A program made the translations under genes and the position numbers. From Collinsella aerofaciens (lineage in GTDB: Bacteria > Actinomycetota > Coriobacteriia > Coriobacteriales > Coriobacteriaceae): 64,000 nt of DNA. The notes under the pieces were generated by a model, which was not told the DNA's origin, made no database searches, and was given only the letters and a program-made list of their open reading frames with translations. The stretch spans positions 1,054,001 through 1,118,000 of the forward strand of contig NZ_CP084004.1 in NCBI RefSeq assembly GCF_020181355.1, written 5' to 3'. This document shows, piece by piece, positions 1 to 64,000 of this stretch. Numbering within the stretch: position 1 is the stretch's first letter; each line of letters opens with the position of its first letter.

Positions 1-797
1 AAGCCCTCGCTAAACGGGTGCTCGGTAAAGGCAAGCGTGGTGTCGTCCAGGTTCAGGCCGACGAGCTTCATCAGGTCGAAGCTCATGGCGCGCTGGGCGG
101 CCTCGGGCACGCGGGCGTGCAAAAAGTCGGCATCGGGCTGCTGGCCGCGCTCGCCGATGGCGTGCACGAGCGGCACGACCGTGGCCTTGACCTCCTCGCA
201 AAACGCGTCGAAGCTCTTGGCGGAAAGGCCGCGCTCGTACTGGTCGAGCCAAACGTCGTATGGGTCGCGCTTGGGGTCCATGAGTTCGGCCTGATGCTTA
301 AGTTGGGCGACGATTCTATCCACATAGGGCTCAAAGCTCGCCCAGTCGTTGGCCGTCTTGGCCTTATGCCACACGGCGTCGGCCTCGCAGGTGAGCCTGG
401 TCCAGGCCTCGGCCTCCTCGGTAGGAATAACGCTTGCCTCGCGCTGGTCGCGGCCGAGCACGCGAATCTCGTCGAGCAGCTGCGGGTCGTCTACGTGTCC
501 GCCTGCAACCGTCTCGCGCGCTAACGAGCGTACGAGCTCAACGGACTTCTCGCTGGTCAGCAGCTTGTGATGCTCGCCGGCAAGCGTGCCCATGGCGTCG
601 GCACGGGCGGCAGCGCCGTTGGCAGGAGCAATCGTCGCTCCATCGAACTCGGCAATCTTGAGCAGGTACTCGCGAGTCCACAGCTTGCCCTCGAGTTTGC
701 GGAACTTTTTGACGGCCTTGTCGACTTTAGCGGCCTTGACGCCCTTGGCGGCCTTTGCCACGGCGGCCTTGGCCTTCTTATCGAGTTTCTTTCCCAT
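1..797 (-). CDS. M32 family metallocarboxypeptidase, N-terminal part (runs off the window)
   Basis: The minus-strand frame is open from ATG at 797 to the window edge, giving about 265 codons. It reads as the N-terminal half of a carboxypeptidase Taq/M32 protein: the stretches WLDQYERGLSAKSFDAF and VPEAAQRAMSFDL match the conserved helices of that family, and HPFSEG precedes the region where the HEXXH zinc motif should lie, outside the window. M32 enzymes remove C-terminal residues from peptides in the cytosol. The first 35 or so residues are an unusual Lys/Ala-rich extension (repeats of KAAK/KAVK type) before the M32-like part begins near WTREYLL. Family recognition is by memory of conserved segments; catalytic residues are not visible here. 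Confidence 0.85.
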   Translation of the reverse strand, partial: MGKKLDKKAKAAVAKAAKGVKAAKVDKAVKKFRKLEGKLWTREYLLKIAEFDGATIAPANGAAARADAMGTLAGEHHKLLTSEKSVELVRSLARETVAGGHVDDPQLLDEIRVLGRDQREASVIPTEEAEAWTRLTCEADAVWHKAKTANDWASFEPYVDRIVAQLKHQAELMDPKRDPYDVWLDQYERGLSAKSFDAFCEEVKATVVPLVHAIGERGQQPDADFLHARVPEAAQRAMSFDLMKLVGLNLDDTTLAFTEHPFSEG

Positions 798-934
798 ACC
801 GTATCCTTAATCTCGCAGGCCGAGCGCCGCAGGCGGGTGCGCGGCCAGTTTGCACAGCTACCTGCCTTGTACCCAGCGCGAACAAAACGGAACGCGGCGA
901 TGCGCTCGCGAAATGTGTTATCCTATAGCCCAAT

Positions 935-1216
935 GCGTTGACGGAGAGGGTTTTGCCCGCCGCGTCGCCGGCAAGAGAGGGAAGGTCATGGGCTGCAAGC
1001 CTTCCTGCGGTGGCAAGGGCCAAGCGTTCACTCCCGAGCAGCGACCTCAACGGGCACGCGGCCAGTGGCAGCAAAGTCCCAGTAGGGAAGCCGTGAGCCT
1101 CGCGACAAGAGGCACAGAGTGGGCGCGGCGGGCCAGACATCCGCCGTGTCAAACAAGGTGGTACCGCGGAATTCAACCGTCCTTGGGCAATGTACATGCC
1201 CGAGGGCGGTTTTTTT
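935..1216 (+). promoter_or_regulatory. T-box leader (tRNA-Phe sensing) of pheST
   Basis: The conserved T-box core AAGGTGGTACCGCG lies at 1155-1168 and is followed by an intrinsic terminator at 1176-1216. The base of stem I is visible as CGTTGA (936-941) pairing TCAACG (1047-1052), then GGAG (943-946) pairing CTCC (1031-1034). Directly before the CTCC strand is UUC followed by A (1027-1030), exactly where the specifier codon should sit, so it would pair with the GAA anticodon of tRNA-Phe. Uncharged tRNA-Phe should stabilise the antiterminator and allow transcription into pheS and pheT. The mechanism is established for T-boxes; the specifier assignment is read from the sequence. Confidence 0.93.
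1176..1216 (+). terminator. T-box regulated intrinsic terminator
   Basis: A 14-bp stem (ACCGTCC.. with ..GGGCGGT, arms 1176-1189 and 1197-1210, two G-U pairs) is followed by a run of seven T. It overlaps the T-box antiterminator region, as expected for a leader controlled by readthrough. Confidence 0.9.
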
Positions 1217-1301
1217 GTTACCGAACCGGGCCGCGCATCCGCAACATCGGGCGGCGTCAGCCGTCCCGGAGCGCGGATGTGCGAGAGACGAAAGGGAAGA
1301 C

Positions 1302-2378
1302 ATGAGTCTGATTGATGATCTGGTCAAACTCGAGGAAGAGGCCAAGGAGCTCGTCACTAGCGCTGACGACGCCGCCAAGCTCGAGGCCGCGCGCGTTGAG
1401 CTGCTCGGCCGCAAGGGCCGTATCACCGGCCTGATGCGCATGATGGGCAAGCTCGCTCCCGAGGATCGTCCCATGATGGGCAAACGCGCCAACGAGATGC
1501 GCCAGCTGATCGAGGGCATGCTCGACGAGCGCACCACCGAGATGAAGGCCGCCGCCCTCAAGCACGCACTCGAGCACGAGGCCGTCGACATCACGCTGCC
1601 GGGCATCCGTCCGCAGATCGGTCACCAGCACCTGATCAAGCAGATCATCGAGGAGGCCGAGGACATCTTCTGCGGCATCGGCTACACCGTCGAGTCCGGC
1701 CCCATGGTCGATACCTCCTACTACAACTTCACCGCGCTCAACGCGCCCATGGATCATCCGAGCCGCTCGGCTCGCGACACGTTCTATGTGGTCGACAACA
1801 ACCCCGGCAGCGTCGCGCATCCCGAGGCTCACGCTCACGGCGAGTCCGACGTGCTGCTGCGCACCCAGACCTCGGGCGTGCAGATCCACACCATGGAGTC
1901 GCAGAAGCCGCCCATCTACATGATCTGCCCGGGCACCGTCTACCGTCCCGACACGGCCGACGCCTGCCACCTGCCGCAGTTCAACCAGATCGAGGGCCTG
2001 GTCGTCGACGAGGGTATCACCTTTGGCGATCTTAAGGGCACGCTCGACTACTTTGTTAAGTGCATGTTTGGCGAGGATCGCAAGACGCGCTATCGCCCGC
2101 ACTTCTTCCCCTTCACCGAGCCTTCCTGCGAGGTGGACGTGAGCTGCCACGTGTGCGGCGGCAAGGGCTGCAACTTCTGCAAGCACAGCGGCTGGATCGA
2201 GATCCTGGGCTGCGGCATGGTCGACCCCAACGTCCTGATCAACTGCGGCATCGACCCCGAGAAGTACACCGGCTTCGCCTTTGGTATTGGCGCCGAGCGC
2301 GTCGCGGCACTGCGCTACGACCTGCCCGACCTGCGCACGTTGATGACTGGTGACATGAGGTTCTTGAACCAGTTCTAG
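1302..2378 (+). CDS. pheS: Phenylalanine--tRNA ligase alpha subunit
   Basis: 358 aa; the catalytic subunit that charges tRNA-Phe with phenylalanine, acting as an alpha2beta2 complex with PheT. The N-terminal coiled-coil arm (about residues 1-90) precedes the class II core. Motif 2 is visible around YRPDTADACHLPQFNQ and motif 3 as GIGAERVAALRY near the C-terminus. FTEPSCEVDV and the Cys-containing CxxC-type stretch leading into GWIEILGCGMV are typical of PheS. The frame is open upstream to 1119 but that would cross the T-box terminator; ATG 1302 has a good AAGGGAAG ribosome-binding site and gives the usual family length. It is first in a two-gene operon with pheT, 63 bp downstream. Confidence 0.97.
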   Translation: MSLIDDLVKLEEEAKELVTSADDAAKLEAARVELLGRKGRITGLMRMMGKLAPEDRPMMGKRANEMRQLIEGMLDERTTEMKAAALKHALEHEAVDITLPGIRPQIGHQHLIKQIIEEAEDIFCGIGYTVESGPMVDTSYYNFTALNAPMDHPSRSARDTFYVVDNNPGSVAHPEAHAHGESDVLLRTQTSGVQIHTMESQKPPIYMICPGTVYRPDTADACHLPQFNQIEGLVVDEGITFGDLKGTLDYFVKCMFGEDRKTRYRPHFFPFTEPSCEVDVSCHVCGGKGCNFCKHSGWIEILGCGMVDPNVLINCGIDPEKYTGFAFGIGAERVAALRYDLPDLRTLMTGDMRFLNQF

Positions 2379-2441
2379 AACGCTTTCTTCTTAGTTGCAG
2401 TTTCCGGCTCAAAGCCGCATTTATGAAAGGAGACCAGTTAG

Positions 2442-4895
2442 ATGCGCGTTTCTTACGACTGGCTCAAGACCATGATCGATATTCCGGAGGATCCCAAGAC
2501 CCTTTCGGACGAATATATCCGTACCGGCACCGAGGTCGAGGCGATCGACACCGTGGGCGAGTCCTTCGACCACGTGGTGACCGCCAAGGTGCTCACCAAG
2601 ACCCCGCACCCCGATAGCGACCATATGTATGTGTGCTCGGTCGACGTGGGCGACAAGAACCTCGACGCCGACGGCAACCCCGCTCCGCTGCAGATCGTCT
2701 GCGGCGCGCAGAACTTCGAGGCCGGCGACCACATCGTCACGGCCATGATCGGCGCTGTGCTCCCCGGCGACGTCAAGATCAAGAAGAGCAAGCTTCGCGG
2801 CGTCGTGTCCATGGGCATGAACTGCTCTGCGCGCGAGCTCGGCCTGGGCGGCGACCACTCCGGCATCATGATCCTGCCCGAGGACACGCCCTGCGGCATG
2901 CCGTTTGCCGAGTATGTGGGCTCGAGCGACACCGTGCTCGACTGCGAGATCACGCCCAACCGTCCCGACTGCCTGTCCATGATCGGCATGGCCCGCGAGA
3001 CCGGCGCCATTTTCGATCGCGATTTCCACGTTGAGCTGCCCGCCATCAAGGCCGAGACCGGCCGCGCGACCGACGACGAGCTTTCGGTCGAGATTGCCGA
3101 CGAGGGCCTGTGCGACCGCTATGTCGCCCGCATCGTGCGCAACGTGAAGGTCGGCCTCTCGCCCGACTGGATGGTCAAGCGCCTCAACGCCCTGGGCGTG
3201 CGTCCGCACAACAACATCGTCGACATCACCAACTACGTGATGATGCTCACCGGTCAGCCGCTGCACGCCTTTGACCTGGACACCTTTGCCGAGCGCGAGG
3301 GCAGGCGTCGCGTGGTGGTTCGCGCCGCCCAGCAGGATGAGAAGTTCACGACGCTCGACGGCGAGGAGCGCGTGCTCGACGCCGGCATGGGCCTCATCAC
3401 CGACGGCGAGCGCCCCGTGGCGCTGGCCGGTGTTATGGGCGGTATGGATTCCGAGATCGAGGACGACACCGTCGATGTGATGGTCGAGAGCGCCTGCTTC
3501 AACGCCGGTCGCACCTCGCACACCAGCCGCGACCTGTCGCTGATCTCCGATGCCTCCATTCGCTTTGAGCGCCAGGTTGACGAGACCGGCTGCGTGGACG
3601 TCGCCAACGTTACCTGCGCTCTCATCGAACAGATCGCCGGCGGCGAGGTCGCTCCCGGCTATGTCGACGTGTTCCCCGCGCCCAAGACCATCGATAGCAT
3701 CAAGCTGCGCTTGGCCCGCGTGCACGCCATCTGCGGCGCCGACATCGAGCCCGACTTTATCGAGCGCTCACTCACCCGCCTGGGCTGCACCGTCGAGCGC
3801 GACGGCGAGGACTTTATGGTCACCCCGCCGAGCTTCCGTCCCGACCTGCCGCGCGAGATTGACCTGATCGAGGAGGTCCTGCGCCTGTGGGGCATGGGCC
3901 GTGTGACGGCGACCATCCCGGCTGCCAAGAACCACATCGGCGGTCTGACGCGCGAGCAGAAGCTTACCCGCAAGGTCGGCGAGATCCTGCGCGCCTGTGG
4001 CCTCAACGAGACCACGACCTTTGGCTTTGCCGCCCCGGGCGACCTGGAGAAGATCGGCATGTCCACCGAGGGCCGCGGCTGCCCCGTGGTGCTCATGAAC
4101 CCGCTGGTGGCCGAGCAGACCGAGATGCGCCGCTCGCTGTTGCCAGGCCTGTTGCAGTCTGTGGCCTACAACGAGGCCCACGGCACGCCCAACGTGCATC
4201 TGTACGAGGTCGGCAGCTTGTTCCACGGTCGCGAGAACGCCAGCCTGCCCAAGGAGACCAAGTCCGTGGCGGGCGTGCTCTCGGGCCAGTGGAGCGAGCG
4301 GTCTTGGAACATGAAGTACCGCAAGCTGCGTTTCTTCTTTGGCAAGGGCATCGTTGAGGAGCTGCTTGCCCAGCTGCGCATCGAGAAGGTTCGCTTCCGT
4401 CCCGTCGAGGGCGAGAGCTATGCCTTCCTGCAACCGGGTCGTGCTGCCGAGGTACTCTCGGGCGGTACCGTGCTGGGCTGGGTTGGCGAGATCCACCCCG
4501 AGGCGCGCGAGACTATGGGCATTGACGAGGTCGTCGTTGCCTTTGAGCTCGACCTGGACAAGCTGATCAAGGGCGCCCGCAACCAGGAGAACTACCGTGA
4601 GTTCTCGCAGTACCCGGCCGTTGAGCACGACCTTGCTATCGTAGTCGACAACACTGTGACCTGCGAGGATCTTGAGCGTCGTATTACGAGTGCCGGCGGC
4701 AAGCTGCTCGAGGGCGTGCGCCTGTTCGATGTCTACCGCGATCCCATCCGTATCGGAGCGGGCAAGAAGTCCATGGCCTTTGCGCTTACGTATCGCTCCG
4801 ACGACCATACGCTCACCAGCGAAGAGGTCGAAAAAGCGCACCAGAAGATCGTCACCAAGGTGTGCAAGGGCGTAAACGGCGAGGTCCGCGGCTAG
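2442..4895 (+). CDS. pheT: Phenylalanine--tRNA ligase beta subunit
   Basis: 817 aa, the normal bacterial PheT length. Domain order is as expected: an N-terminal tRNA-binding (EMAP-like) domain about residues 40-155, the B3/B4 editing domain about 210-400, the B5 domain, a degenerate catalytic-like core, and a C-terminal anticodon-binding FDX-ACB domain ending in YRSDDHTLTSEEV. It forms the structural and editing subunit that hydrolyses mischarged Tyr-tRNA-Phe. The ATG at 2442 is preceded by GAAAGGAGA at a suitable distance. It is cotranscribed with pheS under the T-box. Confidence 0.97.
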   Translation: MRVSYDWLKTMIDIPEDPKTLSDEYIRTGTEVEAIDTVGESFDHVVTAKVLTKTPHPDSDHMYVCSVDVGDKNLDADGNPAPLQIVCGAQNFEAGDHIVTAMIGAVLPGDVKIKKSKLRGVVSMGMNCSARELGLGGDHSGIMILPEDTPCGMPFAEYVGSSDTVLDCEITPNRPDCLSMIGMARETGAIFDRDFHVELPAIKAETGRATDDELSVEIADEGLCDRYVARIVRNVKVGLSPDWMVKRLNALGVRPHNNIVDITNYVMMLTGQPLHAFDLDTFAEREGRRRVVVRAAQQDEKFTTLDGEERVLDAGMGLITDGERPVALAGVMGGMDSEIEDDTVDVMVESACFNAGRTSHTSRDLSLISDASIRFERQVDETGCVDVANVTCALIEQIAGGEVAPGYVDVFPAPKTIDSIKLRLARVHAICGADIEPDFIERSLTRLGCTVERDGEDFMVTPPSFRPDLPREIDLIEEVLRLWGMGRVTATIPAAKNHIGGLTREQKLTRKVGEILRACGLNETTTFGFAAPGDLEKIGMSTEGRGCPVVLMNPLVAEQTEMRRSLLPGLLQSVAYNEAHGTPNVHLYEVGSLFHGRENASLPKETKSVAGVLSGQWSERSWNMKYRKLRFFFGKGIVEELLAQLRIEKVRFRPVEGESYAFLQPGRAAEVLSGGTVLGWVGEIHPEARETMGIDEVVVAFELDLDKLIKGARNQENYREFSQYPAVEHDLAIVVDNTVTCEDLERRITSAGGKLLEGVRLFDVYRDPIRIGAGKKSMAFALTYRSDDHTLTSEEVEKAHQKIVTKVCKGVNGEVRG

Positions 4896-5003
4896 GTCCT
4901 GCGCTGGGGTATGGGTCAGCGGTGGCTGCTGCCGAGTCCTACGTGACTGCTGTTTTCGGTATAAGGCACCGTTGAGCCTGCATATATGACACGCGCATTA
5001 CAT

Positions 5004-5038
5004 AACGGCGTGCTGCTTTGTCGGCAGTGCGCCGTTTT
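5004..5038 (+). terminator. Probable terminator after pheT
   Basis: AACGGCG (5004-5010) pairs with CGCCGTT (5030-5036), with a further CTGC/GCAG inner pairing, followed by a short T run. It overlaps the -35 box of the next operon's promoter. Confidence 0.65.
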
Positions 5039-5046
5039 GCTATGAT
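5018..5046 (+). promoter_or_regulatory. Sigma70-type promoter of the nik operon
   Basis: TTGTCG (5018-5023), 17-bp spacer, TATGAT (5041-5046). The predicted start is near 5052, just before the NikR-like operator, so a bound repressor would block initiation or escape. Confidence 0.7.
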
Positions 5047-5056
5047 AGCCCGCGGC

Positions 5057-5084
5057 GTGTTACGAATCTGACATTACGTAACAC
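5057..5084 (+). promoter_or_regulatory. NikR-type operator, GTGTTAC-N14-GTAACAC
   Basis: A perfect inverted repeat with arms GTGTTAC (5057-5063) and GTAACAC (5078-5084) separated by 14 bp. One further base pair inside (G/C) extends each arm to 8 bp. The arm sequence and spacing agree with the GTGTTAC-type NikR operators known from some bacteria, which differ from the E. coli GTATGA type. It sits between the promoter and nikMN. No nikR gene is in the window. Confidence 0.75.
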
Positions 5085-5141
5085 TGGAAAGGTGATTCAA
5101 GCGGCGTTGCAATTCCGTGCGCCGATAACCGGGAGGCGTAC

Positions 5142-6227
5142 ATGCACATTCCAGATAATTATCTGTCCCCGCAGACCGATGCCGTCATGGCGGTGGCGAT
5201 GGTGCCCGTCTGGGCTCACTGTATCAAGAAGGTGCGCGCCACGCTCGATCGCGAGCACATGGCTTTCCTGGGCATCTGCGCCGCATTTTCCTTCTTGCTT
5301 ATGATGTTCAACGTGCCACTGCCCGGCGGCACCACTGGCCACGCCGTTGGTGGCGCACTCATCGCGCTGCTGCTGGGCCCCGAGGCCGCGGCTATCGCGG
5401 TTTCGGTCGCGCTGGCGCTGCAAGCGCTGCTGTTTGGCGACGGCGGCATCCTGTCCTTTGGCGCTAACTGCTTTAACATGGCCTTCGTGTTGCCGTTTGC
5501 CGCAGCCATCGTGTTCCGCGCGCTTAACAGCCGTTTGCACGACAAGAGCTGGGGCACCTCGGTTTCGGCCATCGTAAGCGGCTGGGTCGGCCTGTGCCTG
5601 GCGGCCCTGTGCGCAGCAATCGAATTTGGTATTCAGCCGATGCTTTTCACGAATGCTTCGGGCGCTCCGCTGTACTGCCCCTTCCCGCTGTCCATTGCCA
5701 TTCCGGCCATGATGATCCCGCATATGTTGGTAGCCGGCGTGGTCGAGGGCGTGGCGACTGCCGCGATCTACGGCTTTATCAAGAAGACGGCGCCGAGCGT
5801 TATCGTCGGCCCCGAAGCCGCCGATGGACAGCTTGCTGCCGAGGGCGCTGCTGCAAAGAAGACCTCGCTGGTCCCCACGCTCATCTTGGTTGCCGTGCTT
5901 GTCGTGGCCACGCCGCTGGGCCTGCTGGCCACGGGTGACGCCTGGGGTGAGTGGGACGCCGAGGGCGCCGCGACCGCCGTTCAGGAGGCTGGCGACGACA
6001 GCCTGCAGGCTTCGGTCGGTCTCGACACCCCGACCTTTGCCGACGCTCTGCCTACGGGTGATTACCTGCAGGCCTATTCCGAGGAGCAGGGTCTCGGCTT
6101 TGCCGGTCAGGCTGCCATGTATATCTTGTCCGGCGTGATTGGCGTGGCGGTGCTCACCATCGCATTCCGTCTGATCTCGCTGACGGTCAAGGAAAGCGGA
6201 GCCCATGGCGATGGTCGAGCTGCCTAG
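5142..6227 (+). CDS. nikM: ECF nickel/cobalt transporter substrate-binding protein, NikM-NikN fusion
   Basis: 361 aa. The start MHIPDNYLSP is the CbiM/NikM signature in which the N-terminal Met and His help bind the metal. Hydrophobic segments span about residues 10-220, with PLPGGTTGHAVGG and FGDGGILSFGANCFNM typical of the family. After a linker, a second membrane segment, a periplasmic loop containing GDAWGEWD and a last helix (about 330-352) look like a fused NikN domain, which distinguishes Ni systems from CbiMN with a separate CbiN. The protein is the substrate-specific membrane subunit of an ECF importer. Start choice: ATG 5142 follows GGGAGG. The upstream NikR-like operator favours nickel over cobalt; specificity is inferred. 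Confidence 0.9.
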   Translation: MHIPDNYLSPQTDAVMAVAMVPVWAHCIKKVRATLDREHMAFLGICAAFSFLLMMFNVPLPGGTTGHAVGGALIALLLGPEAAAIAVSVALALQALLFGDGGILSFGANCFNMAFVLPFAAAIVFRALNSRLHDKSWGTSVSAIVSGWVGLCLAALCAAIEFGIQPMLFTNASGAPLYCPFPLSIAIPAMMIPHMLVAGVVEGVATAAIYGFIKKTAPSVIVGPEAADGQLAAEGAAAKKTSLVPTLILVAVLVVATPLGLLATGDAWGEWDAEGAATAVQEAGDDSLQASVGLDTPTFADALPTGDYLQAYSEEQGLGFAGQAAMYILSGVIGVAVLTIAFRLISLTVKESGAHGDGRAA

Positions 6228-7041
6228 CTGGCTTGCGGCCGAGGAGCGATACGAGCCCACGGGCGCTCGTCATCGCGTGATGCAAAAGAACGTCCTGCAC
6301 CTGGCGAGCCTGCTTGAGCGGGTTCGCCTGGGTGGAGGCGCGCACGAGGGCGGGTCGATGGTCGACCGCGCCCTTTCTTGCGTTTCGGCTCCGGTGCGCC
6401 TGGTGGGGATATTCGTTTGCGTCCTGTGCGTGTGCCTGACACAAAGCCCGCTGTACCTCATGTTGATGGCGGCCATTGCGCTGGTGCTCGTTGCCGTGCG
6501 TCCCATACGCGGGCTGCGCGCGACCTTTGTGCCGGCGCTTGGCGCCGCGGGGCTCGCAGTGGTTTTGGCGCTGCCTGCCCTGCTGCTGGGTGCTTCCGCT
6601 ACGGGCGCCATGCTCAAGATTGCGCTCAAGACCTTCATTAATGTGTCGCTGGTGCTGGGCGCTTCGTGGACCCTCACGTGGAGCCGCATGTCGGCGGCGC
6701 TCAAGATGCTGCATCTACCCGACGAAGTTATCTTTACGTTTGATATGGCGCTCAAGCACATCGAGGTGCTGGGTCGTACGGCGCACGATCTGTGCGAATC
6801 GGTCATGCTGCGCAGCGTTGGCCGTGCGCCCGAGGGATTTTCGCGTACCGATTCGATCGCGGGTATCATGGGCATGACCTTTATCAAGGCGATGAAATGC
6901 AGCCGCGCGATGGACGAGGCTATGCTTTGCCGCGGCTTTGCCGGTGCGTATCCGGCTCCCGCGCGCGCCAGGTTTGGCTGGCGCGATGCGGCCTATGCGG
7001 CCGGCGTGGCGCTGCTGACAGTGTTGTGCGCCGTGCTGTAG
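6205..7041 (+). CDS. nikQ: ECF transporter transmembrane (T) component
   Basis: 278 aa integral membrane protein of the CbiQ/NikQ/EcfT family. About four to five hydrophobic helices lie between residues 55 and 150 and at the C-terminus. The coupling helix regions carry the family's Ala-Arg-Gly type motif, seen as AMLCRGF near residue 230, which contacts the ATPase. The gene overlaps nikM by 23 bp, indicating translational coupling, and has GGAG just upstream of ATG 6205 (ATG 6211 is an alternative). Together with NikM and NikO it would form the energised importer in the cytoplasmic membrane. Confidence 0.9.
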   Translation: MAMVELPSWLAAEERYEPTGARHRVMQKNVLHLASLLERVRLGGGAHEGGSMVDRALSCVSAPVRLVGIFVCVLCVCLTQSPLYLMLMAAIALVLVAVRPIRGLRATFVPALGAAGLAVVLALPALLLGASATGAMLKIALKTFINVSLVLGASWTLTWSRMSAALKMLHLPDEVIFTFDMALKHIEVLGRTAHDLCESVMLRSVGRAPEGFSRTDSIAGIMGMTFIKAMKCSRAMDEAMLCRGFAGAYPAPARARFGWRDAAYAAGVALLTVLCAVL

Positions 7042-7069
7042 GCGCTGCTGGTTCCGACTGGGGATGCAA

Positions 7070-7858
7070 ATGGGGAAGGGCGACGTTTTGACGATCGATA
7101 TGAATAGTGCGGCGGGCACGAACGGTGTGGGCGGCGCCGAGGTCGTTCCGCTCATCGAGCTGCGCGACGTGGTGTTCTCCTATGCGGGGCATACGGTTGT
7201 CGATGGCGTGTCGCTGCAGGTCGATCGTGGTGAACTCGTTGCCCTGCTCGGTCCCAACGGCTGCGGCAAGACGACGATTATGCGTCTTATTAACGGCCTT
7301 GAACTCGCGGACGCAGGGGCATACCTGTTTGACGGGCACGTGGTCGATGCGGCGTATCTGAAGGATTCTGCTGCTGCTCAGAAGTTCCACCAGCGCGTGG
7401 GCTTCGTGTTCCAAAACGCCGATGCCCAGCTGTTCTGCGCCACGGTGGACGAGGAAGTTGCTTTTGGTCCCGCGCAGATGGGGCTGCCGGCAGACGAGCT
7501 CGAGCGCCGCGTGCGCGATGCCATGGGGCTGTTCCAGGTTGCCGACCTTGCCGACGCCTCTCCCTATCAGCTCTCGGGCGGGCAAAAGAAGCGTGTGGCG
7601 CTGGCGGCAGTTGTATCGATGAACCCCGATATCCTAGTGCTCGATGAGCCCACCAATGGGCTCGACGAGGATTCATGCGACATCGTGGTCAACTTCTTGC
7701 TGGCCTACGTCGCGGCGGGTAAGACGGTCTTGATGAGCACGCATCACCAGGATTTGGTGCGACGCCTGGGTGCCCGTGCAATCTATATCGATCGATATCA
7801 CCATGTGGTCGAGGCGCCTTCGCCGTCGTATGGAACCGAAAGCGGTACTACGGACTAG
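7070..7858 (+). CDS. nikO: ECF transporter ATP-binding protein
   Basis: 262 aa ABC ATPase. Walker A is GPNGCGKTT (about residue 60), the Q-loop region FQNADAQLFCAT is characteristic of CbiO/EcfA proteins, the signature is LSGGQKKRVALA, Walker B ILVLDEPTNGLD, and the H-switch is MSTHHQD. It powers metal uptake through NikM/NikQ. Start chosen at ATG 7070 because GGGGA lies five bases upstream; ATG 7064 would be too close to it, and ATG 7100 lacks a clear site. The gene follows nikQ by 28 bp and is probably the last in the operon. Confidence 0.92.
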   Translation: MGKGDVLTIDMNSAAGTNGVGGAEVVPLIELRDVVFSYAGHTVVDGVSLQVDRGELVALLGPNGCGKTTIMRLINGLELADAGAYLFDGHVVDAAYLKDSAAAQKFHQRVGFVFQNADAQLFCATVDEEVAFGPAQMGLPADELERRVRDAMGLFQVADLADASPYQLSGGQKKRVALAAVVSMNPDILVLDEPTNGLDEDSCDIVVNFLLAYVAAGKTVLMSTHHQDLVRRLGARAIYIDRYHHVVEAPSPSYGTESGTTD

Positions 7859-7938
7859 TTGCTGCGTAGAGCGTGCGTAGCCGCCCGCGCGGCTTTGCCG
7901 TGATGGTATAGTTATCCAGGTTTTTTATGGGGGTGGCT

Positions 7939-8787
7939 ATGCCAAGTTGGAACATTCATATCGCTCAGACGGAGCGTTTGCTGGAGCGCACCGGTGCACT
8001 TGCCAATAGCGTGCGCGACCGCAATGCCTTTTTGTTTGGCTGCGTGGTTCCGGATATCTTCGTGGGCTATATGGTCCCTGGCATCGCCGATCCCATCCCG
8101 TACCGCATTACGCACTTTGCAAAGCCCGAGCCTATCCCTAAGCCTCGTGAGCATGAGTTCTGGGATACCTATGTGGCACCGTTGCTTAAAAGTTCGCCCA
8201 CCGGTGCGCCAGCCGCGGCTACCTCGATTGTCGAGGAGCGCGAGCGACTGAATCGCGTGCATTATCCCCAACGTTACAAGGACGCCGAGCCGGTCGCCGG
8301 TCCCGGTGCTAGCGAGCTTTCGCTCGCGCCCGATGACGTGGCGCAGTCGCTGCTCGATCTGACGCTGGGCGTTTGGTCGCATCTGGTGGCCGATACCGTA
8401 TGGAATACGCGTGTGAATCAGTACCTGGAGGCGCACGGCGGCAAGCCGTGCGAGGAATTCCGCATTAAAAAGCAAGGCGACTTTGACTGGTTTGGCAAGA
8501 CACTCGGCATCGTTTCGATACCGCGCGCGACCGATCGCCTGTATACTGCGGTGACTCGTTTTGGTCAGTATCCCATCCATAAGGAGTATGTGCTCAAGAC
8601 CATCGGCGTTATGCACGAGATTGTACGCGAAAACCCCGGCGAGTCCGATCATCCGCCGTATCGCCTGCTAACCGAGGAGTTTTTCGATACAACGTTTACC
8701 GAGGTCATCGAGCTAACCGAGGCGGGATTTGCGGCTCGCGTCGAATCGCCCGATATGCCTGCGCTTCCCCTGATTGCTAGCTGCTAG
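7939..8787 (+). CDS. Zinc-dependent phospholipase C-like protein
   Basis: 282 aa without an evident signal peptide. It has the layout of the Zn_dep_PLPC domain: an N-terminal PSWNIHIAQ with the first metal-type His, an Asp-containing GCVVPDIFVGYM, and HLVADTVWN where His and Asp would complete a zinc site. Many gut Firmicutes and Actinobacteria encode such intracellular proteins of unknown substrate. Start chosen at ATG 7939, preceded by GGGGGTGG; an in-frame ATG at 7927 lies upstream of that site. Its stop codon overlaps the stop codon of the convergent gene by four bases (CTAG, 8784-8787). Confidence 0.75.
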   Translation: MPSWNIHIAQTERLLERTGALANSVRDRNAFLFGCVVPDIFVGYMVPGIADPIPYRITHFAKPEPIPKPREHEFWDTYVAPLLKSSPTGAPAAATSIVEERERLNRVHYPQRYKDAEPVAGPGASELSLAPDDVAQSLLDLTLGVWSHLVADTVWNTRVNQYLEAHGGKPCEEFRIKKQGDFDWFGKTLGIVSIPRATDRLYTAVTRFGQYPIHKEYVLKTIGVMHEIVRENPGESDHPPYRLLTEEFFDTTFTEVIELTEAGFAARVESPDMPALPLIASC

Positions 8788-9857
8788 CTGGCCGGCTTGG
8801 CGGTGAATAGCTCAACCCAATTGACAAGTAGCTCTTGCCGCAGGGTGACTTCGGCGGCGCGCTCCTGTTTGGTCTTTGGGGTGTAGGAAAGTCCAGCCTT
8901 TTTATGGATGAGCTCGGCTATGTGGTCGAAGCTCTTCTTATCCTTAATCTGGCCAAAGGTAATTTGGATGACGTCGTAGCCCATGCTTGTGAGCGCGGTG
9001 GCGCGCTCGGCATCGGAGAGGCTCGCGGCTTCGCTGTCGTGGGCGGAGCGGCCTTGGCATTCAAGGATGACACCCATGCTGTCGGTGGCGCTTTCGATGA
9101 GGATATCGGCGTAGCAGCAGGTTTTGTCATACAGCGAGCGCGCGGCGTCGCTGAGTGGGATGCGCACGTTGTTTGCGATGTTGATGCCCATGCCGCCCTC
9201 GTCGCGGGGGAGCGAGATAAGCATGGAGGTCTGTACTTCGAAGGGCGAGGCGGTCTGTCCTGTCATGCGTTCGGCGGCCCAGCGGAGCTGCTTAACACCG
9301 CGCAGGCCTGCGGCCTGCTTGGCGAACGCGGCGATATCCGCTGCGGAAAGAAGCGGCGTGCGCTTCCACAGGTTGGTATCCTTGCCGTTGACGTCGATAA
9401 CCCGCTCCCAGCCGCAGTTGGGTGGAATGAGCTTAAGCGAAATAGCTTCATCAAGTTGCCGTTGCGCTCGTTTGCAGGGTGTATACACAGCAAACGAGCT
9501 GCACATCTCATAACACGCCATAAGCAGCTGGTTGCGTGAGACCTGCGTAGCAAGGTTGAGCAGTGTGAACTCGGGCGATGTGACATCAAACCCATGCTCG
9601 GTTTGCCTAAACGACCCGGGAGGCGGCTCTTGGGTCAGGAGGTGCGATTTAAACAGGCTTCGCGACCCGGATTGTGCCCGAGTGAATACAATCCTGTGAA
9701 GCGGTGCGTGAAGCAGGTCTTTTACAACTGCATGACTTCCGAGGCCGCAACATCTGCGATCCATATTGCCAAGGCTAATGGCAGGGTAAAGGCCTAATAT
9801 CTGTGGCGGGATACGGTGATAGTAAAAAGCGGATTGACCGCATAGCGTCAGGTCCAT
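8784..9857 (-). CDS. Coriobacterial AbiEi-like / endonuclease-fold protein of unknown function
   Basis: 357 aa. The N-terminal half has the pattern MDLTLCGQSAF and TSPEFTLLNLATQVS followed by LLMACYEMCSSFAVY, which resembles the AbiEi-like antitoxin/regulator proteins common in Coriobacteria. The C-terminal part contains ILECQGRSAHDS and then DVIQITFGQIKD, a spacing reminiscent of a DUF559/Vsr-like PD-(D/E)XK nuclease core (E-x-Q with a later I-T-x-G). Start set at ATG 9857 because AGGAGG lies six bases upstream; the open frame extends 69 bases further without a site. No partner toxin gene is adjacent. Function is not established. Confidence 0.6.
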   Translation of the reverse strand: MDLTLCGQSAFYYHRIPPQILGLYPAISLGNMDRRCCGLGSHAVVKDLLHAPLHRIVFTRAQSGSRSLFKSHLLTQEPPPGSFRQTEHGFDVTSPEFTLLNLATQVSRNQLLMACYEMCSSFAVYTPCKRAQRQLDEAISLKLIPPNCGWERVIDVNGKDTNLWKRTPLLSAADIAAFAKQAAGLRGVKQLRWAAERMTGQTASPFEVQTSMLISLPRDEGGMGINIANNVRIPLSDAARSLYDKTCCYADILIESATDSMGVILECQGRSAHDSEAASLSDAERATALTSMGYDVIQITFGQIKDKKSFDHIAELIHKKAGLSYTPKTKQERAAEVTLRQELLVNWVELFTAKPAS

Positions 9858-9908
9858 GACGTCCTCCTGGTCGAAATATGCTTTTGGACCGTGCGATGCC
9901 AGTGTCAA

Positions 9909-10036
9909 TTCGGAAGTATGCGGCAAAATCTAAACCTTGTGAGCAGACCTGGCTTTTGAGGCTAGTTTATCAGGCATTTTGTTGCGAAAAAACGGGGTGT
10001 GCTCGGAGGTATCAGAATTTGCCGCATACTTCCGAA
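9909..10036. repeat. Inverted-repeat-flanked intergenic element
   Basis: A 19-bp perfect inverted repeat (9909-9927 and 10018-10036, beginning TTCGGAAGTATGCGG) bounds 128 bp. Similarity between the two arms continues imperfectly inward for about 20 more bases. It lies between the promoter-proximal end of the AbiEi-like gene and the pyk terminator. It has no coding potential that I can support. Confidence 0.7.
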
Positions 10037-10214
10037 AAGCAGGTCAATCCGGCTCTTGCTAAAACGATTTAGCAGCGTCGGTTAAGGTGTGGGTTTGCCA
10101 CCGGGCGAACACTTTTAGCGCTTGGGACTTTATTCATTGGGTCTCGAAGGGTGGATTTCGCGCTTTTGGTAAAGAAATGAGTGTGTGTTTTGCCGTGCGC
10201 CGGCATTGGCACAG

Positions 10215-10251
10215 AAAAAGGGCCCGGAAGGCTTCGCCTTCCGGGCCCTTT
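10215..10251 (-). terminator. pyk terminator
   Basis: A 15-bp GC-rich stem (10217-10231 with 10237-10251, loop CTTCG) is followed on the minus strand by a T run complementary to the A run at 10215-10219. It is near-symmetric and could act in both directions. Confidence 0.92.
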
Positions 10252-10279
10252 GCGATGCAAGTGTGCTTGCAAGTACGAC

Positions 10280-11740
10280 TTAGCGCACCTGAGCGACGTA
10301 AGCGACGTTGGTCGAGGAGACCTTGTCCTCGAGCTGGACGCTCATGCGGGGATCGCCAGCGGTGGCGACGGTCAGGTCGCCGGCCTCGACGTAGCCGAGC
10401 TCCTTAGCGGTCTCGATCGCCTTGACGATCGTGCCGTTGACGGTGCCCTGGGTAATCTCGGCCTGGTGCGGGATAACGCCCCAGTACATGATCATCTGCT
10501 GGACGGCCCACTCGTGGCGGGAGAACGCGCAGATCGGCATGTTGGGACGGAAGTGCGAGATCAGGCGAGCAGTACGGCCGGTGGTCGTCGGCACGGTGAT
10601 GCACTTGGCGCCAACGGTGGTGGCCATGTTCACAGCGGACATACCCACAACGTTGTTGACGACGCGGGTGCCGTGAGCGTCAGCCGGAACCTCGAGCGGA
10701 GCGTGGGCCGGGAGGTACTTCTCGGTCTCGAGAGCAATGCTGGCCTGCATCTTGACGGCCTCGACCGGGTACTTACCGGCAGCGGACTCGCCAGAGAGCA
10801 TAACGGCGTCGGTGCCGTCGTAAATGGCGTTAGCAACGTCGGCAACCTCGGCGCGCGTCGGGCGCGGGTTTTGCTGCATGGAGTCGAGCATCTGCGTAGC
10901 GGTGATAACGGGCTTGTAGGCCGCGTTGCACTTGGCGATGATCTCCTTCTGGATGTGCGGAACGAGCTCGGGCTTGATCTCGATGCCCAGGTCGCCACGG
11001 GCGACCATGATGCCGTCGGAAGCCTCGAGGATCTCGTCGAAGTTCTCGACGCCCAGGGCGCACTCGATCTTCGGGAAGATCGTCACGTGCTCGCCACCGT
11101 TCTCGCGGCAAAGCTCGCGGATGCCGCGGACGGACTCGCCGTCACGGATGAAGGAAGCGGCGATGTAGTCGATGTTCTCGGTCAGGCCAAAGAGGATGTC
11201 CTGACGATCGCGCTCGGTGATAGCGGGCAACGAGATGTTGACGTTGGGCATGTTGACGCCCTTGCGCTCGCCGATCAGGCCGTCGTTCTTAACGACACAG
11301 GTCATGTCCTGGCCGTCGACGGACTCGACCTCGAGGGCAACCAGGCCGTCGTCGATTAGGATAAGGGAGCCCTTCTCGACCTCGGAGGGCAGAGCCAGGT
11401 AGTCGAGGGAGATGTGCTCAGAGGTGCCGTGGAAATCCTCGGTCGTGGGCTGAGCGGTGACGACGATCTTGTCGCCGGTCTTGACGGCAACCTTCTTGCC
11501 GTCGACCAGAAGGCCGGTGCGGACCTCGGGGCCCTTGGTGTCGAGCAGGATGCCGACGGGCATACCGAGCTCCTTGGAAATACGACGGACGCGCTCGATG
11601 CGACCGTGGTGCTCGTCGTAGGAGCCGTGCGAGAAGTTAAAACGGGCGACGTTCATGCCCGCCTTGATCATCTCGCGGATGGTCTCGTCGCTATCGCAGG
11701 CGGGACCCATGGTGCATACAATCTTGGTGCGCTTGTACAT
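10280..11740 (-). CDS. pyk: Pyruvate kinase
   Basis: 486 aa, the size of a standard bacterial pyruvate kinase; converts phosphoenolpyruvate and ADP to pyruvate and ATP in glycolysis. The N-terminal MYKRTKIVCTMGPACD, the catalytic-lysine segment IFPKIECALGVENF, MVARGDLGIEI with metal and substrate ligands, and ATQMLDSM are all present. The C-terminal allosteric domain follows from about residue 350. No extra PEP-utilising C-terminal domain is fused. A GGAGG site lies just upstream of ATG 11740. A TATAAT -10 box is visible on the minus strand at 11804-11809. Monocistronic by context, ending in a strong terminator. Confidence 0.98.
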   Translation of the reverse strand: MYKRTKIVCTMGPACDSDETIREMIKAGMNVARFNFSHGSYDEHHGRIERVRRISKELGMPVGILLDTKGPEVRTGLLVDGKKVAVKTGDKIVVTAQPTTEDFHGTSEHISLDYLALPSEVEKGSLILIDDGLVALEVESVDGQDMTCVVKNDGLIGERKGVNMPNVNISLPAITERDRQDILFGLTENIDYIAASFIRDGESVRGIRELCRENGGEHVTIFPKIECALGVENFDEILEASDGIMVARGDLGIEIKPELVPHIQKEIIAKCNAAYKPVITATQMLDSMQQNPRPTRAEVADVANAIYDGTDAVMLSGESAAGKYPVEAVKMQASIALETEKYLPAHAPLEVPADAHGTRVVNNVVGMSAVNMATTVGAKCITVPTTTGRTARLISHFRPNMPICAFSRHEWAVQQMIMYWGVIPHQAEITQGTVNGTIVKAIETAKELGYVEAGDLTVATAGDPRMSVQLEDKVSSTNVAYVAQVR

Positions 11741-12077
11741 TCAGACCTCCATCTGACATCGTCTTGCGCTGATAGATAAACCATAAGAAATAAAACCGAG
11801 TTGATTATAACGAAATGGCGTCCGAATACCCCAAAAAATCGACCGTATGCCGAATTAGAAGTTCATTTTTTGCGGAAAAACGGTATATGCAAAAACTTTA
11901 CCAACCGTTCTAACCGCTGCTATCTGGGCGATATTTCAATTTGATGATGCGCCGAAGAAAAAACGTTTTATCAGTATTGAGCATCACACGGTCTGCACCG
12001 TTGCTTATGGACCATATTTCCAAATGGATTGTTTTGGCTAGACGCGTCGCTTTGGGGTACCATAGCTCCACTATCAA
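11741..12077. other. AT-rich divergent intergenic region between pyk and the P-type ATPase
   Basis: About 340 bp without a supportable gene. It holds a perfect TATAAT on the minus strand (11804-11809) for pyk, and on the plus strand TTGGCT (12034-12039) with TACCAT (12058-12063, 18-bp spacer) as a plausible promoter for the ATPase leader. The base composition is clearly richer in A/T than the neighbours. Confidence 0.6.
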
Positions 12078-12174
12078 CTGCCGCTCAGCACGGCAGCCTT
12101 GATGAGCCCTTGCCCTTCTCCTGGGAATTATGATCGGGCATCAATCTGCTGAGTGGCCCGAATCCCAGGAGGGG
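12078..12174 (+). promoter_or_regulatory. Candidate riboswitch-like structured leader of the P-type ATPase
   Basis: Four perfect pairings can be read. P1: 12078-12083 with 12091-12096, closing a 7-nt loop CTCAGCA (12084-12090). That loop is complementary over all seven bases to TGCTGAG at 12147-12153. P2: TTGATG+CCC (12099-12104, 12107-12109, AG bulge) with GGGCATCAA (12136-12144). P3: CTCCTGGGA (12118-12126) with TCCCAGGAG (12163-12171), which contains the ribosome-binding site of the ATPase. P3 starts inside the P2 loop, so P2/P3 and the P1-loop pairing make pseudoknots. No known riboswitch consensus was recognised. Regulation of translation by sequestering the site is inferred. Confidence 0.65.
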
Positions 12175-12181
12175 ACTCTAT

Positions 12182-14863
12182 ATGCAAAAGGAATACCTGT
12201 CCGCCGCGGCCGAGGTGCTCAGCGACCAAGGTGTCGATGAGAACCTCGGCCTGAGCAACGACGAGGCGTCGTCGCGCCTCGCCAAGACAGGCCCTAACAA
12301 GCTTGAGGAAGCCGAGAAGACGCCGCTGTGGAAGCGCTTCTTTGAGCAGATGGCCGACCCTATGGTCATCATGCTGATCGTTGCCGCCGTTATCAGCGCG
12401 CTCACGGGCATGGTCAAGGGCGAGCCCGATTTTGCCGATGTCGCCATTATCATGTTCGTCGTTATCGTCAACTCGGTGCTGGGCGTGGTCCAGGAAGCCA
12501 AGAGCGAGGAGGCTCTCGAGGCCCTGCAGGAGATGAGCGCGGCGCAGTCCAAGGTGCTGCGCGACGGCAAGCTCGTGCACCTGCCGAGCGCCGAGCTCGT
12601 CCCCGGCGACGTGATCATGCTCGAGGCGGGCGACTCCGTCCCGGCCGACTGCCGCGTACTCGAGAGCGCCACGATGAAGATCGAAGAGGCCGCACTGACC
12701 GGCGAGTCCGTGCCGGTCGAGAAGCACGCCAACGTGATCGAGCTCGCCGCTGGCACCGACGACGTGCCGCTCGGTGACCGTAAGAACATGTGCTACATGG
12801 GCTCCACTGTGGTGTACGGTCGCGGTCGCGCCGTCGTGGTCGGCACCGGTATGAACACCGAGATGGGCAAGATTGCCGGCGCCCTGGCCGAGGCCAAGGA
12901 AGAGCTCACGCCGCTGCAGGTGAAGCTCGCCGAGCTCAGCCGCATCCTTACCATCATGGTTATCGTCATCTGCGTCGTCATCTTTGGCGTCGACATCATC
13001 CGTCACGGCGTGGGCAACGTTCTCACCGACCCGACTGCCCTGCTCGACACCTTTATGGTCGCCGTTTCGCTCGCCGTCGCTGCCATCCCCGAGGGCCTGG
13101 TCGCCGTCGTGACCATCGTGCTGTCGCTTGGCGTGACCAAGATGGCCAAGCGCCAGGCAATCATCCGCAAGCTCTCTGCCGTCGAGACCCTCGGCTGCAC
13201 ACAGACCATCTGCTCCGACAAGACCGGCACCCTTACCCAAAACAAGATGACCGTCGTCAAGCACGAGCTCGCTGCGCCCAAGGAGAAGTTCTTGGCCGGC
13301 ATGGCGCTGTGCTCCGATGCCCAGTGGGACGAGGAGCTGGGCGAGGCCGTGGGCGAGCCGACCGAGTGTGCACTCGTCAATGATGCCGGCAAGGCTGGTC
13401 TTACTGGCCTGACTGCCGAGCACCCGCGCGTGGGCGAGGCCCCGTTCGACTCGGGCCGCAAGATGATGTCCGTGGTCGTCGAGACCCTGGACGGCGAGTA
13501 CGAGCAGTACACCAAGGGCGCGCCCGACGTGGTAATCGGCCTGTGCACCCATATCTACGAGGGCGATAAGGTCGTTCCGCTGACTGAGGAGCGCCGCGCC
13601 GAGCTCGTGGCAGCCAACAAGGCCATGGCCGACGAGGCCCTGCGCGTGCTGGCGCTGGCGAGCCGCACCTACGCTGAGGTTCCCGCCGACTGCAGCCCCG
13701 CTGCGCTCGAGCATGACCTGGTCTTCTGCGGCCTGTCCGGCATGATCGACCCGGTCCGTCCCGAGGTGGCCGATGCTATCCGCGAGGCGCACGATGCCGG
13801 TATCCGCACCGTCATGATCACGGGCGACCACATCGACACCGCCGTGGCCATCGCCAAGCAGCTGGGCATCGTCGCCGATCGCAGCCAGGCTATCACCGGT
13901 GCCGACCTCGACCGCATGAGCGACGAGGAACTCGATGCACACATCGAGGATTACGGCGTGTACGCCCGCGTCCAGCCCGAGCACAAGACCCGCATCGTCG
14001 AGGCTTGGAAGTCGCGCGACCAGATCGTCGCCATGACGGGCGACGGCGTCAACGACGCCCCGTCCATCAAGCGCGCCGACATCGGCGTGGGTATGGGCAT
14101 CACTGGCACCGACGTTACCAAGAACGTCGCCGACATGGTACTTGCCGACGATAACTTCGCCACCATCATCGGTGCCTGCGAAGAGGGCCGTCGTATCTAC
14201 GACAACATCCGCAAGGTCATCCAGTTCCTGCTTTCGGCTAACCTTGCCGAGGTGTTCTCGGTGTTCATTGCCACGCTTATCGGTTTTACCATCTTCCAGC
14301 CGGTGCAGCTGCTGTGGGTGAACCTGGTCACCGACTGCTTCCCCGCGCTCGCGCTGGGCATGGAGGACGCCGAGGGCGACATCATGAAGCGCAAGCCGCG
14401 CAACGCCAAGGACGGCGTCTTTGCCGGTCACATGGGCCTGGACTGCGTGGTCCAGGGCCTGATCATCACCGTGCTGGTGCTGGCGAGCTTCTTTGTGGGC
14501 GTGTACTTTGACATGGGCTACATCCACATCGCCGATATGATCGCCGGCAATGCCGACGAGGAAGGCGTGATGATGGCCTTCATCACGCTCAACATGGTCG
14601 AGATCTTCCACTGCTTCAATATGCGCAGCCGTCGTGCGTCGCTGTTTAGCATGAAGAAGCAGAACAAGTGGCTTTGGGCTTCGGCCGCGCTGGCGCTGGT
14701 GCTGACGGTGGTCGTAACCGTACAGCCGACGCTTGCCGAGATGTTCTTTGGCCCTGTGACGCTTGAGCTTAAGGGTGTTGTTGCCGCGCTGGGCCTGGCC
14801 TTCCTGATCATCCCGCTGATGGAGATCTACAAGGCGATCATGCGCGCGGTCGAGAAGGAGTAA
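12182..14863 (+). CDS. Calcium-type cation-transporting P-type ATPase (P2A)
   Basis: 893 aa. N-terminal cation-ATPase domain (about 1-75), A-domain with LTGESVPV, phosphorylation motif DKTGTLTQNK with Asp at about 346, and hinge MTGDGVNDAPSIK followed by GITGTDV. Ion-site residues match SERCA/PMR1 site II: AAIPEGL in M4, ANLAEVF in M5 and NLVTDCFPALALGME in M6. It should export Ca2+ (or Mn2+) from the cytosol, using a phosphoenzyme intermediate in the plasma membrane. ATG 12182 follows AGGAGGGG, which lies in the 3' strand of the leader helix P3. The original terminator is now 1.8 kb downstream because of an IS30-like insertion. Confidence 0.93.
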   Translation: MQKEYLSAAAEVLSDQGVDENLGLSNDEASSRLAKTGPNKLEEAEKTPLWKRFFEQMADPMVIMLIVAAVISALTGMVKGEPDFADVAIIMFVVIVNSVLGVVQEAKSEEALEALQEMSAAQSKVLRDGKLVHLPSAELVPGDVIMLEAGDSVPADCRVLESATMKIEEAALTGESVPVEKHANVIELAAGTDDVPLGDRKNMCYMGSTVVYGRGRAVVVGTGMNTEMGKIAGALAEAKEELTPLQVKLAELSRILTIMVIVICVVIFGVDIIRHGVGNVLTDPTALLDTFMVAVSLAVAAIPEGLVAVVTIVLSLGVTKMAKRQAIIRKLSAVETLGCTQTICSDKTGTLTQNKMTVVKHELAAPKEKFLAGMALCSDAQWDEELGEAVGEPTECALVNDAGKAGLTGLTAEHPRVGEAPFDSGRKMMSVVVETLDGEYEQYTKGAPDVVIGLCTHIYEGDKVVPLTEERRAELVAANKAMADEALRVLALASRTYAEVPADCSPAALEHDLVFCGLSGMIDPVRPEVADAIREAHDAGIRTVMITGDHIDTAVAIAKQLGIVADRSQAITGADLDRMSDEELDAHIEDYGVYARVQPEHKTRIVEAWKSRDQIVAMTGDGVNDAPSIKRADIGVGMGITGTDVTKNVADMVLADDNFATIIGACEEGRRIYDNIRKVIQFLLSANLAEVFSVFIATLIGFTIFQPVQLLWVNLVTDCFPALALGMEDAEGDIMKRKPRNAKDGVFAGHMGLDCVVQGLIITVLVLASFFVGVYFDMGYIHIADMIAGNADEEGVMMAFITLNMVEIFHCFNMRSRRASLFSMKKQNKWLWASAALALVLTVVVTVQPTLAEMFFGPVTLELKGVVAALGLAFLIIPLMEIYKAIMRAVEKE

Positions 14864-14875
14864 GCTAACCTGTCC

Positions 14876-14963
14876 GGGCCCGCCCCTGCGTGTTTTCTTC
14901 TTCGCTGGTCCTCGCGCTTCGCGCTGCGGGATCGCTCAGAAGAAAACACTCCCGGGGCGGGCC
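14876..14963. repeat. Long imperfect inverted repeat after the ATPase gene
   Basis: The arms GGGCCCGCCCC..TGTTTTCTTCT (14876-14901) and AGAAGAAAACA..GGGGCGGGCCC (14937-14963) are complementary apart from a short internal mismatch, around a 35-bp centre that is itself hairpin-prone. It can form a large stem in RNA or a cruciform in DNA. No T run follows, so it is not a typical terminator. Confidence 0.7.
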
Positions 14964-14987
14964 CTCGGATAACCTCTCGGGACCATT

Positions 14988-15000
14988 GGCTAAGGGAAAG
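14988..15000. repeat. Direct repeat flanking IS30-like element 1 (left)
   Basis: GGCTAAGGGAAAG, 13 bp, repeated exactly at 16622-16634 on the other side of the element. Interpreted as the target-site duplication. Confidence 0.8.
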
Positions 15001-15225
15001 GGTTGATTTTCAATCTCAACGCAACAGCCTGAACGGGCCCCGCGTTTCCGCAGCTAGCGCAACGCGGAAATAGCCCCCGGCACCTGCTCGTCGCCTCGTT
15101 TCCGCAGGTGGAGAGGCTGTGGAGGCCGGTGCCCCCATGCCGCCGCCGCATGCTCCGCCAGCCCGCCGCGCAGCCGTTCCGGACTCAGCGCAACGGGCCC
15201 TCCGGCCCATGTCCCGGCCCGCCGC

Positions 15226-16488
15226 CTATCCCGCCAGCGGCCCCTCGCCCCTCGCGGCCCTGGCCCTGTCGATGCAGCCGGGCGTGAGGTCGAGCTCGCC
15301 GGGCGCCAGCTCCTCTATCCCGAACGCGTCCATGAGGGCGGAGGCGTCCTCCCCGAGGGCCGCCCGCAGCACGCGCGCCGGCGTCAGGAACCCGAGCGCC
15401 CCCCTCGGCTCGGAGTTCACCTGCGACATGAGCAGCGCGCAGTCCGCCGCCGTCAGCCGGTCGAACCTGGCCCCTGCGCCCTTGGGCAGCAGCTTCCTGA
15501 TCTCCACGTGGTTCTTCTCGCACGCGCCCTTCTGCTGGCTCTGCCGGGGGTCGCAGTAGAAGAGCCTGGTCTCGCCGTCCCGCTCGCCGAACAGCGCCGC
15601 GATGGCGCCCTCGTCGGCGAACTCGCTCCCGTTGTCGGTGAGCACGGCGCCGAAGGCGCGCCTCGCGCCGTCCTCGCCGAGGACCCCGCGCAGGGAGGAG
15701 AGCGCCGCCAGGACCGAGGCGCACGTGCCGTCCGGCAGCGGCAGGGCCAGCTGGAAGCGGCTCGGGCGGTGCAGGAGCGTGAGGAGCCTGGCGGAGTCGC
15801 CCCTGGGGCCCTCGACGGTGTCCATCTCCCAGGCCGCGGCGCAGGCGTCCTCGCCGAGCGCGAGGAACGACGCGTGCGACCTGCGCGCCGAGTGGGACGT
15901 CGCCCTCTTCGGGGCCCGGCGCGACCTCGGCCTGTAGCCGACCTTGCGCCTGAGCTCCATGTTCGTCATGCCGTCGTAGCCGGCGTCCACCCACCTGTAG
16001 ACGGTGGAGGCGCTGAGCCCGGGGGTCGTCGCCGCTATCTGCTGCGGGGAGAGCCCGCGCGCGAGCCCGTCCCTGATGGCCGCTAGCTTGGCGGCGGCGC
16101 CCTCCTCGGTCTCGTCGATCCCGGACCTGCTCGCCGAGAGCTCGGCGTCGGCCGCCTCCTGCGCCCTCCTGGCGCTGTAGAACACCCTGGGCCTCCTCGA
16201 GCAGCCGTAGCCCCTCCTGTGCGAGCAGCCGTTGCAGCACCTCGGCCACGCGGAGAGCCTGGGGCAGGCCCCCGACAGGTCCGCGGGCGCGGGCTCGCCG
16301 TAGCGCGAGCGCGGCGCGGTGACGTAGCGGTGCGCCGCCACCTCCCTGGTCACGGTCGACGGCGACCTGCCGAGCTCCGCGGCGATCTCGCGGGCGCTGC
16401 GGTTGCGGTCGAGCATCCTCTCGACCGTGTTCCTCTCGTGCCTCGTGAGCCTCCCGTACGACCTTCCGGACGGCTTGGGTCTGGACAT
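15226..16488 (-). CDS. IS30-family transposase
   Basis: 420 aa. The N-terminal helix-turn-helix region (RSYGRLTRHERNTVERML and REIAAELGRSPSTV) is the IS30 DNA-binding domain, followed by a Cys-rich patch (CCNGCSHRRGYGC) that may bind zinc. The DDE integrase core is visible: WEMDTVEG (first Asp), LTDNGSEF (second Asp), and CEKNHVEIRKLLPKG (Glu). All three acidic residues are present, so the enzyme could be active. Start ATG 16488 is preceded by GGAGGGAGG. The leader between the start and the right end of the element contains the long palindrome. Confidence 0.93.
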   Translation of the reverse strand: MSRPKPSGRSYGRLTRHERNTVERMLDRNRSAREIAAELGRSPSTVTREVAAHRYVTAPRSRYGEPAPADLSGACPRLSAWPRCCNGCSHRRGYGCSRRPRVFYSARRAQEAADAELSASRSGIDETEEGAAAKLAAIRDGLARGLSPQQIAATTPGLSASTVYRWVDAGYDGMTNMELRRKVGYRPRSRRAPKRATSHSARRSHASFLALGEDACAAAWEMDTVEGPRGDSARLLTLLHRPSRFQLALPLPDGTCASVLAALSSLRGVLGEDGARRAFGAVLTDNGSEFADEGAIAALFGERDGETRLFYCDPRQSQQKGACEKNHVEIRKLLPKGAGARFDRLTAADCALLMSQVNSEPRGALGFLTPARVLRAALGEDASALMDAFGIEELAPGELDLTPGCIDRARAARGEGPLAG

Positions 16489-16553
16489 GCCGGCCTCCCT
16501 CCATCGCGGGCCGGGGGATTCCGGCCCCTCTGGGGTTGCCTACCCGGATTCGC

Positions 16554-16595
16554 GCCTCAGGACTCAGCGCAACGCGTTGCGCTGAGTCCTGAGGC
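16554..16595. repeat. 42-bp perfect palindrome at the transposase-proximal end of IS30-like element 1
   Basis: Both arms are 21 bp with no spacer (centre between 16574 and 16575, core CAACGCGTTG). It overlaps the first four bases of the right inverted repeat and lies upstream of the transposase gene. It may block read-in transcription, form a cruciform or bind the transposase. Confidence 0.85.
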
Positions 16596-16621
16596 TGTTG
16601 CAATGAAAATGAGAATCAAGG

Positions 16622-16634
16622 GGCTAAGGGAAAG
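16622..16634. repeat. Direct repeat flanking IS30-like element 1 (right)
   Basis: Second copy of the 13-bp GGCTAAGGGAAAG found at 14988-15000. Confidence 0.8.
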
Positions 16635-16639
16635 TATGT

Positions 16640-16675
16640 GAGCTGGTCGAGCGTTTGCTCGACCAGCTCTTTTTT
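16640..16675 (+). terminator. Intrinsic terminator, originally of the P-type ATPase gene
   Basis: A 12-bp perfect stem (16641-16652 and 16657-16668, loop GTTT) followed by a T run. Before the IS30-like insertion it would have lain about 150 bp after the ATPase stop codon. Confidence 0.9.
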
Positions 16676-16724
16676 GTGGGTAAAATACCTGCTCAGTTGT
16701 GATTTGTGGTGCTGGGAGGCGCTT

Positions 16725-17909
16725 GTGGGCAAGGCGAAGGCTAAGGCGAAGAAAAAGACGACGGGGGCGCGGGCTAAGCGCGATCGTCGTCGGAAGCTTG
16801 CGACCGAAGCTCCCGCGTCTGCCGAGGAGCTGCTGGCAAGCGTGCCGGGACTCGATGCGCTGCAGGATGTTCCGGCGTTCGATGACCTGCCGGTCGATGC
16901 GGCTCAGCAGGCTGCATTTGACGACTTTTGCGCACAGGCCGAGGAGCCCGAGCAGATGCAGCTCGGTGCCGTGGTGCGCCTGGACCGCGGGTTTCCGCTG
17001 GTAGCAACTGACGATGACACGTTCCGCGCCGAGCACGCCGTAGGGTTTGCCAAGTCGCGTGGCGAGGACGAGGTCTTGCTGCCCGCTGTGGGCGACCGCG
17101 TGGCGGTCCGCCGTGCTCCCGGGCACGACATGGGCGTGATCGAGTGCGTATTGCCGCGCCGTACGAGCTTTGAGCGTTGGCGCGGCCGTGCCCGCGGTGA
17201 GCGCCAGGTGCTCTGCTCCAACGTTGACAGCGTGCTGATTGTGCAGGCGCTCGGTGCCGGCGAGGTACTGCTCGATCGCGTGGCGCGCTCACTGGTATTG
17301 GCGCTCGATTGCGATGCCGAGCCGGTGGTGGTGCTCACCAAGGCCGACCGCTGCGAGGCCGATGAGCTCGAGCGCGATCTGGACCGCGTGCGCCGTCTGG
17401 TGGGTCCGGACGTGCGCGTGATCGTGACGTCTTCTGCCGAGGGCCTCGGCCTGGACGAGGTGCGCGCCTGCGTGCCGGCTGGGAGCTGTGCCATGATCTT
17501 GGGCGAGTCGGGCGCCGGCAAGTCGACGCTGCTCAATGCGCTGCTGGGCCACGATGCTCTGGCTACTGGCGGCGTGCGCGAGCGTGATGACCAAGGTCGC
17601 CACACCACGGTTGCGCGCGTGATGGTGGCGCTGCCGGGCGACGCCGGCGTGATCGCCGATGCCCCGGGCCTGCGCAGCCTGCCGCTTGTGGGACATGAGC
17701 GGGGTCTGGCGCGTGCCTTCCCCGAGATCGTCGAGGCGTCGCGTGCGTGCCGGTTTGGCGATTGCACGCACACTCACGAGCCGGGTTGCGCCGTTCGCGA
17801 GGCCGAAGATGCCGGACAGATCGACAGCCTGCGTCTGGAGACGTTCCAAAACCTGGCGTCATCCATGCGCGTGAGTGCCCAAATGCTCGATCCCGATGTC
17901 CATCTGTAA
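16725..17909 (+). CDS. rsgA: Ribosome small subunit-dependent GTPase A
   Basis: 394 aa from GTG 16725. Circularly permuted GTPase: TKAD (G4) precedes the P-loop GESGAGKST (about residue 260) and DAPG (G3). An OB-fold precedes the G domain, and the C-terminal zinc knuckle appears as CRFGDCTHTHEPGC. RsgA helps late 30S subunit maturation. The start is set by GGGAGG five bases upstream; the frame is open upstream to 16638 but that would include the terminator hairpin. A Lys/Arg-rich N-terminus (KAKAKAKKKTTGARAKRDRR) is typical of actinobacterial members. Ends before a good terminator. Confidence 0.95.
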   Translation: MGKAKAKAKKKTTGARAKRDRRRKLATEAPASAEELLASVPGLDALQDVPAFDDLPVDAAQQAAFDDFCAQAEEPEQMQLGAVVRLDRGFPLVATDDDTFRAEHAVGFAKSRGEDEVLLPAVGDRVAVRRAPGHDMGVIECVLPRRTSFERWRGRARGERQVLCSNVDSVLIVQALGAGEVLLDRVARSLVLALDCDAEPVVVLTKADRCEADELERDLDRVRRLVGPDVRVIVTSSAEGLGLDEVRACVPAGSCAMILGESGAGKSTLLNALLGHDALATGGVRERDDQGRHTTVARVMVALPGDAGVIADAPGLRSLPLVGHERGLARAFPEIVEASRACRFGDCTHTHEPGCAVREAEDAGQIDSLRLETFQNLASSMRVSAQMLDPDVHL

Positions 17910-17926
17910 TTGAACTTTCCTATGAC

Positions 17927-17961
17927 AGCCGTCTCCTAACTGCTTGGGAGGCGGCTTTTTT
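17927..17961 (+). terminator. rsgA terminator
   Basis: Ten-base-pair stem AGCCGTCTCC with GGGAGGCGGCT, nine-base loop, followed by six T. Confidence 0.88.
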
Positions 17962-18067
17962 GCTGCCAAAGCGCCTCGAAAAATGCGTTTTGCCGACGTT
18001 CTGACCAAAACCTTGCCACGAGCTTGACGGGCTGGTCAGCTTTTGGTCAGCAATTGGTTTGACACGT

Positions 18068-18075
18068 AAAACCAA
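18068..18075. repeat. 8-bp target-site duplication of IS256 copy A
   Basis: AAAACCAA at 18068-18075 is repeated at 19582-19589, directly abutting the two ends of the element. IS256-family elements normally produce 8-9 bp duplications. Confidence 0.85.
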
Positions 18076-19581
18076 GGTAGCGCGCAGAGATGTGGTGTAA
18101 GAGGCGGGGCATGCCCCGCCTCCGCCCTTTCTTGAAAGGGAGGGGACACCGCCTAGAATTCGTCGTTGGAGTAATGAAGGTGACGAATGGAAGGAAAGGC
18201 GATGCCCCAAGAAGAGAGTGTACTGCGCCTCGGCCGCGACGAGGCCCTCGAGGCGGCGAGGCTTTGGCAGGAGTGCGGCGACGCGCGCGAGTTCGCGTGC
18301 AGGGTGCTGGGCAGCGTGATGAACGCGCTGATGGACTCCGAGGCCCAGCAGATGTGCGGCGCGAGCCGCAACGAGCGCAGCGACGGCAGGGAGAACAGCC
18401 GCAACGGCTACCGCCCCAGGTCGCTCAAGACCGCCGTGGGCGACGTGGAGCTCGAGATACCCAAGCTCAGGCACGGCACCTACTACCCCGAGGGCATGCT
18501 CGCGCGATGGTCGCGCGTCGACACCTCGGTGGCCGCCATCGTGCAGGAGATGTACGTATGCGGCGTGTCCACCCGCAAGGTCGAGCGCGTGGCGTCCAAG
18601 CTGGGCATATCCTCGCTGTCGAGCTCGGAGGTCTCGAGCCTCTGCTCCGACCTCGACGCCGAGGTGGCGGAGTTCCGCCGCCGCGACCTGTCGGGCACGC
18701 CGTGCTGCTACCTGTGGCTCGACGCCACCTACATGAGCTGCAGGGTCGGCTCGTCGGTCGTCTCGCAGGGCGTCGTGACCGCGATCGGGCTGGGCGCCGA
18801 CGGGCGCAAGCACTTCCTGGGCTGCGACGTGGTCGACACCGAGAGCGAGGACTCCTGGGCGGCATTCCTCGGCGGGCTGCGCGAGCGCGGGCTGGCCGGC
18901 GTTCGCCTCGTGGTCTCCGACAGCCACGCCGGGCTCGTGGCCGCCGTCTCGCGCCTGTTCCAGGGCTGCGCCTGGCAGCGCTGCGTGACGCACCTGCAGC
19001 GCAACCTCCAGAGCGCCTGCTCGGGCAGGCCCGAGGACTCCAAGGCGGCCGTCAGGGACCTCGTGCACGCCGCGGTCTACCAGGACGACCCCGACCTCGC
19101 GCGCTGCGTGTGGGCCGAGGCGGCGCCCTGGGTGGCGTCGGTGTCCGCCAGGGCCGGCGAGGTCTTCGAGCAGGCCGAGGACTCCGCGCTGGCGTTCACG
19201 GCCTTCCCCAGGGCGCACTGGGCCAAGCTCCGCACCAACAACGTCCAGGAGCGCGCCAACCGCGAGATCAAGCGCCGCTACAGGGTCGTGCAGTCCTTCC
19301 CCTCGAGGGAGTCGATGCTGCGCCTGACGTGCGCGAGCCTCATGGAGACCGAGGGACAGTGGTCCCAGCAGCGCGTGTTCTCCGAGGCCTCGGCCGCCGA
19401 GGGCTTCGCCGAGCCCGCGGACAGGCCGGCCCCGACAGAGGGGAGGCGCCGCGCGCTCGGGCGGCGCGCCAGGGAGATAGTGGACGAGATAGTCGAGAGG
19501 CGCGGTCTCAAGAAGGAGTAATATCGGGACTTGCAGCGACGGACCTCAGGACGCTCTTACACCACGTCTGCGCGCGCCACC
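18076..19581 (+). mobile_element. IS256-family insertion sequence, copy A
   Basis: 1,506 bp. Terminal inverted repeats of 28 bp (18076-18103 and 19554-19581, 24 matches, outer end GGTRGCGCGC). Between the left end and the transposase are a 22-bp palindrome built on GGCGGGGCATGCCCCGCC (about 18101-18122) and a second small hairpin (CCCTTTC-TT-GAAAGGG). A protein-identical copy lies inverted at 37999-39504. Inserted about 95 bp upstream of the Tad pilus operon. Confidence 0.93.
18187..19521 (+). CDS. IS256-family (mutator-type) transposase
   Basis: 444 aa. The DDE triad is visible: YLWLDATYM (first Asp), VVSDSHAGL (second Asp) and NNVQERANREIKRR (Glu). The conserved CQRCVTHLQ-like segment appears as WQRCVTHLQRNL. 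The protein is identical to the copy encoded at 38059-39393, pointing to recent transposition. ATG 18202 inside a good GGAAAGG context is an alternative start. Full length with no frameshift, so presumably functional. Confidence 0.94.
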   Translation: MEGKAMPQEESVLRLGRDEALEAARLWQECGDAREFACRVLGSVMNALMDSEAQQMCGASRNERSDGRENSRNGYRPRSLKTAVGDVELEIPKLRHGTYYPEGMLARWSRVDTSVAAIVQEMYVCGVSTRKVERVASKLGISSLSSSEVSSLCSDLDAEVAEFRRRDLSGTPCCYLWLDATYMSCRVGSSVVSQGVVTAIGLGADGRKHFLGCDVVDTESEDSWAAFLGGLRERGLAGVRLVVSDSHAGLVAAVSRLFQGCAWQRCVTHLQRNLQSACSGRPEDSKAAVRDLVHAAVYQDDPDLARCVWAEAAPWVASVSARAGEVFEQAEDSALAFTAFPRAHWAKLRTNNVQERANREIKRRYRVVQSFPSRESMLRLTCASLMETEGQWSQQRVFSEASAAEGFAEPADRPAPTEGRRRALGRRAREIVDEIVERRGLKKE

Positions 19582-19675
19582 AAAACCAAGATCGCGATTG
19601 CGCCGCTTTGCGCCCTGGTCGCCCAGACAATGGTGGTACGGGCATTTGCCCGGTGCTACCTTGAGAGGAGCGGCC

Positions 19676-20335
19676 GTGAACAAGAGCAAGCGCATCGCCA
19701 TCAGTCTGGTCGCGGGCGTGCTTGCCGCGGCGCTCTGCATGGTCTACGGCTCGTCGATCCGCTCGCAAGCCGAGCGGGCCCAGGCCGAGACGTTGGCAAA
19801 ATACGGCGGCGACCGCGTTGAGGTGTGCGTCGCGGCGCGCGATATCGATGCGGGCGAGACCCTCGACGAGACTAATGTCATAACTCAGGAATGGCTGGCG
19901 AGTCAGTTGCCGCGTGATGCGGCGACCGAGCTGCGTCAGGTGCGCGGCGACGTGACGACCTCGCGCATTCCTAAAAACGCCGTGATTTGCAATGTCTACA
20001 CCAAGGCCGAGAGCCACAAGCTCGAGGTGCCTAAAGGCAAGGTTGCCGTTTCGGTGGCGGTCGATGCCGAGCACTCGGTCGGCGGCGCTACGGGCGTGGG
20101 CAGCTATGTGGACGTGTACGTGCAAAAAGATGGCGTGACCGATCGTTTGTGCGGCGCGTACGTGATCGATACCAGCGAAGATGCCGGCACCACGCGTGAA
20201 GGCAAGATCGAGTGGGTGACGCTGGCGGCAGACCCCGAAGACGTCAAGGAATTGCTGGGAGCCTCGGGAAAGGGAACGGTCAGCTTGACGATTCCCGCCA
20301 CGGCGCGCGGCAAAAAGAGCGGAGGCGACGAGTGA
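19676..20335 (+). CDS. cpaB: Tad/Flp pilus assembly protein CpaB-like (SAF domain)
   Basis: 219 aa from GTG 19676 (AGAGGAG just upstream). One N-terminal membrane helix (IAISLVAGVLAAALCMVYG), then a SAF-type domain with the pattern VAARDIDAGETLDETNV, and an RcpC/CpaB-like beta-rich C-terminus. In didermal bacteria CpaB/RcpC sits in the periplasm with the secretin; in monoderms it is anchored outside the membrane and its role is less clear. First gene of a mostly overlapping operon. The upstream region is interrupted 95 bp away by IS256 copy A. Confidence 0.85.
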   Translation: MNKSKRIAISLVAGVLAAALCMVYGSSIRSQAERAQAETLAKYGGDRVEVCVAARDIDAGETLDETNVITQEWLASQLPRDAATELRQVRGDVTTSRIPKNAVICNVYTKAESHKLEVPKGKVAVSVAVDAEHSVGGATGVGSYVDVYVQKDGVTDRLCGAYVIDTSEDAGTTREGKIEWVTLAADPEDVKELLGASGKGTVSLTIPATARGKKSGGDE

Positions 20336-21984
20336 TGAAGGCGATCTGGCTTGCGTGCTGCGCGTGCGGTGATTACGGGCTGCTACAGCAGGAAGTCGAG
20401 GGCCGCGATGTGGGCGCGCAGGTACTTCGCGTGGGCGACCTGGACGGGCTGGTATCCATGGCGCGGGCGTTTCCGTCGCGCCGCGGTGCCGCCATCATCG
20501 CGGCGTCTCTGTTCGATACCGAAGACGTGCGGAAGACCGTTGCACGCCTGACGGCCGAGGGCCGTGTGAGTCGCGTCGTCGTGTTGATCGAGACGCTCGA
20601 CCCGTCGGATATCGAAGGGCTGTTTCGCGCGGGGGCGACCGAGGTCATCGCTGCGCACAGCTTGTGCGGCAACGGGCTCGCGGGCGAGGGAACGGTTGAT
20701 TCCGATCGGCGCATGACGATTGAGCCCGATGCTTTTGTTGATAGGGAACCCGGGGCGCCTCGCGCTACAAGAGGCCCGCGTGTTGATGAATATGGAAAAG
20801 CGGAAGCCGAGCATGGTCGGCGCCCCCGGGACCCCCTTGCATACGATGACGCTGGAAGGCCGGTACCGTATGGCGATGACGTTCTGGCTGAAGATATGGG
20901 ATACGTGCACGGCGTAAATCTGGCCGATGAACTCGACGAGATCGAGGGTTTTGCCGGGGCTGGCGAGCCGTGTGCCGCTGCGTCTTTGGCTTCGGAGCCG
21001 CAGCCCGGGCAGCCTGCCATGCCGGCTTGGGCTCAGCGCGTGACCGCGGCGGGGGAGACGGGGATGTTATCGCCCGCGTTCGTGTCGCCGGTTCCTGCAC
21101 CGTCAGCCCCCGCGCCGTCGGCGGACGCTTCGATTCCGTCGCGTCGGGCGCCGGTCGTCTGCGCCGTCTCGGGTTCGGGCGGTTGCGGCAAGTCGACGAT
21201 CGTTGCCACCATGGCGCATGCGGCATCGCTGTTGGGTTTGCGTGCCGCTGTGCTCGACTTGGACCTCATGTTTGGAAACCTATACGATTTGCTGGGTGTC
21301 GATGCCCCGCACGATATGGCGACGCTTGTCGAGCCGTCGGCGGCGGGCGCACTTGCCGAGCCGGATATCGTGGCCGCATCGATGCGCGTCGCCCCGGGCG
21401 TCACGCTCTGGGGACCTGTCGCGGCCCCCGAGAAGGCCGAGCTCATGGCACGTCCGGTGGAGCTATTGCTCGATGTTTTGCGTCGCGAATCCGACGTGGT
21501 CTTTGTCGACACCTCGGTCTTTTGGGGTGATGCCGTGGCCGCCGCGGTGGCGGCGAGCGACCGTTGCCTGGTCGTAGGCGATGCGGCGGTATCGTCCGCG
21601 ACATCCACTTCGCGCGTCATTGAGCTGGCGAGCCGTGTTGGCGTGCCACGCACGCGCATGAGCGCCGTGTTCAACCGGTTTGGTGCGCGCGGTGCCGACG
21701 AGGACGTCGCCATGCGCTTCGAGATCGCCTGCGCACTGAGCTCCAAGATCCGCATTGCCGATGGCGGTCAGGACTTGGTCGCGCTCATGGCATTCGGTCG
21801 TGCCGACGAGGCAGTGGGTCAGACGAGTGCTTTTGCGACCAGCGTGCGCGAGGCCACGCGCGAGATGCTCGTGGAGCTGGGCTGCGCCGTCGGTCCCTGG
21901 AGCGATATGGTCGCCGACCGCGCGACCCGCACCGAGCGCCCGCGCATCCGTCTTCCCTGGTCGCGTGAGGGTGATTCGCGATGA
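20335..21984 (+). CDS. tadZ: Tad pilus localisation ATPase (CpaE/TadZ-like)
   Basis: 549 aa. The N-terminal third resembles an atypical receiver domain (VVVLIETLDPSDIEGLFRAGATEV), then a low-complexity linker rich in Pro/Ala, then a MinD/ParA-type ATPase with the deviant P-loop SGSGGCGKST (about residue 280) and DLDLMFGNLYDLLG. TadZ proteins position the pilus machine at the pole or other sites. Start ATG 20335 overlaps the TGA of cpaB (ATGA-type); GTG 20332 is also possible, and GGAGG lies at 20321-20325. Overlaps tadA by 4 bp. Confidence 0.88.
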   Translation: MKAIWLACCACGDYGLLQQEVEGRDVGAQVLRVGDLDGLVSMARAFPSRRGAAIIAASLFDTEDVRKTVARLTAEGRVSRVVVLIETLDPSDIEGLFRAGATEVIAAHSLCGNGLAGEGTVDSDRRMTIEPDAFVDREPGAPRATRGPRVDEYGKAEAEHGRRPRDPLAYDDAGRPVPYGDDVLAEDMGYVHGVNLADELDEIEGFAGAGEPCAAASLASEPQPGQPAMPAWAQRVTAAGETGMLSPAFVSPVPAPSAPAPSADASIPSRRAPVVCAVSGSGGCGKSTIVATMAHAASLLGLRAAVLDLDLMFGNLYDLLGVDAPHDMATLVEPSAAGALAEPDIVAASMRVAPGVTLWGPVAAPEKAELMARPVELLLDVLRRESDVVFVDTSVFWGDAVAAAVAASDRCLVVGDAAVSSATSTSRVIELASRVGVPRTRMSAVFNRFGARGADEDVAMRFEIACALSSKIRIADGGQDLVALMAFGRADEAVGQTSAFATSVREATREMLVELGCAVGPWSDMVADRATRTERPRIRLPWSREGDSR

Positions 21985-23309
21985 GTCTGCAGACGAGGAT
22001 TAAAGCCGCCGGCGCGGCCGCCGCGGCTGCCCCCGTTGATGCGGGACGCCGCCGTGCCGTTAAACGCCGCACCAAGCGTGCGGTGATGGACCGCATGGGC
22101 TACGACGAGGTGGCGCGCATCAGTGCCTACGTCGACCCGGCCCTTGCCCGCTCTGAGCTACGTCCGGCGGTGGAAGCGGCGCTCAACGTGGAAGAGTCGA
22201 CCGACTTGGCGACGCCTGAGCGTGAGACCATCATTGACGAGATTCTAGATGACGTGGTGGGCCTGGGACCGCTGCAGCCGCTCATCGAGGACGACACCGT
22301 TACCGAAATCATGATCAACGGCTGTCGCTCTGCCTTTTTTGAGCGCAGTGGCGTTTTGTATCCCATCGAGCACGCGTTTGAGGACGACGAGCAGATCCGT
22401 GTGCTCATCGACCGCATCATCTCGCCGCTCGGCCGTCGTATTGACGAGCGTAGCCCCATCGTCAACGCCCGCCTCAAGACGGGTTATCGCGTCAACGCGG
22501 TGATTCCACCCGTGGCGATTGACGGGCCAATCCTCACCATTCGTAAGTTCTCGGACCGTATCTGTTCGTTGGACGAGCTTGTGGGGTTGGGGTCACTGCC
22601 GCTTTGGTATGCGCAGCTGCTGTCGTGCGCGGTGTCGTTGCGGCAGGACTTGGCGGTTGCAGGAGGCACGGGGTCGGGCAAGACCACGCTGCTCAACGCA
22701 CTGTCGTGCGAGATTTCCACCGGCGAGCGCATCGTGACGATCGAGGATTCCGCCGAGCTCAAGTTTGCACATCACCCACACGTTGTCCGTCTGGAGGCGC
22801 GTGAGGCGTCAATCGAGGGCGAGGGTGCGGTGACGATTCGTGACCTGGTGACCAATGCTCTGCGTATGCGCCCCGACCGCATTGTCGTGGGCGAGGTGCG
22901 CGGTGCCGAGTGCTGCGACATGCTGCAGGCCATGAACACGGGCCACGACGGCTCGCTCACCACGCTCCATGCGGGTACCGAGCAGGAGACCGTGGTTCGC
23001 CTGACGCTGCTTGCGCGCTACGGCATCGATTTGCCGAGTGAGCTTATCGAAGAGCAGATCGCCATGGCGCTCGACGGCATCGTGATGTCCGAGCGTCATG
23101 CAGATGGTAGGCGCTTTGTCGCCTCATATTCGGGGGTTCGCCGCGGCGCGTCGGGCGGTGTTGAGCTCGAACGCTACGTGACTTTTGATGCCGCCGAACG
23201 CACCTGGACGCTCGACCGCGAGCCGCCGTTTATTGCGGAGGGCTTGCGGTCGGGAACGCTCACGCAAGAGGAGGTGGACGAATGGAGATCGCTATGCCCC
23301 TCGTCGTAG
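21981..23309 (+). CDS. tadA: Tad secretion ATPase TadA/CpaF
   Basis: 442 aa. Type II/IV secretion ATPase of the GspE superfamily: Walker [10 protein letters not shown] (about residue 229), Asp box region [10 protein letters not shown], Walker B-like [12 protein letters not shown], and His box [13 protein letters not shown]. It drives assembly (and possibly retraction) of Flp pili at the cytoplasmic face. An N-terminal three-helix domain precedes the N2 domain, as in CpaF proteins. It overlaps both neighbours, tadZ by 4 bp and tadB by 28 bp, suggesting tight translational coupling. Confidence 0.94.
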
Positions 23310-24208
23310 GGGGTTTGGCGGGGCTTTCCGTCGCGACGGCGTGTGGGGCAGAGCCTCGTGTGCCGCGGATGCCGCCGGCGGAGCTGGTGCGCCAGACGCT
23401 CGAATCGATGGCGGAGAAGCTGCCGCGTGAGTTGGTGGAAAACGACCTGCTGACAAAGATTGCCCGCTCGTGGGCGTCGCTGATCCCCGCAGATCGCCTT
23501 GGGTTTGCTATTGAGGATAACGCGGCTCGTCTGGCATTTCTGCTGCTGTCGAGCGGTATCTGCAGCGTTTTGCTGGCCGTTGCGTCGTTGTCGCCCATCG
23601 GCTTTGTCTTGGGGCTGGTGGCGCCGTTTGGCGTGGGTGCCGCGCGTGACACCTTCGATCGCCGACGCGAGCAGCATGATGTAGAAGAGGCCATGCCCGA
23701 GGCATTCACGGCGTTATCCATGTCGCTTGCCTCGGGGCATTCGCTGGCACAGGGCATGCGCTTTGTGGGCGCCCATGCGCAAGAACCGGTGCATACCGAG
23801 TTTTTGCGGGTGGCGGCGGCAATCGATTGCGGCATCTCGGCGACCGACGCACTCGATGACCTACTCGTTCGCATCGATGCCCCCGGCCTTTCGCTTGTCA
23901 CCTTGGCGCTCAAAGTATCGCAGCGTACCGGGGCTCCACTTGCTGGCTTGCTGTCCGAGGCGTCGAGCATGGTGGGTGAGCGCATTGAGCTCAAACGCCG
24001 TCTGGACGTTAAGACGTCACAGGCGCGTATGTCGGCACACATGGTCGCGGCGATGCCGGCGGGCATGTGCGCGGTGCTGGCTTTGCTTTCGGCAGACTTT
24101 CGTCGCGGTCTTGCGACGCCGGCTGGTGCGGGCGCCGTGGTACTGGGACTTGCCCTCAACGTCGTTGCCCTGGTAGTTATCCGGCGCATTATGCGGGTGG
24201 AGCTATGA
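23282..24208 (+). CDS. tadB: Tad pilus inner-membrane protein TadB
   Basis: 308 aa with hydrophobic segments near the N-terminus, at about 80-120 and at the C-terminus, and a type II secretion F (T2SF) domain between (MPEAFTALSMSLASGHSLAQGM). With TadC it forms the membrane platform on which TadA acts. Start ATG 23282 is preceded by AGAGGAGGTGG at five bases; ATG 23294 is possible but has no better site. Overlaps tadA by 28 bp and tadC by 4 bp. Confidence 0.9.
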   Translation: MEIAMPLVVGGLAGLSVATACGAEPRVPRMPPAELVRQTLESMAEKLPRELVENDLLTKIARSWASLIPADRLGFAIEDNAARLAFLLLSSGICSVLLAVASLSPIGFVLGLVAPFGVGAARDTFDRRREQHDVEEAMPEAFTALSMSLASGHSLAQGMRFVGAHAQEPVHTEFLRVAAAIDCGISATDALDDLLVRIDAPGLSLVTLALKVSQRTGAPLAGLLSEASSMVGERIELKRRLDVKTSQARMSAHMVAAMPAGMCAVLALLSADFRRGLATPAGAGAVVLGLALNVVALVVIRRIMRVEL

Positions 24209-24846
24209 GCGCCCTGGTCGGGGCCGCGGCTTGTCTGTGTGCCCTGAGTGTATTTGCCGCGACAGGTTTGGAGCGTGCGGATGCTTGCAAGATTGCAGAG
24301 ACGTGCAAGCGTGAAGCGGTACTGGTCATTGCTGCGGGCTACTCGGTGATTGATACCCTGACTGCGCGAATGAAGGGCGCGATTGGGGCGGGCGGCCCGG
24401 CGCGGGTGTCGCTCGGTGAGGTGTCCGAGATGATCGACGTGGTGCGCCTGGGTCTTTCTGCCGGCCTTTCGTTTGACGCGGCGCTCGAGATTTTCTGTGC
24501 CAATCGTCGGTCGGTGCTGGCCGTTCGTCTTGAACGAGCTTGCATGGCGTGGCAGGTGGGCGTGGGGACGCGCGAGGCCGAGCTGTTGGCTGCCGCGCGT
24601 GATTTGGACGTGAGGGCGCTCGAGACCTTTGCCATCACGGTGGGGCAGGCGCTTGCGCTGGGCGCCCCGCTGGCCGAGACGCTGGCTGCTCAAAGTCGCG
24701 AGATCCGTGCGGCCCATCGCGCCGCAGTCGAGCGCGAGATCGAGCGCGCGCCGGTCAAGTTGCTGATTCCCACCGGCACGCTCATCTTGCCGGCGTTGCT
24801 TCTGTCCATATTGGGCCCGCTGCTGGGAGCAGGCGGGATGATGTAG
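24205..24846 (+). CDS. tadC: Tad pilus inner-membrane protein TadC
   Basis: 213 aa. T2SF-domain protein: EVSEMIDVVRLGLSAGLSFDAAL and ITVGQALALGAPLAETL are typical, and one C-terminal membrane helix (LLIPTGTLILPALLLSILGPLLG) is clear. Shorter than many TadC proteins (about 280-320 aa), with a reduced N-terminal membrane part. ATG 24205 overlaps the tadB stop (ATGA). Confidence 0.88.
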   Translation: MSALVGAAACLCALSVFAATGLERADACKIAETCKREAVLVIAAGYSVIDTLTARMKGAIGAGGPARVSLGEVSEMIDVVRLGLSAGLSFDAALEIFCANRRSVLAVRLERACMAWQVGVGTREAELLAAARDLDVRALETFAITVGQALALGAPLAETLAAQSREIRAAHRAAVEREIERAPVKLLIPTGTLILPALLLSILGPLLGAGGMM

Positions 24847-24856
24847 GGAGGAATAC

Positions 24857-25090
24857 ATGAACACGATGACCGACATTGCGGGCAAGGCTTGGAGCTGGGC
24901 ATTTTGCCGGGCAATCCGCGCTCGCCAGCGTGCCAAGGCGCTGTTGCGGGAGGAGAACGCGCAGGGCACTACCGAATACGCCATCTTGGTCGGTGTGCTC
25001 GTAGTGATCGCGATTATCGCCATCGTCGCGTTTAAGAGCAAAGTCGAAGAACTATGGAACGCGATCAAAGACGGCATCAACAGCCTGTAG
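24857..25090 (+). CDS. flp: Flp-type pilin
   Basis: 77 aa. A basic 35-residue leader (ARQRAKALLREENAQG) is followed by TTEYAILVGVLVVIAIIAI, the hydrophobic helix with the Glu-Tyr pair of class III (Flp) prepilins. Cleavage after the Gly by a TadV/CpaA-type prepilin peptidase is expected; no such peptidase gene is in the window. GGGAGG lies upstream of ATG 24857. This is probably the major pilin. Confidence 0.88.
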   Translation: MNTMTDIAGKAWSWAFCRAIRARQRAKALLREENAQGTTEYAILVGVLVVIAIIAIVAFKSKVEELWNAIKDGINSL

Positions 25091-25617
25091 GAGGCAGGCG
25101 GCCTGTTGGTTCGCCGCTGGTGCTCGTCTGTTTGCTCGTGGCAATAGCGGTGACGCTTTGGGGGCTGGGTGTTGCGCGACAGCAGCGTCCAGGCGCTACT
25201 GCCGATTTGGGATCGGGTTCGGCGGCGGTGTCACAAGCAGAAGGCGCGGGAGATATGGGCGGTCAGAATGCCGCCGTCACGGCTCGTACCTTTTTGCAGG
25301 CGCTCGACGAGCGGGCCGCCAGCGCGACGGAGCCGTCTGCAGACAACGCGATCGCGGTTCGACTCGCATGGTCCGAGGACCGGCCGATGACCGAGGCGGC
25401 GGCAGACCTGTTGCGCGCCTACCGTGAGGTGCCCACGGCCCAGCTCGCCCTGAGCGGCTATCTCGATATTAAGGGCAACGTATGGGGCGCCATCGTGCGC
25501 GATGGGAGAGGCTGGGTCGACATGGTGACGGTTGCCGCGGATGCCGGCGATGCCTCGTGCCGCCTGCGTGCCGTGCGTCTGGTTCCGCAAACAACGGAGT
25601 CAAAGGAGGGGTCGTGA
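25054..25617 (+). CDS. Single-pass membrane protein of the Tad locus, unknown function
   Basis: 187 aa if started at ATG 25054, overlapping flp by 37 bp. One N-terminal membrane helix (PLVLVCLLVAIAVTLWGLGVA) and an exported domain of about 140 residues with the segment LALSGYLDIKGNVWGAIVRDGRGW. I do not recognise the family. The start is uncertain: there is a strong AGGAGG after the flp stop but no in-frame start at the right distance, so coupling from flp is likely. Position between the two pilin-like genes suggests a pilus accessory protein. Confidence 0.65.
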   Translation: MERDQRRHQQPVGGRRPVGSPLVLVCLLVAIAVTLWGLGVARQQRPGATADLGSGSAAVSQAEGAGDMGGQNAAVTARTFLQALDERAASATEPSADNAIAVRLAWSEDRPMTEAAADLLRAYREVPTAQLALSGYLDIKGNVWGAIVRDGRGWVDMVTVAADAGDASCRLRAVRLVPQTTESKEGS

Positions 25618-25618
25618 A

Positions 25619-25837
25619 ATGCATGGTGTCCTGTGTGAGGAATCTGCTCAGTCGACCGTCGAATACGCCATCGTCACCGTGGCGCTGTTATCGATTGTGC
25701 TGGCGATTGCGGGGCTTTGGCGCGCTGGCACCGATGGGCGCTTGGCGGCACTGGTCGAGCGGGCAGCGTCTCATGGCGTCGCCCCATCGTCGGTTATCGA
25801 TGCCGCGACGGGTGCCAAGGACATCGCTCTGTATTGA
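25619..25837 (+). CDS. Second small pilin-like protein of the Tad locus
   Basis: 72 aa from ATG 25619, with AAAGGAGGGG seven bases upstream. A very short leader is followed by AQSTVEYAIVTVALLSIVLA, again the Glu-Tyr type prepilin signal and helix. The processed form would be about 60 residues with a hydrophilic tail. It may be a minor pilin or a TadE/F-type pseudopilin. Overlaps the next gene by 38 bp. Confidence 0.75.
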   Translation: MHGVLCEESAQSTVEYAIVTVALLSIVLAIAGLWRAGTDGRLAALVERAASHGVAPSSVIDAATGAKDIALY

Positions 25838-26312
25838 TATCGCGTGCGAGGATCGGGCGCAATCTACGGTCGAGGCCGCCTTTTTGCTGCCGACGTTTTT
25901 GACACTTATCTTGCTCGCGTTGCAGCCGGTGTGCCTGCTCTATACGCGTGCGGTCATGGAGTCTGCCGCCGCCGAGACCGCGCGGCTTATGACCACGACG
26001 ACGGTGGAGGACGACGATGACCTTAAGGAGTTCACTCGCCGCAGACTTGCCGCGGTGCCCAACGTCTCGATTTTTCATGCCGGCGGGCCGCTGTCGTGGG
26101 ATATCGAGTTGGGGCGGGCCGGTGCCGGTGGCGTTTCGTCCGTGTCTGTTGCCGGCGAGGTTAAGCCGCTGCCCGTGATCGGTGCATTTGTGCAGGCCAT
26201 GGGCAGTGCGGGTGAGGGCGGCTATGTCGAGCTCAAGGTCGACGTCTCGTATCGATCGCGTCCCGAATGGCTGGAGGGAGATTATGATTCATGGATTGCT
26301 GCATGGGATTAG
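25800..26312 (+). CDS. TadE-like pseudopilin
   Basis: 170 aa from ATG 25800 (GTG 25812 is an alternative). RAQSTVEAAFLLPTFLTLIL is the TadE-type prepilin signal in which Glu follows the processing site, followed by one membrane helix and an extracytoplasmic domain of about 110 residues. TadE proteins are minor pilins processed by the Tad prepilin peptidase. No clear ribosome-binding site; start reached by overlap with the previous gene. Confidence 0.8.
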   Translation: MPRRVPRTSLCIDIACEDRAQSTVEAAFLLPTFLTLILLALQPVCLLYTRAVMESAAAETARLMTTTTVEDDDDLKEFTRRRLAAVPNVSIFHAGGPLSWDIELGRAGAGGVSSVSVAGEVKPLPVIGAFVQAMGSAGEGGYVELKVDVSYRSRPEWLEGDYDSWIAAWD

Positions 26313-28449
26313 GCGCTGCCTGCTGCGGGTGACGCAAGGGTTTGCGGCTCGCCGTCGACCAGGCGCTCGCCGCAAGCGGGGCGGCTTTATGGGCCGTGCC
26401 GGTATCGACTTGTTTATCGAAGACGGGGCCTATACCACGCTCTCCTCTGCGGTTGTCATTCTGGCGGTGCTTACGCTGCTGTTTTCGTCGACCGCGGCGA
26501 TATGGAGCATGTCGCGCGCCGGAGATACCCAGGTGGCGGCCGATAGCGGTGCACTGGCGGGCGCCAACGTGGTGTCGTCCTATCACACGGCCGCCACGGT
26601 GGTGGATGCGAGCATTTTGAGTTTGGGCCTGGCGGGGTTTGCCACGATCGGCACCGGCTTGGTTGCCATTCTTATTCCGGGCGCCGAGGTTGTCGGCAGC
26701 GATATCATCGATACGGGAACCCAGATCATTAAAACACGTAACAAGTTTGCCAAAAGTGCGGCAAAGGGCCTGCAAAAGATTGAGACCGCCTTGCCGTACC
26801 TGGTTGCCGCGCGTGCCATGCAGGCAGTATCGGCGCAGGATACCGACGGTGTGACCTATACCGGTACGGCGCTTGCCGTGCCCAGGACATCCGAGTCGGA
26901 TTTTGTTGCGCTCGAAGGATCCGAAATCTCGACCGATGCCATTAAAGATGCGTCGGAAGATCTGGAGCGCGCGGCCGAGGAGCTACAAAAAGCATCGGAG
27001 GAGACGGCGAAGGCCAAAGAGCGTGCCTGGCTAGCGGATTGCGGTGGATCGGATAAAGGTTCGGTCGGCAGCTGTTCGTGTATGTGGGAGCGCGCAAAAA
27101 GCCTAACGGATCTCTCCGGTGTTCAAAATCCGCATTACTCATCGAGCGTTACGTGGGAGCCTCAAGTTGCCCTTGATCGCGCGAAGGACTACTACCATTG
27201 GCGTCTGACAAATGAGAAGCCCCAAGGCTCGAGTGTCGAGATGAAGGCCGAGTCTGCGGCGCGTAAGGCGTTTTATACCTATGCGAGCGCGGAGGTCGAT
27301 CGGGCATATATAACCGAGAACGGAGACAGGGTTTCCTCCTATATTCCGCTGCTGCCGCGTAACTCTGATGAGGTTCGGGCGACGGAACTCTATACCGACG
27401 CGGTGTGGCCGACGAGCGTGAACGATGGCAAGGCGTATCTGCATTACGGGACGACCTGTCCTAACTATAAGAAAGGAACGCCGAGCGGATTTGCTTCGGT
27501 TGCCGATTACGATGGGCAGGATAAATGCAGCAAATGCCATTTTGGCGTTTCGTCGCTTGGTGCTGTTGCGGCGCCTTCAACCTCTATCGAAAACGGCTTC
27601 GAGTATCACTTTGACAAGTTTAAAGACGCCCTGGAGGACTACGTCGACTGTCGCAACAAGGAACTCGAACTCGAGCGTCAGACCGAGGACGAAGCCGACC
27701 GTGCGGGCGATGCGTTCGATACCGCCATCAAAGAACTTTCCGGTGAGCGTCCGCGCATCGCCCCGCCCGGTCGCAACGGCGTGGTCGCCTTTGCGGTCTC
27801 GGGCGCCATCTCCAGTCCCGACGAGCTCAACTCTTCGTTTAGCACAGCAGTCGAGCTTGGCGATCGTGGTGCAATTTCTGCTGCAGTACTCGCACCCGAT
27901 GATGCGACGGCACAAAATAACGTTCTCTCGCGGTTTTTCTCGACGCTGGAGGAGCGTTCGGGCGGCGTTGCCGGCGTGCTCGACGGTGTTATGGATGTTT
28001 GGGGCCGCCTGCTTGTGGGGTACGGAGACATCCAGGGTGCGGCCGACGAGCTTATGGGAGAGCTGATCGGTGGCTTGGGAGGGGGTAGCGGCGCGTTGGG
28101 CTCCATCGCGTCCTGGCTCGGTGACACCGTCTCGTCCTCCGTGGCGGCGCTGGGGCTCGAACCGTGCGATTTGCGTCTGCGAAAACCGGTGCTGACCGAT
28201 ACCGCCAATGTCATCAAAAGTCCGGGGTCCGATATCGCAGGCATCTCCAAAACTCAAGATACCCTGCGAAAAATCCCCTTGGGCGTGACTGACCCCAAGG
28301 CACTTTGCGAGGCCTTGGAATATCACGTCGAGCGCACCATCAGCAGCGCGGTGTTCACGCTTGCGGAGATCCCGCTGCCCGGTGGCCGCTCCATCCCGCT
28401 CACTGTCGATGTTGCCACGCTGGTGGGAGCTTTTGGCGGTGGGTCGTAA
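26284..28449 (+). CDS. TadG-like large pilus-associated protein
   Basis: 721 aa from ATG 26284 (GGAGGGAG upstream). Basic N-terminus, one membrane helix (SSAVVILAVLTLLFSSTAA), then the TadG-like segment AGDTQVAADSGALAGANVV, which resembles the ADAAALAGA motif of Tad-linked proteins. Residues 110-165 are hydrophobic, followed by a long exported region rich in Glu/Lys/Ala helices and two Cys clusters (CGGSDKGSVGSCSC and CxxC at DKCSKCHFG). Possibly a pilus-tip or matrix protein. Overlaps tadE by 29 bp and the next gene by 1 bp. Confidence 0.72.
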   Translation: MIHGLLHGIRRCLLRVTQGFAARRRPGARRKRGGFMGRAGIDLFIEDGAYTTLSSAVVILAVLTLLFSSTAAIWSMSRAGDTQVAADSGALAGANVVSSYHTAATVVDASILSLGLAGFATIGTGLVAILIPGAEVVGSDIIDTGTQIIKTRNKFAKSAAKGLQKIETALPYLVAARAMQAVSAQDTDGVTYTGTALAVPRTSESDFVALEGSEISTDAIKDASEDLERAAEELQKASEETAKAKERAWLADCGGSDKGSVGSCSCMWERAKSLTDLSGVQNPHYSSSVTWEPQVALDRAKDYYHWRLTNEKPQGSSVEMKAESAARKAFYTYASAEVDRAYITENGDRVSSYIPLLPRNSDEVRATELYTDAVWPTSVNDGKAYLHYGTTCPNYKKGTPSGFASVADYDGQDKCSKCHFGVSSLGAVAAPSTSIENGFEYHFDKFKDALEDYVDCRNKELELERQTEDEADRAGDAFDTAIKELSGERPRIAPPGRNGVVAFAVSGAISSPDELNSSFSTAVELGDRGAISAAVLAPDDATAQNNVLSRFFSTLEERSGGVAGVLDGVMDVWGRLLVGYGDIQGAADELMGELIGGLGGGSGALGSIASWLGDTVSSSVAALGLEPCDLRLRKPVLTDTANVIKSPGSDIAGISKTQDTLRKIPLGVTDPKALCEALEYHVERTISSAVFTLAEIPLPGGRSIPLTVDVATLVGAFGGGS

Positions 28450-28925
28450 TGGGCATTCGCGCGGGCTTGCGCGAGGAGCGTGCCCAGGCGACGGTCGAGA
28501 TGGCCGTGGTCACGCCTGTCCTGCTCGTGCTGGCTCTCGTCGCGTACAACGTCATGATCTTTGCAGGCGCGGTCGCGCGCTTCGACCGCGTGGTGCCCGA
28601 CATCGTGCTTGCGCACGCTGTGGCGCCGGGCGGGGAGGGTGACGAGAGCTCCATTGACGCTTCCGCGACCGTTCAAGCTCAGATTCAGGATGCCATGGAG
28701 GGATATGACCTACAGGTCGAGGTCTCGAGCGAGCAAGGCACGGCGTCATCGGATGGTAGTCTGCTCTCTCTTTCTGGCACGTTTAGGACCTATACCTGCA
28801 CCATGCACTACGAGCCGTGGCCGAGTTTGCTGAGCATCGCCGGCGTTTCCCTGGGGGCGCCGGCCGTGCTCACGCATGAACGTGCGGTGACGGTCGATCC
28901 ATGGCGTCCGGGGGTGGTCATGTGA
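28449..28925 (+). CDS. Second TadE-like pseudopilin
   Basis: 158 aa. ERAQATVEMAVVTPVLLVL is a TadE-type prepilin signal, followed by one membrane helix and a 120-residue exported domain. ATG 28449 shares a base with the stop of the TadG-like gene (TAATG). It probably assembles with the other minor pilins. Confidence 0.78.
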   Translation: MGIRAGLREERAQATVEMAVVTPVLLVLALVAYNVMIFAGAVARFDRVVPDIVLAHAVAPGGEGDESSIDASATVQAQIQDAMEGYDLQVEVSSEQGTASSDGSLLSLSGTFRTYTCTMHYEPWPSLLSIAGVSLGAPAVLTHERAVTVDPWRPGVVM

Positions 28926-29281
28926 CCGCGGTCTCGTCCTATATCGCCTACGCGCGGGCGCTCAACAGGTTGGGTTGGACGCCGGCCGAGTTTGTGGTGG
29001 CGGAGTCGTTTACCGTGCGTCTGCGCGGCATGCTGGGACGGCGGCCAATTGCCGCCAGCGGACTGCCGCTTGTCATGGCGTTTCCGCGCTGTTCCTCGGT
29101 TCACACCTGCTTTATGGCCTATCCCATCGACATTGCCTTTATCGATCGCAGCGGCAATGTCCTCGCATGCTACGAAAACGTACGCCCTTGGCGTATGTGT
29201 TCCTGTCCCGGTGCCTGGGCGGCACTCGAACGCCCTTCACTCATTGTTTCGCCCCCTGTTCTCCAACGCGTGCCGGCATAA
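28922..29281 (+). CDS. DUF192 family protein at the end of the Tad operon
   Basis: 119 aa from GTG 28922 (GGGGGTGG upstream), overlapping the previous stop by four bases. RLRGMLGRRP, then CSSVHTCFMAYPIDIAFIDRSGNVL and RPW..CPGAWAALE, match the DUF192 pattern, a small beta-rich domain of unknown function. It has no signal peptide, unlike many DUF192 proteins. Its tight coupling to the Tad genes suggests a role in the pilus locus; that is inference. Confidence 0.75.
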   Translation: MTAVSSYIAYARALNRLGWTPAEFVVAESFTVRLRGMLGRRPIAASGLPLVMAFPRCSSVHTCFMAYPIDIAFIDRSGNVLACYENVRPWRMCSCPGAWAALERPSLIVSPPVLQRVPA

Positions 29282-29299
29282 GAATTGGCGACAGTGGAC

Positions 29300-29314
29300 T
29301 TTCGTCATACGAAA
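29300..29314. promoter_or_regulatory. Possible operator of the toxin-antitoxin remnant
   Basis: TTTCG-TCATA-CGAAA is a 5+5 bp inverted repeat 25 bp upstream of the toxin stub, overlapping where a promoter would lie (TAAGAT at 29320-29325 could be a -10). Ribbon-helix-helix antitoxins usually bind such sites. Confidence 0.4.
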
Positions 29315-29339
29315 TTGGGTAAGATGGGGGAGGAAATGC

Positions 29340-29420
29340 ATGGATGTCGAGATTCATCCCAACGCCAAAAAGCACCTGACGGAAGGGGTCGATGATGGGC
29401 AAGACATATACGACCGCTAG
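29340..29420 (+). pseudogene. Toxin gene remnant, 26 codons
   Basis: ATG 29340 has a strong GGGGGAGG site and opens MDVEIHPNAKKHLTE, which looks like the N-terminus of small toxins that precede this antitoxin type in Coriobacteria. The reading frame then enters sequence that is really the start of the antitoxin gene in another frame and stops after 26 codons. The simplest explanation is a deletion that fused toxin codon 15 or so to the antitoxin's start region. Family assignment is from memory. Confidence 0.5.
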
Positions 29421-29679
29421 TGGTCAGGTTGTAACGGATGAAATGATTGACGCGTGGTGTGAGTCGTACGAGCGCGGAGAGTTTCCGGATGGCGAACACA
29501 CCGTTGGCGGAATCGTGCATGGACGGCCTCCACTCTCAGGTGAGGGAACGGCAACGCTATCGGTCAAGATTCCTCTGGGAATGAAGGAGGCTATTCGTCG
29601 ACGGGCGGCTGCCGAGGGGATGACGCCAAGTGAGTTTGCCCGTGCGGCCCTGAGTGAAAAACTTCTTGCGGCCGGTTGA
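29392..29679 (+). CDS. Antitoxin-like ribbon-helix-helix protein
   Basis: 95 aa. The N-terminal part (TYTTASGQVVTDEMIDAWCESY and a conserved GRPPLSGEGT) is the toxin-binding type region, and the C-terminal 40 residues (ATLSVKIPLGMKEAIRRRAA, then TPSEFARAALSEKL) form a CopG-like ribbon-helix-helix DNA-binding domain. It overlaps the toxin remnant. With the toxin lost it may survive as an orphan antitoxin or a regulator. Start ATG 29392 or 29395. Confidence 0.7.
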   Translation: MMGKTYTTASGQVVTDEMIDAWCESYERGEFPDGEHTVGGIVHGRPPLSGEGTATLSVKIPLGMKEAIRRRAAAEGMTPSEFARAALSEKLLAAG

Positions 29680-29715
29680 TGCTTCTGACGTGCCGTTCTA
29701 TAGGAGCGAGATCGT

Positions 29716-29730
29716 GGCCGATGTCGCGCT
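29716..29730. repeat. Direct repeat flanking IS30-like element 2 (left)
   Basis: GGCCGATGTCGCGCT, repeated at 31367-31381. If the element ends are GG...GG as in element 1, the duplication is 13 bp (CCGATGTCGCGCT). Confidence 0.8.
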
Positions 29731-29957
29731 GGTTGATTTCCGATCTCAGCCGAACACATTGAGCAAATAGGCCATTCCCGCAGTTAGCTGAACGCCCCCG
29801 CGGCCCCTCCTGGGGTCCGGGGGCGCCGTTTTCCCAGTTGAAGGAACGGTGGAGATGTGTTTCGATGGGTCCGGTGGCCATGCTCCGCCCTCCGCCCGGC
29901 ACCTCTTCCCAGACTCAGCCGGACGGCCGGTCCGTCTATTCCGTTTTTTCCTTCAGG

Positions 29958-31310
29958 CTAGGACAGCGGGGCATCGCCCCTCTCTGCGCGCGCCCGCCCT
30001 ATCAGTCCCGGCGTCAGGTCGAGCTCGCCGAGCGGCACGTCCTCCACGCCGTAGGCGTCCAGCAGCGCCGCCGCGTCGTCCCCGAGCATCGCCCTGAAGG
30101 CGCGGGCGGGCGTCGTGAAGCCGAGCGCGCCGCGGGGCTCGGAGTTCACGTGCGACATGACCAGCGCCAGGTCGGCCGGGGAGAGCCGGTCGAACCTGAT
30201 TCCGGCGCCCTTGGGCAGCAGCTTCCTTATCTCGACGTGGTTGCGCTCGCAGGCGCCCTTCTGGTCGCTTCGCCCGGGGTCGCAGTAGAACAGCCTCGTC
30301 TCGCCCGGCCCCTCGCCGAGCAGCGCCGCGATCGCCGCCTCGTCGGAGAACTCGGCGCCGTTGTCGGTGAGCACGGCGCGGAAGACCCTGCCCATGCCGT
30401 CGGCGCCGAGGACCTCCCTGATATCGCCCAGGGCGTCCGCGACGCACCCGGCGGTCTTCTCCTCCAGCGGCAGCGCGAGCTGGAGCCTGCTGGGGCGGTG
30501 CAGCAGCGTGAGCAGGCAGGCGGAGTCCTCCCGCGCGCCCTCGACCGTGTCCATCTCCCAGGCCGCGGCGCACGCGTCCTCCCCGAGGGCGAGGAACGCG
30601 GCATGCGACCTGCGGGCGGAGTGGCGCGTGGCCGCCCGGCCGGCGGCGCTCTTCCTCGGCCTGTAGCCGACCTTGCGCCTGAGCTCCATGTTGGTCATGC
30701 CGTCGTAGCCCGCCGAGACCCAGCGGTAGATGGTCGACGGCGACAGGTCCACCGGGCCGCCGTTGCGCGCCGCCATCTGCTCGGGCGAGAGCCCCCGGCG
30801 CAGGCAGTCCCTTATCGCCTCCAGCCTGGCCGCCGCGGCGGGCTCGTCGGCGTCTATCCCGCGCCTGGACGAGACGAGGACCGAGTCGGCGCACAGCTGC
30901 GCGGCCCGGGCCTCGTAGAAGACGTGGGGGCGGCGCTTGCAGCCGATCGCGCGGTACCGGCCGCAGCCGTTGCAGCATCGCGGCCACGCGGCCAGGCGCG
31001 GGCAGGCCGCCGACAGGTCGGCGGAGGCGTCCACGCGCTCGCCGCGCCTGGACTTCGGCGCCGTCACGAACCTGTGCGACGCCACCTCGGCGCTCACCGT
31101 CGAGGGCGACCTGCCCAGCTCCCTCGCGATCTCCCTGCACGAGGCCCCGCGCTCCAGCATCCTCTGGACCGTGTCCCGCTCGTGCCTCGTGAGCCTTCCG
31201 TAGGCCCTCGGGACCGCCCTCGCGGAGCCCCTATTCTTCTTTCCGGACATGCCGTCCTCCGATCTCCCGGGGCCGGCCGGTCCGGCCCTCAGGGTATCGG
31301 GTTCCCACAT
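29958..31310 (-). CDS. IS30-family transposase
   Basis: 450 aa by the longest frame; the conserved part starts about residue 33 at AYGRLTRHERDTVQRML, and the ATG at 31250 (MSGKKNRGSARAV, with a GGAGG-like site) is the likelier start because the longer frame runs into the palindrome. DDE residues: WEMDTVEG, LTDNGAEF and CERNHVEIRKLLPKG. The Cys-rich patch WPRCCNGCG is shared with the transposase at 15226-16488. Intact and potentially active. Confidence 0.92.
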   Translation of the reverse strand: MWEPDTLRAGPAGPGRSEDGMSGKKNRGSARAVPRAYGRLTRHERDTVQRMLERGASCREIARELGRSPSTVSAEVASHRFVTAPKSRRGERVDASADLSAACPRLAAWPRCCNGCGRYRAIGCKRRPHVFYEARAAQLCADSVLVSSRRGIDADEPAAAARLEAIRDCLRRGLSPEQMAARNGGPVDLSPSTIYRWVSAGYDGMTNMELRRKVGYRPRKSAAGRAATRHSARRSHAAFLALGEDACAAAWEMDTVEGAREDSACLLTLLHRPSRLQLALPLEEKTAGCVADALGDIREVLGADGMGRVFRAVLTDNGAEFSDEAAIAALLGEGPGETRLFYCDPGRSDQKGACERNHVEIRKLLPKGAGIRFDRLSPADLALVMSHVNSEPRGALGFTTPARAFRAMLGDDAAALLDAYGVEDVPLGELDLTPGLIGRARAERGDAPLS

Positions 31311-31341
31311 TCATCCGCACATGTGCGGATGAATGTGGGAA
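31302..31341. repeat. 40-bp perfect palindrome in IS30-like element 2
   Basis: Two 20-bp arms without spacer, centre between 31321 and 31322 (core GCACATGTGC), directly adjoining the right inverted repeat. Different sequence but same position as the palindrome of element 1. Confidence 0.85.
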
Positions 31342-31366
31342 GTGTTCGGATGAAGTTGATAATCAA

Positions 31367-31381
31367 GGCCGATGTCGCGCT
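31367..31381. repeat. Direct repeat flanking IS30-like element 2 (right)
   Basis: Second copy of GGCCGATGTCGCGCT from 29716-29730. Confidence 0.8.
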
Positions 31382-31405
31382 CAAAAACTTTTTTAAAATT
31401 CTCGG

Positions 31406-31433
31406 TTGACCGGAGCGCGTCCTTGGTTATACT
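31406..31433 (+). promoter_or_regulatory. tRNA-Phe promoter
   Basis: TTGACC (31406-31411), 16-bp spacer, TATACT (31428-31433), ending 32 bp before the tRNA. The IS30-like element ends 37 bp upstream, so the core promoter is intact. Confidence 0.8.
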
Positions 31434-31465
31434 AATCTAGCCTTGAAACAAGGCACTCCTCAAAT

Positions 31466-31538
<73 letters not shown>

Positions 31539-31595
31539 CCTTGAATTGACTAGGGCCTCTGCAAAGGGGTCCTTTTCTTTTATTGAGGGCTCTGC

Positions 31596-31765
31596 GGAAA
31601 TTGCGTCCCGGAATTTGGCTTCAGAGTGGGATGCGTTTTCCGCTTTGAGGCCGCTTGGGAAAGCGCGACCCGGAATCCGGCGTCAGAATGGGATGTGCTT
31701 TCCTTTTGCGGTCTTTGGCGGAAACTGCGTCCCAGATCCCGCGCTCAGAACGGGATGCGCTTTTC
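31596..31765. repeat. Three degenerate tandem hairpin units, exact 62-bp period
   Basis: Units of 46 bp start at 31596, 31658 and 31720 with 16-bp spacers. Each reads GGAAA..GCG.CCC, a central GC.TCAGA, then GGGATG.G..TTTCC, so each unit is an imperfect inverted repeat of the GGAAA..CCC / GGG..TTTCC type. It lies between tRNA-Phe and the GH5-like gene and has no supportable coding frame. Confidence 0.8.
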
Positions 31766-31954
31766 GGCCGCCTACTTCCGGCGCATATGTACATCTCGGC
31801 GCGCCATCTCGGGCCCGCCCAGATATTCCTCCCGCTTTTGCGCCACTTTACAGACCGTTCGGTCGTCTGTCCGCACGCGCGGGTATACTCAAAACGATAC
31901 TTTTCCTATGCAATACGATGCAGGTTCGGCCTGCGCGATTCGAAGGGGGCCGTG

Positions 31955-33016
31955 ATGGAGAGGATTCTCGGCGTTAATCTCTCTGGCTGGTTTATTCCCG
32001 AGCCCTGGGTGACCCCGTCGCTCTATGCAGCGACCGGAGCATCCAATGCAGCCGAGCTGCAGGAGGCCATGGGCACCGCTGCCTATAACGAGCGCATGCG
32101 TCGCCATTACGAGACGTTTGTGAGTGAGGACGATTTTCGTCGTATGGCGCAGATCGGTCTCAACGCCGTGCGCCTGCCGGTGCCGTGGTATGCCTTTGGT
32201 TCGCAGGAGTCTGACGCTTCCTACATCTCGGTCGTCGATTATATCGACCGTGCTATTGAGTGGGCCGCCAAGTACAACATCCGCGTACTGCTCGATCTGG
32301 CGACTGTACCCGGTGGCCAGGGAGATTCCAACGATTCGCCCACGACGCCGGAGGCTGTTGCCGAGTGGCATTCGTCCACCAACGGCCGTCACGTTGCGCT
32401 CGATGTGCTCGAGCGCCTGGCCGATCGCTATGGTGAGGCCGAGAGCCTGCTGGGCATCGAGCTGTTGGATACGCCGCAGATGAGCGTACGCAAGAGCCTC
32501 TTTACCATGACGGACGGTATTCCGGCGCACTACCTGCGCAACTTCTATCGCGATGCGTACGAGCTCGTTCGTTCGTATATGCCCGAGGACAAGATTGTCG
32601 TCTTTTCCTCTTCGGGACACCCTGGCGAGTGGAAGCACTTTATGCGCGGCGCCAAGTATAGGAACGTCTACATGGACCTTCACCTGTACCATTACCGCGA
32701 CGAGTATGCGCTCGACATCACGAGCCCCCGCGGTCTGACGACGGCGATTTCGCGCAACAAGCGTGAGCTCAAAGAGGCGGCCGCAACTGGGTTCCCCGTG
32801 CTGGTGGGTGAATGGTCGGGTGCGGCGATCTTTGCCAACTCGTCGGTTACGCCCGAGGGCCGCAATGCCTACGAGCGCGTGTTTATCGCCAACCAGCTGG
32901 CATCGTTTGCGCCGGCTGCCGGTTGGTTCTTCCAAACGTGGAAGACCGAGAAGCGTATTGCAGCATGGGACGCCCGCGCGGCACTCGGCACGCTCGAGCG
33001 CGGCATGATTGAATAG
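31955..33016 (+). CDS. GH5-like (cellulase-fold) protein with degenerate catalytic acid
   Basis: 353 aa, no signal peptide or carbohydrate-binding module. It follows the GH5 exo-beta-1,3-glucanase-like layout: GVNLSGWFIPEPWVTPSL at the N-terminus, FRRMAQIGLNAVRLPVPWYAF, LLDLATVPGGQ, and VGEWSGA with the nucleophile Glu (about 286). The acid/base motif, normally NEP, reads DTP here (ELLDTP, residues 172-174), so the proton-donor Glu is missing. Such proteins may be inactive or have another function. Start: ATG 31955 or GTG 31952, with GGGGG upstream; the longer open frame would run through the tandem repeat. Confidence 0.8.
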   Translation: MERILGVNLSGWFIPEPWVTPSLYAATGASNAAELQEAMGTAAYNERMRRHYETFVSEDDFRRMAQIGLNAVRLPVPWYAFGSQESDASYISVVDYIDRAIEWAAKYNIRVLLDLATVPGGQGDSNDSPTTPEAVAEWHSSTNGRHVALDVLERLADRYGEAESLLGIELLDTPQMSVRKSLFTMTDGIPAHYLRNFYRDAYELVRSYMPEDKIVVFSSSGHPGEWKHFMRGAKYRNVYMDLHLYHYRDEYALDITSPRGLTTAISRNKRELKEAAATGFPVLVGEWSGAAIFANSSVTPEGRNAYERVFIANQLASFAPAAGWFFQTWKTEKRIAAWDARAALGTLERGMIE

Positions 33017-33022
33017 GTTGAT

Positions 33023-33901
33023 ATGACGCAAAACAGCGCCCGCACGGGCAAACTTTATGTGGTCGGTACGCCCATCGGTAACCTGGGCGACTTGTCTCCG
33101 CGCGTCGGCGAGGCATTTGCCGCCGCCGATGCCATCTGCTGCGAAGACACGCGTGTGACCTCAAAGTTGCTGATGCACCTAGGCATCTCCAAGCCGCTCG
33201 TTCGTTGCGACGAGAACGTGATCGCAAGTCGCGCAGCCGGCCTGGTCGACCGCCTGCTGGCGGGGGAGACCCTCGCCTTTGCCTCGGACGCCGGTATGCC
33301 GAGTGTGTCTGATCCCGGCCAGGCTTTGGTTGAGGCGGCGCGCGAGGCGGATGTGCCTGTCGAGGTTATTCCCGGCCCCTCTGCTTGCGTCACGGCGCTC
33401 GTATCGTCCGGTATTCCCTGCGAGCATTTCTTCTTCGAAGGCTTTTTGGGTCGCAAGCACGGCGACCGCGTGCGCCGACTGCAGCGCCTTGCCGTCGTCC
33501 CCGGCGCGCTCATCTTCTACGAGTCTCCACATCGCATCGTCGCGACGCTCGAGGCCGTGGCCGAGGTCTTTCCCCAGCGCGATGTCGCCGTCTGCCGCGA
33601 GCTCACCAAACTGCACGAGGAAGTCTTGCGTGGATCCGCCGCCCAGCTAACCGAGGAGCTGCGCGCCCGTGGCGAGGTAAAGGGTGAGATTGCGCTGGTC
33701 ATCGCGCCGCCGAGCGAGGATGAGGATGCCGGCATTGCGCCGGTTGGAGCCGCAGCGGTAGACCCCGACGAAGCCCTGCGCGAGGACATTCGCACCGCGC
33801 TCGAGGAGGGGGAGCCCGCCTCCGCGGTGGCAAAGCGCCTGTCACAGAAGTACTCGCGCCGCAAGCGCGATGTCTATGCCATGGTGCTCGATATGCAATA
33901 G
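33023..33901 (+). CDS. rsmI: 16S rRNA (cytidine1402-2'-O)-methyltransferase
   Basis: 292 aa. Tetrapyrrole-methylase fold: VVGTPIGNLGDLSPRV at the N-terminus, CCEDTRVTSKLL, ASDAGMPSVSDPG, and IPGPSACVTALVSSG, all RsmI hallmarks. It methylates the ribose of C1402 in 16S rRNA with SAM. It starts six bases after the GH5-like gene, so the two are probably cotranscribed; metG follows after 69 bp. Confidence 0.95.
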   Translation: MTQNSARTGKLYVVGTPIGNLGDLSPRVGEAFAAADAICCEDTRVTSKLLMHLGISKPLVRCDENVIASRAAGLVDRLLAGETLAFASDAGMPSVSDPGQALVEAAREADVPVEVIPGPSACVTALVSSGIPCEHFFFEGFLGRKHGDRVRRLQRLAVVPGALIFYESPHRIVATLEAVAEVFPQRDVAVCRELTKLHEEVLRGSAAQLTEELRARGEVKGEIALVIAPPSEDEDAGIAPVGAAAVDPDEALREDIRTALEEGEPASAVAKRLSQKYSRRKRDVYAMVLDMQ

Positions 33902-33970
33902 ATGGAGGATATCCAGCCCTTGCGTTAGAATCATCCCCTGTATGCAACGTTTTTCTGGAGGACAAACCCC

Positions 33971-35572
33971 ATGGATCAAAGCAAGCCTTCGTTCTTTATC
34001 ACGACGCCCATCTACTACGTCAACGCCGATCCGCACCTGGGCACGGCTTATTCCACCATCATCGCCGACGTCCAGGCTCGCTATCGTCGCTCTGCCGGCT
34101 ATAACGTCAAGTTCCTGACTGGCATGGACGAGCATGGCGAGAAGGTTGCCGAGGCTGCAGCCAAGCACAACATGACGCCGCAGGAGTGGACCGACAGCCA
34201 GGCTCCGCACTTCAAGGAGCTGTGGAGCAAGCTCGAGATCTCCAACGACGACTTCATTCGTACCACCGAGCCGCGCCAGCATCACGCCGTGCAGTATCTG
34301 TGGGAGCGCATGAAGGAGTCCGGCTACCTGTATAAGGGCAGCTATGACGGCTGGTACTGCGTGCCCGACGAGACCTACTTTACCGATACGCAGGTCCAGA
34401 AGGGCGACGAAGAGTACGGCAGCGTCGGCCAGCACCTGTGCCCCGATTGCCACCGTCCGCTCGAGCGCGTGCAGGAGGAGTCCTACTTCTTTAAGCTCTC
34501 TGCGTTCCAGGACAAGCTGCTCAAGCTCTATGACGAGCACCCCGACTTTGTTGAGCCCGCGTTCCGCATGAACGAGGTGCGCAGCTTTGTCGAAGGCGGC
34601 CTCAACGACCTTTCCGTGAGCCGCACGAGCTTTGACTGGGGCATTCAGGTCCCGTTTGATGAGGGCCACGTGACCTACGTGTGGTTCGATGCGCTGCTCA
34701 ACTATATGACGGCTGTCGGCTACGGTGTCGACACCGACGAGGCGCGTGCCGAGCTGGCCTATCGCTGGCCCGCGCAGTTCCACATCGTGGGCAAGGACAT
34801 CATCCGTTTCCACTGCGTCATTTGGCCCGCCATGCTCATGGCTATCGGCGAAGCCCTGCCCGAGCACGTCTTTGCCCACGGCTTCCTGACCGTGCGCAAT
34901 GCCGAGACCGGCAAGGCCGAGAAGATGTCCAAGAGCCGCGGCAACGCCATTGCTCCGCAGGACGTTATCGACATGCTGGGCGTCGAGGGCTATCGCTACT
35001 ACTTTATGACCGACGTCGTCCCCGGCACCGACGGCGCCATCAGCTTCGATCGCATGGAGCAGGTCTACAATGCCGACCTGGCCAACAGCTGGGGCAACCT
35101 CATCTCGCGTTCGCTCAACATGAGCGGCAAGTACTTTGACGGCTGCGCGCCCGCCAAGCCCGCATCGTTCGATGCGTTCGACAACCCGCTGGCAAAAATT
35201 GCCGATGGCCTGGTCGATCGTTACATGGCCAAGATGGACGTGCTCGATTACGGTGGAGCTAAGGACGAGGTCATGGAGCTCATCCATGCCGCCAACCACT
35301 ACATCGAGGACTCCGAGCCTTGGGCACTTGCCAAGGACGAGGCCAAGGCTGACGAGCTGGCGTTTGTGATCTACAACCTGCTCGAGGCCATCCGCATTGC
35401 CGCTCACCTGCTGATGCCGCTCATGCCCCAGACCTCTGCCGAGGCCCTGCGCCGCCTGTCCTGCGAGGACGAGGCCGCGAGCGACGACCTCAAGGGCATT
35501 TGCGCTTGGGGCCTGCTTGCCGGTGGTCAGCCCGTCGAGAAGGGCGAGCCGCTGTTCCCGCGTCTGGGCTAA
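33971..35572 (+). CDS. metG: Methionine--tRNA ligase
   Basis: 533 aa, a form without the C-terminal EMAP-type dimerisation domain. The class I signatures are present: PHLGTAYS (HIGH-like) and KMSKSRGNAI. A single CPDC knuckle lies in the connective domain. The anticodon-binding helical domain ends at about residue 515. Preceded by GGAGG at 33957-33961. It sits with rsmI and rsmA in a housekeeping cluster common in Gram-positives (metG-tatD-rsmA order varies). Confidence 0.96.
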   Translation: MDQSKPSFFITTPIYYVNADPHLGTAYSTIIADVQARYRRSAGYNVKFLTGMDEHGEKVAEAAAKHNMTPQEWTDSQAPHFKELWSKLEISNDDFIRTTEPRQHHAVQYLWERMKESGYLYKGSYDGWYCVPDETYFTDTQVQKGDEEYGSVGQHLCPDCHRPLERVQEESYFFKLSAFQDKLLKLYDEHPDFVEPAFRMNEVRSFVEGGLNDLSVSRTSFDWGIQVPFDEGHVTYVWFDALLNYMTAVGYGVDTDEARAELAYRWPAQFHIVGKDIIRFHCVIWPAMLMAIGEALPEHVFAHGFLTVRNAETGKAEKMSKSRGNAIAPQDVIDMLGVEGYRYYFMTDVVPGTDGAISFDRMEQVYNADLANSWGNLISRSLNMSGKYFDGCAPAKPASFDAFDNPLAKIADGLVDRYMAKMDVLDYGGAKDEVMELIHAANHYIEDSEPWALAKDEAKADELAFVIYNLLEAIRIAAHLLMPLMPQTSAEALRRLSCEDEAASDDLKGICAWGLLAGGQPVEKGEPLFPRLG

Positions 35573-35679
35573 GCCGCCGCGCGCCATATCGGCAATTTGC
35601 TGTTTAGATGTAAGGGCATGGCCGCAACGGTCCATGCCCTTTTGCTTTACGATGCAGCCACCATGTTAAGGAGGCAACC

Positions 35680-36540
35680 ATGACAACTTCGCCTTTGGCA
35701 AACCCCACGGCAACTAGGGAGCTGCTAGAGGAGTTTGGCCTTGCGACCAAGCATCGCCTGGGCCAAAACTTCCTGATCGACAACCATGTGATCGAACGTA
35801 TCTGCGAGCTCGCTGAGCTTACGGGCGATGAGCGCGTGCTCGAGGTCGGCCCGGGTTGCGGCACGCTGACGTTGGCCCTGCTGCAGGAGGCGGCGTGCGT
35901 TACGTCGATTGAGGCCGATCCCGAGCTTGAGCCGGTGCTCGACGCCCACGCCGCCGACTATGCCAACTTCCGCTTTATCATGGGCGACGCGCTCAAAGTG
36001 ACGCCGGAGCAGATTGAGCAGGCCGCCGGTGGTGAACCTACGGTGTTTGTCGCGAACTTGCCCTATAACGTGGCGGCGACGATCACCCTTCAGTTCTTCC
36101 AGACGATGCCCGCGCTTAAGCGCGCTGTCGTCATGGTGCAAAAGGAAGTTGCAGATCGTATTGCCGCAACGCCGGGCAACAAGACCTATGGCGGCTACAC
36201 GGCAAAGCTCGGCCTGTATGCGCAGGTGACGGGGCGCTTTGAGGTGCCGCCGCGCTGCTTTATGCCGGCGCCGCATGTGGATTCTGCCGTGGTGCGCATC
36301 GATCGCGTTGACGGTGTGGTACCCGAGGGCATCGACCGCGAGTTTGTGGCCCGTGTGATCGACGCTGCATTTGCCCAGCGCCGCAAGACGATCCGCAACT
36401 CCATGAGCGCCAACGGCTTTGCCAAGGACGTGCTCGACGCCGCCTTTGAGGCCTGCGGTATCGCACCTACCACGCGCGCCGAGACGCTCGACGTTGCCGC
36501 CTTTGTCCGCTTGGCTCAGGAGCTTTCCCATGACGCCTAA
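35680..36540 (+). CDS. rsmA: 16S rRNA dimethyladenosine transferase
   Basis: 286 aa. SAM-binding GQNFLIDNHVIERI and EVGPGCGTLTLALL, and the catalytic NLPYNV motif, are all visible (VANLPYNVAATITL). RsmA (KsgA) dimethylates A1518 and A1519 in helix 45 of 16S rRNA. GGAGG precedes ATG 35680. Overlaps tatD by 11 bp. Confidence 0.97.
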   Translation: MTTSPLANPTATRELLEEFGLATKHRLGQNFLIDNHVIERICELAELTGDERVLEVGPGCGTLTLALLQEAACVTSIEADPELEPVLDAHAADYANFRFIMGDALKVTPEQIEQAAGGEPTVFVANLPYNVAATITLQFFQTMPALKRAVVMVQKEVADRIAATPGNKTYGGYTAKLGLYAQVTGRFEVPPRCFMPAPHVDSAVVRIDRVDGVVPEGIDREFVARVIDAAFAQRRKTIRNSMSANGFAKDVLDAAFEACGIAPTTRAETLDVAAFVRLAQELSHDA

Positions 36541-37447
36541 TGTCGAACGCGTGACGTTTACCAAAAAGAAGAAAACGGTGGCCTGCCCGGTGCCGCTGGC
36601 GCCGCTTGCCGATACGCATGCGCACCTGCTCTCATTTTGGAGCAAGGAAGTGCCCGAGACGCTCGCGCGCGCCAAGGAAGCGGGCATTGACTTGTTGGTG
36701 ACGGTCTTCGACCCCATTGCCGATAAGCGCAGCGTGGCGGACTATAGCGACTGGCTGGTTCGCGAGATCCTGCCGATGCGGGATATCCCGCAGATCAAGT
36801 ATCTTGCCGGCGTGCATCCGTATGGCGCACCGGACTATACCGACGACGTTCACGCACAGGTCGTTGCCGCACTCGATGATCCCTTATGCGCCGGTATTGG
36901 CGAAATCGGCCTGGACTACCACATGGACTATGACGACGATATCGCGCCGGCGCCCCACGACGTGCAGATCGACTGTATGGCGCGCCAACTCGAGGTCGCC
37001 GTACGCCGCAATGTGCCGGTAGAGCTGCATCTGCGTCATGAGGATACGGACGAGGAGCGCACCTCGCATGTGGACGCCTACAACGTGTTGCGCGAGGTCG
37101 GCGTGCCCCAGGCCGGTTGCGTACTGCACTGCTTTGGCGAGGACCGAGCCACGATGGAGCGCTTTGTGGATTTGGGTTGTTACATCGCCTATGGCGGCGC
37201 GGCTACCTTTAAGCGCAACGACGACGTGCGCGAGGCATTTGCGGCGACCCCGCTCGACCGTATTTTGTTCGAGACGGATTGTCCCTATATGGCGCCGGAG
37301 CCCATTCGCGGTCTTGAGTGCGAGCCTGCGATGATTTCCATCACAGCAAACGCGCTGGTCAACGACCGCGTCGATCGTACCGGCGAGGACGCTGAGGCAA
37401 TCGCTCGAGCCGCCTGGGAAAATGCCTGCCAACTTTTTCAAAAATAG
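36530..37447 (+). CDS. tatD: TatD family hydrolase/deoxyribonuclease
   Basis: 305 aa. Metal-binding segments of the TatD amidohydrolase fold: DTHAHLLSF, GEIGLDYHMD, ELHLRHEDTDEE, LHCFGED and ETDCPYMAPEP. The family has Mg2+-dependent 3'-5' DNase/RNase activity. Start ATG 36530 lies inside the end of rsmA; a longer frame upstream is only the rsmA shadow. An insert of charged residues (DEERTSH) after the HLRH motif is slightly unusual. Confidence 0.93.
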   Translation: MTPNVERVTFTKKKKTVACPVPLAPLADTHAHLLSFWSKEVPETLARAKEAGIDLLVTVFDPIADKRSVADYSDWLVREILPMRDIPQIKYLAGVHPYGAPDYTDDVHAQVVAALDDPLCAGIGEIGLDYHMDYDDDIAPAPHDVQIDCMARQLEVAVRRNVPVELHLRHEDTDEERTSHVDAYNVLREVGVPQAGCVLHCFGEDRATMERFVDLGCYIAYGGAATFKRNDDVREAFAATPLDRILFETDCPYMAPEPIRGLECEPAMISITANALVNDRVDRTGEDAEAIARAAWENACQLFQK

Positions 37448-37490
37448 TTCTTGCGTTCGCGGTGGCGCTCCGTTATTCTAATTCCTGCAC

Positions 37491-37577
37491 GCGGGCGTGG
37501 CGGAATTGGCAGACGCGTACGGTTCAGGTCCGTATGGGGGCAACCCCATGAAGGTTCAAGTCCTTTCGCCCGCACCA
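37491..37577 (+). tRNA. tRNA-Leu (CAG)
   Basis: 87 nt with encoded CCA. Class II tRNA with variable arm GGGGG-CAA-CCCC-type; anticodon loop TTCAGGT closed by TACGG/CCGTA gives CAG. Acceptor stem GCGGGCG/CGCCCGC is perfect. Confidence 0.97.
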
Positions 37578-37806
37578 TTAAATGAAAGAGCTCCCAGCAA
37601 TGGGAGCTTTTTTGTTATGGGCCCATCGCAGGGACTTGAACCTGCGAAGGAGCGAGCGTAAAGAAAACGCGGAGCGTTTTTAGCGAGCTGGCGAGGACGC
37701 CGTCAGGCGGCCGAAGCCGGTGCGGATCCGCGAAGCGGATACGCGGACGTCCTTTCGCCCGCACCATTAAATGAAAGAGCTCCCAGCAATGGGAGCTTTT
37801 TTGTTA
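37560..37806. repeat. tRNA-Leu-anchored duplication with multi-hairpin core
   Basis: A 58-bp direct repeat (37560-37617 and 37749-37806, offset 189) duplicates the last 18 bases of tRNA-Leu and its terminator. Between the copies is a 131-bp unique part: first an inverted T-arm-like segment (37625-37648; its complement carries GGTTCAAGTCC with the same T loop as the tRNA), then a GC-rich core of hairpins. In the core, AAAACGC-GGA-GCGTTTT is at 37664-37680, GGCG-AGGA-CGCC at 37690-37701 and ATCCGC-GAA-GCGGAT at 37726-37740. The same core follows two tRNA-Arg genes. Confidence 0.85.
37586..37613 (+). terminator. tRNA-Leu terminator (first copy)
   Basis: Eight-base-pair stem AGCTCCCA-GCAA-TGGGAGCT with flanking A/T tracts. 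It is duplicated 189 bp downstream (37775-37802). Confidence 0.92.
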
Positions 37807-37998
37807 CGGGCCGTTTTTGGCAGATTTGACCTATCGATTTCGCGCGGTAGATGCCCCCGTGGTCAAAAAGTGGCAAATATGAGTACTGGCACGAAAATAG
37901 AGACATTTCACGAAGCCATTTTTGCTCATTTTGCGCAACAGATGTACGCTAATTTGACCCAATCTTGAGACAAAACAAAGTAAATTCGATAGACCTCG

Positions 37999-39504
37999 GG
38001 TGGCGCGCGCAGACGTGGTGTAAGAGCGTCCTGAGGTCCGTCGCTGCAAGTCCCGATATTACTCCTTCTTGAGACCGCGCCTCTCGACTATCTCGTCCAC
38101 TATCTCCCTGGCGCGCCGCCCGAGCGCGCGGCGCCTCCCCTCTGTCGGGGCCGGCCTGTCCGCGGGCTCGGCGAAGCCCTCGGCGGCCGAGGCCTCGGAG
38201 AACACGCGCTGCTGGGACCACTGTCCCTCGGTCTCCATGAGGCTCGCGCACGTCAGGCGCAGCATCGACTCCCTCGAGGGGAAGGACTGCACGACCCTGT
38301 AGCGGCGCTTGATCTCGCGGTTGGCGCGCTCCTGGACGTTGTTGGTGCGGAGCTTGGCCCAGTGCGCCCTGGGGAAGGCCGTGAACGCCAGCGCGGAGTC
38401 CTCGGCCTGCTCGAAGACCTCGCCGGCCCTGGCGGACACCGACGCCACCCAGGGCGCCGCCTCGGCCCACACGCAGCGCGCGAGGTCGGGGTCGTCCTGG
38501 TAGACCGCGGCGTGCACGAGGTCCCTGACGGCCGCCTTGGAGTCCTCGGGCCTGCCCGAGCAGGCGCTCTGGAGGTTGCGCTGCAGGTGCGTCACGCAGC
38601 GCTGCCAGGCGCAGCCCTGGAACAGGCGCGAGACGGCGGCCACGAGCCCGGCGTGGCTGTCGGAGACCACGAGGCGAACGCCGGCCAGCCCGCGCTCGCG
38701 CAGCCCGCCGAGGAATGCCGCCCAGGAGTCCTCGCTCTCGGTGTCGACCACGTCGCAGCCCAGGAAGTGCTTGCGCCCGTCGGCGCCCAGCCCGATCGCG
38801 GTCACGACGCCCTGCGAGACGACCGACGAGCCGACCCTGCAGCTCATGTAGGTGGCGTCGAGCCACAGGTAGCAGCACGGCGTGCCCGACAGGTCGCGGC
38901 GGCGGAACTCCGCCACCTCGGCGTCGAGGTCGGAGCAGAGGCTCGAGACCTCCGAGCTCGACAGCGAGGATATGCCCAGCTTGGACGCCACGCGCTCGAC
39001 CTTGCGGGTGGACACGCCGCATACGTACATCTCCTGCACGATGGCGGCCACCGAGGTGTCGACGCGCGACCATCGCGCGAGCATGCCCTCGGGGTAGTAG
39101 GTGCCGTGCCTGAGCTTGGGTATCTCGAGCTCCACGTCGCCCACGGCGGTCTTGAGCGACCTGGGGCGGTAGCCGTTGCGGCTGTTCTCCCTGCCGTCGC
39201 TGCGCTCGTTGCGGCTCGCGCCGCACATCTGCTGGGCCTCGGAGTCCATCAGCGCGTTCATCACGCTGCCCAGCACCCTGCACGCGAACTCGCGCGCGTC
39301 GCCGCACTCCTGCCAAAGCCTCGCCGCCTCGAGGGCCTCGTCGCGGCCGAGGCGCAGTACACTCTCTTCTTGGGGCATCGCCTTTCCTTCCATTCGTCAC
39401 CTTCATTACTCCAACGACGAATTCTAGGCGGTGTCCCCTCCCTTTCAAGAAAGGGCGGAGGCGGGGCATGCCCCGCCTCTTACACCACATCTCTGCGCGC
39501 TACC
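37999..39504 (-). mobile_element. IS256-family insertion sequence, copy B
   Basis: Same 1,506-bp element as 18076-19581, in the opposite orientation. Flanked by the 9-bp direct repeat TAGACCTCG (37990-37998 and 39505-39513). The inverted repeats and transposase appear identical to copy A. The two inverted copies bracket about 18.4 kb (19582-37998). Confidence 0.93.
38059..39393 (-). CDS. IS256-family (mutator-type) transposase
   Basis: 444 aa, identical in sequence to the protein at 18187-19521, with the same DDE residues (LWLDATY, VVSDSHAG, NVQERANREIK). Full length. Confidence 0.94.
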   Translation of the reverse strand: MEGKAMPQEESVLRLGRDEALEAARLWQECGDAREFACRVLGSVMNALMDSEAQQMCGASRNERSDGRENSRNGYRPRSLKTAVGDVELEIPKLRHGTYYPEGMLARWSRVDTSVAAIVQEMYVCGVSTRKVERVASKLGISSLSSSEVSSLCSDLDAEVAEFRRRDLSGTPCCYLWLDATYMSCRVGSSVVSQGVVTAIGLGADGRKHFLGCDVVDTESEDSWAAFLGGLRERGLAGVRLVVSDSHAGLVAAVSRLFQGCAWQRCVTHLQRNLQSACSGRPEDSKAAVRDLVHAAVYQDDPDLARCVWAEAAPWVASVSARAGEVFEQAEDSALAFTAFPRAHWAKLRTNNVQERANREIKRRYRVVQSFPSRESMLRLTCASLMETEGQWSQQRVFSEASAAEGFAEPADRPAPTEGRRRALGRRAREIVDEIVERRGLKKE

Positions 39505-39669
39505 TAGACCTCGGGTTCAAAAAGGCGATTTTGACCCAAATACGCTGTTACTAAACTGGTAACAGTACTCATATTTGGCCTTTTTTGACCACGGGTCCTC
39601 TTGTTGGTGTCACACAGCTGCTTCGTGCGGGTATCCTAGTCCCAACGCGTACCAATCAGAGGAGAAACC

Positions 39670-40608
39670 ATGCTGTTGTCCGGTATCATCGCTACCCTTA
39701 CGAGCCTTCTACTCCCCATCATCATTTTGTTGCTACTGCTCCCCAACGCCTGCTATGTCGTTGAACAGCAGCATGCTGTGATCATCGAGCGTCTGGGCAA
39801 GTTCAACCGCATCGTCAACGCGGGCTTCCACATGAAGGTGCCCGTGATCGACCGCAAGGCCGCCACGGTGAGTCTGCGCACCATGAAAAACGGCTTCGGC
39901 ATCGACGTTAAGACCCAGGATAACGTGACCATCGGCCTTGAGGTTTCTGCTCAGTACCACGTGAGCTATGACATGGGCGCCGGTCCGGCAGATTCGGGTA
40001 TCTACAAGAGCTACTACATGCTGCAGGAGCCCGTCGACCAGATGCGCGATTTCATCACCGATGCCTTACGCTCTTCCATCCCCGTCTACACGCTCGATGA
40101 GGTCTTTGCCAAGAAGGATGACATCGCCAAGGACGTCAACGCCACCGTGTCCGAGCAGATGGCTGCCTACGGCTTCACCCTCGTGTCGACACTCATCACC
40201 AAGATCGCGCTGCCGACCGAGGTCGAGAACTCCATGAACGACATCAACGCCGCCCAGCGAAAGCGCGCTGCTGCGCAGGAGCTCGCCGAGGCCGACCGCA
40301 TCAAGCGCGTCACCGAGGCGACCGCCGAGGCCGAGGCGATGGAAAAGGCGGGCGAGGGCATCGCCAACCAGCGCAAAGCCATCGCGCTGGGCATCAAGGA
40401 TTCGCTCGAGATTATCCAGGAGACGGGTGTCGGCAACGACGAGGCCAACCAGCTGTTCATGTTTACGCAGTGGTCCGAGATGATGACGGAGTTCGCTCGT
40501 ACGGGAAAAACCTCGACGGTCGTGCTGCCGAGCGATTTCTCGCAGTCGGCCTCGATGTTCGAGCAGATGCTGGCCGCCGGCAAAGTGCAAAACGATTCGA
40601 AGGAGTAG
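39670..40608 (+). CDS. SPFH/band 7 (stomatin-like) membrane protein
   Basis: 312 aa. One N-terminal membrane helix (LLLPIIILLLLLPNACYVV), then the SPFH domain with QQHAVIIERLGKFNRIVNAGFH and RDFITDALRSSI, and a C-terminal coiled coil rich in Ala/Glu (QRKRAAAQELAEADR). Such proteins scaffold membrane microdomains or proteases. No adjacent nfeD gene. GAGGAGAA precedes ATG 39670. Seven bases separate it from rlmH. Confidence 0.9.
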   Translation: MLLSGIIATLTSLLLPIIILLLLLPNACYVVEQQHAVIIERLGKFNRIVNAGFHMKVPVIDRKAATVSLRTMKNGFGIDVKTQDNVTIGLEVSAQYHVSYDMGAGPADSGIYKSYYMLQEPVDQMRDFITDALRSSIPVYTLDEVFAKKDDIAKDVNATVSEQMAAYGFTLVSTLITKIALPTEVENSMNDINAAQRKRAAAQELAEADRIKRVTEATAEAEAMEKAGEGIANQRKAIALGIKDSLEIIQETGVGNDEANQLFMFTQWSEMMTEFARTGKTSTVVLPSDFSQSASMFEQMLAAGKVQNDSKE

Positions 40609-40614
40609 ACGCGC

Positions 40615-41085
40615 GTGAAATACACCGTCGTTTGCGTCGGTAAGCTCAAGGAGCGCTTTTGGAAGGATGCTTGCGCCGAGTACACCAAGCGCCTGGGCGC
40701 CTATGCCAAAGTGGATATCCGCGAGGTGGCCGATATCGACCCGGCTAAGGCGGGCGGCGTGGATGCCGCGCGCGACAAGGAGGGGGCGGCGATACTTGCA
40801 GCCCTGCCACCTCGAGCGCATGTGATCTTGCTGGCCATTGAGGGCAAAGAGCGCTCGAGCGAGGAGCTTTCGGCGCGGCTCGATGATCTTATGCTGCGTG
40901 GTAACAGCGACATCGCCTTTGTGATTGGCGGATCGGACGGCGTGAGCGATGATGTGCGCGCACGAGCCGACGAGATGCTCAGCTTTGGACGCATTACCTT
41001 GCCGCATAACTTGGCGCGCGTGGTGCTGCTGGAGCAAATCTACCGCGCCTGCAAGATCAGCCGTGGCGAGCCGTATCACAAATAG
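40615..41085 (+). CDS. rlmH: 23S rRNA (pseudouridine1915-N3)-methyltransferase
   Basis: 156 aa, SPOUT methyltransferase. VVCVGKLKERFWKDAC at the N-terminus, LAIEGKERSSEELS and FVIGGSDGVSDDV (knot with SAM loop) and HNLARVVLLEQIYRA at the C-terminus are characteristic. It starts with GTG 40615. Methylates pseudouridine 1915 in helix 69 of 23S rRNA. Confidence 0.96.
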   Translation: MKYTVVCVGKLKERFWKDACAEYTKRLGAYAKVDIREVADIDPAKAGGVDAARDKEGAAILAALPPRAHVILLAIEGKERSSEELSARLDDLMLRGNSDIAFVIGGSDGVSDDVRARADEMLSFGRITLPHNLARVVLLEQIYRACKISRGEPYHK

Positions 41086-41158
41086 GTCGGCAATACGAAA
41101 CAATGCCGTGGGACAATAGCTTTCGTTTTGAAGAACGTGTCTGAGAGGACTATGAGAT

Positions 41159-41929
41159 ATGAAGATTGGATTTGTCGGTTTTGGCAATATGGCGAGCGCT
41201 ATGGCCGATGGCTGGATCGCCGCCGGTGTGGCTGCGAGCGATATGTGCGCCTGCGCGGGCCACTACGACGCCTTGGTTGAGCGTTGTGAGGCGCGTGGGA
41301 TGGTTGCCTGTCGCGACGCGGCGGAGGTTGTCGCCGCATCCGATATCGTGGTTGCTGCGGTCAAGCCGTACATGATCGAGAAGGTCTTCGCTCCGCTTAA
41401 GGACACTCTTGCCGACAAGGTTGTCCTTTCGGTTGCCTGGACTTGGGATAGCGCCAAGTGGGAAAAGGTCCTGCCGGGTGTCGCGCATATCTCGACAGTG
41501 CCCAACACGCCGGTTTCGGTGGGCGAGGGTGTTATCGCTTGCGAGAAGTCCTCTACGCTCAATGACGAGCAGCGTGCCGTGGTGCTCGACCTGCTCGGTA
41601 AGCTTGGCACTGTCGTCGAGCTCGACACGAGCCTGCTGTTTGTGGGCGGCACCGTGGGCGGTTGCGCCCCGGCATTTGTCGCCATGGCGATTGAGGCCCT
41701 GGGCGACGCGGCCGTCAAGCACGGCATTCCGCGCGCCGATGCCTATCGCATTGTGAGCCAGATGGTGTTGGGTACGGCAAAGCTGCAGCTTGCAACAGGG
41801 CAGCATCCTGCGGCGATGAAGGATGCCGTATGCTCACCCGGCGGCGCCACCATCAAGGGCGTCGTCGCGCTCGAGGACGCCGGCATGCGCAGCGCCCTGG
41901 TCAAGGCCATCGACGCCACCCTCCAGTAA
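41159..41929 (+). CDS. proC: Pyrroline-5-carboxylate reductase
   Basis: 256 aa. Rossmann motif KIGFVGFGNMASAM, AAVKPYMIEKV, VPNTPVSVGEG and the C-terminal CSPGGATIKGVVALEDAG, where the PGG loop binds proline-cycle substrates. Catalyses the last step of proline synthesis with NAD(P)H. Slightly shorter than the typical 265-270 aa but all conserved segments are present. Confidence 0.95.
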   Translation: MKIGFVGFGNMASAMADGWIAAGVAASDMCACAGHYDALVERCEARGMVACRDAAEVVAASDIVVAAVKPYMIEKVFAPLKDTLADKVVLSVAWTWDSAKWEKVLPGVAHISTVPNTPVSVGEGVIACEKSSTLNDEQRAVVLDLLGKLGTVVELDTSLLFVGGTVGGCAPAFVAMAIEALGDAAVKHGIPRADAYRIVSQMVLGTAKLQLATGQHPAAMKDAVCSPGGATIKGVVALEDAGMRSALVKAIDATLQ

Positions 41930-41943
41930 AACCCGCCATTTAG

Positions 41944-42075
41944 GGACAGGTTTATTTTGGCAGGTTTTTCCTGCGGCTTTATCTCTATAGCAAAAAGCGC
42001 CCCGCAACTGGCTCAATTCCAGTTGCGGGGCGCTTGCGTTTGCCCAGATAAAACCGACCAGAAATAACCTGTCCT
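41944..42075. repeat. Intergenic inverted repeat with internal terminator
   Basis: GGACAGGTT (41944 onward) recurs inverted near 42067-42075, bounding a region whose centre is the strong hairpin at 41995-42035. It resembles a recurring Collinsella-type intergenic element but no second copy of the whole is in the window. Confidence 0.45.
41995..42035. terminator. Bidirectional terminator between proC and the small membrane protein gene
   Basis: A 17-bp perfect stem (41995-42011 and 42019-42035, loop CTCAATT). On the minus strand it is followed by a T run (complement of the A run at 41992-41996). Confidence 0.85.
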
Positions 42076-42086
42076 TTTTTGGCAGA

Positions 42087-42260
42087 TTAGTCCCAGAAGC
42101 TGTCTTCTTCGTCCTCGGACTTGGGGCCACGGTCGACATACATCTTATGGGTGCGCTTCTCCATCACAAAGGCAAGAATCGCAAATAGCAGGATGCCGCC
42201 GGCGAAAAGGATGGCAAAACCGGTGCGGGTGCCAAACAAAAAGGAAAAAACTGCGTCCAT
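42087..42260 (-). CDS. Small single-pass membrane protein, 57 aa
   Basis: ATG at 42260 with AAGAAGG upstream opens MDAVFSFLFGTRTG, then a hydrophobic helix FAILFAGGILLFAILAFVM, then a charged tail ending in SEDEEDSFWD. No family recognised. The acidic C-terminus is cytoplasmic by the positive-inside rule only if the KR segment after the helix is inside. It has its own terminator and lies opposite to proC and serS. Confidence 0.7.
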   Translation of the reverse strand: MDAVFSFLFGTRTGFAILFAGGILLFAILAFVMEKRTHKMYVDRGPKSEDEEDSFWD

Positions 42261-42371
42261 TGGGTGCCTTCTTGCGTAGTTGAGTTGGGTCGTAAACGCT
42301 CATAAGTATATACTTGCCCATACATGTACAAGGTTGCAACCTAAATGGAATGTATATCGCCGGAGGATCTA

Positions 42372-43655
42372 ATGCTTGATATCAAGTTTGTTCGCGAGAA
42401 CCCCGATGCCATCGATACCGCCATGGCAAATCGCCAGACGTCTTGGGATCGCGAGAAGTTCTTTGAACTCGACGACGAGCGCCGTGCCGTCATCACCGAG
42501 GTCGAGGAGCTCCAGGCCACGCGTAACGCCGAGTCCAAGAAGATTGGAGCCCTGATGAAGGAGGGCAAGAAGGACGAGGCCGAGGCCGCCAAGGAGGCCG
42601 TGCGCGCCGTCAACGAGAAGATCGACGGTCTGGCCGAGCGCCGTACCGCTCTTGAGCAGGAGCAGTACGACTTCATGTCTCACCTGCCCAACATTCCGTG
42701 CGAGGCTACCCCGTACGGTAAGGACGAGGGCGAGAACATCGAGCGTCGCCGCTGGGGTACCCCGCGCGAGTTCGACTTCGACTTTAAGCCGCACTGGGAT
42801 CTGGGCACCGATCTGGACATCCTCGATTTCGAGCGCGGCAACAAGCTCTCCGGCAGCCGCTTCACCGTTCTCGGTGGCGCCGGCGCTCGTCTTGAGCGTG
42901 CCCTCATTAACTTCTTCCTGGACACGCACACGAGCCGTGGCTTCAAGGAGTGGTGGCCGCCCATCGTCGTCAAGCGTCAGACCATGTTCGGTACGGGTCA
43001 GCTGCCCAAGTTCGAGGACGACGCCTATCACGTCTCGGGCGACAACTTCCTGATCCCTACCGCCGAGGTCGTACTGACTAACCTGCATGCCGGTGAAGTT
43101 CTGGACGCCGACACTCTGCCTCGCCGCTACACTGCCTTCACCCCCTGCTTCCGCGAGGAGGCCGGTTCCGCCGGTCGCGACACCCGCGGCATCATTCGCC
43201 AGCACGAGTTCGACAAAGTTGAGATGGTCAAGTTTGCCAAGCCGGAGGAGTCCGACGAGGAGCTCGAGAGCATGACCGCCGAGGCCGAGTACCTGCTGCA
43301 GCAGCTGGGCCTGCCGTATCGCGTGATTAGCCTGTGCACCGGCGACCTGGGCTTCTCTGCCCGTCAGACCTACGACATCGAGGTTTGGCTGCCGAGCTAC
43401 AACGCCTACAAGGAGATCAGCTCCTGCTCCAATTGCGGCGACTTCCAGGCCCGTCGCGCCAACATCAAGTATCGCGACCCCGAGAACTTCAAGGGCTCGC
43501 GCTACCTGCACACCCTTAACGGTTCCGGCCTGCCGGCTGGTCGTACCATGGCTGCCATTCTAGAGAACTACCAGAACGCCGACGGCACCATCACGATCCC
43601 CGAGGTTCTGCGTCCCTACATGGGCGGCCTCGAGAAGATCGAGCCGGTCGCGTAA
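42372..43655 (+). CDS. serS: Serine--tRNA ligase
   Basis: 427 aa. N-terminal coiled-coil tRNA-binding arm (about 25-105) precedes the class II core; motif 2 [21 protein letters not shown] and motif 3 [18 protein letters not shown] are clear. Charges tRNA-Ser (and tRNA-Sec). Start ATG 42372 is five bases after GGAGG; the frame extends to an ATG at 42345 without a site. Monocistronic, with a terminator. Confidence 0.97.
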
Positions 43656-43678
43656 ACTAGCTGCATAGGCGATTTGCG

Positions 43679-43707
43679 AGGGCGCTCCTTTTAGGGGCGC
43701 CCTTTTT
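43679..43707 (+). terminator. serS terminator
   Basis: Ten-base-pair stem AGGGCGCTCC with GGGGCGCCCT, loop TTTTA, then five T. Confidence 0.92.
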
Positions 43708-43826
43708 GTGTACGGCCATACCATGCCGTGCGGACAGCTCGATAGAAAATACACGAACAAATGTTCTGTGTACATGCATCTACCTGCTATGCTTTTGCTA
43801 ACTAAGAGCAAGAGAAAGGGGATGTG

Positions 43827-44204
43827 ATGGAGCTGTTCGACGAGCGGGTTGTTTTGTTCCAGAGCGATGAGGGCGGGGAGCACCTGCTGGTAACGTGCGA
43901 GCCGTCGGGTATGGGTGGCTTGGTGGTTCGGCAGACGAGTGAGGGACCATTGACGCAATGGTGCTATGAGGAGTCGCCGCATGTGGTCGAGACGTTTGTG
44001 GCGCATGAGGCGCTTGTCGTCCTTGAGCACTTCTATGGCGTTGGAACTTCTAATCAGGTGGCCCGAATGCTGAGCATCTCGTTTGCCGACTACGACTGTG
44101 CCCAACGGGTGCGGTCACTTCTGGGGGAGCTTGGCGTCGGGTTCGATGTGATTGAAAAGCCAATCGATCGCACGAGAAGCACTGATGCTTGTGGCACAGC
44201 GTGA
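43827..44204 (+). CDS. Hypothetical protein, 125 aa
   Basis: Starts MELFDERVVLFQSDEGGEHLLVT at ATG 43827 (GTG 43824 also possible; AGAAAGGGG upstream). No membrane segment or signal peptide. A helical middle (VETFVAHEALVVLEHFYG) and a mixed C-terminus are all that can be described. I do not recognise the family. It lies between serS and the tRNA-Arg cluster. Confidence 0.6.
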   Translation: MELFDERVVLFQSDEGGEHLLVTCEPSGMGGLVVRQTSEGPLTQWCYEESPHVVETFVAHEALVVLEHFYGVGTSNQVARMLSISFADYDCAQRVRSLLGELGVGFDVIEKPIDRTRSTDACGTA

Positions 44205-44283
44205 CAAATTGAGGCCCGCGCGAAAAAAGTTTGAGATTTTGCTTGACTCTAACGAACTAAAGTGGTTTTATATGTCTTGCGCT

Positions 44284-44360
44284 GCGGCGTTACCTCAGCT
44301 GGATAGAGGGTCTGACTACGAATCAGAACGTCATAGGTTCGAATCCTATACGCCGCACCA
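44284..44360 (+). tRNA. tRNA-Arg (ACG), copy 1
   Basis: 77 nt with encoded CCA. Acceptor GCGGCGT/ACGCCGC; anticodon loop CTACGAA gives ACG, which would be edited to inosine by TadA. Promoter TTGACT (44243-44248) with TTTATA (44267-44272). Terminator AGCCTCCG-GCAA-CGGGGGCT follows at 44373-44392. Confidence 0.97.
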
Positions 44361-44592
44361 ATTGAAATTGAAAGCCTCCGGCAACGGGGGCTTTTCTTTT
44401 ATGCCGGCACCGCATGGATTCGAACCTCGGTCGAGGCGCGAGCGTGAAGCGGACGCGGAGCGTTCGTAGCGAGCGGGCGAGTCCGCCGGCAGGCGGGCGA
44501 AGCCGGTGCGGATCCGCGAAGCGGATGCGCGGAATCCTATACGCCGCACCAATTGAAATTGAAAGCCTCCGGCAACGGGGGCTTTTCTTTTA
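44341..44592. repeat. tRNA-Arg copy 1-anchored duplication with multi-hairpin core
   Basis: A 61-bp direct repeat (44341-44401 and 44532-44592, offset 191) duplicates the T-arm 3' half, acceptor end and terminator. Between them are an inverted T-arm-like segment (44406-44430; complement contains GGTTCGAATCC as in the tRNA) and a GC-rich core. The first core hairpin is CGGACGC-GGA-GCGTTCG (44450-44466), where the Leu and copy-3 elements have AAAACGC-GGA-GCGTTTT: two base pairs changed on both sides. A further truncated core follows at 44594-44622. Confidence 0.85.
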
Positions 44593-44712
44593 CGCCGGCA
44601 GGCGGGCGAAGCCGGTGCGGATCAGCACGACAACTTAATCGGCGCTTCGTAAAAATTTTCCAAATTGTTGCTTGACCCATCGAGGGCTCACGTGCATAAT
44701 AATCCGTGCGTT

Positions 44713-44789
44713 GCGGCGTTACCTCAGCTGGATAGAGGGTCTGACTACGAATCAGAACGTCATAGGTTCGAATCCTATACGCCGCACCA
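44713..44789 (+). tRNA. tRNA-Arg (ACG), copy 2
   Basis: Identical 77-nt sequence to copy 1. Promoter TTGACC (44672-44677), 17-bp spacer, CATAAT (44695-44700). Terminator at 44801-44824. This copy has no duplication element. Confidence 0.97.
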
Positions 44790-44947
44790 ATTGAGTTTTA
44801 AGCCTCCGGAAACGGGGGCTTTTCTTATATCGCGATGCACCGAAGATCGTGCCGAGCCCTCCAAATGAGTAAAAATCAAATTCGATAACTTTTTTTGAAA
44901 AAACGCTTGACCATTATTCAGTCCATGTGCATAATAATCAACAAGTC

Positions 44948-45024
44948 GCGGCGTTACCTCAGCTGGATAGAGGGTCTGACTACGAATCAGAACGTCATAG
45001 GTTCGAATCCTATACGCCGCACCA
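44948..45024 (+). tRNA. tRNA-Arg (ACG), copy 3
   Basis: Identical to copies 1 and 2. Promoter TTGACC (44907-44912), 17-bp spacer, CATAAT (44930-44935). Terminator AGCTCCCG-GTAA-CGGGGGCT at 45036-45055. Confidence 0.97.
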
Positions 45025-45287
45025 TTTGAGATTAAAGCTCCCGGTAACGGGGGCTTTTCTTTTACGTAGGCACCGCATGGATTCGAACCTCGGTCGAGGC
45101 GCGAGCGTAAAGAAAACGCGGAGCGTTTTTAGCCCGCGGGCGAGCGCGCCGGCAGGCGGGCGAAGCCGGTGCGGATCCGCGCAGCGGATGCGCGGAATCC
45201 TATACGCCGCACCATTTGAGATTAAGGCTCCCGGCAACGGGGGCTTTTCTTTTACGTAAACACCGCATGGATTCGAACCTCGGTCAA
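45005..45287. repeat. tRNA-Arg copy 3-anchored duplication with multi-hairpin core
   Basis: A direct repeat of about 93 bp with few mismatches (45005-45097 and 45195-45287, offset 190) that includes the tRNA 3' part, the terminator and an inverted T-arm-like segment (45070-45094). The core between (about 45098-45194) has AAAACGC-GGA-GCGTTTT (45113-45129), GGCG-AGCG-CGCC (45139-45150) and ATCCGC-GCA-GCGGAT. After the second copy the unit stops just inside the next inverted T-arm. Confidence 0.85.
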
Positions 45288-45387
45288 AGGGGACTATTTC
45301 TCATCGACTCGTGTAAGATTTCGAGTATGCGCCTCGGTGAGTCCGTGGCGCGCTCTTTCTTTAGACGACCGATCAGGGTGATATTTC

Positions 45388-47829
45388 GTGGCAGAGCGTC
45401 CGACATACAAGCTCAGGTTTCTCGATCCCAAAAAGCGCTTTCCGGCCATGCCCGAGCAGCCTGCGGGACGCTCGTATGGCGTGGTTTGGAAGCTCTTTGG
45501 CGAGGACCCGCATGAATCATGCTATGTCGTCGAATTCGTCGGCAAAAGCCATGTGTCGCTTTTGGGCTACGTGTGTGTTTCGGGTGAGGTCTATAAGGTG
45601 GACCGTCCCGTTAACGAGGCATCGCTGCCCGACGATCCCGACATGCAACTGATTCTTGACGAGTCCGATTCCAACATCGGTGAGATTGCGGTCAGGGGTA
45701 CCGATGGGACGATGCGCTCCCGGGCGCGAGTCATCGGCTCTCCCGAAGGCACCATGCGCGAACAATCCGATCGCGAGACGTGGAATTCGACGCGCAGCCT
45801 TCGCTACGGCGAGTTCATGGCCTCGATGTTCTTGCGTTACGTGATATTCGCCGATTCTGAAAACGCTGTCTCAGGCACGGCGGACGGTGACGGCCTTGAC
45901 GAGGGCATGAAAAATGCCGTCGACAAGATTAAACTTGTTAAACTCCCCGAGCCGGTTGAGGTGTTGCTGGGTTTTGATTCCACGCCGCTGCCCGATGCAA
46001 TCGAAACGTTGCTCTACCGCATTGACCATACAGATAATCCAAGTGGCATTGAGCGCTATGCCGCCGCTTTGATGGGCGAAGTTAATCTGCCTCGCCTGCG
46101 CACCATCGCGGCCAAAACCGAAATGAGCCTGGCGCGGATCGATCGCTCGAGGCTCTTCTATCTCAATTTTGACCGTAGCCTGCTGGACCAGGACGAGATC
46201 GATACCCTGCTTGCCGTCGAGTGCCGCCTGAACCGCCTATCGGGCATTCTTGAGCGTATTGGGGCAGGGTTGGGCCCCGTTGCTTCGTCGCCAAGCTTTG
46301 AGGGCTGCTCGCTCTTTGACCTATGGCATATCAGCAAGACGACAAACGACGTTCCTCGCCTGCTCGAAACGCTGCCGAATGACAACCCGTGGGCCAAGCC
46401 GGGGACGGTTGCGTGCCAGCCGGGTGGCGAGTGGGACGTTCGCACCCGCTTTGCACGTATCGTAGAAGCGCTCAACGTGGTCACGCGGCTCGACTACACC
46501 TATCGAGCGAACGTCGCTGAGGGCATCGTGCTGGTGCGATTTGGCCGCACGGTTGTCGATGCTATGCCGCAGCGCGAATACGATGCTCAAGATGACGCCT
46601 GGCGCGAGGTGGATGAGCCTAAGCGCACGGCATGGGCCACCGAGCACGATGCGCGTATTGCGCTTACGCTCGCGGCGGCTTGCTTTGCTTCGGGCGCTCA
46701 CATCACGCGCTGCTACGTGCAGATTGCGGCTCCCGACGGCGAGCAGGGCGAGCGCGTTGTTAAAACGTATTCCTTTGGCCGTGCGGCCTATCTGGCCGAT
46801 TGCGTTTCTGTCGCCAAGGATCTTGAGAGCATGGATATGGACGACATGCCCTGCAAGCATTTGCTCGAGGCATATGAGGCAGATGCGCCGGACATGATTG
46901 AACCTGCAGAGGTTCACACCCGACCACGTGATGACCATCGTCCATTGCCGCCTGCGCTTCGCGATTTGCTGCTCGCTGATACGGCTGACGAGCTTGAGGT
47001 CATGGAGGAGGACAACGATCCGTATGTCGCCCGTGTCGTCGAGTTGCGCGAGCAATCCAAAGTTGACCGAGCCGGTGCTTTCGAGGGCTTTTCTCGCCTT
47101 GTCGAGGAGCTGGAAGCCAAGTGTACGGTTGCTGAGCTTTTGGCGACGGGCCCGGTGCAGACCCAGTTCTGCGACAACCAGCTGGTGCGCATGGTGCTGC
47201 CGGTGATGGAGGAGGACCGTTCCGTGCGTATCCTTCGCGCTCCCGATGCGCTGTATTTTGCCCAGCACGAGATCTGCAGCTTTTACGCCGAACAAGAGGA
47301 CTTTGAGCGTGCGCTGCCCGAGGTGCGTCGTCTCTACGATTTGGCGCGCTCGTCCATGCAGTCTCACTTTGCCCTGATCAACGTGCTAGCACGCCTGGAG
47401 CGCTATGACGAGATTATCGAGGTAGCACGCCACGGCCTGCGCATTGCCAGTGACCGGCCTTCGATCGGTTACCTGTTCTATCGCCTGGCATTCGCCTACT
47501 GGAACTGCGACCAGCTCGAGCTGGCGCTGGCATGTTATCGCCTGGTGCCGCGCGGCGAGGAGTCGGGCGGCAGTGCGCAGGAGGAAATGCAGGGCCTTAT
47601 GAACGAGATGGGCGTCATCAAGCCGCCCGCGTTTGAGGAGGCTGTCGAGACCATCCGCAAGGCAGGTCTTGAGCTGCCGCCGGTGCCCGCCGTGACCAAT
47701 CAACTCGCGGATGCCGCCGTGCAACTCGTCGATAACGGCTTCTTTTTCTTGGCGCGCGGCTGCATCTATCAAATGTGGCGCACCATGGGCAACGATGAGC
47801 TCGGCTCCCTCAACCGCTCGCTAGGGTAG
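45388..47829 (+). CDS. Large protein with C-terminal TPR-like repeats, unknown function
   Basis: 813 aa from GTG 45388. No signal peptide or membrane helix. The N-terminal half is mixed and not recognised (begins AERPTYKLRFLDPKKRFPAM). The C-terminal third, from about 610, looks like helical TPR-type pairs: FAQHEICSFYAEQEDFERAL, SHFALINVLARLERYDEIIE and YLFYRLAFAYWNCDQLELAL. Probably a cytosolic scaffold or regulatory protein. It lies alone between the tRNA-Arg cluster and tRNA-Ser. Confidence 0.75.
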   Translation: MAERPTYKLRFLDPKKRFPAMPEQPAGRSYGVVWKLFGEDPHESCYVVEFVGKSHVSLLGYVCVSGEVYKVDRPVNEASLPDDPDMQLILDESDSNIGEIAVRGTDGTMRSRARVIGSPEGTMREQSDRETWNSTRSLRYGEFMASMFLRYVIFADSENAVSGTADGDGLDEGMKNAVDKIKLVKLPEPVEVLLGFDSTPLPDAIETLLYRIDHTDNPSGIERYAAALMGEVNLPRLRTIAAKTEMSLARIDRSRLFYLNFDRSLLDQDEIDTLLAVECRLNRLSGILERIGAGLGPVASSPSFEGCSLFDLWHISKTTNDVPRLLETLPNDNPWAKPGTVACQPGGEWDVRTRFARIVEALNVVTRLDYTYRANVAEGIVLVRFGRTVVDAMPQREYDAQDDAWREVDEPKRTAWATEHDARIALTLAAACFASGAHITRCYVQIAAPDGEQGERVVKTYSFGRAAYLADCVSVAKDLESMDMDDMPCKHLLEAYEADAPDMIEPAEVHTRPRDDHRPLPPALRDLLLADTADELEVMEEDNDPYVARVVELREQSKVDRAGAFEGFSRLVEELEAKCTVAELLATGPVQTQFCDNQLVRMVLPVMEEDRSVRILRAPDALYFAQHEICSFYAEQEDFERALPEVRRLYDLARSSMQSHFALINVLARLERYDEIIEVARHGLRIASDRPSIGYLFYRLAFAYWNCDQLELALACYRLVPRGEESGGSAQEEMQGLMNEMGVIKPPAFEEAVETIRKAGLELPPVPAVTNQLADAAVQLVDNGFFFLARGCIYQMWRTMGNDELGSLNRSLG

Positions 47830-47920
47830 GCGAAGCTTGCAAGGAGGAAAAGCTGCTGGGCAATTTGAAAATCCCCCTTGCCCATCCTCGACTGTTTGGT
47901 TATTATAGAACGGCTGTTAC

Positions 47921-48011
47921 GGAGAGCTGACCGAGAGGCCGAAGGTGCTCGCCTGCTAAGCGAGTATGCCCCAAAAGGGCATCTGGGGTTCGAATCCCCA
48001 GCTCTCCGCCA
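47921..48011 (+). tRNA. tRNA-Ser (GCU)
   Basis: 91 nt with encoded CCA and a class II variable arm (TGCCC-CAAAA-GGGCA). Anticodon loop CTGCTAA closed by CTCGC/GCGAG gives GCU. Acceptor GGAGAGC/GCTCTCC is perfect. Confidence 0.97.
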
Positions 48012-48023
48012 GTACGAATTTGA

Positions 48024-48053
48024 AAAAGGGTCCCATCTGGGGCCCTTTTTTAT
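48024..48053 (+). terminator. tRNA-Ser terminator
   Basis: AAAGGGTCCC-ATCT-GGGGCCCTTT stem with flanking A and T runs. Confidence 0.88.
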
Positions 48054-48060
48054 TATCAAG

Positions 48061-48089
48061 AAAGGCGGCTGGGGATTCGAACCCTCAAA
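48061..48089. repeat. Inverted tRNA-Ser T-arm/acceptor-like segment
   Basis: The complement reads GAGGGTTCGAATCCCCAGC followed by CGCC, close to the T-arm and 3' end of the neighbouring tRNA-Ser. It sits directly after the terminator, the same position as the inverted T-arms after tRNA-Leu and tRNA-Arg, but no core or duplication follows. Confidence 0.6.
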
Positions 48090-48119
48090 AAATGAGGCGC
48101 CCCGTTGGACGCCTCATTT
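48090..48119 (-). terminator. Terminator of the D,D-carboxypeptidase gene
   Basis: AAATGAGGCG (48090-48099) pairs with CGCCTCATTT (48110-48119); on the minus strand T residues follow. It ends 26 bp after the stop codon of the gene. Confidence 0.85.
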
Positions 48120-48144
48120 GGTTCGATGTGATAACGCTTTGGCC

Positions 48145-49485
48145 CTACACCTCAGGAGCCTTGGCTACGGTCTCGCTCTCGGCCGTGAGCGGGCGGTTGT
48201 CGATGCGGCGACTCAGGCGGTCGAGCTTTACCAGTAGCCACTCGATGGGGTTTGGCCCCGAGCCTTCCTCGTCGGCAACCAAATCAACGACGGCAATCTT
48301 GGTGCCTTCTTGCTTGAGCGTGACGCTGCCTACCTTGTCGCCCACGTGCACCGTGCCCGAAAGGTCGTCGTAGCTAACCTTTTCGGTCACTTCGCCGGCG
48401 AGTGAGAACACCGTTGCCTGTGCGGCGGGGTCGGCGAGCGTGGCGTCGATCGTCTTGTCCGTCCAATCTGTCTGGCTAATGCGTGCCATGAGCGGGTTGC
48501 CGTTGGCGGTCTTCTCCCGCGTGTTGGCGATCGCAACCGCAACTTTGTGACCGTAGTACCAGTTGGCAAGGGCCGCCGTATCGGTAAAGCGCTGGTCGCT
48601 GGTGGTGGAGTTCAAAATAACGGTGTAGATCTCGTCGCCGTCGCGGTTGTAGGCGCTCGTAAAGCAATAGCCCGCGTCGTCGGTGGTGCCGGTCTTGCCA
48701 CCAATGTTTCCGTCCTGACCGAGCAAAACGTTGTGCGTGTCCATGGAATGCGAATGGTCTGAGCCATCGGCGCCCGTGACCTCAATCCAAGAATCCTCGC
48801 TCGCGACGACTTCACGAATCGTATCGTCTTTCATGGCTTCCTGCATCATCAGTGCCACGTCATGTGCGGTTGAGTGCATGTCGCCGGCCCACTCATCAAA
48901 GTCCAGACCGTGTGGGTTCTCAAAGACCGTGCCGGTGCAGCCGAGCTTTTTGGCGCGCTCGTTCATGGCCTTCACAAAGGTTGCCTCGGCGTCTTTGGTC
49001 TTGGGGTCGATCTTTTTGCCCACGTACTCGGCAAGCACGATGGCGGCGTCGTTGCCCGAGGGGATCATCAGGCCGCGTAGTGCCTGCTCTACGGTGAGCT
49101 CGTCGCCTTCGAGCAGGCCGGCAGTCGAGTTGCCTACGGTGGCGGCAGCGTTGCTCACCGTGACCTTCTCGTCCATCTTGCAGTTTTCGACGGTCAGGAT
49201 TGCGGTCATGACCTTGGTGATCGAGGCAATCTTGACCTGTTCATCGGCGCCGCGTCCATAGTAGACGGTGCCGTCCTTGCCCATGACGAGGGCATTGGTC
49301 GCATCGATATCGGGCAGGTTTTCTGCCGTGATGCCGCGCGCATCGGCGGTTTTGCCGCAAACATTGTCGGTCGTGAGCACTTGGGCGCCGGCGACGGTGG
49401 GCACGCCAGCGGCAAGGGCGATGGCGCAGGCAAAGCCGGCGACAAGTTGGGCGGAGCGCTTTGCAAAAGAGGTGAGGGACTTCAC
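48145..49485 (-). CDS. D-alanyl-D-alanine carboxypeptidase (S11, PBP5-like)
   Basis: 446 aa from GTG 49485. Signal peptide (basic start, then VAGFACAIALAAGVPTVAGA). Active-site motifs SITK (Ser about 88), SGN and KTGT are visible, followed by a PBP5-type C-terminal beta domain. The C-terminus lacks a clear membrane anchor helix but ends in a basic/hydrophobic stretch (PIEWLLVKLDRLSRRI) that may attach to the membrane. It trims the terminal D-Ala of peptidoglycan stem peptides. A -10 box TATACT on the minus strand (49525-49530) argues against the longer upstream frame. Divergent from the VanR-like gene, 197 bp away. Confidence 0.93.
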   Translation of the reverse strand: MKSLTSFAKRSAQLVAGFACAIALAAGVPTVAGAQVLTTDNVCGKTADARGITAENLPDIDATNALVMGKDGTVYYGRGADEQVKIASITKVMTAILTVENCKMDEKVTVSNAAATVGNSTAGLLEGDELTVEQALRGLMIPSGNDAAIVLAEYVGKKIDPKTKDAEATFVKAMNERAKKLGCTGTVFENPHGLDFDEWAGDMHSTAHDVALMMQEAMKDDTIREVVASEDSWIEVTGADGSDHSHSMDTHNVLLGQDGNIGGKTGTTDDAGYCFTSAYNRDGDEIYTVILNSTTSDQRFTDTAALANWYYGHKVAVAIANTREKTANGNPLMARISQTDWTDKTIDATLADPAAQATVFSLAGEVTEKVSYDDLSGTVHVGDKVGSVTLKQEGTKIAVVDLVADEEGSGPNPIEWLLVKLDRLSRRIDNRPLTAESETVAKAPEV

Positions 49486-49682
49486 AGATTTCGCTTTCGA
49501 CGGGATGGTCTCTTCTGGCACTAGAGTATATCGTTTGCCGGCGGCGACGATCGCTGCGTGCGCGCATGGCCCGCATTCGTGCTCGAATGGGCGCAAGGGT
49601 GCTTAAGGTCGACTTAATCGCCCACGCTTGTTGTGTGTGGCGGGCGCCGCCTCGGGCATAATGGAGCGCGAGAGGAGCACGC

Positions 49683-50378
49683 ATGAACGAGCGCATATTG
49701 GTAGTTGATGACGAGAAAGCCATCGCCGACCTGGTTGGTATCTACCTTACAAAAGAGGGCTTTGACGTCCAGATCGCCTACAGCGGGGCCGATGCGGCCA
49801 AGGCAATTCTGGAACAAGAGTTTGACCTGGCACTGCTCGACGTCATGCTGCCCGATATCGACGGCTTTGAGCTGCTGCGTACCATCCGTGCCAGCCATGC
49901 CTATCCCGTAATTATGTTGACGGCGCGCGATGCCCAGCAGGATAAAATCGAAGGCCTTTCGCTTGGCGCGGACGATTACGTGGTCAAACCGTTTCGCCCG
50001 CTGGAGCTCATTGCGCGCGTGCATGCTCAGCTTCGTCGCTATACCAGCTACGGCAGCCGCGCACAGGCGGCCGAGTCGCCGATCATCCAGCTCGACGGCC
50101 TCGAGATCAACCGCGACGCCCGCTCCGTGATGGTGGACGGCGCACCGGTGCGCCTTACGCCCATCGAGTATTCCATCTTGCTGTATCTGGTCGAGCATCG
50201 TGGCAGCGTGGTGCCCGTGGAGGACCTGTTCCGCGCGGTGTGGAACGAGGACTTTATGCCCGGCTCCAACAATACGGTTATGGTGCACATTCGCCATCTG
50301 CGCGAAAAGATTGGCGACGACGCCCAAAAGCCGCGCTTTATCAAAAACGTCTGGGGCGTCGGCTACATCATCGAATAA
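49683..50378 (+). CDS. OmpR/VanR-family response regulator
   Basis: 231 aa. Receiver domain with DD at 9-10, phosphoacceptor Asp53 (LLDVMLPD), Thr in MLTA and Lys in VVKPFRP; winged-helix C-terminus with YSILLYLVEHRGSVVPVEDL. The KPFRPLELIARVHAQLRRY segment is VanR-like. GAGAGGAG precedes ATG 49683. It pairs with the histidine kinase 26 bp downstream and is divergent from a D,D-carboxypeptidase gene, a likely target. Confidence 0.93.
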   Translation: MNERILVVDDEKAIADLVGIYLTKEGFDVQIAYSGADAAKAILEQEFDLALLDVMLPDIDGFELLRTIRASHAYPVIMLTARDAQQDKIEGLSLGADDYVVKPFRPLELIARVHAQLRRYTSYGSRAQAAESPIIQLDGLEINRDARSVMVDGAPVRLTPIEYSILLYLVEHRGSVVPVEDLFRAVWNEDFMPGSNNTVMVHIRHLREKIGDDAQKPRFIKNVWGVGYIIE

Positions 50379-50404
50379 CGCTTTCCGCTTGTGAGGATCT
50401 TGAT

Positions 50405-51643
50405 ATGACAAAAGACGATAGGCAGGCGTTCGAGGTGCCCGATCGACTCTTTGAATACGTGAGAGCAGTCGTCGACAACCGCGCGCTCGCGACGGTACTC
50501 CTCTTTTTGCTGAGCCTGCTGCTGATCGGCATCGACAACATCGCCGGTATCTTGGCAGTTTTGCTTATCGGGTTTTTGCTGATCGATCGATTCGAGATCG
50601 TGCGCCGTTGCGTGGTGATCGGCGGTGCCGCGTGGGCCATGACGCTGGCGATCGGCGCCATGGCGCTCGGTGGCATTGAGGGACCGGTGCTGTTCGATGC
50701 CGGCTTTGTATTCAACATGCTTGGCTTTGTCTTGGCGCTCGCCGTGTGCGTCCTGTTCTTTTGCGGCCGCGCTCTGTACTACCAGGGCTATGAGCAGGGT
50801 GAGCGGCATTCCGACCGCGTGCTTGCCGCCCGTATTCAGGACCGCCTGATCGATCATCCTGACGCCTGGGATAACATCGACGGCGACTTCCTGGAGGTCG
50901 AGGGTGCGCTCAACCGCGTGCGCGATCGCGAGCGTAAGGTGCAGCAGGCCCTACGCGACGAGTCGCATCGCAAGGACGACTTGGTCACATACTTGGCGCA
51001 TGACCTGCGCACACCGCTTGCCAGCGTGGTGGGCTACCTCTCGCTGTTGCAGGAGGCACCCGACCTGCCGGTTGAGCAGCGCGCACACTTTACGGGCGTG
51101 GCGCTCGACAAGGCGCACCGACTCGACGCGCTTATTGAGGAGTTCTTTGATATCACGCGCTTTGACTTCCACGATATTGTGCTTACGCGCGGCTGCGTCG
51201 ACCTGGGATTGCTACTGGCGCAGGTGGCCGATGAGTTCTATCCCATTCTCAACGAGCAGCACAAAGATGTCCAAGTTGATGTGCGCGAGGATCTGACGGT
51301 ACTTGTGGATGGCGACAAGATGGCTCGCGTGTTCAACAACATCATGAAAAACGCCATCGCCTATAGCTACGAAGGATCGACCATCACGATTGAGGCTGGG
51401 CGCCAAGATGACGGTGGCGTGCGAATTCGCTTTATTAACCATGGTGATCCGATTCCGGCGGCTAAGCTCAAGGTGATCTTTGAGAAGTTCTATCGCCTGG
51501 ACGCGGCACGTGCGACCAATCGCGGTGGCGCCGGCCTGGGCCTTGCCATCGCCAAGGAGATCGTATGCGCGCACGGCGGTACCGTTGCATGTGAATCGAC
51601 GCCCGAACACACGATATTCACCATCGAGCTGCCCGCCGCATAG
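50405..51643 (+). CDS. VanS-like sensor histidine kinase
   Basis: 412 aa. Three to four membrane helices between residues 28 and 122 with very short external loops, so it likely senses a membrane or envelope signal. HisKA with His199 (LAHDLRTPLASVVGY), N-box NNIMKNAIAYS, and G-boxes around GGAGLGLAIAKEI. Start ATG 50405 follows GAGGATCTTG; the frame upstream belongs to the regulator's shadow. No vanHAX-type genes are nearby, so glycopeptide resistance is not implied. Confidence 0.92.
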   Translation: MTKDDRQAFEVPDRLFEYVRAVVDNRALATVLLFLLSLLLIGIDNIAGILAVLLIGFLLIDRFEIVRRCVVIGGAAWAMTLAIGAMALGGIEGPVLFDAGFVFNMLGFVLALAVCVLFFCGRALYYQGYEQGERHSDRVLAARIQDRLIDHPDAWDNIDGDFLEVEGALNRVRDRERKVQQALRDESHRKDDLVTYLAHDLRTPLASVVGYLSLLQEAPDLPVEQRAHFTGVALDKAHRLDALIEEFFDITRFDFHDIVLTRGCVDLGLLLAQVADEFYPILNEQHKDVQVDVREDLTVLVDGDKMARVFNNIMKNAIAYSYEGSTITIEAGRQDDGGVRIRFINHGDPIPAAKLKVIFEKFYRLDAARATNRGGAGLGLAIAKEIVCAHGGTVACESTPEHTIFTIELPAA

Positions 51644-51746
51644 CCAGCGTGCCCTTACAAACACTTGACAATGCGCTCACGTGCATATGAGCCGCGATTC
51701 CTACTATCGATACTGCTGAATTGATATCGATGTGGAGGTATGCGGT

Positions 51747-52622
51747 ATGACGGCTGCTGCGGCTGTGGAGCCCACGGAGCTTGAAGAACTCATGAAAGCG
51801 CAGGCCGAGGCCGCGCACGAGCGCGAGGTTGGGGATGCGACTCGCCCCACGGCAGAGGATCTTGCCGCCTCGCCGACGCGAATCGATGTTGAGGGCCTCG
51901 ACCTGTTCTATGGCGACCACCATGCGCTCAAGGACGTGAATATCAAGATCCGCGACAAGCAGATTACCTCGTTCATCGGGCCTTCGGGCTGCGGAAAGTC
52001 CACGTTGCTGCGCTGCTTTAACCGCATGAACGACGGCATCAAGGACTGCCGAATCGAGGGCAAGATTGCGCTCGATGGTCAAGATATCCTGGGCGACTAC
52101 GACATCTGCCGCCTTCGCCAGCGCGTGGGCATGGTGTTCCAGCGCCCCAACCCGTTTCCCATGAGCATCTACGACAACGTCGCCTATGGGCCGCGCGGTA
52201 TGGGTGTGCGCGATCGCGTCGTGCTCGACGAGCTGGTCGAAGACTCCCTGCGACGCGCCGCCCTGTGGGACGAGGCCAAGGACAAGCTCAAAGAGTCGGG
52301 TCTGGGTCTTTCGGGCGGCCAGCAGCAGCGCCTGTGCATCGCCCGCGCACTTGCCGTGCAGCCCGACATTCTGCTGATGGACGAGCCGACCTCGGCACTC
52401 GATCCCGTATCGACGCTGGTGGTGGAGCAGCTGGCCTGCGAGCTCAAAGAGACCTGCACGCTCGTGGTCGTTACGCACAATATGCAGCAGGCGGCGCGTA
52501 TCTCCGATTCGGTCGCATTCTTTTTGCTGGGTGAGCTGGTGGAGCACGCGCCCACCGCGCAACTCTTCAAGAATCCGACCGATCCGCGCACGGCGGATTA
52601 TTTGACGGGGCGTTTTGGCTGA
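51747..52622 (+). CDS. pstB: Phosphate import ATP-binding protein
   Basis: 291 aa. ABC ATPase with Walker [20 protein letters not shown] (PstB-specific), [15 protein letters not shown], signature LSGGQQQR and Walker [13 protein letters not shown]. The N-terminal 45 residues are an extra acidic/Ala-rich extension. Start ATG 51747 has GGAGG eight bases upstream; GTG 51732 is the longer option. The permease and binding-protein genes (pstSCA) are not next to it. It precedes a PhoP/PhoR-like pair. Confidence 0.95.
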
Positions 52623-52686
52623 TACCATCTAGTAAAGGTACCTTTAGGGTTAAGATGCGGTCATGCCGGCCGCAAAGGGGTTCAAC

Positions 52687-53415
52687 ATGATCTATTACGT
52701 CGAGGACGATGACAACATCAGGGATTTGACGGTCTATGCGCTGCGCAAGCAGGGGATTGAGGCCGAAGGCTTTTCGTGCGACGGTGAGTTTAAGGCTGCC
52801 GTGGCGCGACGGGTACCCGATGCCGTCCTGCTCGACATCATGCTGCCCGATACCGATGGCTTGGCGATTATGCGTCGACTGCGTGCCGATCGCCTGACGG
52901 CGACGGTGCCCATCATGATGCTTACCGCCAAGGATACCGAGCTCGACAAGGTGATGGCGCTCGATGGCGGTGCCGACGATTACCTGACTAAGCCGTTTTC
53001 GCTCATGGAGCTCGCCAGCCGCTGCCGCGCACTGCTGCGTCGCGGCGGCATGGTCAAACAGGCAAGCGATGTGCTCAGCGTGGGCGACATCGTGCTCTCG
53101 CCCAGCCATCGTGAGGTGACTGTTGCCGGCGAGTCGCTTAAGCTCACCCTGCGCGAGTTCGACCTGCTCGAGTACCTCATGCGCAAGCCCGGCGTGGTCT
53201 TTACCCGCGAGTCGTTGCTGCAGAGCGTGTGGGGCTGGGACTTCGACGGCGGTTCGCGCACCGTTGACGTGCACGTGCAGACGCTTCGCCAAAAACTGGG
53301 CGAGCATGCCAGCGCCATCGAGACCGTGCGCGGCGTGGGCTACCGCTTGGCCGAGCCTTCTGCCGGTGATGGTGCCGAAGGTGACGACACCGCGGCCACC
53401 GCATCGGAGGAGTAA
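52687..53415 (+). CDS. PhoP-like response regulator
   Basis: 242 aa. Receiver with EDDDN, Asp50 (VLLDIMLPD), MLTAKD and LTKPFSLME; winged helix with LREFDLLEYLMRKPGVVFT and RTVDVHVQTLRQKLG. Start ATG 52687 (MIYYVEDD) follows AAAGGGG; an upstream in-frame ATG at 52663 is less likely. It is followed four bases later by its kinase. The order pstB-regulator-kinase suggests phosphate control. Confidence 0.92.
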   Translation: MIYYVEDDDNIRDLTVYALRKQGIEAEGFSCDGEFKAAVARRVPDAVLLDIMLPDTDGLAIMRRLRADRLTATVPIMMLTAKDTELDKVMALDGGADDYLTKPFSLMELASRCRALLRRGGMVKQASDVLSVGDIVLSPSHREVTVAGESLKLTLREFDLLEYLMRKPGVVFTRESLLQSVWGWDFDGGSRTVDVHVQTLRQKLGEHASAIETVRGVGYRLAEPSAGDGAEGDDTAATASEE

Positions 53416-53418
53416 CCC

Positions 53419-54843
53419 GTGGTCTTCGCCCCCCAGGGAAAACATACGCTGTCGCACCGCGTTTTTGTGACGATCTTTGTCTGCGCCATGGCGGTTATCG
53501 TGGCGTTTACGGTGCTGGGTGCGTTCTTTGTGCAAAACACCTTGGCGGATGCCACGAGTGCCAACCTGGCGCAAGAAACCGAGCTCATTGCTGCCGCCCT
53601 CGACGAGCAGCAGGAGCCCATCCCGTTCTTGCGTAGCCTCGATCGAGAGGACTTGCGCATCACGCTGATTAACAAGGATGGATCGGTTGCCTACGACAAC
53701 GAGGCGCCGCCTTCCACACTGCCCAACCATGGCGATCGCCCCGAGGTCATCGAGGCCTTTGAGAGTGGTTCGGGTTCCGCGGAGCGCGCAAGCTCTACGC
53801 TCGACGAGATTATGCTGTATCGCGCCGTCGCCCTTGATAACGGCCAGGTTGTCCGCTTGGCGCAGGCCCAGCCTGGCGTTGCGGCGATTTTGCTGTCGAT
53901 GGTGGCGCCGATGCTGCTTATCGCAGCAGCGGGTGCGGTACTCTCGTTTTTTATGGCGCGCCGCGAGTCCCGTGCCATCATCGCGCCTTTGCAAGAGGTG
54001 GATTTGGACCACCCACGCCGTAGCTATGAGCACGCCTATGCCGAGATGGTCCCCATGCTTGAGCGTATTGAGTCGCAGCGCCAGGAGCTCAAGCGCCAAA
54101 TGGCGGTGCTGGCGGACAACGACCGTATGCGCCGCGAGTTCACGGCGAATATCACCCATGAGCTCAAGACGCCGCTTACGGCGATTTCGGGCTATGCCGA
54201 GCTCATCGCAAACGGCATGGTCGAGGGCGAGGGCGACCTGCGCAACTTTGGCGGTCGCATCTATCGTGAGGCGGGCCGCTTGGCAGCGCTTGTCAACGAT
54301 ATCCTTACGCTGTCTAACTTGGACGAGGCCGAGCGTGCAACTGAGGGCGAGGCGGTGCCCATTGGTTCCACGGAGCCTATTGAGCTCTCGCGTGCCATCT
54401 ACGCGGTTGAGCAGCGTCTTGAACAGGTCGCCCGTCAGGCGAATGTGACGATAAGTCATGAGACCAAGCCTGTGGTCATCGAAGGCGTGTCGCGCTTGAT
54501 TGACGAGCTCATCTATAATCTGGCGAGCAACGCCATCCGCTACAATCGACCCGGCGGTGCGGTTACGCTGCAGTGCGGCACCAACGACGAAGGCCATCCG
54601 TTCCTTGCGGTCGCCGACACGGGAATCGGTATCGCGCCTGAAGAACAGGGCAAGGTATTTGAGCGGTTCTATCGCGTGGACAAGAGTAGGTCCAAGGCGC
54701 GCGGCGGAACCGGTCTGGGGCTTGCAATTGTCAAGCATGCGGCCCTGTATCATCACGCCACGCTCGATCTGTCGAGCGAGTTGGGCGTGGGAACCACCAT
54801 TACGGTGACGTTTCCCATACGGCAGGACGAGCCATTCGCATAG
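53419..54843 (+). CDS. PhoR-like sensor histidine kinase
   Basis: 474 aa from GTG 53419. Two membrane helices (VFVTIFVCAMAVIVAFTVLG and ILLSMVAPMLLIAAAGAVL) flank an external domain of about 110 residues. HisKA His247 (NITHELKTPLTAISGYAEL), N-box IYNLASNAIRYN, and GGTGLGLAIVKHAA. Classical extracytoplasmic-sensing kinase. Terminated by a hairpin. Confidence 0.93.
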   Translation: MVFAPQGKHTLSHRVFVTIFVCAMAVIVAFTVLGAFFVQNTLADATSANLAQETELIAAALDEQQEPIPFLRSLDREDLRITLINKDGSVAYDNEAPPSTLPNHGDRPEVIEAFESGSGSAERASSTLDEIMLYRAVALDNGQVVRLAQAQPGVAAILLSMVAPMLLIAAAGAVLSFFMARRESRAIIAPLQEVDLDHPRRSYEHAYAEMVPMLERIESQRQELKRQMAVLADNDRMRREFTANITHELKTPLTAISGYAELIANGMVEGEGDLRNFGGRIYREAGRLAALVNDILTLSNLDEAERATEGEAVPIGSTEPIELSRAIYAVEQRLEQVARQANVTISHETKPVVIEGVSRLIDELIYNLASNAIRYNRPGGAVTLQCGTNDEGHPFLAVADTGIGIAPEEQGKVFERFYRVDKSRSKARGGTGLGLAIVKHAALYHHATLDLSSELGVGTTITVTFPIRQDEPFA

Positions 54844-54868
54844 CGATACAACATAGATATTGATGCAG

Positions 54869-54897
54869 ACGCCGCATTTGACTTTCGGGTGCGGCGT
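54869..54897 (+). terminator. Probable terminator after the PhoR-like gene
   Basis: ACGCCGC (54869-54875) pairs with GCGGCGT (54891-54897), followed by a T/G-rich stretch. Confidence 0.6.
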
Positions 54898-55038
54898 TGT
54901 TGTGCAATTTTACGATTGCTTCCGACATTTTTACAGGAGAGCCTGTTTCTTATGTATAGAGTTTGGTCTCGGTAAAAAGATGCGATAACATACGGACAGT
55001 TTTGTCAATCCGAACTGGGGAAATGAAAGGCAAGCTGC

Positions 55039-55695
55039 ATGACCCTTCTCGAACTGTTCCAGCTGCTGAAGAAGCACCTTAAGCTGGTCATCACCCTTCC
55101 GGTGGTCTGCGCGATCGCCATGGGCATCGTGTCCTTCGTTGCGATGGGCAACACCTACACCGCGACGACGAGCATGTACATTCTCGCCAAGACCGACGAT
55201 AGCGGTCAGATGAGCTACAACGATCTCTCGGCGAGCCAGATGCTTTCCAACGATATCGCCACGCTGCTGGATAGCGATAGCGTTAAGAGCGGTGCTGCCA
55301 ATGAGCTGGGCCTTGCTGACCTGGATGACTACAAGGTGTCTGTTTCCTCCGAGACCACCACGCGTGTCATTACGCTTTCGGTTACCGGCACCGATGCCAA
55401 GGAGACGGCTAAGGTCGCAAAGGCCATGGCCAGCTCGGTGAGTACGGTCGCTCAGAACGTCGGCGCTGCCCAGAGCATCAACGTTATCGACGAGGCTAAG
55501 ACTCCCGAAGTCCCCAGCGGCCCCAAGCGTATGCTGTACGTTGCTGTCGCGTTCCTCGCGGGCATCTTTATCGCAGTTGCCTATGTCGTTTTGGCAGACA
55601 TGCTCAACACCCGCATCCGCGGTGCCGAAGAGGCAGAAGAGCTCCTGGGCATTCCCGTTGTTGGCCGAATTCCGGCTATGAAAGGTGGTAAATAG
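55039..55695 (+). CDS. Wzz/CapA-type chain-length determinant and tyrosine-kinase adaptor
   Basis: 218 aa. Two membrane helices (LVITLPVVCAIAMGIVSFVAM and MLYVAVAFLAGIFIAVAYV) enclose an extracytoplasmic Wzz domain containing ATTSMYILAKTDD and INVIDEAKTPEVPSGPKR. In Gram-positives this protein activates the cytosolic CpsD kinase. It begins the three-gene module. Confidence 0.92.
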   Translation: MTLLELFQLLKKHLKLVITLPVVCAIAMGIVSFVAMGNTYTATTSMYILAKTDDSGQMSYNDLSASQMLSNDIATLLDSDSVKSGAANELGLADLDDYKVSVSSETTTRVITLSVTGTDAKETAKVAKAMASSVSTVAQNVGAAQSINVIDEAKTPEVPSGPKRMLYVAVAFLAGIFIAVAYVVLADMLNTRIRGAEEAEELLGIPVVGRIPAMKGGK

Positions 55696-55697
55696 GC

Positions 55698-56435
55698 ATG
55701 GCTAAGGCAAAGAACACCGATAAGCTCGTTGTACAGAATGCCGCCAAGACCCTTCTGGCCAACATCCGCTTTGCGAGCGTGGACGACCCCATTCGCACCA
55801 TCACCGTTACGTCCTCGATTCCCAACGAGGGCAAGTCTACGGTTTCCATCAACCTTGCCCAGGCTATCGCCACCAGCGGCAAGAGCGTCCTGCTGGTCGA
55901 GGCTGATATGCGTCGCAGGTCCCTTGCCGATATGCTTGGCGTCCGCTCCCGCGGCGGACTCTATGCAGTCCTTTCCGAGCAGGTTTCTATTGACCAGGCG
56001 ATTGTCGAGACGGGGCAGAAGAACTTCTACTTCCTCGATGCCGAGCCGCATATTCCCAATCCTGCCGACATCATCGTCTCTCACCGCTTTGCCAAGCTGG
56101 TAAAGGCACTGTCCGCCAAGTTCCAGTACGTTATCTTTGATGCTCCCCCGGTCGGCACCTTCATCGATGCTGCCGAGATCGCAAGTCTGACCGACGGTGC
56201 GCTTTTTGTCGTGCGTGAGGATTTCACCAAGCGCGAGGAGGCGCTCAACGCCATCGGTCAGCTTAAGAAGTCCGAGAAGGTCAAGCTCATCGGTACCGTT
56301 ATGAACTACTGCGAGACCGAGACCAGCGAGTACTACTACTCCTACTACACCAAGGACGGTAAGAAGGTGAAGAAGGGCTCCGACGATCAGGGGACTTCCA
56401 AAAAGGGCATCTTCACCAACCGAGCAAACGTTTAG
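55698..56435 (+). CDS. BY-type tyrosine kinase (CpsD-like)
   Basis: 245 aa. Walker A-like SSIPNEGKST, Walker A' ADMRRRS, and FDAPPVG (Walker B). The C-terminal tail has a Tyr cluster YYYSYYTKDGKKVKKG, the autophosphorylation site. It phosphorylates itself and possibly glycosyltransferases during polysaccharide assembly. It starts two bases after the Wzz gene; the phosphatase gene follows by 17 bp. Confidence 0.93.
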   Translation: MAKAKNTDKLVVQNAAKTLLANIRFASVDDPIRTITVTSSIPNEGKSTVSINLAQAIATSGKSVLLVEADMRRRSLADMLGVRSRGGLYAVLSEQVSIDQAIVETGQKNFYFLDAEPHIPNPADIIVSHRFAKLVKALSAKFQYVIFDAPPVGTFIDAAEIASLTDGALFVVREDFTKREEALNAIGQLKKSEKVKLIGTVMNYCETETSEYYYSYYTKDGKKVKKGSDDQGTSKKGIFTNRANV

Positions 56436-56452
56436 TTGATTAAGGCTGACCT

Positions 56453-57103
56453 ATGCGTGACATTCATTGCCATATCTTGCCGGGTGTAGACGACGGCGCC
56501 GCCGATCTCGATGAGAGCTTGGCGATGCTCGAGGCTGCCAAGCGGGCCGGTGTAACCAGAATCGTTTGCACTCCTCACTGCCGTGATCCCTATTTTGATT
56601 ACGACAAGATGTGGGATGCCTTTGAGCTGCTGCGTGATAACGCTGACGGTTTTCCGCTCCAGATGGGCTTCGAGGTCAACCATCGAAAGCTCGTTGAGCT
56701 TGGTATCGATGCCGCGGAGCACTTGCATTTCGATGGGACCAACGAGTTTCTGCTCGAACTTTCGACGCATGCCGATGCGTATGCGTTTAGAGAGTACGAG
56801 AACACGATTTACGATTTGCAGTGCCGTGGCTACCAGGTGATCATCGCTCATCCTGAGCGCTATCGTGCGGTTCAAAAGGATGTAAGCGTGGCGGAGCGTC
56901 TGGTCGATATGGGCTGCAAGCTGCAGGCTTCGGCGGACTTTATTGCCGGCGGTCGCTTTGGTCGCGAGAAAAAGCCGGCACAGCGCCTGTTCGATCAGAA
57001 CCTGTACAGCTTCATCGCGAGCGATGCCCATAACGTGGGTCATTACGACTGCCTGGCGAAGGCTCGCGCGAAGTTTAGCGTACGCGGAGCTCATTTTCGC
57101 TAA
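56453..57103 (+). CDS. PHP-family tyrosine phosphatase (CpsB/YwqE-like)
   Basis: 216 aa. PHP metal-binding motifs IHCHILPGVDDGA, TPHCRDPYFD, and HPERYRAV and SDAHN. Removes phosphate from CpsD, completing the phosphoregulatory cycle. No glycosyltransferase, flippase or polymerase genes follow in the window. Confidence 0.94.
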   Translation: MRDIHCHILPGVDDGAADLDESLAMLEAAKRAGVTRIVCTPHCRDPYFDYDKMWDAFELLRDNADGFPLQMGFEVNHRKLVELGIDAAEHLHFDGTNEFLLELSTHADAYAFREYENTIYDLQCRGYQVIIAHPERYRAVQKDVSVAERLVDMGCKLQASADFIAGGRFGREKKPAQRLFDQNLYSFIASDAHNVGHYDCLAKARAKFSVRGAHFR

Positions 57104-57142
57104 AATCTGTCCCTAACGTTCGCATTGAATGAAAGGGCAGCC

Positions 57143-57643
57143 ATGGATATCCAACTTAAGACGGGATGCTTTGATGACGCGGCGTTGGTGCGCCGCGTCG
57201 TTTTTATGGACGAGCAGGGCTACGAGAATGAGTTCGACGCTATCGACGAGGATCCAAACTGCATTCATGTGACGCTCTATGTAGACGGCGAGCTTGCCGG
57301 TTGCTCGCGCGTGTTTCCCGAAGAGCTTGAGCGCGTGGCTGACGCAGAGGCCCCGGTGTTGCCGGCATGCGACATGGACGAAGGCGTTGCGGCGGGGGAG
57401 ACCTACATTATGGGGCGCGTCGCCGTGCTGCCGGCTATGCGTCGTCGCGGACTGGCGAGTGCGATCGTGGAGACCAGTGCTTCGTGTGCACGCGATGCCG
57501 GCGCTAAGCTTATTAAGCTGCATGCGCAGGAATACGTGTTGCCGCTCTATGCAAAGGCGGGCTACACGCAAATTGCCCCGGTAGATTACGAAGACGAGGG
57601 CCAGCCCCATGTCTGGATGGCCAAGCGCGTAGATGGCAGATAG
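57143..57643 (+). CDS. GNAT-family N-acetyltransferase
   Basis: 166 aa. Motif A (GRVAVLPAMRRRGLASAIV) with the CoA-binding RRGLAS loop, and KLIKLHAQEYVLPLYAKAGY for motif B. Substrate unknown; the layout resembles small ElaA-like enzymes. Start ATG 57143 has GAAAGGG upstream; a TTG at 57125 is less likely. Confidence 0.88.
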   Translation: MDIQLKTGCFDDAALVRRVVFMDEQGYENEFDAIDEDPNCIHVTLYVDGELAGCSRVFPEELERVADAEAPVLPACDMDEGVAAGETYIMGRVAVLPAMRRRGLASAIVETSASCARDAGAKLIKLHAQEYVLPLYAKAGYTQIAPVDYEDEGQPHVWMAKRVDGR

Positions 57644-57790
57644 GGACGTTCCTTTTCTGCCGGCAGCTGGGGACACTCCTTGGCAATTGACGCATTGGAG
57701 CGCTCGGACATACAGTTTTTCGATTCCGTATGTATATATGCGCGCTATTGGGTTATAAAATCTAAGTCTGAACATAGCAGGTCTGCGATG

Positions 57791-57815
57791 CGGCTCGGGC
57801 AACCGGGCCGTTTTT
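57791..57815 (+). terminator. Terminator-like hairpin in the htpG leader
   Basis: CGGCTCGG-GCAA-CCGGGCCG stem (one G-U) followed by five T, ending 30 bp before the htpG start codon and downstream of a plausible -10 (TATAAA, 57754-57759). Could be a read-in block or an attenuator. Confidence 0.7.
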
Positions 57816-57845
57816 GCGGACGGGGGTAGCGCGAAAGGACTGCAC

Positions 57846-59870
57846 ATGCGTCAATTTAAGACCGAGAGCAAAAAACTGCTCGACCTCATGATCAACTCCA
57901 TCTACACCAATAAGGAAATCTTCCTGCGCGAGCTTATCTCTAACGCGAGCGACGCCGTCGACAAGCTCAACTTTAAGAGCCTGCAGGACCCGAGCGTCAA
58001 GATCAACCAGGGCGACCTAGCTATTCGCGTCTCCTTTGATAAAGACGCCCGCACCATTACTATCTCGGATAACGGCATTGGCATGACCGCCGAGGAGCTC
58101 GAGCGCAATCTGGGCACCATCGCCCATTCCGGCTCCGAGGAGTTTAAGACCGAGAACGCTGAGCAGCAGGGTTCGGATGTCGACATCATCGGCCAGTTTG
58201 GCGTGGGCTTCTACTCGGCTTTTATGGTCGCCAGCCACGTGAAGGTCGTGAGCCGCGCCTATGGCGAGGATGTCGCCCATGTGTGGGAATCCGACGGTCT
58301 TGAGGGCTACACCATCGAGGACGGCGAGCGCGCCGAGCACGGTACCGATGTCATCCTGACGCTGCGCGAGAACGAGAAGCTCGATGCCGACGGCGAGGCC
58401 GAGACCTACGATCGCTTCCTGACCGAGTGGGGTCTCAAGAGCCTGATTCAGCAGTACAGCAACTATGTGCGCTACCCGATTCAGATGATGGTGTCCAAAA
58501 GCCGCCAGAAACCCAAGCCCGAGGACGCCGGCGACGATTACAAGCCCGAGTACGAGGACTACCAGGAGCTTGAGACCGTCAATTCCATGACACCGATCTG
58601 GAAGAAGCGCAGCTCCGATGTCGAGCAGAAGGACTACGACGAGTTCTACAAGTCCACGTTCCACGACTTTGACGATCCTGCGCGCACCATCAGCTTCCAT
58701 GCCGAGGGCACGCTCGAGTATGACGCCCTGCTGTTTGTGCCGGGCCGCGCGCCGTTCGATCTGTACAGCAAGGATTACGAGAAGGGTCTGGCGCTCTACA
58801 GCTCCAACGTTCTGATTATGGAGAAGTGCGACGACCTGCTGCCCGACTACTACAACTTTGTCCGCGGCGTCGTGGATTCCGCCGACGTGTCGCTCAACAT
58901 CTCGCGTGAGACGCTGCAGCAGAACCGTCAGCTCAAGGCCATCGCCAAGCGTGTGGAAAAGAAGATCACCGCTGACCTTGAGGATATGCGTGACAACGAC
59001 CGCGAGGCCTACGAGAAGTTCTTTGAGAACTTTGGCCGCGGCCTTAAGTACGGCATCTACTCGAGCTATGGCATGAAGGCCGATGAGCTCGCCGACCTGT
59101 TGCTGTTCTGGTCTGCCAAGGAACAGAAGATGATTACCCTGGCCGAGTATGCCAAGGGCATGCCCGAGGATCAGAAGGCCATCTACTACGCCGCCGGCGA
59201 TTCGCGCGAGCGCTTGGCCAAGATGCCCGTGGTAAAGGGCGTGCTCGACCGCGGCTATGACGTGCTGCTGCTGACGCAGGATGTGGATGAGTTCACGTTC
59301 CAGGCCATGCGTGAGTACGTTGCCGCCGATATGCCCAAGATCTACGAGGACGATGCTGCCCGCGAGGCTGCCGAGAAGGCTGTGGCCGACGGTGCCGAGC
59401 CCGAGGTCGAGGATCGTCATCTGGAGCTCAAGAACGTCGCGACCGGCGATCTTGACCTGGCGACCGAGGACGAGAAGAAGGAGGCCGAGGACGCCACCAA
59501 GGAAAACGAGGACCTCTTTAGCGCTATGAAGGAGGCGCTCGGTGACAAGGTCGAGAAAGTTGCCGTCTCCGCGCGCCTGACCGATGCCCCCGCTTGCATC
59601 ACCACCGAGGGTCCGCTTTCGCTTGAGATGGAGAAGGTGCTCCAGAAGGGACCCGAGGGCGCGCCCGACGGCATGCCCAAGAGCCAACGCGTGCTCGAGC
59701 TCAACGCCAAGCACCCGGTCTTTTCCAAGCTCGTCGCCGCTCAGAAGGCGGGCGACGCCGACAAGATCAAGCAGTACTCCGGTTTGCTCTATGACCAGGC
59801 CCTGCTGGTCGAGGGCATCCTCCCCGAGGATCCCGTAGCCTTCGCGGCGGCTGTCTGCAACTTGATGTAG
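57846..59870 (+). CDS. htpG: Molecular chaperone HtpG (Hsp90)
   Basis: 674 aa. N-terminal ATPase with NSIYTNKEIFLRELISNASDA, DNGIGMTAEEL, LGTIAHSGSEEF and GQFGVGFYSAFMV; middle domain with ISRETLQQNRQLKAI; C-terminal dimerisation domain. About 50 residues longer than E. coli HtpG because of an acidic insert near residues 495-560 (EDEKKEAEDATKENEDLF). GAAAGGA precedes ATG 57846. A short ORF-free leader with a hairpin separates it from the GNAT gene. Confidence 0.97.
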   Translation: MRQFKTESKKLLDLMINSIYTNKEIFLRELISNASDAVDKLNFKSLQDPSVKINQGDLAIRVSFDKDARTITISDNGIGMTAEELERNLGTIAHSGSEEFKTENAEQQGSDVDIIGQFGVGFYSAFMVASHVKVVSRAYGEDVAHVWESDGLEGYTIEDGERAEHGTDVILTLRENEKLDADGEAETYDRFLTEWGLKSLIQQYSNYVRYPIQMMVSKSRQKPKPEDAGDDYKPEYEDYQELETVNSMTPIWKKRSSDVEQKDYDEFYKSTFHDFDDPARTISFHAEGTLEYDALLFVPGRAPFDLYSKDYEKGLALYSSNVLIMEKCDDLLPDYYNFVRGVVDSADVSLNISRETLQQNRQLKAIAKRVEKKITADLEDMRDNDREAYEKFFENFGRGLKYGIYSSYGMKADELADLLLFWSAKEQKMITLAEYAKGMPEDQKAIYYAAGDSRERLAKMPVVKGVLDRGYDVLLLTQDVDEFTFQAMREYVAADMPKIYEDDAAREAAEKAVADGAEPEVEDRHLELKNVATGDLDLATEDEKKEAEDATKENEDLFSAMKEALGDKVEKVAVSARLTDAPACITTEGPLSLEMEKVLQKGPEGAPDGMPKSQRVLELNAKHPVFSKLVAAQKAGDADKIKQYSGLLYDQALLVEGILPEDPVAFAAAVCNLM

Positions 59871-59878
59871 TTAGGTAG

Positions 59879-59906
59879 TTACGCGGTTTTACCAAACCGC
59901 GTAACA
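59879..59906. terminator. Strong hairpin after htpG
   Basis: GTTACGCGGTTT-TACC-AAACCGCGTAAC, 12-bp perfect stem. No long T run follows, so termination is likely but not certain. Confidence 0.6.
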
Positions 59907-59927
59907 GCTCGACGCTGCCCTCAGTTC

Positions 59928-59951
59928 CGCCGTTCTAACGAACGGCGGACC
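59928..59951. repeat. Hairpin in the htpG-YhgE gap
   Basis: CCGCCGTTC-TAAC-GAACGGCGG-type perfect inverted repeat, the second of three successive stem-loops in this gap. Confidence 0.65.
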
Positions 59952-59963
59952 AGTCGACGCTGC

Positions 59964-60063
59964 GCGGGCGCCAGAGCGACAACTTGTCATTCAAAGAGGA
60001 CGGCATGACCAGAAGGTCTATGCCGTCCTCTTTTCATGCCAATTTGTTCGCTCTGGCGCCCGC
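59964..60063. repeat. Nested 100-bp palindrome
   Basis: Outer arms of 16 bp (59964-59979 and 60048-60063, perfect) enclose an inner 14-bp perfect stem (59993-60006 and 60020-60033) whose loop has a further GACC-AGAA-GGTC pairing. A T run follows the inner stem, so it may act as a terminator, but the outer arms make it more than that. Confidence 0.8.
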
Positions 60064-60106
60064 TCGCTGGCATTGCAAAAACATCGACGTTGCCGTGGTC
60101 CTAAGT

Positions 60107-60160
60107 AGTCATTGGGGACGTTTTTGTTTGACTAGTCGTTTAAGAACGTCCCCGATGACT
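60107..60160. repeat. Inverted repeat with GGGGACGTT arms
   Basis: AGTCATTGGGGACGTT (60107-60122) and AACGTCCCCGATGACT (60145-60160), 15 of 16 positions paired with one G-T. Related to the GGGACGTTCC sequence at 57643-57652, suggesting a dispersed intergenic repeat family. Confidence 0.6.
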
Positions 60161-60310
60161 ATTTGAATTGCTAATTTGTGCGGGTTGTGGTTTTGTGACC
60201 TGCTGAAATTTAGGATACTGTACATCTGTACGTTAACTCATCTTCGTAGTATATTGCTACCCGCAAAACTCAACACCATTGTGCTTTGAGACGTTAAAGC
60301 GCCTACTACA

Positions 60311-63136
60311 ATGGTTGTCGATAGTACGATTCGATTTAACGACAGGATGGATGGTCCAAGCGTGAGTCTCGGCAGCAAACTATCCAATGCAAAGGTGTCC
60401 TTTGCGATATTTAAGCGCGACATTAAGCGACTGCTTGTGAACCCCGTCGCCCTGGTGGTTACCCTAGGCGTGTGCGTTATTCCCTCGCTGTATGCCTGGT
60501 ATAACATCGTGGCAAACTGGGATCCGTATGGAAACACCCAAGGCATCAAGATTGCTATCGCCAACAACGATCGAGGCACCCAAAACGACTTGGTGGGTGA
60601 GCTCAACGCTGGCGACAAAGTGGTCGACCAGCTCAAGGAGAATCATCAGTTGGGCTGGACGTTCGTCGACTCGACGGCCGATGCCAAGGAGGGCGTCGAG
60701 AGCGGCGAGTACTATGCCGCTATCGTGATTCCCAAGAACTTCTCGGATAACCTGGTTTCGATGCTCGACGGCAACTACCATCAGCCCAAGCTCACGTACT
60801 ACGTCAATGAGAAGAAGAGCGCCATTGCGCCCAAGGTTACCGATACCGGTGCAAACACCATCGAGGAGCAGATCAACTCGGAATTTGTCTCTACGGTAGG
60901 CAAGACTGTTGCCGGTATCGCCAAGGATGCCGGTGTCGATTTAAAGGACAAGGCAACCCAGACTCAGGACTCGCTGGCAAGTTCGGTGTCCGAGGCGTCC
61001 GACACCTTGGGCGAGGTGCGCGATTCGATTGGCGATATGAATGCCGCCATCGATAAGACGAGCGGCGCTATCGCCTCGGCTGATGCGGCACTTGCCGGCT
61101 TGCAAGGCCAGGCACCGTCGCTGACGCAGGCGATCTCCCAGGGCAACGACCTGCTGAGCGAAGCTCGCACCACGGCGGGCAACTCCATCACCTCGCTCTC
61201 CAAGGCGCTCTCGGAAGGCAGCCTTGCGCTCACCAAGACGTCGGCCTCTGCGAACGCTGCCATCGGCAAGCTGACGGGCGCGGTCACATCTACGACCACC
61301 CGTATCGACAACTCGCTCGAGTCTCTTCAAGCGACGATCGACCACAATAAGGCCGTTATCGGGCACTTGGAGATTCTCGCCAATGACACGTCGACAGGTT
61401 CCGAGGAAATTGACGCGCGCATTGTATCGACCATCGATTTGCTTCGAGAGCAGAATGAAAAGCTTCAGAGCATCAAGGACGGTCTGTCCGCGCAGTCGAG
61501 CGCCATGGCGAATGACGCAGCGGCTGTTTCGGGTGCCAGTGACGCTATCAATAACGCAATTCATACCGGTGCGACCAACCTTGGCCAAGCCCAGACGGAC
61601 TTGGGCCAAAACGCGCTGCCGAAGGCCTCGAGCGCGCTCGACTCTTTTGCTGCCGTTTCGGGCGACCTGACCGGTATCGTCTCGGGTATGACACCTACAC
61701 TTGCAAATGCGCGCGGCACGTTGGCGCAGCTTAGCGCTACGCTCGGCCAGGCCAAGACCACGCTGTCCCAGACCGATTCCTCGCTTGCCAAGGTCCAGGA
61801 CAAGCTTGCAACCGCCGCCAATGACATCGCGGCGCTGCAGACCTCCGAGTCCATGGGCGAGCTGGCCGATCTGATGGGCGTCGATGTCAATGACGTGGCA
61901 GATTTCATGGCATCTCCGGTTGAGCTCGCGTCCAAGTCGATCTATCCGGTTAAGAGCTTCGGCTCGGGCATTGCCCCGTTCTATACCAACCTGGCGCTTT
62001 GGGTGGGCGGCTACGTGCTTATCGCCATCTACAAGCTCGAGGTCGATCGCGAAGGCATCGGCAGCTTTACCGCGCGTCAGGGCTACTTTGGCCGCTGGTT
62101 GCTCCTGGTGATCCTGGGCGCGTTGCAGGCCATCATCGTTACGGTAGGCGATCTGGTGATTGGCGTGCAGTGCGTCAGCCCGCTGCTGTTCGTGCTGGGC
62201 GGCATCGCCATTTCGTTCACCTACGTCAATATCATCTATGCGCTGTCCACCACGTTTAAGCATATCGGCAAGGCTATCGGCGTCATTCTCGTCATCGTGC
62301 AGATCCCGGGTTCGTCGGGCATGTACCCCATCGAGATGATGCCCGGCTTCTTCCAGTGGCTGCACCCGCTGCTGCCCTTTACCTACGGCATCAATCTGCT
62401 GCGCGAGACGGTCGGCGGCATGTATTCGTTCAACTACCTGTTCAACCTGTGCATTCTGGGCGTGTTCTTGATCGTGGCGCTCTTTATCGGCCTGCAGCTG
62501 CGTCCGCTGCTGCTCAACCTTAACCTGCTCTTTGATAAGCAGCTTTCCACGACGGGCCTCATGATCTGCGAGTCCAACGACCTGCCGCGCCAGCGCTATT
62601 CGCTGCGCACGGCCATGCGCGTCATGCTCGATTCCGATTCGTACCGTCGCGAGCTGCTCGATCATGCCGTGGCGTTTGAGCATCGCTACCCGTACTACAT
62701 CAAGGGCGGTTTTGCTGCCGTGGTAGGCGTGCAGGTCCTGCTCTTTGTGCTCTCGACGGTGCTCGATATCGACAATAACGGCAAGATTATCCTGCTCGTT
62801 ATCTGGATCATTTCGGTTATCGCCATCTGTGGCTGGCTCATCAACATCGAGTACATCCGTGCGAGCCTCAATACCCAGATGCGTATCTCGGCGCTTTCGG
62901 ACGAGGACCTTCGCCGCGAGATGCGCGAGCACACGGCTGCCATCCCTGCTGCCCGTCGCATGTTTGGTCTCAACGCCAGCGAGCGGGGCACCAAGGACAG
63001 CGAACAGCCCACGAGCCGTCTGCCGCATATCGGTGCGCATCGTAAGGCTCAAGATGTCGACGACGTTGACAACGTAAGCGGAAACGACGGGGACACCACC
63101 CCGCTTGGCAAGCACTCTAAAGGAGGTGAGGCATAA
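60311..63136 (+). CDS. YhgE/Pip-family membrane protein, first of a pair
   Basis: 941 aa by the longest frame; GTG 60362 (MSLGSKLSNAKV, with GGATGG seven bases upstream) may be the true start. N-terminal helix LLVNPVALVVTLGVCVIPSLYAW, then SWDPYGNT-like NWDPYGNTQGIKIAIANND, a long extracytoplasmic coiled-coil region (about 200-560, Ala/Ser/Thr-rich), and an ABC-2-type C-terminal membrane domain of about six helices (from 560 to 850). The family includes phage-infection proteins and type VII secretion-linked proteins. The two tandem genes (3 bp coupling by AAAGGAGGTGAG) probably work as a heteromer. Confidence 0.88.
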   Translation: MVVDSTIRFNDRMDGPSVSLGSKLSNAKVSFAIFKRDIKRLLVNPVALVVTLGVCVIPSLYAWYNIVANWDPYGNTQGIKIAIANNDRGTQNDLVGELNAGDKVVDQLKENHQLGWTFVDSTADAKEGVESGEYYAAIVIPKNFSDNLVSMLDGNYHQPKLTYYVNEKKSAIAPKVTDTGANTIEEQINSEFVSTVGKTVAGIAKDAGVDLKDKATQTQDSLASSVSEASDTLGEVRDSIGDMNAAIDKTSGAIASADAALAGLQGQAPSLTQAISQGNDLLSEARTTAGNSITSLSKALSEGSLALTKTSASANAAIGKLTGAVTSTTTRIDNSLESLQATIDHNKAVIGHLEILANDTSTGSEEIDARIVSTIDLLREQNEKLQSIKDGLSAQSSAMANDAAAVSGASDAINNAIHTGATNLGQAQTDLGQNALPKASSALDSFAAVSGDLTGIVSGMTPTLANARGTLAQLSATLGQAKTTLSQTDSSLAKVQDKLATAANDIAALQTSESMGELADLMGVDVNDVADFMASPVELASKSIYPVKSFGSGIAPFYTNLALWVGGYVLIAIYKLEVDREGIGSFTARQGYFGRWLLLVILGALQAIIVTVGDLVIGVQCVSPLLFVLGGIAISFTYVNIIYALSTTFKHIGKAIGVILVIVQIPGSSGMYPIEMMPGFFQWLHPLLPFTYGINLLRETVGGMYSFNYLFNLCILGVFLIVALFIGLQLRPLLLNLNLLFDKQLSTTGLMICESNDLPRQRYSLRTAMRVMLDSDSYRRELLDHAVAFEHRYPYYIKGGFAAVVGVQVLLFVLSTVLDIDNNGKIILLVIWIISVIAICGWLINIEYIRASLNTQMRISALSDEDLRREMREHTAAIPAARRMFGLNASERGTKDSEQPTSRLPHIGAHRKAQDVDDVDNVSGNDGDTTPLGKHSKGGEA

Positions 63137-64000
63137 ATGAAAAACATCCTGCACCTGTTTAAGCGCGATGTCCAAAACGTGTCCCGCTCCGTGATCGGCT
63201 TGGTTGTTGTGATGGGCCTGATCATCGTGCCGTGCCTGTACGCGTGGTTTAACATCGCCGGAAGCTGGGATCCCTACGGCAATACCGGCAACCTTAAAAT
63301 TGCAGTGGTCAACACTGACGAGGGCTACGAGAGCGATCTGATTCCCGTCGAGGTCAACGTGGGCGAAAACGTAACCGCCACCCTGCGCGGCAACGAGAAC
63401 TTCGACTGGGTCGTCCTCAACGACCGCGATAAGGCGATTGAGGGCGTTAAGTCGGGCGCATACTATGCGGCCGTTGTTATCCCTAAAAGTTTTAGCGCAG
63501 ACATGATGACGCTCTTCTCGACCGACGTGAAGCACGCCGATATCGAGTTCTATGAGAACCAGAAGGCCAACGCCATCGCACAGATCGTGACCGAGAAGGG
63601 CTCGAGCGCCGTCCAGAGCCAGGTCAACGAGACCTTTACCAAGACCATTACGACTATCGGCCTTAAGACCGTGTCCAGCCTGCTCGACTATATGAGCACC
63701 GACCAGGTGAGCAACTTTATCGCCAATCTGTCCTCTACACTGGGCGATTCGGTCGAGGACCTGCAGGACGTTCAGGCGAGCGCGACGTCACTCGCGGGCA
63801 TTTTGAGCTCTACGTCCGATTCGTTGACATCGGCGGGTGGCATGCTCAAGCAGACGGGCACCGTTGATGAGTCGACGAAGCAGCTGATGGAGCACGCCAA
63901 GAACGGAATCAATGATTCCAAGGAAGCGCTCAAGGCCGCCAGCGATGCCGTTGACGCGGCGATTGACGGAAGCGCGGGCTCGTTCGACAACGTGTCCGCC
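63137..64000 (+). CDS. YhgE/Pip-family membrane protein, second of a pair (runs off the window)
   Basis: The first 288 codons are present. ATG 63137 directly follows the stop of the previous gene and has a perfect AAGGAGGTGAG site. N-terminal helix VIGLVVVMGLIIVPCLYAWF followed by SWDPYGNTGNLKIAVVNTDEG, the same motif as in the first gene, then the start of the exported helical region. Paralogous to the neighbour, probably from a tandem duplication. Confidence 0.9.
   Translation, partial: MKNILHLFKRDVQNVSRSVIGLVVVMGLIIVPCLYAWFNIAGSWDPYGNTGNLKIAVVNTDEGYESDLIPVEVNVGENVTATLRGNENFDWVVLNDRDKAIEGVKSGAYYAAVVIPKSFSADMMTLFSTDVKHADIEFYENQKANAIAQIVTEKGSSAVQSQVNETFTKTITTIGLKTVSSLLDYMSTDQVSNFIANLSSTLGDSVEDLQDVQASATSLAGILSSTSDSLTSAGGMLKQTGTVDESTKQLMEHAKNGINDSKEALKAASDAVDAAIDGSAGSFDNVSA

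What the first reader, a model, noticed from the sequence alone, without database searches (positions are those of the whole stretch)
44341..45287. Same core and same about 190-bp offset at two of three tRNA-Arg genes, with compensatory base changes
Elements after tRNA-Arg copies 1 and 3 have offsets of 191 and 190 bp, matching the 189 at tRNA-Leu. The duplicated part is always the local tRNA's own 3' end and terminator, while the core is shared. In the first core hairpin, AAAACGC/GCGTTTT (Leu, Arg-3) becomes CGGACGC/GCGTTCG (Arg-1): two A-T pairs are replaced by C-G and G-C, and a third by G-T. This keeps the stem and points to selection on structure. Copy 2 is an empty site for comparison.
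Basis: seen in the sequence. Interest (0 to 1): 0.8.

Follow-up and report, generated by a model that had tools for sequence, protein, structure and literature searches.

The report
tRNA-tail repeats copying the local tRNA
In gut bacteria of the Collinsella group, around ten tRNA and related genes per genome are followed by a structured repeat whose middle is shared but whose ends are copied, once backwards and once forwards, from the very tRNA it sits behind; it looks like a wider version of an odd RNA known from E. coli, and the match to the tRNA appears to be kept by evolution.

Summary
The two tRNA-Arg units (offsets 191, 190) and the tRNA-Leu unit (189) share a core whose hairpins covary: in 76 distinct matches outside the model's training set, 37 of 38 pairs show double changes and 93.3% of cells pair. 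Of 133 model matches read, 118 lie 20-74 nt behind a tRNA or tmRNA, 29 kinds. Position 57, in no modelled helix, matches the local tRNA in 117 of 117 tested. The anatomy is that of E. coli RtT RNA (RF00391), which by my reading follows the same local rule behind tRNA-Tyr and tRNA-Pro. Rfam's RtT cut-off is not reached, so this is RtT-like, not formally RtT. Best reading: a trailer RNA kept complementary to its own tRNA's T-loop; transcription and function in Collinsella are inferred. Main rival: a mobile element that rebuilds its ends from each target.

The parts
44284..44360 (+). tRNA-Arg(acg), copy 1, host of a unit
44341..44409 (+). first copy of Arg-1 3' end + terminator (direct repeat)
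44416..44427 (+). anti-T-arm of Arg-1: reverse complement of tRNA positions 51-62
44416..44537 (+). structured unit of Arg-1 (model R1, 132.5 bits; a training sequence): helices P1, P0, P2 (tandem GA), P3, P4
44532..44600 (+). second copy of Arg-1 3' end + terminator, 191 bp on
44593..44626 (+). fragment of a further core (probable remnant of a tandem unit)
44713..44789 (+). tRNA-Arg(acg), copy 2, no unit; right flank closely similar to that of a filled site in L056
44948..45024 (+). tRNA-Arg(acg), copy 3, host of a unit
45005..45095 (+). first copy of Arg-3 3' end + terminator + anti-T-arm (direct repeat)
45079..45200 (+). structured unit of Arg-3 (model R1, 132.7 bits; a training sequence)
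45195..45285 (+). second copy, 190 bp on, ending in a second anti-T-arm (45269-45280)
37491..37577 (+). tRNA-Leu(cag), host of a unit
37632..37752 (+). structured unit of Leu (model R1, 130.1 bits; a training sequence), anti-T-arm at 37632-37643
37749..37812 (+). second copy of Leu 3' end + terminator, 189 bp on
48071..48084 (+). anti-T-arm behind tRNA-Ser(gct) 47921-48011; no core seen (probable remnant)

Best explanation
This is an RtT-like trailer element of tRNA and tmRNA genes. Plan of a unit: terminator - reverse complement of the local T-arm (tRNA positions about 62-51, in some units further) - small hairpin ending in a sense copy of 51-53 - shared core of three hairpins, standing where the T-loop would be - sense copy of 59-76 with CCA, then terminator. 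Units can be tandem. Shown: anatomy, local match, structure under selection, association with tRNA 3' ends, conservation of the anti-T-arm within loci. Inferred: the unit is transcribed by readthrough from the tRNA promoter (in the window about 15 bases separate the terminator's T-run from the anti-T-arm, leaving little room for an own promoter; no promoter scan was run), is processed to a small RNA with a CCA end as annotated for RtT in E. coli, and folds with the anti-T-arm held by the duplicated T-arm strands. Its stretch UCGAA/UUGAA, unpaired in the model and kept complementary to its own tRNA's T-loop, can pair with that tRNA (in the precursor or on free, unmodified tRNA) and so tunes maturation or amount of that tRNA. 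My odds: identity as an RtT-like structured element 0.9; T-loop pairing as the function about 0.4.
For: Position: 118 of 133 model matches read lie 20-74 nt behind a same-strand tRNA/tmRNA, 29 kinds; 12 of the 133 are training sequences. Of the other 15, four are second tandem copies (L290, L300, L148, L156); L163 lies 215 nt behind tRNA-Leu(cag) with its local anti-T-arm and extra sequence between; L261 and L152 follow tmRNA-like 3' ends and L276 a tRNA-Ser-like 3' end that ARAGORN did not call; L160 is at a contig edge; six are all in one genome, G153, with no tRNA in the stretch fetched. Local match: 743 of 819 variable T-arm positions complementary to the own tRNA against 577 +- 7.5 permuted (largest 615 of 5000); deduplicated 480 of 546 against 366 +- 6.4. 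Position 57 is in no modelled helix: 11 of 11 A57 tRNAs (6 kinds) face T, 106 of 106 G57 tRNAs face C; the model's consensus has C there, so the A57 cases, which go against it, are the telling ones. Right end: 91 of 118 have an 18/18 copy of positions 59-76, 105 of 118 at least 14/18; a random tRNA of another kind gives 8 of 118. Structure. The anti-T-arm is 0.95-1.00 identical within five Collinsella loci, the 18 nt before it 0.68-0.92. RtT likeness: same order of parts in K-12 tyrT/tyrV and behind an E. coli tRNA-Pro. RF00391's two best of 9 weak hits in 120 genomes of the order both lie behind tRNA-Ser(cga) with the full anatomy. R2, built without E. coli, gives weak hits on 4 of the 5 E. 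coli RtT copies in the two stretches searched.
Against: No transcript was tested, and an intrinsic terminator often stands between tRNA and unit (a crude T-run test finds one in 81 of 118). RF00391 reaches its cut-off in 0 of 120 genomes of the order; R1 does not hit K-12 RtT at E <= 10; R2's E. coli hits are weak, E 0.036-0.28. In E. coli the anti-T-arm differs from the complement at 57/58, the very bases kept here (my reading). PMC4986893 (passage) places its RtT RNAs upstream, not downstream, of tRNA genes. 40 of 117 anti-T-arms have at least one mismatch within 51-62, and for 13 of 117 another T-arm fits better than the own one at the variable positions (80 strictly best, 24 tied). By the longest-run measure, Leu(taa) units, and the one Ser(gct) unit, fit Gly T-arms better than their own. 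13 of 118 show no second copy at 14/18 within the stretch searched. The minus strand of the tmRNA unit folds as well against shuffles as the plus strand. The G153 matches show that the model also picks up other hairpin repeats.
Confidence: 0.5

Rival explanations
1. A mobile element of tRNA 3' ends. The core spreads to new tRNA genes by a reaction that copies the target's T-arm inverted on one side and its 59-76 + terminator on the other (a long target duplication starting at position 59), so the local match is a by-product of insertion and the hairpins serve an RNA or single-stranded DNA intermediate.
For: Matches to one structural model sit behind 29 kinds of tRNA/tmRNA, and an RtT core behind both tRNA-Tyr and tRNA-Pro in E. 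coli. The sets of host tRNAs overlap but differ between genera among the units read. Filled and unfilled sites with similar flanks exist. Many apical loops are GNA triloops (A1: 18 of 23 in P2, 17 of 23 in P4; A3: at least 48 of 82 in P4 but only about 14 of 82 in P2), which I recall as very stable in DNA.
Against: In the genomes of the genus read, the units recur at the same tRNAs, with the anti-T-arm conserved while the spacer diverges, which points to selection after insertion. No match in phage records or viral contigs, one partial match on a 900 kb Collinsella replicon listed among plasmids. No partner protein is known; none was searched for.
Confidence: 0.3
2. A plain transcription or mRNA-end barrier (bidirectional terminator, REP-like stabiliser) that only happens to lie behind tRNA genes.
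For: Hairpin-rich, intergenic, next to terminators, duplicates the terminator.
Against: Does not explain the local anti-T-arm, position 57, or the position at tRNA/tmRNA 3' ends.
Confidence: 0.1
3. Remnant attachment sites of integrative elements or phages that use tRNA T-loops.
For: The duplicated segment runs from the T-loop to the terminator, as at many tRNA integration sites (general knowledge).
Against: 105 of 118 have the second copy at 163-247 bp (longer distances were not searched, 13 remain open), with a conserved structured core between; no viral or phage match to the core.
Confidence: 0.05

Closest known systems
RtT RNA (Rfam RF00391; E. coli rttR, tyrT/tyrV repeats)
   Same: Repeated unit behind a tRNA, near reverse complement of the T-arm at the left end, duplicated tRNA 3' end with CCA at the right end, small hairpin after the anti-T-arm (my reading); a tandem GA motif (PMC7657543, one passage, reports one in RtT); variable copy number (1-14 places per E. 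coli genome that has any, median 3).
   Different: Core sequence differs; RF00391 cut-off not reached (best 24.4 of 45 bits); P2 is longer here by my reading; the anti-T-arm is complementary at 57/58 here, not in the E. coli copies read; 28 kinds of tRNA plus tmRNA here.
REP / BIME elements
   Same: Short intergenic hairpins in several copies.
   Different: Of the 133 matches read, those outside genome G153 stand at tRNA/tmRNA 3' ends or a contig edge; 12 model matches in the whole own genome; ends copied from the neighbour.
tRNA attachment sites of integrative elements
   Same: Duplication of a tRNA 3' end from the T-loop on.
   Different: About 190 bp apart, structured core between, inverted T-arm; no phage or viral match to the core; integrases were not searched for.

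Membership tests
RtT RNA (RF00391) | Reaches Rfam's gathering score of 45 bits | tested here: not met
   0 of 120 genomes of the order; best 24.4 bits; of 14 control genomes only E. coli rings
RtT RNA (RF00391) | Unit directly downstream of a tRNA, ending in a copy of its 3' end with CCA | tested here: met
   118 of 133 matches read are adjacent first copies; 105 of 118 with at least 14/18 of positions 59-76
RtT RNA (RF00391) | Tandem GA motif in a helix (reported for RtT, PMC7657543, passage read) | tested here: met
   GA/GA in 18 of 23 aligned units, GG/CC in 2, GA/CC in 2, GA/AA in 1; whether it is the same helix as in that paper was not checked
RtT RNA (RF00391) | Profile similarity in both directions | tested here: inconclusive
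   Top two of 9 weak RF00391 hits are such units, the other 7 have no tRNA in the stretch; R2 scores four E. coli RtT copies 13.4-18.1 bits, E 0.036-0.28; R1 scores none
RtT RNA (RF00391) | RNA released from the tRNA transcript | not testable with these tools
   No expression data for Collinsella; reported for E. coli and Actinobacillus (PMC4986893, passages)
REP elements | Dispersed intergenic palindromes not tied to one class of gene | tested here: not met
   Of 133 matches read, 127 outside genome G153: all have a tRNA/tmRNA 3' end upstream except one at a contig edge
REP elements | Dependence on a RAYT-type transposase | not tested
   No search for a partner protein was made
Integrative-element attachment site | Mobile DNA with integrase between the two tRNA-end copies | tested here: inconclusive
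   105 of 118 have the second copy 163-247 bp on; longer distances and integrases were not searched; core absent from viral contigs and phages

The most novel reading that the evidence does not exclude
RtT-like RNAs are a widespread class of regulators, one per tRNA gene, each built from an inverted copy of its own tRNA's T-arm and kept complementary to that tRNA's T-loop, so that the cell can address individual tRNA species (and tmRNA) through a base-paired trailer RNA; the class spreads by a process that rewrites its ends to fit each new tRNA.
Probability: 0.25. Interest if true: 0.92.

Novelty: new variant of a known kind. Interest (0 to 1): 0.72.

Why it matters
As far as I recall and could read in passages, RtT RNA is known from gammaproteobacteria, above all from the E. 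coli tyrT operon, with a loose link to the stringent response. Finding the same plan behind 28 kinds of tRNA and tmRNA across the order of Collinsella, with ends that follow the local tRNA, gives the family a defining rule and a sharp, testable idea of what it acts on: the T-loop of its own tRNA. Either outcome is of use: a tRNA-specific regulatory RNA class, or a mobile element that tailors its ends to each target.

Tried and rejected
Rfam at gathering threshold gave only tRNAs in the window, and at E <= 1 no convincing family for the Arg region. A single-stranded-DNA-only reading (GNA loops) was kept only as part of the rival, since RtT is a detected RNA and GNRA-type loops also occur. Folding does not settle the strand: plus-strand RNA z -3.25, -2.82, -4.74 (Arg-1, Leu, tmRNA) against minus-strand -1.19, -1.65, -5.56; as DNA, Arg-1 -1.36 and 0.20, tmRNA -4.93 and -4.65. 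The second model R2 found no further actinobacterial groups: 12 of 396 genomes of the phylum with R1 and again with R2, one of them (G420) outside the order; R2 was built on A3 with the five G153 rows still in it. Eight paper searches (open-licence papers only, several with badly chosen terms) turned up no description of such units in Coriobacteriia; this is weak evidence of absence. Rows left out before counts: 10 of 123 matches were not read; 7 of the 38 genomes outside the genus with R1 matches were not given; L165 (tRNA-Ala with C54, no TTCRA anchor) was left out of the local-match count; in L168 and L119 the anchor bases were not found in place and the model's position was used, in L307 it was shifted by one.

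Full report
Observation. Two genomes of the same genus have contigs of the same length as named Collinsella records (G018 and G021), and the 50 named stretches with the core pattern are Collinsella (most C. aerofaciens or uncultured), one uncultured Coriobacteriaceae assembly and one Coriobacteriia bacterium; I therefore take the genus as Collinsella and the order as Coriobacteriales (NCBI lineage).

Extent in the own genome. A BLAST search finds five cores (Arg-1, Arg-3, Leu(cag), tmRNA, Gly(ccc)) and one fragment. A pattern search for inverted T-arms and reading of the places add diverged units behind Val(tac), Ser(cga), Lys(ttt) and Gln(ttg), and anti-T-arms without a full core behind Gly(gcc), Lys(ctt), Arg(cct) and Ser(gct). 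The covariance model R1, built from 23 units, finds those four diverged units, none of them in its training set, at 63, 61, 50 and 48 bits, and 12 places in the whole genome at E <= 1, adding Leu(caa), a poor second Gly copy, and a unit whose right end matches tRNA-Glu(ttc), about 1.5 kb from that gene.

Structure. Five helices: P1 (anti-T-arm 62-60 with the duplicated 60-62; longer in several units), P0 (anti-T-arm 53-51 with a sense copy, loop GNNA in 11 of 23), P2 (with a tandem GA motif, replaced by GG/CC in two units), P3 and P4. On A1: 95.7% of cells paired, 21 pairs with double changes, 94 such cells against 26.2 +- 4.2. On A3 (82 matches not used for R1 but aligned to it): 93.7%, 38 of 38 pairs, 597 cells against 145.8 +- 11.2, covariation 0.512 against 0.129, slid controls at most 0.077. 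Five A3 rows come from an unrelated repeat in G153; without them, 76 distinct rows: 93.3%, 37 of 38 pairs, 544 cells against 130.5 +- 9.2 in 200 shuffles. Single-sequence folding of the Arg-1 plus strand gives much the same arrangement.

Range. The core is found by BLAST in 28 of 43 genomes of the genus. R1 at E <= 0.001 finds 76 of 247 genomes of the order, 38 of 43 in the genus; 31 of the 38 genomes outside the genus were searched again and 113 of the 123 matches there were read. The six read from G153 are not such units (three of the six were printed). In 396 genomes of the phylum, 12 match at E <= 1e-4 and one of these is outside the order: G420, behind tRNA-Ser(gga), with the full anatomy. 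No match in viral contigs to the exact pattern or in phages; one partial match on a replicon listed among plasmids.

Local rule. Of 133 matches read (17 from the genus, 12 of them training sequences), 118 are first copies 20-74 nt behind a tRNA/tmRNA of 29 kinds. For 117 of them, aligned on the GAA that faces positions 54-56, the complementarity to the own tRNA is 0.96-1.00 at positions 52-62 and 0.81 at 51, falling away on both sides. At position 59, the most variable, the own tRNA matches in 0.96 and tRNAs of other kinds in 0.38. The own T-arm is strictly the best fit in 80 and tied best in 24 of 117. Position 57 is in no modelled helix and matches in 117 of 117; because R1's consensus favours C there, the 11 A57 tRNAs of six kinds, all facing T, carry the weight. 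77 of 117 match 12 of 12, 110 at least 11 of 12. Within five Collinsella loci the anti-T-arm is more conserved than the bases before it, which points to selection rather than memory of insertion. The right end copies 59-76 in 105 of 118 at 14/18 or better, control 8 of 118.

Likeness to RtT. In E. coli K-12 the tyrT/tyrV repeats are annotated and scored as RtT and show, by my reading, the same order: reverse complement of the tRNA-Tyr T-arm (with two changed bases at 57/58), small hairpin, core, copy of 59-76. In another E. coli strain an annotated RtT sits behind tRNA-Pro with tRNA-Pro ends. RtT-like sequence is in 4695 of 5426 E. coli genomes, 1-14 places. Profiles reach across weakly in both directions, but the Rfam cut-off is not met, so I call the units RtT-like. 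From papers I saw passages only: PMC7657543 (tandem GA in RtT), PMC4986893 (RtT RNAs seen on Northern blots in Actinobacillus, there upstream of tRNA genes; [quoted passage not shown] coli RNA-seq table), PMC2658671 (rtT listed as a variable-number repeat), PMC8040213 (nothing relevant in the passages). The original tyrT paper (Bosl and Kersten 1991) was not held and was not read.

Mechanism. Shown: position, ends, structure, conservation. Inferred: readthrough transcription, processing and pairing with the T-loop. The preserved complement at position 57 is the strongest pointer to pairing with the tRNA itself, because the duplicated end starts at 59 and so cannot impose it; E. coli, where 57/58 differ, is the strongest point against. 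The mobile-element reading explains spread to many tRNAs and is kept at 0.3.

Noticed in passing
window 38059-39393 (-): A 444-residue ORF behind the tRNA-Leu unit looks by eye like an IS256/mutator-type transposase; no family search was run.
   Followed up: no
L120 (own genome C1:1243631-1243746, -) and L104: A unit whose right end matches tRNA-Glu(ttc) lies about 1.5 kb downstream of that gene, as if an insertion had separated them.
   Followed up: partly
L309, L310, L312, L316, L322, L174 (genome G153): Six model matches in one genome have no tRNA in the stretch fetched; of the three printed, two are clearly copies of one other hairpin repeat.
   Followed up: partly
L100 (own genome, behind tRNA-Arg(cct)): A perfect inverted copy of 21 nt of the T-arm region stands behind this tRNA without any recognisable core.
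   Followed up: no
L163 (G126, behind tRNA-Leu(cag)): The unit lies 215 nt from its tRNA, with a long inverted repeat in between: an insertion of another hairpin element or a second terminator.
   Followed up: no
L165: The tRNA-Ala(ggc) called here has C at position 54, while the unit behind it keeps the complement of T54: either a changed tRNA copy or a unit older than the change.
   Followed up: no
L082: Three tRNA-Arg genes each keep only the anti-T-arm and the first bases of the core, as expected after recombination between repeats.
   Followed up: partly
L242 (E. coli MY504, record labelled plasmid): tRNA-Tyr genes with an RtT unit next to purU on a record labelled as a 237 kb plasmid.
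   Followed up: no
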